Below, piece by piece: positions 1 to 17,575 of a DNA stretch of 17,575 nucleotides. The notes beneath the pieces are model-generated. The model made no database searches. It was not told the origin of the DNA and worked only from the letters and a program-made list of their open reading frames with translations. A program made the position numbers and the translations under genes. The DNA lies in contig JABANP010000780.1 in assembly GCA_013115135.1 (NCBI GenBank), positions 1 through 17,575 of the forward strand, in the 5' to 3' direction. Position 1 is the first letter of the stretch; each line of letters starts with the position of its first letter. This DNA is from Perkinsus olseni. Taxonomy: Eukaryota; Perkinsozoa; Perkinsida; Perkinsidae.

Positions 1-34
1 GAGGTGCAGCTTCCGTAGCATTGTTTCTCATCGG

Positions 35-1329
35 TCTCTCAGTGCCACTGTCTTGTCACGGCCACTCAACGTGCCGATTACTACTACATGGAGAAGAGCG
101 ATTACTCTGGATCTGTCCACTGCCGACCATTGCCATTCCATTATGTCACAAGAGATTGGGAAGTGTTGATACATGATCTTTGCATGATCGGGGCAGAGCC
201 CATGTGAGAAGTCTTACTGGTTTGAAGAGAAGAGAGCTGAATGCCAAGTGTGCTGGAGAGGGAAGCCCTAGTTTCCTCCAATGAATCGGGTTTGAGCCCG
301 ACCGGCAATATTGAAATGGATGTGAGTCGTTCCAGGGGAAGCTCCGCGAGTACCATTGGCCCCGATTCAATTGCCCTTGAATGAAGCCGTATTGAAGTGT
401 CCCCGAGCGGACATTCGCGCATCCCTGAAACTACGCAGTCTGTCGTGGTCGTGCGGGTACCTCCGCGGGCTCCGGCTGATGCATGCAAACGGAAGAATCC
501 CGACTATGGAGAGAGGCCTAGCAAGCGTCGACCGGCTGATGTGGACACAACGGCAATGGATGAGGATCTGATGGCGTTGGGCCAATTCGCCGCGGTCGGC
601 TTCCTATCGCCCAACCACGGCGTTCGTACCATGACACTCGGCCTAGTGTTGAGGAGAACGCGGAGTTGCTATCGTGCTACGACTTGGGAGCCAAACTGGA
701 GGGCCATGTACGGCGGCACAATGATGTAGGCTTGAAAGCGGGAGATTGAACACCTGCTTGAGCGTATGCATTCGATGTCTGAGACTGTCAAATTTCCTGA
801 GGCTCCACCCTTTCAGCTCATAGAGTCTCTCATCCGTTTCGCCGGTTTCTCCGATGTCATTGAGACCCACTTGTTCCGTGCGGCCTCTGCGAGGAAGGCT
901 CTCGATCGCGCTTCTCAAGAGGCGGATGTCACAAAGCGCGCGGAAGCTGTGGCCGAGTACTATGCACTTCTGGGAAGCTGGTATAGCTCGGCATTTTCTT
1001 CAGAGTCTTTGACCTACTCTCTCGTTGTGGCGAGGGTTTGGCTGAGGTCCAGAAGGAGGTTGATTTATTCGAACGAGAATGGACATCGCCATCGGAAGGA
1101 GAGGAGGCAAGCTTAACGGGTTGAGCTCGTCTCAAGTGGCGTCTATGGATTCCTCTAGGTTGCGCCTAAAGTAATGCGTGGAAGAGCGAAGTACTTGACT
1201 GACGTCGTTGGGACCAAGGCCGAGAAGTGCCGCTCGGCCGTAGCCGGAATTCACGCCGACGGACTGCGAGCACTCGATGATATTCAAGACTGTATTGCGC
1301 AGTCGAGTACGACACCTCCAGCAGCTTGA
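35..1329 (+). CDS. Zinc-finger/coiled-coil protein gene, copy 1 (5' end outside window)
   Basis: Proposed exons are 35-203, 249-349, 398-575, 647-707, 739-956, 1004-1106 and 1159-1329, with stop TGA at 1327-1329. Introns are 31-71 nt. All are GT-AG except 1107-1158, which starts GC. The 31-nt intron 708-738 could instead be 726-762. Exons equal their copy-2 counterparts in length and phase. The encoded part has the remnant of a second C2H2 finger (SGSVHC), a bipartite nuclear-localisation-like motif (KRK-x9-KRR), then a helical, probably coiled-coil region (ENAELLS, REIEHLLERM, EVQKEVDLFEREW) ending TTPPAA. The N-terminal finger exon would lie before position 1. The acceptor expected at 33-34 reads GG instead of AG, so splicing of this copy may be impaired. 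An ATG at 241 could give a shorter product in the same frame. The role is unknown; RNA or DNA binding in the nucleus is inference. Confidence 0.6.
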
Positions 1330-2489
1330 TTCACGTTTCCAGTCTTAGTGTGGTGCTCGGGGATGCCTTCTTCCGGTTCCTCTGTACTGCGACCGGCTAT
1401 TGGTCGTGTGACGATTCATACGCGCAGGCTTTAGTATCATCTGTTACAGATGATCTGTACTCGCACTTGTTGTTAGGTAGCTTCGCAATGCTGAAACGTA
1501 CGTTACGGTCTTCGCCCGTACCATGATGCTCTCCTCCAGCGAAGACAGATCGCCACACACGGAGACTCACGTGCAACCGTAGTGAGATAAATGCAATGGT
1601 GAGGTACTGCACTAATTTCCCCCATGCGCTTCTCCCTGGCAACTAATGGGTGAACTTATCGCCACCTGTTCATCTGTCATTGGAAAGCATTTCAATATTC
1701 CAATGTGGTAGCCGGTCTATAACCGACCTCAGTGATAGCAGTTCCCTCCAGAAGAAGGATTATTGGGCCGTCCGTCGGTCACTTGAACTGGTTTTTCTTG
1801 TGTTGACCATCAACAGATGCGATTATCCTACACGCACATAACGAAGGAGGAAGTACATGGCACGGTATGCGACACTGGGCATAGGGGTACGGCATTTGGA
1901 CAAGCTAGAACGATCCACTATGCGGCAAGCGATGCACAGGGACTGTGATCAGCGAGGCAACTTCGTACTTCGTTTGCTGCTTGATTCACAGCCGCTAGCT
2001 TCGGGACGGAGTCTGGGGCCGCAGTGGGCTGAGCGAAATCCGGGGCCGATGAAATCGGCGCAGGGTAGGAAGAGCAGAATTTTATACGTACTGACTGAGG
2101 AGAACCCAACACTTGCGCTGGCCGTGAGACTTGAAAAATTGAAGTTGAGAAAGTTGAAAACTTGCTGAGGGATTCCTCGGGGTTGGGAGTTACAAAATCG
2201 ACCTATGCCATGTTCCTTGAGGGAGTCCCTCAGAGCCTAGCTTGACGTGGACGCTCAATGGGCATGAGTCACGAAGGTTTGGTCGTTGGTACTGCTACGG
2301 CAAAGACGCTCTTTGAGAGAGCATAACGAAGACAATGCGGCGAGAGATGAGTGAGAGCATGGAAACTATGCATGACTCCCAAATCGGCCGATTGAGTACG
2401 GGTGAGTACCTTGTAGTAGATCAAATATGTCAGATCTTCAGAAATGATTCTGGCCATGAAGGGATATCACGATGTAGAGAAAATAGCCC
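1330..2489. other. Intergenic region between convergent genes, unit 1
   Basis: About 1.16 kb lies between the zf stop and the S10 stop/insertion site. Positions 1330-1500 and 2087-2489 are collinear with unit 2 (12817-12990 and 13476-13877). The middle contains the inverted block 1544-1713 and about 370 bp (1714-2086) with no clear counterpart in unit 2. Open frames here, such as 1857-2168 and 2335 onward, are not conserved in a coding manner between the units. I see no gene. Confidence 0.6.
1544..1713 (-). repeat. 170-bp block inverted relative to unit 2
   Basis: Read in reverse complement, this block matches 13299-13469 along its whole length, from GGCTACCACATT at one end to GTGGCGATCTGTC at the other, with scattered mismatches. 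The flanks further out are in the same orientation in both units. It is either a local inversion after the duplication or a small repeat that lies in opposite orientations in the two units. Confidence 0.8.
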
Positions 2490-2492
2490 TTA

Positions 2493-2616
2493 CCCGGCTC
2501 CCTTCCTCCCCGGCGTTGGGGCGTGGGCCAGAGGACTGCGCATAGAGCGCCGGGTCCTCGGCCAATGTGACGGGGCCGCCTCCCAACAACAGGGAGGCAG
2601 CCGCACCACATCGCCA
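2493..2616 (-). repeat. Split direct repeat A, terminal copy
   Basis: This 124-bp repeat is identical by eye to 2794-2917 and forms the 3' terminus of the element in the coding sense. It is GC-rich and structured. A 7-bp-stem hairpin sits at 2578-2598 (GCCTCCC, 7-nt loop, GGGAGGC). A larger imperfect stem pairs GGCCAGAGGAC with GTCCTCGGCC. A 14-nt spacer (2617-2630) separates it from B1. Confidence 0.95.
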
Positions 2617-2630
2617 GGGTGGGCGGGAGG

Positions 2631-2793
2631 CTTCTTAGAAGATAAAATTAAACCAACTCAACGCGAATGTACCTCACTCACTCCGAACTCTCCTCGACCG
2701 AACCACCCACTAGCACCAGCACAAAGCTACTGTCTCCTTTGTGCGCCGGGCGACATCGCCGAGTAAACTGGCCCAACGAGTTGACCTCGATTA
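2631..2793 (-). repeat. Split direct repeat B, internal copy
   Basis: This 163-bp repeat is identical by eye to 6994-7156. It abuts repeat A2 with no spacer (CGATTA next to CCCGGC), reproducing the end-to-end junction of a circularised element. Confidence 0.95.
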
Positions 2794-2917
2794 CCCGGCT
2801 CCCTTCCTCCCCGGCGTTGGGGCGTGGGCCAGAGGACTGCGCATAGAGCGCCGGGTCCTCGGCCAATGTGACGGGGCCGCCTCCCAACAACAGGGAGGCA
2901 GCCGCACCACATCGCCA
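2794..2917 (-). repeat. Split direct repeat A, internal copy
   Basis: This is the 124-bp copy of 2493-2616, with the same hairpin at 2879-2899. It lies between the recombinase 3' region and repeat B1. Confidence 0.95.
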
Positions 2918-3025
2918 CCCAACCACGCACCCAACGCCACGGAAGGCGCATTGACCAACGCAATCCTCAGCCGTCCAACAGAAACGACCCACTACACTGC
3001 CCGGCAAGGGCTACGACGACAGGCA

Positions 3026-4030
3026 TCAACCGACCATCATGCGCTCCGCCAAGGTCACTCGCTCCGCCAAAGAGGCATCCACCAAGTACTCGTACACACA
3101 CTCACTAGACCAGCGACCCTGTTCACGGATAGTGTGGTCGCGCACCGCGCTAAGATAGCACAAGGTAGCCCCTGTGCGCCTGAGCGAGTGCAGCCCGTAA
3201 TCCTCCAAGGTCTCGGTTGACATGCCGAGACGCGAAAGCAAGAGGCGGAACTCGCTCATAAAAATGTCATGAGACAACCGACCACCGTTATACTCGAACA
3301 GAGGAGAGGAGGATTGTTTATGCGAAGCGGCCAAGATGAGTAGCCGGTGATAAGCACAGTGGGAAAAGCAGGAAGCATCGAAAGGTCGGCCGCGAACACA
3401 GGAAACAAGGACAGACTCACCGCGACCGGCTTGATCTATCTTGGACTGACGAACAATTATGCGAGCGACCCGCTTTCCCAAACGATCACATAACTGTAAG
3501 TCCTCGAAATTGAGGTTGATAATTTCGTCGCCACGGAGAAGAGCAAAGATACCGCACAAGGAAGCGGTCACTACGATGTTACCGCCAAGCGGATCTAAGG
3601 CTCCTAACTGAGTAACCTGGTCTCTAGTTAGCGGGAGCTTTTGGTCAACATCATGAACGCATATCTTGGAGGCCGACTTCTTCGCCATCTTCAAAATGAA
3701 CTCATCCTGGGAGGAGAGATCATTACCATACAACCTGTTGCGTGAGACCATAGCGCTCAAGTAGGAGGACACCGTCGCAAACTTGTACCCGGCTCTCGAC
3801 ATGGCGTAGGCGAAGAGAGCCAGGGAATGGCCAGAGGCAGGGAACGGAACAGCAGCGCTGCTGACAACCTCCTTGTAGAAGAGTTCAATCGAATCATACT
3901 GCTTCGAAGTGCTGGCGGCGTGGCCGTCTCTGATGAAATTCCAAACAACGGAGCCCAATACACCCGCGGGATGCTGAGTAACAGCTGAGCAAGCGCGGAG
4001 TCGCTTTGAAGGAGGGGCAGAGAAGTTCAC
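3026..4030 (-). CDS. Tyrosine recombinase of the retrotransposon
   Basis: This 334-aa protein should integrate and excise the circular DNA form of the element by strand exchange through a 3'-phosphotyrosine, in place of a DDE integrase. The family's catalytic residues are in order: Arg166 (LLRGDEI), Lys197 (SKIDQAGRG), His281 and Arg284 (HSLRR), Trp307 (GRWSS) and nucleophile Tyr315 (VYEYL; Tyr313 is the alternative). The GRWSS then +8 Tyr spacing is typical of DIRS/Ngaro recombinases. The N-terminal part (about residues 25-130) is the SAM-like core-binding region. The frame is intact. It follows the RT ORF by 63 nt, so it may depend on a shared transcript or its own internal start. Confidence 0.93.
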   Translation of the reverse strand: MNFSAPPSKRLRACSAVTQHPAGVLGSVVWNFIRDGHAASTSKQYDSIELFYKEVVSSAAVPFPASGHSLALFAYAMSRAGYKFATVSSYLSAMVSRNRLYGNDLSSQDEFILKMAKKSASKICVHDVDQKLPLTRDQVTQLGALDPLGGNIVVTASLCGIFALLRGDEIINLNFEDLQLCDRLGKRVARIIVRQSKIDQAGRGESVLVSCVRGRPFDASCFSHCAYHRLLILAASHKQSSSPLFEYNGGRLSHDIFMSEFRLLLSRLGMSTETLEDYGLHSLRRTGATLCYLSAVRDHTIREQGRWSSECVYEYLVDASLAERVTLAERMMVG

Positions 4031-4093
4031 GTATGATTGACCTAAGACACAACAGCAAGCAGTGGATGAGAGAGGGATGGAGTAGAGAACGAA

Positions 4094-5857
4094 TTAGAAA
4101 CGAAGTAGATTGTCAACCGTGACGGAAGATCTAGACCAAGTTGCAGGAACAACTTGATATGGCGAAGACGAACGACTAAGTTGATCGGCAATAGTATTAT
4201 CGGACGATGCTATGTAAAGGACTTCCCAACTGTAGCAGACACGTGACAAATGAGAAACAAGAGACTGCAAAACTCTGTTAATACGCGGAGTACGCGAGCG
4301 AAACTTCCGAAAACAGACCATAGTCCCAGTACTATCTGTAAAAAGGCGACATGGTAGTCTGGCCGCTAGGGAGCTGGGAACCATACCCAGGGCAACACAC
4401 AAGCCAACAGATGCCGCCAAACACTCAAGCAACACCATATCATTACACGAAGGATTAGAGGGAGTCTCGAGTAAGAACCTCCAATCCCCGAGCCCTTTCC
4501 CTGAGTTTAGGGGGACTTGGAACCAAGTGACGGAACCTCTGAAAGATGCCCAACCGGCAAGAGCGTATGTCGATGCGTCACTGGTGATCGTTAGAACATC
4601 CTCAACGTTAGTTGGAAATACCGGCAAGCGAAGTAAAAAGGGGGAGCACTCGGCCGAAGTGGAGTAGGACGAGATGGTAGTGGACCACCACGAAAGAGCT
4701 GCAAAAAGTTCCGAGTTGGTCGACAAAGTAACAGAGCGCAACTGTTTACGTTTCATTACATTAGTGACCGAGTATAAAGGGGACAAATTCGACTTCGCAA
4801 AAGGGCAAATCATACAAAGGCGAGTTATCTTTCCCGCTAAAGATTCAACGGCGCGAAGAGAAATGGAACTTGCGGGATGGGCACCACCGACAAAAATATT
4901 CAAACTAGTGAGAAGAGATGCGAGCTTGCTTGCTGGCAACTGTACTGACGTGTTGGGACCATCAATCGTTACATCGAAGCCGATGAAGCGAAAGTGCGTA
5001 GTGGTCAGGTTACACTTATCCCAAGATAGGTTTATCCCGAGTAGAGGGAACAAAACCAAAAGGCAAGAAGTGAGAAGGGATGCGCTCTCCTCCGGCAACA
5101 GCCAGCAAAAGTCATCGATATACACCCAGCCAGCAGCAGCCAACGAAGGAGACAAGGCTTCGAGAATAGAGTTACAAATCCTTAGGACCTTGCTGGACAG
5201 TCGGCAAAACGCCCACCCAGCCGTGGCCACACCAAATGGCACGGCCAGGTTTTCATAATGGTGACCGTCCAACGAAAAACAGCAAAATCTACGATTGGAC
5301 TCCGACATGAATAGGTGCCTGTAAGCACCTTTAATATCAACTACAGTGGCCGAGTATTTCTTGTAACAACCATCACGAAAAATAACGGACTTCAGTAAAA
5401 GGCAAATATCATTAAGAGTCGGATGAGTGGTGCGTTCAACAGGGACTATCCTGGCATTCGCGCCAGAACGCTTAAAATCTTCGACTAGGCGGTATAACTG
5501 GGAGACACCATCGGGGGCTAGTTTCCCTTTAGGCACTGCAGCCAACCGGGAAAAGAAGCGACCGCATTGGCGGGCTTCGTCGGAGTGAAGTTCGCGAACC
5601 CTCCCAAGGCGAAGTTCTTCATCGACGACGGACTTTATCGCAGACACCGCGTCCGGGGCACTGAAGTAGTTACCCGGCCGCAGACGACCGGCACTATACT
5701 CCTGGAAGAAATCGGCGTCACCATCAGGCTTTTTGGTAGCTTTTGCTGCCGGGAAGACTCCGGAGCGTCGAAGGCCACCTTCGAAACCCAAATTCACACC
5801 ACTATCCACTTCAGAAGCCAGGTCGTCGTCGTTTCCCTTGTCGAAAATGTCGGACAA
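4094..5857 (-). CDS. Reverse transcriptase-RNase H polyprotein of the retrotransposon
   Basis: This 587-aa protein copies the element RNA into DNA and degrades the RNA strand. The reverse transcriptase covers about residues 95-300: RLVEDF near 123, first catalytic Asp174 in VVDIKGAY, the AVPFGVATAGWAF primer-grip-side motif, and YIDD at 246-249 with Asp248/Asp249. RNase H covers about 420-560, with Asp427 (TSDAST), Glu478 (LLECL), Asp508 (FTDST) and a C-terminal SSDNTIADQLSR like that of DIRS elements. The N-terminal 60 residues are acidic and unassigned. I see no protease, integrase or methyltransferase. The start is the first ATG, 31 nt after the gag stop and in another frame. Base composition is more AT-rich than in gag. 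Confidence 0.95.
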   Translation of the reverse strand: MSDIFDKGNDDDLASEVDSGVNLGFEGGLRRSGVFPAAKATKKPDGDADFFQEYSAGRLRPGNYFSAPDAVSAIKSVVDEELRLGRVRELHSDEARQCGRFFSRLAAVPKGKLAPDGVSQLYRLVEDFKRSGANARIVPVERTTHPTLNDICLLLKSVIFRDGCYKKYSATVVDIKGAYRHLFMSESNRRFCCFSLDGHHYENLAVPFGVATAGWAFCRLSSKVLRICNSILEALSPSLAAAGWVYIDDFCWLLPEESASLLTSCLLVLFPLLGINLSWDKCNLTTTHFRFIGFDVTIDGPNTSVQLPASKLASLLTSLNIFVGGAHPASSISLRAVESLAGKITRLCMICPFAKSNLSPLYSVTNVMKRKQLRSVTLSTNSELFAALSWWSTTISSYSTSAECSPFLLRLPVFPTNVEDVLTITSDASTYALAGWASFRGSVTWFQVPLNSGKGLGDWRFLLETPSNPSCNDMVLLECLAASVGLCVALGMVPSSLAARLPCRLFTDSTGTMVCFRKFRSRTPRINRVLQSLVSHLSRVCYSWEVLYIASSDNTIADQLSRSSSPYQVVPATWSRSSVTVDNLLRF

Positions 5858-5888
5858 GAAACGGAGAACTTCGGGACGGATAGTACTG

Positions 5889-6992
5889 CTAGACGTACAA
5901 GGGACACGAGTGGGTCCTGGTGGTTACCAGCTGGGCGATGGCGGAGCGGTATTTGGCGTCGTAATCGATGATGGCGGGAGCGCCAATGGCGGGAAGGAAG
6001 TCGACCAATCGTCGCCAATAGGCCAACACGTCGCACAGGCTTAGACCGACGTCAGAGGGGGAGCCGCCGATCACGGGGGGATGCACTACAGAGTAGGTGA
6101 CGCCCCACCGGAAGAGAGCGACCGACAGCTCCGTAAAACCGGAAAGCTTACGTTTCTCGCCGCCCGAAGCGATCAGTTGTCCGGAGCTTGTCAACTTGAA
6201 GGAGCGGGAGTCTTCGGGGGACAACGGTGACGGGGCTTCTCTCCTGGGAAGGAACTCGTTGAGGTCCATACACACACCCTGATCCGGCCTCTTCATCTTC
6301 TGAATGATGCTCGGTTTCGTCGTCACCAGAGGAGGCGGGGGTGTCGAACCGTGTAGGGCCTGAAAATCCGTTAGCATTCTGGTCATGTCGTCGGCGTTGA
6401 GCTCCTTGGTCTCCTTCTTGGCCTCCTTCTCGGCTAGCGCTCTGTTGCACATGATGCTGTAGACTACCCGGCCTCTCAAAGTCAGCTCCTCGGCGATAGC
6501 GGATCTGAGGGATAAGTCGCCGGCGACGGAGGTTAGGGCCTCCTGGCTGTTGATGCCGTTCTGCACGAGGACCGCAAGTACCGGTCCAGCGGCGCCGGGC
6601 TCCAGATCGGCGGCGAGGTAGACCAGTTCTTGATTCACGCCGACGGAGAGGGGGGTCGCGTTCGCTGAGCTGGGGTTGCCGGGACCGTCCTGGCACGGTG
6701 CTGTGGGGCTCGTGCTCCGAGGAGCGTCTGGGACCAAGCTGGGGGCGTCTTGAACCACGGCAGCTGGAGCGTGCGGACCGGAGGAGCCAAGTTGGCTGCT
6801 GAGAGGGACCGTCGAGACGTCGGGGGGAGCGGCGGGGCCGGCTGAGCTTGCCGCCACGTCATCTGGGGGAAGGGGCAGGTCGGAGACTGGTGTTGCGGGT
6901 GGATCTGAGGCCGGAGGCGGCGTCGGGAGGCCGCCATTGTCGGTGTTGTCGGGGACGGTGGAGCTGCGGCGGTTGCGGGGAGGGGGGGACAT
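5889..6992 (-). CDS. Gag-like protein of the retrotransposon
   Basis: This 367-aa protein sits where the particle protein is found in DIRS/Ngaro elements. The first about 125 residues are rich in Pro, Ser and Ala and probably disordered. A predicted helical region follows, including a charged stretch EKEAKKETKELNADD, then MDLNEFLPRRE and a C-terminal YDAKYRSAIAQL (from residue 344) that resembles the W/YD..(F/Y)R motif near the end of DIRS-type gag proteins. There is no CCHC zinc knuckle. The start ATG touches repeat B2, which supports this start. Assignment rests on position plus weak motif likeness. The GC-rich coding differs clearly from the two downstream ORFs. Confidence 0.75.
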   Translation of the reverse strand: MSPPPRNRRSSTVPDNTDNGGLPTPPPASDPPATPVSDLPLPPDDVAASSAGPAAPPDVSTVPLSSQLGSSGPHAPAAVVQDAPSLVPDAPRSTSPTAPCQDGPGNPSSANATPLSVGVNQELVYLAADLEPGAAGPVLAVLVQNGINSQEALTSVAGDLSLRSAIAEELTLRGRVVYSIMCNRALAEKEAKKETKELNADDMTRMLTDFQALHGSTPPPPLVTTKPSIIQKMKRPDQGVCMDLNEFLPRREAPSPLSPEDSRSFKLTSSGQLIASGGEKRKLSGFTELSVALFRWGVTYSVVHPPVIGGSPSDVGLSLCDVLAYWRRLVDFLPAIGAPAIIDYDAKYRSAIAQLVTTRTHSCPLYV

Positions 6993-6993
6993 T

Positions 6994-7156
6994 CTTCTTA
7001 GAAGATAAAATTAAACCAACTCAACGCGAATGTACCTCACTCACTCCGAACTCTCCTCGACCGAACCACCCACTAGCACCAGCACAAAGCTACTGTCTCC
7101 TTTGTGCGCCGGGCGACATCGCCGAGTAAACTGGCCCAACGAGTTGACCTCGATTA
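6994..7156 (-). repeat. Split direct repeat B, terminal copy (5' leader of the element)
   Basis: This is the 163-bp copy of 2631-2793 at the 5' end of the coding strand. The gag ATG (6990-6992) comes one base after its inner edge, so the repeat should supply nearly all of the 5' untranslated leader, and probably the promoter. Its last three bases (TTA, 7154-7156) also complete the TAA stop codon of the adjoining S10 gene. Confidence 0.93.
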
Positions 7157-9417
7157 TAATCTGGTATGCAGCATGAAACTGTTCACGGTCTCCATAACGC
7201 CACGGGGGTTCTGATGGGCAGCGGCGTGGCCAGCCCTGTACACCTGAGACTGGCTCCTCGCGAAGAAGATATACGAAGGCATGAGGCTGCCTTCTTAAGA
7301 AGAGTGGCGTAATTGTTCACAAGCGAAGACTCACTTGGACGAATTCGTATCCGCCCTTATTGCTGCTCCTTCGCCGCCCGACAACTTTCCCAGTACTATC
7401 CTGAATGGAACAGAGCATCCATCAAACGCGCCAGCCTCGCCTCACTGACCGCGAAGTACCCAGGTCGGCGCTGTTTGAGCTAGGTTTTCCCCATCAGCCT
7501 CTTTCTCACCTTGAACTCGACATCGGCGGCCTTCCGGAAGTCCTGCTGACCTTTCCACGCCAAGCCAAGCATCCATTCCTTCAGGCCCATGAAGTTGCAG
7601 ATGTAGTCAACATCTCCAGCAATAGTCAGCATCTGTAAGCGAGGAGTCTCACACTCCTCTCCTTCAGACGACTCACACGAATCCCAGACTCCAGTAAGCC
7701 CGGTAAGAGGAAGTCTGAGTTCACCAGTGCGAAGGGGCTCAGCTGCTGGTAGACCTATTGAGGTGGGTTACGAGCCATGCCGGGCAGGACGAAACTTCCC
7801 GGTATAATTTTCTCACCGGATCACTGCTGATGATGAAATTCCTAGATACTTTAAGGAAGGCCTTAACATCTCCTTGTTTCAAGTATGTTTCAACCTGTGA
7901 GCATATACCAGTCACATAGAGAACGTACCGCATTCTGGGCCTTGATCGAGTCTTGCTAGGCTTCGGTTAACGCAGTTAGAGCCGGTCTCACGTTGTCAGG
8001 GTCTTGCTCATTTTCGCACCCTTCAGGTAAGTGTTGATCAGGGTCCGCACATCCGGCGCTCAGCTTGTAGCTGGAACGAGGAGGGATACATCAAGTGGCA
8101 CTCTTCACGGTCGGACCCGACTCGGACGGTCGAGGAGAAAAGAATTTTGACCTACAAGCTCACGCCATTCCGCACCAGGGGCTCCAGAACCATGTTTTGA
8201 CAGAAATTGTGCGCATCTTTGCAGGATTTGACTGAAAGAAGAAAAGATCAGGTAGGATCTTCGTCCCGTTAAACTACTCTCCTTATTGCACTTATCGATC
8301 ATGTCCAAGCAATCGGGCATCTGCTGGTTCATTTCATCATATCTGTTTGGCAAAAAACGGCAGGTTTGCCAACGGCGCCGTGCATATCTGCATGCTTACT
8401 GACATTTCGAGATGACCGGCTCCACAGTCTTGCTTTTGAAGGCCATCTCGGGGAATGAAGGCCACCTTGAATAGAACAGGCACTGGGAGACGCATATTGG
8501 GATTTTGCGATCTCACTGCTTCCTAGCATTAACCATGGCGTTGCAGAAAATGATGCCTCGCAAGTTTATATGGGGATTGCCGGTCTTCACTAAGTGTGCG
8601 ACCTGGGGGAGTAGAACTCCTGAGAGGTTCACAACATCCCAGAAGTAAAAACTTGCGCAGTCTACCACCACCTGAATACGAGAGTCCCACAATATAGAAG
8701 GGTCCCTTGTACTTGGGGAACTCCTTGAAAAACTGTTCTAGAAAACTGTATCTGCCGATGATCAAACGGAGTACAACAGGATTCCGTGTAAGTCAGAACG
8801 AACATGTTTTGGACGGTCTCCGCGAATGTCTTCTCTGGTGGACCTCCACTGCTGAAGCCAGCCCCAACGGGGTTGGTCCAACCAAATGCCATTGGCTCGG
8901 TTGGTCCACGAGTAACTGTACCCACAGACTTGAAGTCAATGCAGCCGACAAGCTCACTTACGGGTTGGTAGCAGTAGCAGTCCCCCTTCGTATTTACCAA
9001 GCAAGGCCCGTTGTACCCGACCGCAGAGGCAATGCCGCTGTCTCCTGGTCCACCTCCGAGCCATAGAAAGATGGGATCCGTCTCTGGGTGACTTCTTGAC
9101 TCGAAGAACCAGAAGAAGTACCTGCCAGCAGGTCGGGTGGTTTGAGTATGCGCTGCGGAGAGCTCACTCCCTCTTGGGATTTCGTGGGTCAACAGCGTAG
9201 CGGCCAAAAGCTTGCTCAACATTGGGATCACATAGACCTGCTTTGCCTTGATGAACAACCTGGAGTCTCCTTGAAGTTGTATTTCCGGCACCTACAGTAC
9301 CAGACCACGAGAAAAATCTTCGGCTTTCTTCCGGAAACTACCTGTGGAGGAAAGACGAGCAATTGCAAGCTCCGAGAGGAAGCTGCTGAAGTATAATATG
9401 ATCGAGGGGAACAACAT
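7154..9417 (-). pseudogene. Serine carboxypeptidase-like (family S10) gene, copy 1, two frameshifts
   Basis: It has the same 15-exon layout as copy 2. Exons, high to low: 9342-9417, 9168-9291, 8962-9121, 8800-8915, 8672-8732, 8517-8619, 8400-8465, 8278-8342, 8156-8231, 7992-8070, 7817-7894, 7677-7754, 7510-7632, 7335-7400 and 7154-7243. Introns are 44-109 nt, all GT-AG. Compared with copy 2, exon 3 has one extra base in a C run (8982-8986, five instead of four) and exon 4 one extra in a G run (8869-8872, four instead of three). The frame then reaches TAG near 8590, before the catalytic Asp and His. Family motifs are otherwise present: FWFFESR, GGGPGDSG, NPYSW, GLSYSG (Ser nucleophile), AGDVDYICN (Asp) and AGHAAAH (His). 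The N terminus (MLFPSIILYFSS) looks like a signal peptide. The TAA stop is formed with the end of the retrotransposon. If both insertions were sequencing errors, the gene would be intact. Confidence 0.85.
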
Positions 9418-9509
9418 TTCGCCCTGGCAGAAGTGTTCGGTGGAGGGCCAACAGGTCCGGTGCCGATACCGGTATCCCCAAAGTTTTCTAGTTTCAATGA
9501 GGCAAGGAA

Positions 9510-10275
9510 TGGGGTACACGACGAAGATTGTGTACGCATACGCACCGGATCATGGGGCGAGCGTCACGTGAGCGTGACGTGGGTTGCTCATTGAAGAACG
9601 AGATTAGTGCTATAGAGCGCACTAATCCCGGAGAGGAAGACTCCTTGAGTTTTTTGGCCCTCCCGCCACTCCCTCTAGCCCTCACCATCTCCTTGCCACC
9701 TGCGACCGCTCTCGTCCGTTTCTTGTGCTCTTCTGCACTCGTCCTAGTACGGTACTAGTAGTACCCGCCAGCTCTCTGGCTTACGTTCGCCGCCTCTCCC
9801 GGGCCGCATTTTCACCGTCCACGGGGTGCCCCGACTACTCCTTCCGGTCTCCACCGTATATTCCTCCCTACCTCTTGCTCGTATCCGCCATCTTGCGGCC
9901 GCCTCAGCCGCCCACCTCGCATGGTTCTGTTGGGTTCCGACGCGGCGCTTCCGTCGCTCGTCCCTCGCAGCGCCTTGCCCATTCTTCGCCACCTCGGTTC
10001 CATTCAGTTCTACTCTGGGTTGGTGCTCTTCCACTTTTCCCTTGCTCACCTGACTCTGCCTTTTCGTGGGGGAACCGCGTCAGATTTGAAGGGAACAGCA
10101 GGACCGACCCGCTCGGTCCGACTCAGAGCCTGAGTCTGGCTATGGCAACGCTCTTCTCCGGACGTGGGAAAGAGTAGAGCTTCTGCCGATATCCAGAGTG
10201 ACTCTGGCAGAGTCAGTGAAAGCACCTCCCAACGATCAAGCACTTGCTGAGCCCTTGGATCTCGGTAGTGTGTAT
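9510..10275 (+). repeat. Mosaic direct repeat, copy A
   Basis: Three blocks recur in order in copy B: 9510-9548 (matches 10275-10313), 9543-9674 (matches 10591-10722, nearly identical) and 10170-10275 (matches 10749-10840). Block 2 contains a 7-bp hairpin CGTCACG-TGAG-CGTGACG (9562-9579, enclosing CACGTG). It also has a perfect 9-bp hairpin GATTAGTGC / GCACTAATC (9602-9627), followed by a T6 run. Positions 9675-10169 are unique to copy A, strongly pyrimidine-rich and without a convincing gene. The repeat starts where homology between the two segmental units stops, about 100 bp upstream of the S10 copy 1 start, so it may act as its promoter region or be a non-autonomous mobile element. Confidence 0.8.
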
Positions 10276-10840
10276 GGGGTACACGACGAAGCTTGTGTGC
10301 GCATACGCACCGGTGTGTAGAATGCTGGCCGTGGGAGACAGAATCGGGCGTGCGCTACTCTGGATGTCTGTGTAAAAGATATCTAGCCGTTTCGTGTCTC
10401 ATCTGTCTCCTCGGTTACTTAGATTTTGAGAGAAGTCTCGTGACTAGTTCAGTAGCATTTACCCTCCGGAAGCGCTGTCTTCCATTGATCTCTGCAACTT
10501 CCCGTCAATCAAGCTATCTACATCAAGAACTCTACTTCCGTTCTAGTCCATTCCCAACTACACCACCCCCCTTCGTGAGAGCATACGACACACCGGATCA
10601 TGGGGCGAGCGTCACGTGAGCGTGACGTGGGTTGCTCATTGAAGAACGAGAATAGTGCTATAGAGCGCACTAATCCCGGAGAGGAAGATTCCTTGAGTTT
10701 TTTGGCCCTCCCGCCACTCCCTGTAGGGTTTTATCCGTGAGTGGGGGGAAGAGTAGAGCTTCTGCCGATATCCAGACTCAGTGAAAGCACCTCCCAACGA
10801 TCAAGCACTTGCTGAGCTCTTGGATCTCGGTAGTGTGTAT
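10275..10840 (+). repeat. Mosaic direct repeat, copy B
   Basis: Copy B adjoins copy A tail to head. It keeps the three shared blocks but has about 270 bp of its own sequence between blocks 1 and 2 (10314-10590) and only a short linker between blocks 2 and 3. Both hairpins are kept (10610-10627 and 10650-10675), the second with one stem mismatch (GAATAGTGC). I see no coding potential that is shared with copy A. Confidence 0.8.
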
Positions 10841-11246
10841 ACCGCTTTATCGCGTTACATCCTACCGTGAGCCATGGAGCGGGGACAGTCTAACGGGACC
10901 TCTTCAGGCTGGGGATGAATCCTTTTTAATTCTGTGAGCTCGTGACGGTGCTTTTGACTCCGAGTTTAGAACCAGTTTCGACGACGAGTTCATCAACCTT
11001 TAAAATCGTGCGCCGTGGCGGCGTAGTGCGGCGCGCTGGTGGTGTCCGTGGAGTCCACGGATACCACCAGCGTGGATCACGAAGAGCCTCAAAGGTCATC
11101 GGGGCTACTCGGGAGACATTTGCGGCAATGGTTGGACCAAGGTGCAGATTCGTACAGAGACTGAGGAGCGCTTCCCTGTCGTACCCGAAGCTGATGAGAT
11201 GCCATCATTTGTTGTATAGCTTACTAGTAGCTCTAATAGCTCAGCT
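10841..11246. other. Upstream region of zinc-finger gene copy 2
   Basis: About 400 bp lies between the mosaic repeat and the zf start codon. It contains a GC-rich block (11010-11033) and a short block CACGAAGAGCCTCA (11078-11091). Both are repeated upstream of zf copy 3, with a palindrome between them in this copy only. The 108-aa open frame starting at 10942 overlaps these elements and is not supported by any paralogue. Promoter function is inference from position and conservation. Confidence 0.5.
11034..11072. repeat. Near-perfect 19-bp palindrome
   Basis: Two 19-nt arms flank a single base (11053). Centre-proximal arms are TCCGTGGA and TCCACGGA. One G-T pair is the only departure from perfect pairing. 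It sits between two blocks that are only 11 nt apart upstream of zf copy 3, so it appears as an insertion of about 33 nt relative to that copy. Confidence 0.85.
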
Positions 11247-12816
11247 ATGGATAAGGGAGCAGCACTAACCAGAGTCGAGTTCCGCGCCGGCCGTTCAGTG
11301 AGCCCTCAAGATCAGTCCATCCTAGCGATCAACCATGCCAGCAATCTTAACGGGATCTGGTTCTGTAGCATATGTGAGGTGACCATAATGGAAGGCAGGC
11401 TTGCTGCCCTCAATCATTTCGATACTGCCGGACACAGAAAGAAGCGGAGCTGCTGGGAACCGGGAAGTGAGAATGATATGCTCGATTTGAGGTGCAGCTT
11501 CCGAAGCATTGTTTCTCATCAGTCTCTCAGTGCCACTGTCTTGTCACGGCCACTCAACGTGCCGAGTACTACTACATCGAAAAAAACGATTTCTCTGGAT
11601 CTGTCCACTGCCGTCCATTGCCATTCCATTATGTCGCAAGAGACTGGGAAGTGTTGATACGTGATCTTTGCATGAACGGGGCAGAGCCCATGTGAGAAGT
11701 CTTACTGGTTTGAAGAGAAGAGAGCTGAATGCCAAGTGTGCTGGAGAGGGAAGCCCTAGTTTCCTCCAATGAATCGGGTTTGAGCCCGACCTGAAATATT
11801 GAAATGGATGTGAGTCGTTCCAGGGGAAGCTCCGCGAGTACCATTGGCCCCGATTCAATTGCCCTTGAATGAAGCCGTATTGAAGTGTCCCCGAGCGGAC
11901 ATTCGCGCATCCCTGAAACTACGCAGTCTGTCGTGGTCGTGCGGGTACCTCCGCGGGCTCCGGCTGATGCATGCAAACGGAAGAATCCCGACTATGGAGA
12001 GAGGCCTGGCAAGCGTCGACCGGCTGATGTGGACACAACGGCAATGGATGAGGATCTGATGGCGTTGGGCCAATTCGCCGCGGTCGGCTTCCTATCGCCC
12101 AACCACGGCGTTCGTACCATGACACTCGGCCTAGTGTTGAGGAGAACGCGGAGTTGCTATCGTGCTACGACTTGGGAGCCAAACTGGAGGGCCATGTACG
12201 GCGGCACAATGATGTAGGCTTGAAAGCGGGAGATTGAACACCTGCTTGAGCGTATGCATTCGATGTCTGAGACTGTCAAATTTCCTGAGGCTTCACCCTT
12301 TCAGCTCATAGAGTCTCTCACCCGTTTCGCCGGTTTCTCCGATGTCATTGAGACCCACTTGTTCCGTGCGGCCTCTGCGAGGAAGGCTCTCGAACGCGCT
12401 TCTCAAGAGGCGGATGTCACAAAGCGCGCGGAAGCTGTGGCCAAGTACTATCCACTTCAGGGAAGTTTAGCAGTTCAGCATCTTCTTCAGAGTCTTTGAC
12501 CTACTCTCTCGTTGTGGCGAAGGCTTGGCCGAGGTCCAGAAGGAGGTAGATGCATTCGAACGAGAATGGACATCGCTTTCGGGAGAAGGGGAGGTAGGTT
12601 ACACAGATTGGGCCCGTTTCAAGTGAACCCGACGAAATCCTTTAGGTTGCGCCTAAAGCGATGCGTGGAAGAGCGAAGTACTTGACTGACGTCGTTCGGA
12701 CCAAGGCCGAGAAGTGCCGCTCGGCCGTAGCGGGAATTCACGCCGACGGACTGCGAGCACTCGATGATATACAAAACTGTATTGCGCAGTCGAGGACGAC
12801 ACCTCCAGCAGCTTGA
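11247..12816 (+). pseudogene. Zinc-finger/coiled-coil protein gene, copy 2, with a nonsense codon
   Basis: Exons are 11247-11466, 11523-11691, 11737-11837, 11886-12063, 12135-12195, 12227-12444, 12491-12593 and 12646-12816. Exon lengths sum to 1221 nt, i.e. 406 codons plus stop, and every phase fits. Exon 1 encodes a U1/matrin-type C2H2 finger, C40-x2-C43-x13-H57-x5-H63. Exon 2 keeps SGSVHC but lacks the second Cys and both His seen in zf copy 3, so finger 2 is decayed. Exon 4 has a bipartite NLS-like KRK-x9-KRR (about residues 194-208), and exons 5-7 are helical and coiled-coil-like. In exon 3 an in-frame TGA (11792-11794) replaces the GGC of copy 1. A downstream ATG (11803) could still give the C-terminal part. 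The 136-aa open frame from 11247 runs past the exon 1 donor and is not the product. Introns are 31-71 nt. Function is unknown; nucleic-acid binding is inferred from the finger type. Confidence 0.68.
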
Positions 12817-13877
12817 TTCACGTTTCCAGTCTTAGTGTGGTGTTCGGGACTGCCTTCTTCCGGTTCCGCTGTTCTGCGACCGGTTATTGGTCGTGTGGCG
12901 ATTCATACGCGCAGGCTTTAGTATCATCTGCATCCACACTGCACTTGTTGTTAGGTAACCTCACGAAGCTGTATCTTGCGTTAAGATACGTTGAAAAACC
13001 ATTCTGACTGAGTTTGCGAGAAGCTTTTTTACGCCCTTTGAGGAGTTAGGGCTATTCTTTTCATCGTACTGTCCTAGGGACCTTACCTAACCTACTCGAA
13101 TAAAGTTCTCAGTTTTGGACTAGGCTGACTCACTCTGTAGGTGGAGCTACGGGCTTTGCAGATGTCAAGGACGGCCTCGTCCCGCGAGGTGACTCTTCGA
13201 GGGTACGCTACGCGCTCTCAGTCCAGTGTTCAATACCATCACTTTTGGAATTGTTCAGCCTACTACCGCGCTAGTCCGTTACGAACCCGAGCTAGGCGGG
13301 CTACCACATTCATGTACTGGTATGCTTTCCGCCGACAGTATAAACAGGTGGCGATAAGCTCACCCATTAGTTGCCAGAGAGAAGCTCTTTGGGGAAATGA
13401 GTGCAGCACCTCGCCATTGCTTTCATTTTACTTCCGTTGCACGTGAGTCTTCGTGCGTGGCGATCTGTCTCAGGACTGACTGAGGAGAACCCAACACTTG
13501 CGCTTGCCGTGAGACTTCAAAAAAATTGAAGTTATAAAGGCTAAAAACTTGCTGAGGGATTCCACGGGGTTGGGAGTTGCAAACTCGACCTATGCGATGT
13601 TCCTCGAGGGAGTCCCTCAGAGCCTAGCTTGACGTGGGCGCTCAATGGGGATGAGTCACGAAGGTTTGGCTGTTGGTACTGCTATGACAAAGACGCTCTT
13701 TGAGAGAGCATAACGGAGACAATGCGGCGAGAGATGAGTGAGAGCATAGAAATGATGAATGACTCCCAAATCGGCCGATTGAGTACGGGTGAGTACCTTG
13801 TAGTAGATCAAATATGTCAGATCTTCAGAAATGATTCTGGCCATGAAGGGATATCACGATGTAGAGAAAAATAGCCC
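12817..13877. other. Intergenic region between convergent genes, unit 2
   Basis: About 1.06 kb lies between the zf stop and the S10 stop. The first 170 bp and last 400 bp match unit 1. The block 13299-13469 matches 1544-1713 in inverted orientation, and 12990-13298 has no clear counterpart. The open frame 13141-13446 overlaps the inverted block and has no paralogue. I see no gene. Confidence 0.6.
13299..13469 (+). repeat. 171-bp block inverted relative to unit 1
   Basis: This is the partner of 1544-1713 in opposite orientation. It is followed directly by the collinear sequence ACTGACTGAGGAGAACCC, which in unit 1 lies about 370 bp from its block. Confidence 0.8.
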
Positions 13878-13881
13878 TTAT
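13878..13881. other. Empty target site of the retrotransposon
   Basis: The uninterrupted sequence CCCTTA-TAATCTGG occurs here. In unit 1 CCCTTA is followed by the element start CCCGGC, and the element end CGATTA is followed by TAATCTGG. Only TTA is shared, so the crossover lies within or next to this trinucleotide, which is also the complement of the S10 TAA stop codon. Confidence 0.95.
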
Positions 13882-16097
13882 AATCTGGTATGCAGCATGA
13901 AACTGTTCACGGTCTCCATAACGCCACGGGGGTTCTCATGGACAGCGGTGTGGCTTCCCCCATACACCTGAGACCGGCTCCTCACGCAGGAGACATACGA
14001 AGACATGAGGCGGGCTTCTCAAAAAGAGTTGCGCGAATGTTGATGAGCGAAGCCTCACTTGGACGAAGTCATATCCGCCGTTATTGCTGGTCCTTCGCAG
14101 CCCGACAACTCGCCCGGTGCTATCCTGAATGGAACGGAGCGTCCATGACCCTCACTCCGCCACGGAATAACGACACCGGTGCTGTTTATGCTAGCTATTT
14201 TTCGTTGCGACTGTCTTTCTCACCTTGAACTCGACATCGGCGGCCTTCCGGAAGTCCTCCTGACCTTTCCACGCCAAGCCAAGCATCCATTTCTTCAGAC
14301 CCATGAAGTTGCAGACATAATCAACATCTCCAGCAACGGTCAGCACCTGTCGTCAAGCAGTCTCTCACTCATCTCCCTCCCATCCGACTCACACGAATAT
14401 CGGAGTCCAGTAAGCCGGGTAGGAAGTAGTCTGAATTCACCAGGGCGAAGGGGCTCAGCTGCTGGTAGACCTGTTGAGGAAGGTCACGAGACATGCCGAG
14501 CAATACGAAACTGCTCGGCATAGTTTTCCCACCGAATCGCTGCTGATGATGAACTTTCCAGACACCTTGAGGAAGGTCTTCACATTTTCTCGGTTCAAGT
14601 ACGCTTCAACCTGTGAACGTATATCAAAACTGTCTGCCTCTCGGCCTTGATTGAGAATGAGTGGCCTCGGTTGATGCGGTTGAAGCAGGTCGCACATTGG
14701 GAGGATCTTCCTCATTTAGGCACCCCTCAGGTAAGTGTTGATCAGGGTCCGAACACTTGGCGCTGAGCTTGTAGCTGGAAAGAGGAGAGACACCTCCTTC
14801 GTGGTCGGGGGGGGGTCTAGCAGAAAGGAGCTTTGACCTACAAGTCCACGCCATTCTCCACCAGGGGATCCAGAACGATGCTCTGACAATGGATATGCGC
14901 GTCTTCGCAGGACTTGACTAAGAGTACCAAGGACTAGGTAGGATTTTCGTCATGTTAGATTACTCTGCTTATTGCACTTATCGATCATGTCCAAGCACGC
15001 AGGTATCTGCTGGTTCATTTTATCATATCTGATTGACAGAAATACGAGAGGTTTGTCAACGGCACCGAGCATATCTGCATGCTTACTGATCTTCTGTGAT
15101 GACCGGCTCCACAGTCTTACTTTTGAAGGCCATCTCGGGGAATGAAGGCCACCTTGAACGAATAAAGCAGTGGGAGATCCTTATTGGGATACCGCGATCT
15201 CACTGCTTCCTAGCATTCACCATGGCGTTGCAGAAAATGATGCCTCGCAGGTTTATCTTGGGACTGCCGATCTTCACAGCATGTGCGACTTGGGGGAGTA
15301 GAACTCCTGAAAGGTTCACCACAACACGGAAGTAAGAGGTCGTGCAGTCCACTGTTACCTGCATATGAGGCTCCAACAAGATAGAGTGGTCCCTTGTACT
15401 TGGGGAACTCATCTAAGAACTGGTCCAAAAAACTGTATCTGCCGATGATCAAGCGAAGTACAACAGTATTCCGTGTTTGCCTGAACCAACATGTTTTCCA
15501 CGGTCTCTGCGAATGTCTGCTCTGGTGGCCATCCTTTGCTGTATCCAACCCTAACGGGTTGGTCCAGCCAAATACCATTCGCTCGGTTGGTCCACGAATA
15601 CCTGTATCAACAGGCTTAAAGACAATGGAGCTGACGAGCTCACTTACGGGTTGGTAGAAGCTTCAGTCCCCTTCTTATTTACCAAGCAAGGTCCGTTGTA
15701 CCCGACCGCAGAAGCAACGCCGCTCTCTCCTGGGCCACCCTCGAGCCATAGAAAGATAGGGTCCGTCTCTGGGTCATTCCTCGACTCGAAGAACCAGAAA
15801 AAGTACCTTCTAGCAGGTCGGGTGGTTTGAGCATGCGCTGCAGAGGAGCCCACTCCCTTTTGGGATTTTGTGGGTCAACAGTATAGCTTCCGTGAGCTTG
15901 CTCAACATTGGGATCACATAGACCTCCTTTGCCTTGATGAACAACCTGGAGTCTCCTCGAAGTTGTATTCCCGGCACCTGCCAAACCACGAGAGAAGTCA
16001 TTCTGCTTGTCCGGAAACTACCTGTGGAGGAAAGGCGAGCAGTTGAAAGCTCCGAGAGGAAGCTGCTGAAGTATAATATGACCGAGGGGAACAACAT
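13878..16097 (-). CDS. Serine carboxypeptidase-like protein (peptidase family S10), copy 2, intact
   Basis: Exons, high to low: 16022-16097, 15854-15977, 15648-15809, 15487-15601, 15359-15419, 15204-15306, 15087-15152, 14964-15028, 14842-14917, 14696-14774, 14533-14610, 14393-14470, 14224-14346, 14059-14124 and 13878-13967. The 14 introns are 44-99 nt, all GT-AG. The sum is 1362 nt, i.e. 453 aa. Intron 2 could end 3 nt later, and intron 4 (15420-15486) is the least certain. The order of motifs follows yeast carboxypeptidase Y: signal-peptide-like N terminus, CDPNVEQ (46-52), FWFFESR (71-77), WLEGGPGES (88-96), NPYSWTNRAN (120-129), LDQPV (133-137), GASYAG with nucleophile Ser177, AGDVDYVCN with Asp370, and GGSH with His430. 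The triad is complete. Residues that in CPY hold the substrate carboxylate differ: Asn51 is Glu90, Glu65 is Tyr104, Glu145 is Ala176. Probably secreted or vacuolar; activity and specificity are uncertain. Confidence 0.9.
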
Positions 16098-16603
16098 TTC
16101 GCCCTGATAGGAGTCTTCGGTTGATGAAGTGTCAGCAGGTCTGGAGTCAATATCGGTATCCCTATAACCTTTAGTGAATGGGGAAAGGAGCACCGCTCCA
16201 TCGCTCCTCTCGTCACAAGAAGGGACACAAGGGGACTCAGTGCTCTATACCGTGACCTGTAGCTCAGTGTAGTACGTATGCACTATAACTTAGTACAGTG
16301 TGGTTGTTTGAGACGGGGCTGAAAGAGTGGTGAAATTGCACTTTAAGGGGAGCTAAGCACAAAATTGCGCAGCTCATAATAAGGTCAAACGCTAATCTGA
16401 TACTAACGCAGTAACTACTAACGAGTAGTACTGAACCAGGCTGGAACTGTTACATAGCTAACGCTATAGTCGTCACTATGTTGTCTCTATAGTGCACATA
16501 GACTCCTGCACGCGAGTGAAAAGTGCAGAATGCTATGAGATACTGATAGTTACTAAGCAGTAGATATGATTATCACTGTACTGGAAGCAGAGACAAGCGG
16601 GGG

Positions 16604-16652
16604 GCGCCGTAGTGGCGTAGTGCGGCGTGTCCCTGTAACACGAAGAGCCTCA
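16604..16652 (+). promoter_or_regulatory. Conserved upstream block of zf genes
   Basis: Positions 16604-16627 match 11010-11033 (GCGCCGT, then GTAGTGCGGCG), and 16639-16652 match 11078-11091 exactly (CACGAAGAGCCTCA). Both pairs lie about 155-240 bp upstream of the respective zf start codons. Surrounding sequence is not conserved, which suggests a kept regulatory or leader element. Function is inference. Confidence 0.45.
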
Positions 16653-16698
16653 TAAGCGATCGGCGATTGGGCTGTATAACGCAGTCAAGCATGGTGTC

Positions 16699-16748
16699 GC
16701 AGCTAGCTGGTTACGCGGTAGCAGCTAGCGGTTTTACGTGCAGCTAGC
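16699..16748 (+). repeat. Three copies of GCAGCTAGC
   Basis: Exact 9-mers lie at 16699-16707, 16721-16729 and 16740-16748, start-to-start spacing 22 and 19 nt, about 90-140 bp upstream of the zf copy 3 ATG. Each contains the palindrome GCTAGC. Multiple spaced copies suggest a factor-binding cluster; this is inference. Confidence 0.6.
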
Positions 16749-16836
16749 CAATGGGCTCACTCGATTTTACGGCGTTGAATTTAGGCGTCTTGCGATTTTC
16801 AGGGGTTGATCTTGTGTTCCTCCACGGTACTTCCTC

Positions 16837-17334
16837 ATGAGCGATTGGGGTGCTCACTCAAATTTTCGCATCCCCGATACCGTCTCATCTCTGACTCCTC
16901 GGTCGGCCGGTAATCAGCTGCTTGAGGGAGACAACAACAGCATCACTGGCCATGAGAAGTTCGTGTTGGCTATCAATAACATGGTAGAAGTGCCGGATGG
17001 ATGGCAGTGTCACGTATGCGACACCCACATCCCGGGGTCCGACTACGAGGCTTGGGTGCATACGTATGATGACAATCATCGCCGCCGGAGGCCACCAAAG
17101 CCGAAGCGTGAGCACGTGCGGCTGCTGCTGATCTTCTCGAGCTCCGTCGCAGGTCCTGCTGGTCTACCTCCCTGTCTTGATGTGCGGGATTACTCTGGCG
17201 CCATGCATTGCGACGTATGCCGAGTCAGACTGACCAACTACGCCGCACAAGAATCGCACCTCCGAGGGCAGCAGCATATTTACAGACTGGACGAACAGCG
17301 TCGGCGTGCCAGAAACAACAATTACCCTCACTGA
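16837..17334 (+). CDS. Two-finger U1/matrin-type C2H2 zinc-finger protein, copy 3
   Basis: The frame is open throughout, but I propose an in-frame 45-nt intron at 17108-17152 (GTGAG donor, CGCAG acceptor). It sits at the same place and phase as intron 1 of zf copy 2, giving about 150 aa. Finger 1 (WQCHVC, then H-x5-H) is C-x2-C-x13-H-x5-H as in copy 2. Finger 2 (MHCDVC, then HLRGQQH) is C-x2-C-x12-H-x5-H and intact. The C terminus is basic (RRRARNNN). The stretches VLAINN before finger 1 and DYSGAMHC at finger 2 align with ILAINH and DFSGSVHC of copy 2. This type of finger usually binds double-stranded or structured RNA or RNA-protein complexes. The copy ends after finger 2 and lacks the NLS and coiled-coil part of copies 1 and 2, unless further exons follow downstream. 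Confidence 0.75.
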   Translation: MSDWGAHSNFRIPDTVSSLTPRSAGNQLLEGDNNSITGHEKFVLAINNMVEVPDGWQCHVCDTHIPGSDYEAWVHTYDDNHRRRRPPKPKREHVRLLLIFSSSVAGPAGLPPCLDVRDYSGAMHCDVCRVRLTNYAAQESHLRGQQHIYRLDEQRRRARNNNYPH

Positions 17335-17575
17335 TCGTAACGGTACACTCGCCCTTTCGTATCAGATCTCAGACATCTGCCCTGTGAATAAGGGCCTCTG
17401 TGCATGCTGGCAGAGAGTGGACTTCGGCGAGGCGCAGGTGGCGTGTTGTTGGCGTAACACTCGTGCGCAGGCCGAAAGGTCTGCATTTTATCCACGTACG
17501 CATTACCGGACCACCTCCGATGCTCAACACCTATGCAGAGTTTTAGGGAAGTTTCTTGCCTGTAGTGGTTGCGCT
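17335..17575. other. Tail after zf copy 3
   Basis: There is no gene or repeat that I can support here. It could contain 3' untranslated sequence or further exons of zf copy 3. Confidence 0.4.

What the first reader, a model, noticed from the sequence alone, without database searches (positions are those of the whole stretch)
2487..7162. Natural filled-site/empty-site pair fixes retrotransposon ends to the base
Unit 2 carries CCCTTA-TAATCTGG uninterrupted (13875-13888). Unit 1 has the same two halves separated by 4664 bp. No bases are duplicated, and only TTA is shared between the left flank and the element's right end. This is the footprint expected from recombinase-mediated integration of a circle, and it is rarely seen so cleanly inside one locus. 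It also dates the insertion after the segmental duplication, or marks a loss in unit 2.
Basis: seen in the sequence. Interest (0 to 1): 0.9.

Follow-up and report, generated by a model that had tools for sequence, protein, structure and literature searches.

The report
Retrotransposons that join at hairpins
In the genome of the clam parasite Perkinsus olseni, a group of retrotransposons inserts without copying or losing a base of the target and joins at a nearly invariant point, the edge of a predicted hairpin, so they likely integrate through a single folded DNA strand rather than by swapping both strands at matching sequences.

Summary
Confirmed. A 4664-bp retrotransposon (2490-7153, minus strand; RT, tyrosine recombinase, split direct repeats) interrupts CCC-TTATAATCTGG; the site is uninterrupted in unit 2 and in two copies on contig C256. 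The pair alone could not say which TTA is the element's: nine other readable copies show that the left TTA is element, the right TTA target.

Other recombinase families of this genome (Perkinsus olseni by protein match) behave alike. Of 38 joined flank pairs searched, 15 matched an empty site, none with duplication or loss. In 40 of 41 informative copies the element's terminal triplet is at the 3' end and a different target triplet at the 5' end. This contradicts, for these elements, the published identical-3-bp model.

In 15 families the join lies at the inner edge of a nested palindrome at the circle junction (105 of 120 arm bases pair; 0 of 100,000 permutations reach this). My inference is exchange of one strand at a folded site, as at integron attC. 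A few copies with other 5' starts are unexplained. The element itself is an ordinary Ngaro-like retrotransposon.

The parts
2490..7153 (-). Retrotransposon, 4664 bp; sense order X1 - gag-like ORF - RT/RNase H - tyrosine recombinase - Y1 - X2 - 14-nt linker - Y2
   Evidence: Repeats; ORFs; empty sites; ends fixed by 10 copies
6994..7153 (-). X1, 5' repeat (160 bp, 163 with the adjacent target TTA), 100% identical to X2
   Evidence: family D9
2631..2790 (-). X2, internal copy of X
   Evidence: family D9
2791..2917 (-). Y1, internal copy of Y; ends in sense ...CCGGGTAA
   Evidence: family D13
2490..2616 (-). Y2, 3' terminal repeat, 100% identical to Y1; its last 3 bases (TTA on +, 2490-2492) are the element's 3' end
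2617..2630 (-). 14-nt linker between X2 and Y2, absent between X1 and the gag-like ORF
   Evidence: linkers of 7-42 nt in other families
2759..2798 (-). Circle-junction palindrome: outer arms 2791-2798 and 2759-2766, 24 nt between them, crossover point between 2791 and 2790
   Evidence: 8-nt arms, 7 of 8 bases pair; the window family has one of the weaker stems
5889..6992 (-). Gag-like ORF, about 367 aa from the first ATG just inside X1
   Evidence: no Pfam match; the name gag rests on position only
4094..5923 (-). RT ORF (609 aa), YIDD motif; RNase H-like motifs recalled, not tested
   Evidence: RVT_1 E 7.8e-7, 0.2 bits under the curated cut-off; relatives in P. olseni and P. chesapeaki
3026..4093 (-). 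Tyrosine recombinase ORF (355 aa); catalytic R186, K217, H301, R304, W327, Y335; separated from the RT ORF by an in-frame TAA
   Evidence: Cre-like by profile and by predicted fold
13875..13888 (+). Empty target site CCC-TTATAATCTGG in unit 2
7154..7156 (+). Target TTA next to the element's 5' end (sense TAA); target sequence, not element sequence
   Evidence: 9 of 10 family copies have another triplet here

Best explanation
The window holds a split-direct-repeat tyrosine-recombinase retrotransposon inserted with no base copied or lost, at a site that is still empty in three paralogous copies, and it likely integrates from a cDNA circle whose junction is predicted to fold into a nested hairpin that the recombinase would cut at the inner edge of the outer stem, probably exchanging only one strand with the target. 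Shown by sequence: layout, ends, blunt insertion, a fixed join in each family, the nested palindrome, and that no identical target triplet is needed. Inferred: that a circle is the substrate, that the palindrome folds as single-stranded DNA or a cruciform, that this element's own recombinase cuts there, and that one strand is exchanged and replication finishes the join. In this reading the Y end (for example TTTCC) and the last bases of the target's 5' flank are equivalent half-sites: the target keeps its own version on the 5' side, and the element brings its own on the 3' side.
Against: No biochemistry, and no sequenced circle or single-stranded intermediate. One copy (L028 family, C235a) joins two bases earlier. 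Copies with another 5' start exist and are not among the 53: the L039-family element on C126 starts at the inner edge of the other arm, the own copies of L025 and L019 are truncated at the 5' end, and two more L039-family hits start inside X. The recombinase is closest to Cre, which works on double-stranded sites (recalled). The window family has one of the weaker stems and its fold energy is no better than shuffles (z -0.2); four of 15 families lie between z -0.4 and +0.3. Inverted arms could also be plain protein-binding sites in duplex DNA.
Confidence: 0.55

Rival explanations
1. Ordinary two-strand tyrosine-recombinase integration of a double-stranded circle, as published for DIRS elements: a short circle-junction core recombines with a similar genomic core, and mismatches left in the core are then repaired in one direction. 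The nested palindrome is then only a set of inverted protein-binding sites.
For: The published model (passages of PMC3266345); Cre-like protein; targets resemble the arm end at -1 to -4; 12 of 53 targets have the identical triplet; the C235a exception looks like a core resolved the other way.
Against: Random resolution predicts both arrangements; 40 of 41 informative copies show one, so repair would have to be almost fully one-sided in every family. The outer arms lie 22-37 nt apart, too far for the usual 6-8 bp spacer (figure from a passage of PMC3212892).
Confidence: 0.3
2. Blunt end joining of a linear cDNA with defined ends into chromosome breaks, without the recombinase.
For: No duplication and no fixed core in the target.
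Against: No gap at the join in 15 of 15 filled/empty comparisons; target bases depend on the family's own arm; the join coincides with a palindrome edge (sliding test over 15 families).
Confidence: 0.05
3. Unit 2 and the C256 copies lost the element by precise excision, instead of never having had it.
Against: Three of three other copies of the unit are empty. X1/X2 and Y1/Y2 are 100% identical while the units differ by 4-19% in aligned blocks, so the insertion looks younger than the duplication. The removal product seen elsewhere is a solo X-Y unit, not a clean site.
Confidence: 0.07

Closest known systems
Ngaro-like and PAT-like YR retrotransposons (split direct repeats A1-ORFs-B1A2B2; passages of PMC4157794, PMC8547959, PMC6681497)
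   Same: Split direct repeats, RT, tyrosine recombinase downstream of RT, solo A-B units (already reported for Cafeteria Ngaros)
   Different: A nested palindrome at the internal junction, a fixed one-sided join and a target rule are described here; I did not meet them in the passages read
DIRS1-like elements (PMC3266345, passages and section 10)
   Same: YR retrotransposon, no target duplication; published start and end triplets also disagree in 10 of 28 elements
   Different: No inverted terminal repeats here; the identical 3-bp target of the published model is not required
Integron cassettes (attC x attI)
   Same: Two nested stems with an unpaired spacer and crossover near the inner edge of the outer stem (attC details recalled); asymmetric reaction resolved by replication (abstract of PMC4792948)
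   Different: A retrotransposon in a eukaryote; recombinase closer to Cre than to an integron integrase; no attI
Strand-biased circularizing elements of Vibrio (SE-6945; passages of PMC9345347)
   Same: Strict placement: target spacer at one end, element-borne spacer at the other; T-rich target; its authors infer exchange of the top strand only for circle formation
   Different: Bacterial DNA element; its authors found no inverted-repeat motif at the att sites; the spacer there is inherited from the donor flank

Membership tests
[quoted passage not shown]
   (window); 16 of 30 recombinase loci of this genome have a downstream direct repeat of 100 nt or more
Ngaro-like YR retrotransposon | RT and catalytic tyrosine recombinase | tested here: met
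   RVT_1, just under the curated cut-off; R, K, HxxR, W, Y
Ngaro-like YR retrotransposon | No methyltransferase domain | tested here: inconclusive
   One search finds none in the three ORFs, but Pfam also misses the recombinase of this element
Ngaro-like YR retrotransposon | RT groups with Ngaro RTs in a tree | not tested
   No reference Ngaro RTs were fetched
DIRS1-like | Inverted terminal repeats and internal complementary regions | tested here: not met
   the two inverted pairs of 30 nt or more found in the window belong to the flanking units
DIRS1-like integration model | 3-bp circle junction recombines with an identical genomic triplet | tested here: not met
   Identical in 12 of 53 copies; base-level empty sites
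Crypton | YR element without RT, with 4-6 bp terminal direct repeats in fungal and oomycete members | tested here: not met
   RT present; no such repeats in the 15 filled/empty pairs; feature from passages of PMC3212892
Integron-type folded-site recombination | Nested stems with crossover at the outer stem | tested here: met
   by sequence only: arm pairing and centring tested, folding itself predicted
Integron-type folded-site recombination | Reaction on one folded strand, shown biochemically | not testable with these tools
   Only the one-sided outcome is seen

The most novel reading that the evidence does not exclude
Eukaryotic YR retrotransposons integrate their cDNA as a folded single strand: the circle junction is an attC-like double hairpin, the recombinase exchanges one strand at the inner edge of the outer stem, the target's last few bases are tested by pairing with the other arm, and replication finishes the join. 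This would be single-strand site-specific recombination in a retrotransposon, reached independently of integrons.
Probability: 0.33. Interest if true: 0.88.

Novelty: new variant of a known kind. Interest (0 to 1): 0.62.

Why it matters
How DIRS and Ngaro elements integrate has been modelled as recombination at an identical 3-bp core. One protist genome with many young families and many empty sites lets that model be tested to the base, and it fails here. The replacement rule (join at a stem edge, element triplet on one side, target triplet on the other) is simple, can be checked in any genome with Ngaro, PAT or DIRS elements, and points to single-strand exchange, which as far as I know has been described only in bacteria and their phages.

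Tried and rejected
TTA or a longer shared core at both junctions: rejected, since the 5' triplet varies.

Palindromic targets: several looked striking by eye, and flanks paired at random scored lower (mean 4.69 against 5.24, highest of 300 permuted means 5.13). But against 1,426 random windows from fetched loci the inverted-repeat score gave only P = 0.03, partly carried by one repeated palindrome, and the targets' fold energy was if anything weaker. Rejected.

A two-sided heteroduplex core: suggested first by the L027 and L037 families, where the single Y1/Y2 mismatch fell in the last 3 bases. More L037 copies showed that the join lies 4 bases earlier, at the end of the TTTTA arm. For L027 (one copy) it was placed 3 bases earlier by the same reading. 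The boundary of these two families was thus moved after seeing the data.

Cross-taxon test of the palindrome: alignment A1 was too diverse to scan with. Alignment A2 gave three viral contigs without split repeats. Nothing learned.

PDB search with the RT ORF: no match. Rfam, tRNA and tandem repeats in the window: nothing.

Rows left out. Of 23 other places with the window family's X-Y unit, 9 were used. The other 14 are diverged, truncated or were read at one end only; two of them (L008, L052, both 78% identical) have TTT where the others have TTA, and five ends (L049, L050, L061 and two on L060) keep TTA. L019 was left out of the junction test as a near copy of L020 with a truncated 5' end (15 of 16 families used). 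Copies with other 5' starts (L019, L025 and L039 own copies; C251, C156) are not in the 53, and many further hits were not read at all. Not independent: L002/L003, L046/L047, C710/C580; without L003, L047 and C580 the count is 37 of 38. C790/C13 also share a site but are not informative. The flanks of L046 and L047 are shifted by one base, which does not change their class. In one search, 15 of 53 flanks were typed by hand from earlier outputs; one (L046) has wrong letters from position -5 outwards.

Full report
What was checked. The window is a whole 17,575-bp contig (C757) of a 61.5-Mb, 968-contig assembly. Its recombinase ORF matches a Perkinsus olseni protein at 100% identity over 92% of the query. 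Two copies of a segmental unit lie in it (about 1-9450 and 11489-16120; aligned blocks 81-96% identical). Unit 1 is interrupted at 2490; unit 2 is not, and reads CCCTTATAATCTGG at 13875-13888. Contig C256 holds two more copies of the unit, both with the same uninterrupted site.

Which TTA belongs to the element. The pair has TTA at both junctions and one in the empty site. The roughly 304-bp X-Y unit occurs at 23 other places, whole or in part. Ten copies, the window included, have both ends readable and were used. All ten end in sense ...GTAA at the 3' side. At the 5' side only the window copy has TAA; the others have TGG, CAA, TGT, AAT, CGA, CTC or CAT. So the left TTA (2490-2492) is element sequence and the right TTA (7154-7156) is target. 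Two older copies not counted have TTT at that end. Solo units of this kind are known from Cafeteria Ngaros, where recombination of the repeats was proposed. Here one genomic site holds a 4.98-kb insert on C790 and a 487-bp solo unit on C13, which fits that origin.

Many families, one rule. Of 30 recombinase loci taken from this genome (the best 30 of 74 matches), 16 have a downstream direct repeat of 100 nt or more. For 15 of these I read the internal Y1|X2 junction, and for 14 of them (window family included) complete copies with both ends, 53 in all. In 12 copies the target triplet equals the element's. Of the 41 where it differs, 40 have the element's triplet at the 3' end and the target's at the 5' end; the exception (C235a) joins two bases earlier. 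Copies whose 5' end starts elsewhere in X are not in this set: the own copies of L019, L025 and L039, and by hit position two more of the L039 family. Of 38 joined flank pairs searched, 15, from eight families, matched an empty site and were compared base by base: none has a gap at the join, and five are 100% identical over 70-100 bp. The other 23 gave no spanning match among the candidates scored. In an earlier search of 13 window-family flank pairs, one (L048) matched, at about 80% identity and also with no gap at the join. Net effect: one element added, nothing duplicated, nothing lost.

The join sits on a palindrome. The last 8 bases of Y pair with bases 22-37 nt inside X, most often at 24 nt (8 of 15). 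In total 105 of 120 arm bases pair. Arms matched to other families' X average 5.0 of 8, and none of 100,000 permutations reached the observed sum; sliding the arm by one base either way lowers it to 98-99. Where the target happens to share the triplet in a single copy (L041), the join is open by up to three bases. A second palindrome lies between the arms, centred to within 1 nt in 13 of 15 families (shuffles at most 8), with stems of 5 bp or more in 10 of 15 (shuffles at most 6). The arm sequences differ among families (TTTAA, TTTCC, TTTCG, TTGTA, TTTTAC and others) while pairing is kept. The stems are modest: predicted DNA fold energies reach z -4.4 for L041 but only -0.2 for the window family, and four of 15 families are no better than shuffles.

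Target choice. The target's last two bases match the family's own arm more often than other families' arms do (0.55 against 0.26; 0.58 against 0.31), and T is common at -3 and -4 (35 of 53 each). Beyond -4 the excess is at most 0.13 at any position to -10. Targets are not clearly palindromic themselves.

How it may work. A tyrosine recombinase typically acts on a site of two inverted arms separated by 6-8 bp (passage of PMC3212892). Cutting both strands there leaves a mixed core at each end, which replication sorts either way (recalled). The one-sided outcome here is better explained by exchange of one strand, completed by replication. Integron integrases recombine single- with double-stranded partners asymmetrically and need replicative resolution (abstract of PMC4792948). 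A Vibrio element family shows the same strict placement, a target spacer at one end and an element-borne spacer at the other with a T-rich target; its authors infer top-strand exchange for circle formation and leave the integration step open (passages of PMC9345347). A retrotransposon makes single-stranded cDNA, so a folded strand would be at hand. That last step is inference. One-sided repair of a duplex reaction remains possible (confidence 0.3).

Relation to print. The DIRS1 model states that a 3-bp junction recombines with an identical genomic sequence without target duplication (passages). In the same paper's Table 3, 10 of 28 elements have unequal start and end triplets; in eight of those exactly one end is complementary to the junction (seven starts, one end), and the other two have 2-bp junctions (my count from section 10). 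The paper itself reads the table as almost all elements matching the junction. So the published termini are compatible with a one-sided rule too. My searches of the paper library for hairpins, single strands, integrons, empty sites or circle junctions with these elements found no such proposal (listings). Most subscription papers are not in that library.

Verdict. The given finding is correct as an observation and ordinary as an element. Followed into the genome, it gives a clean, testable integration rule that departs from the standard account.

Noticed in passing
window 1508-2091: This 584-bp stretch of unit 1 is inverted relative to the copy on C256 (97%) and in part relative to unit 2 (inverted pairs at 1543-1719 / 13293-13470).
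   Followed up: partly
window 2617-2630; L019, L020, L024, L025, L029, L039, L041 linkers: The linker between X2 and Y2 often carries CCCATCCC or a similar C-rich run; role unknown, possibly a priming signal on the other strand.
   Followed up: no
L085/L039 (C126): An element whose X copies are 100% identical where they overlap starts exactly at the inner edge of the right arm (X base 34), lacking the loop; hit positions suggest starts near the same point for C251 and C156.
   Followed up: partly
L041/L086 (C233) and L173 (C656): The L041 element sits inside an X-Y repeat of the L039 family; 23 other copies of that stretch are uninterrupted at the site.
   Followed up: partly
window 4094-4096: An in-frame TAA separates the RT and recombinase ORFs, and the recombinase ORF has no early Met; how it is expressed is unclear.
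   Followed up: no
L144/L145 (C790) and L147/L148 (C13): The same insertion site holds a 4976-bp insert in one copy and a 487-bp solo X-Y unit in the other; the inside of the longer one was not read.
   Followed up: partly
window 9540-9678 and 10588-10726; 10208-10275 and 10773-10840: Further short direct repeats (97%) between the two units, outside the retrotransposon.
   Followed up: no
window 8662-9291 and 15210-16244: Remnants of a serine carboxypeptidase S10 gene in both units (Pfam E 1.2e-12 for the first; the second judged by similarity).
   Followed up: no
window 16810-17334 and 11220-11657: ORFs with C2H2-like zinc-finger motifs; only the first was scanned (weak, below the Pfam cut-offs), the second judged by eye.
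   Followed up: no
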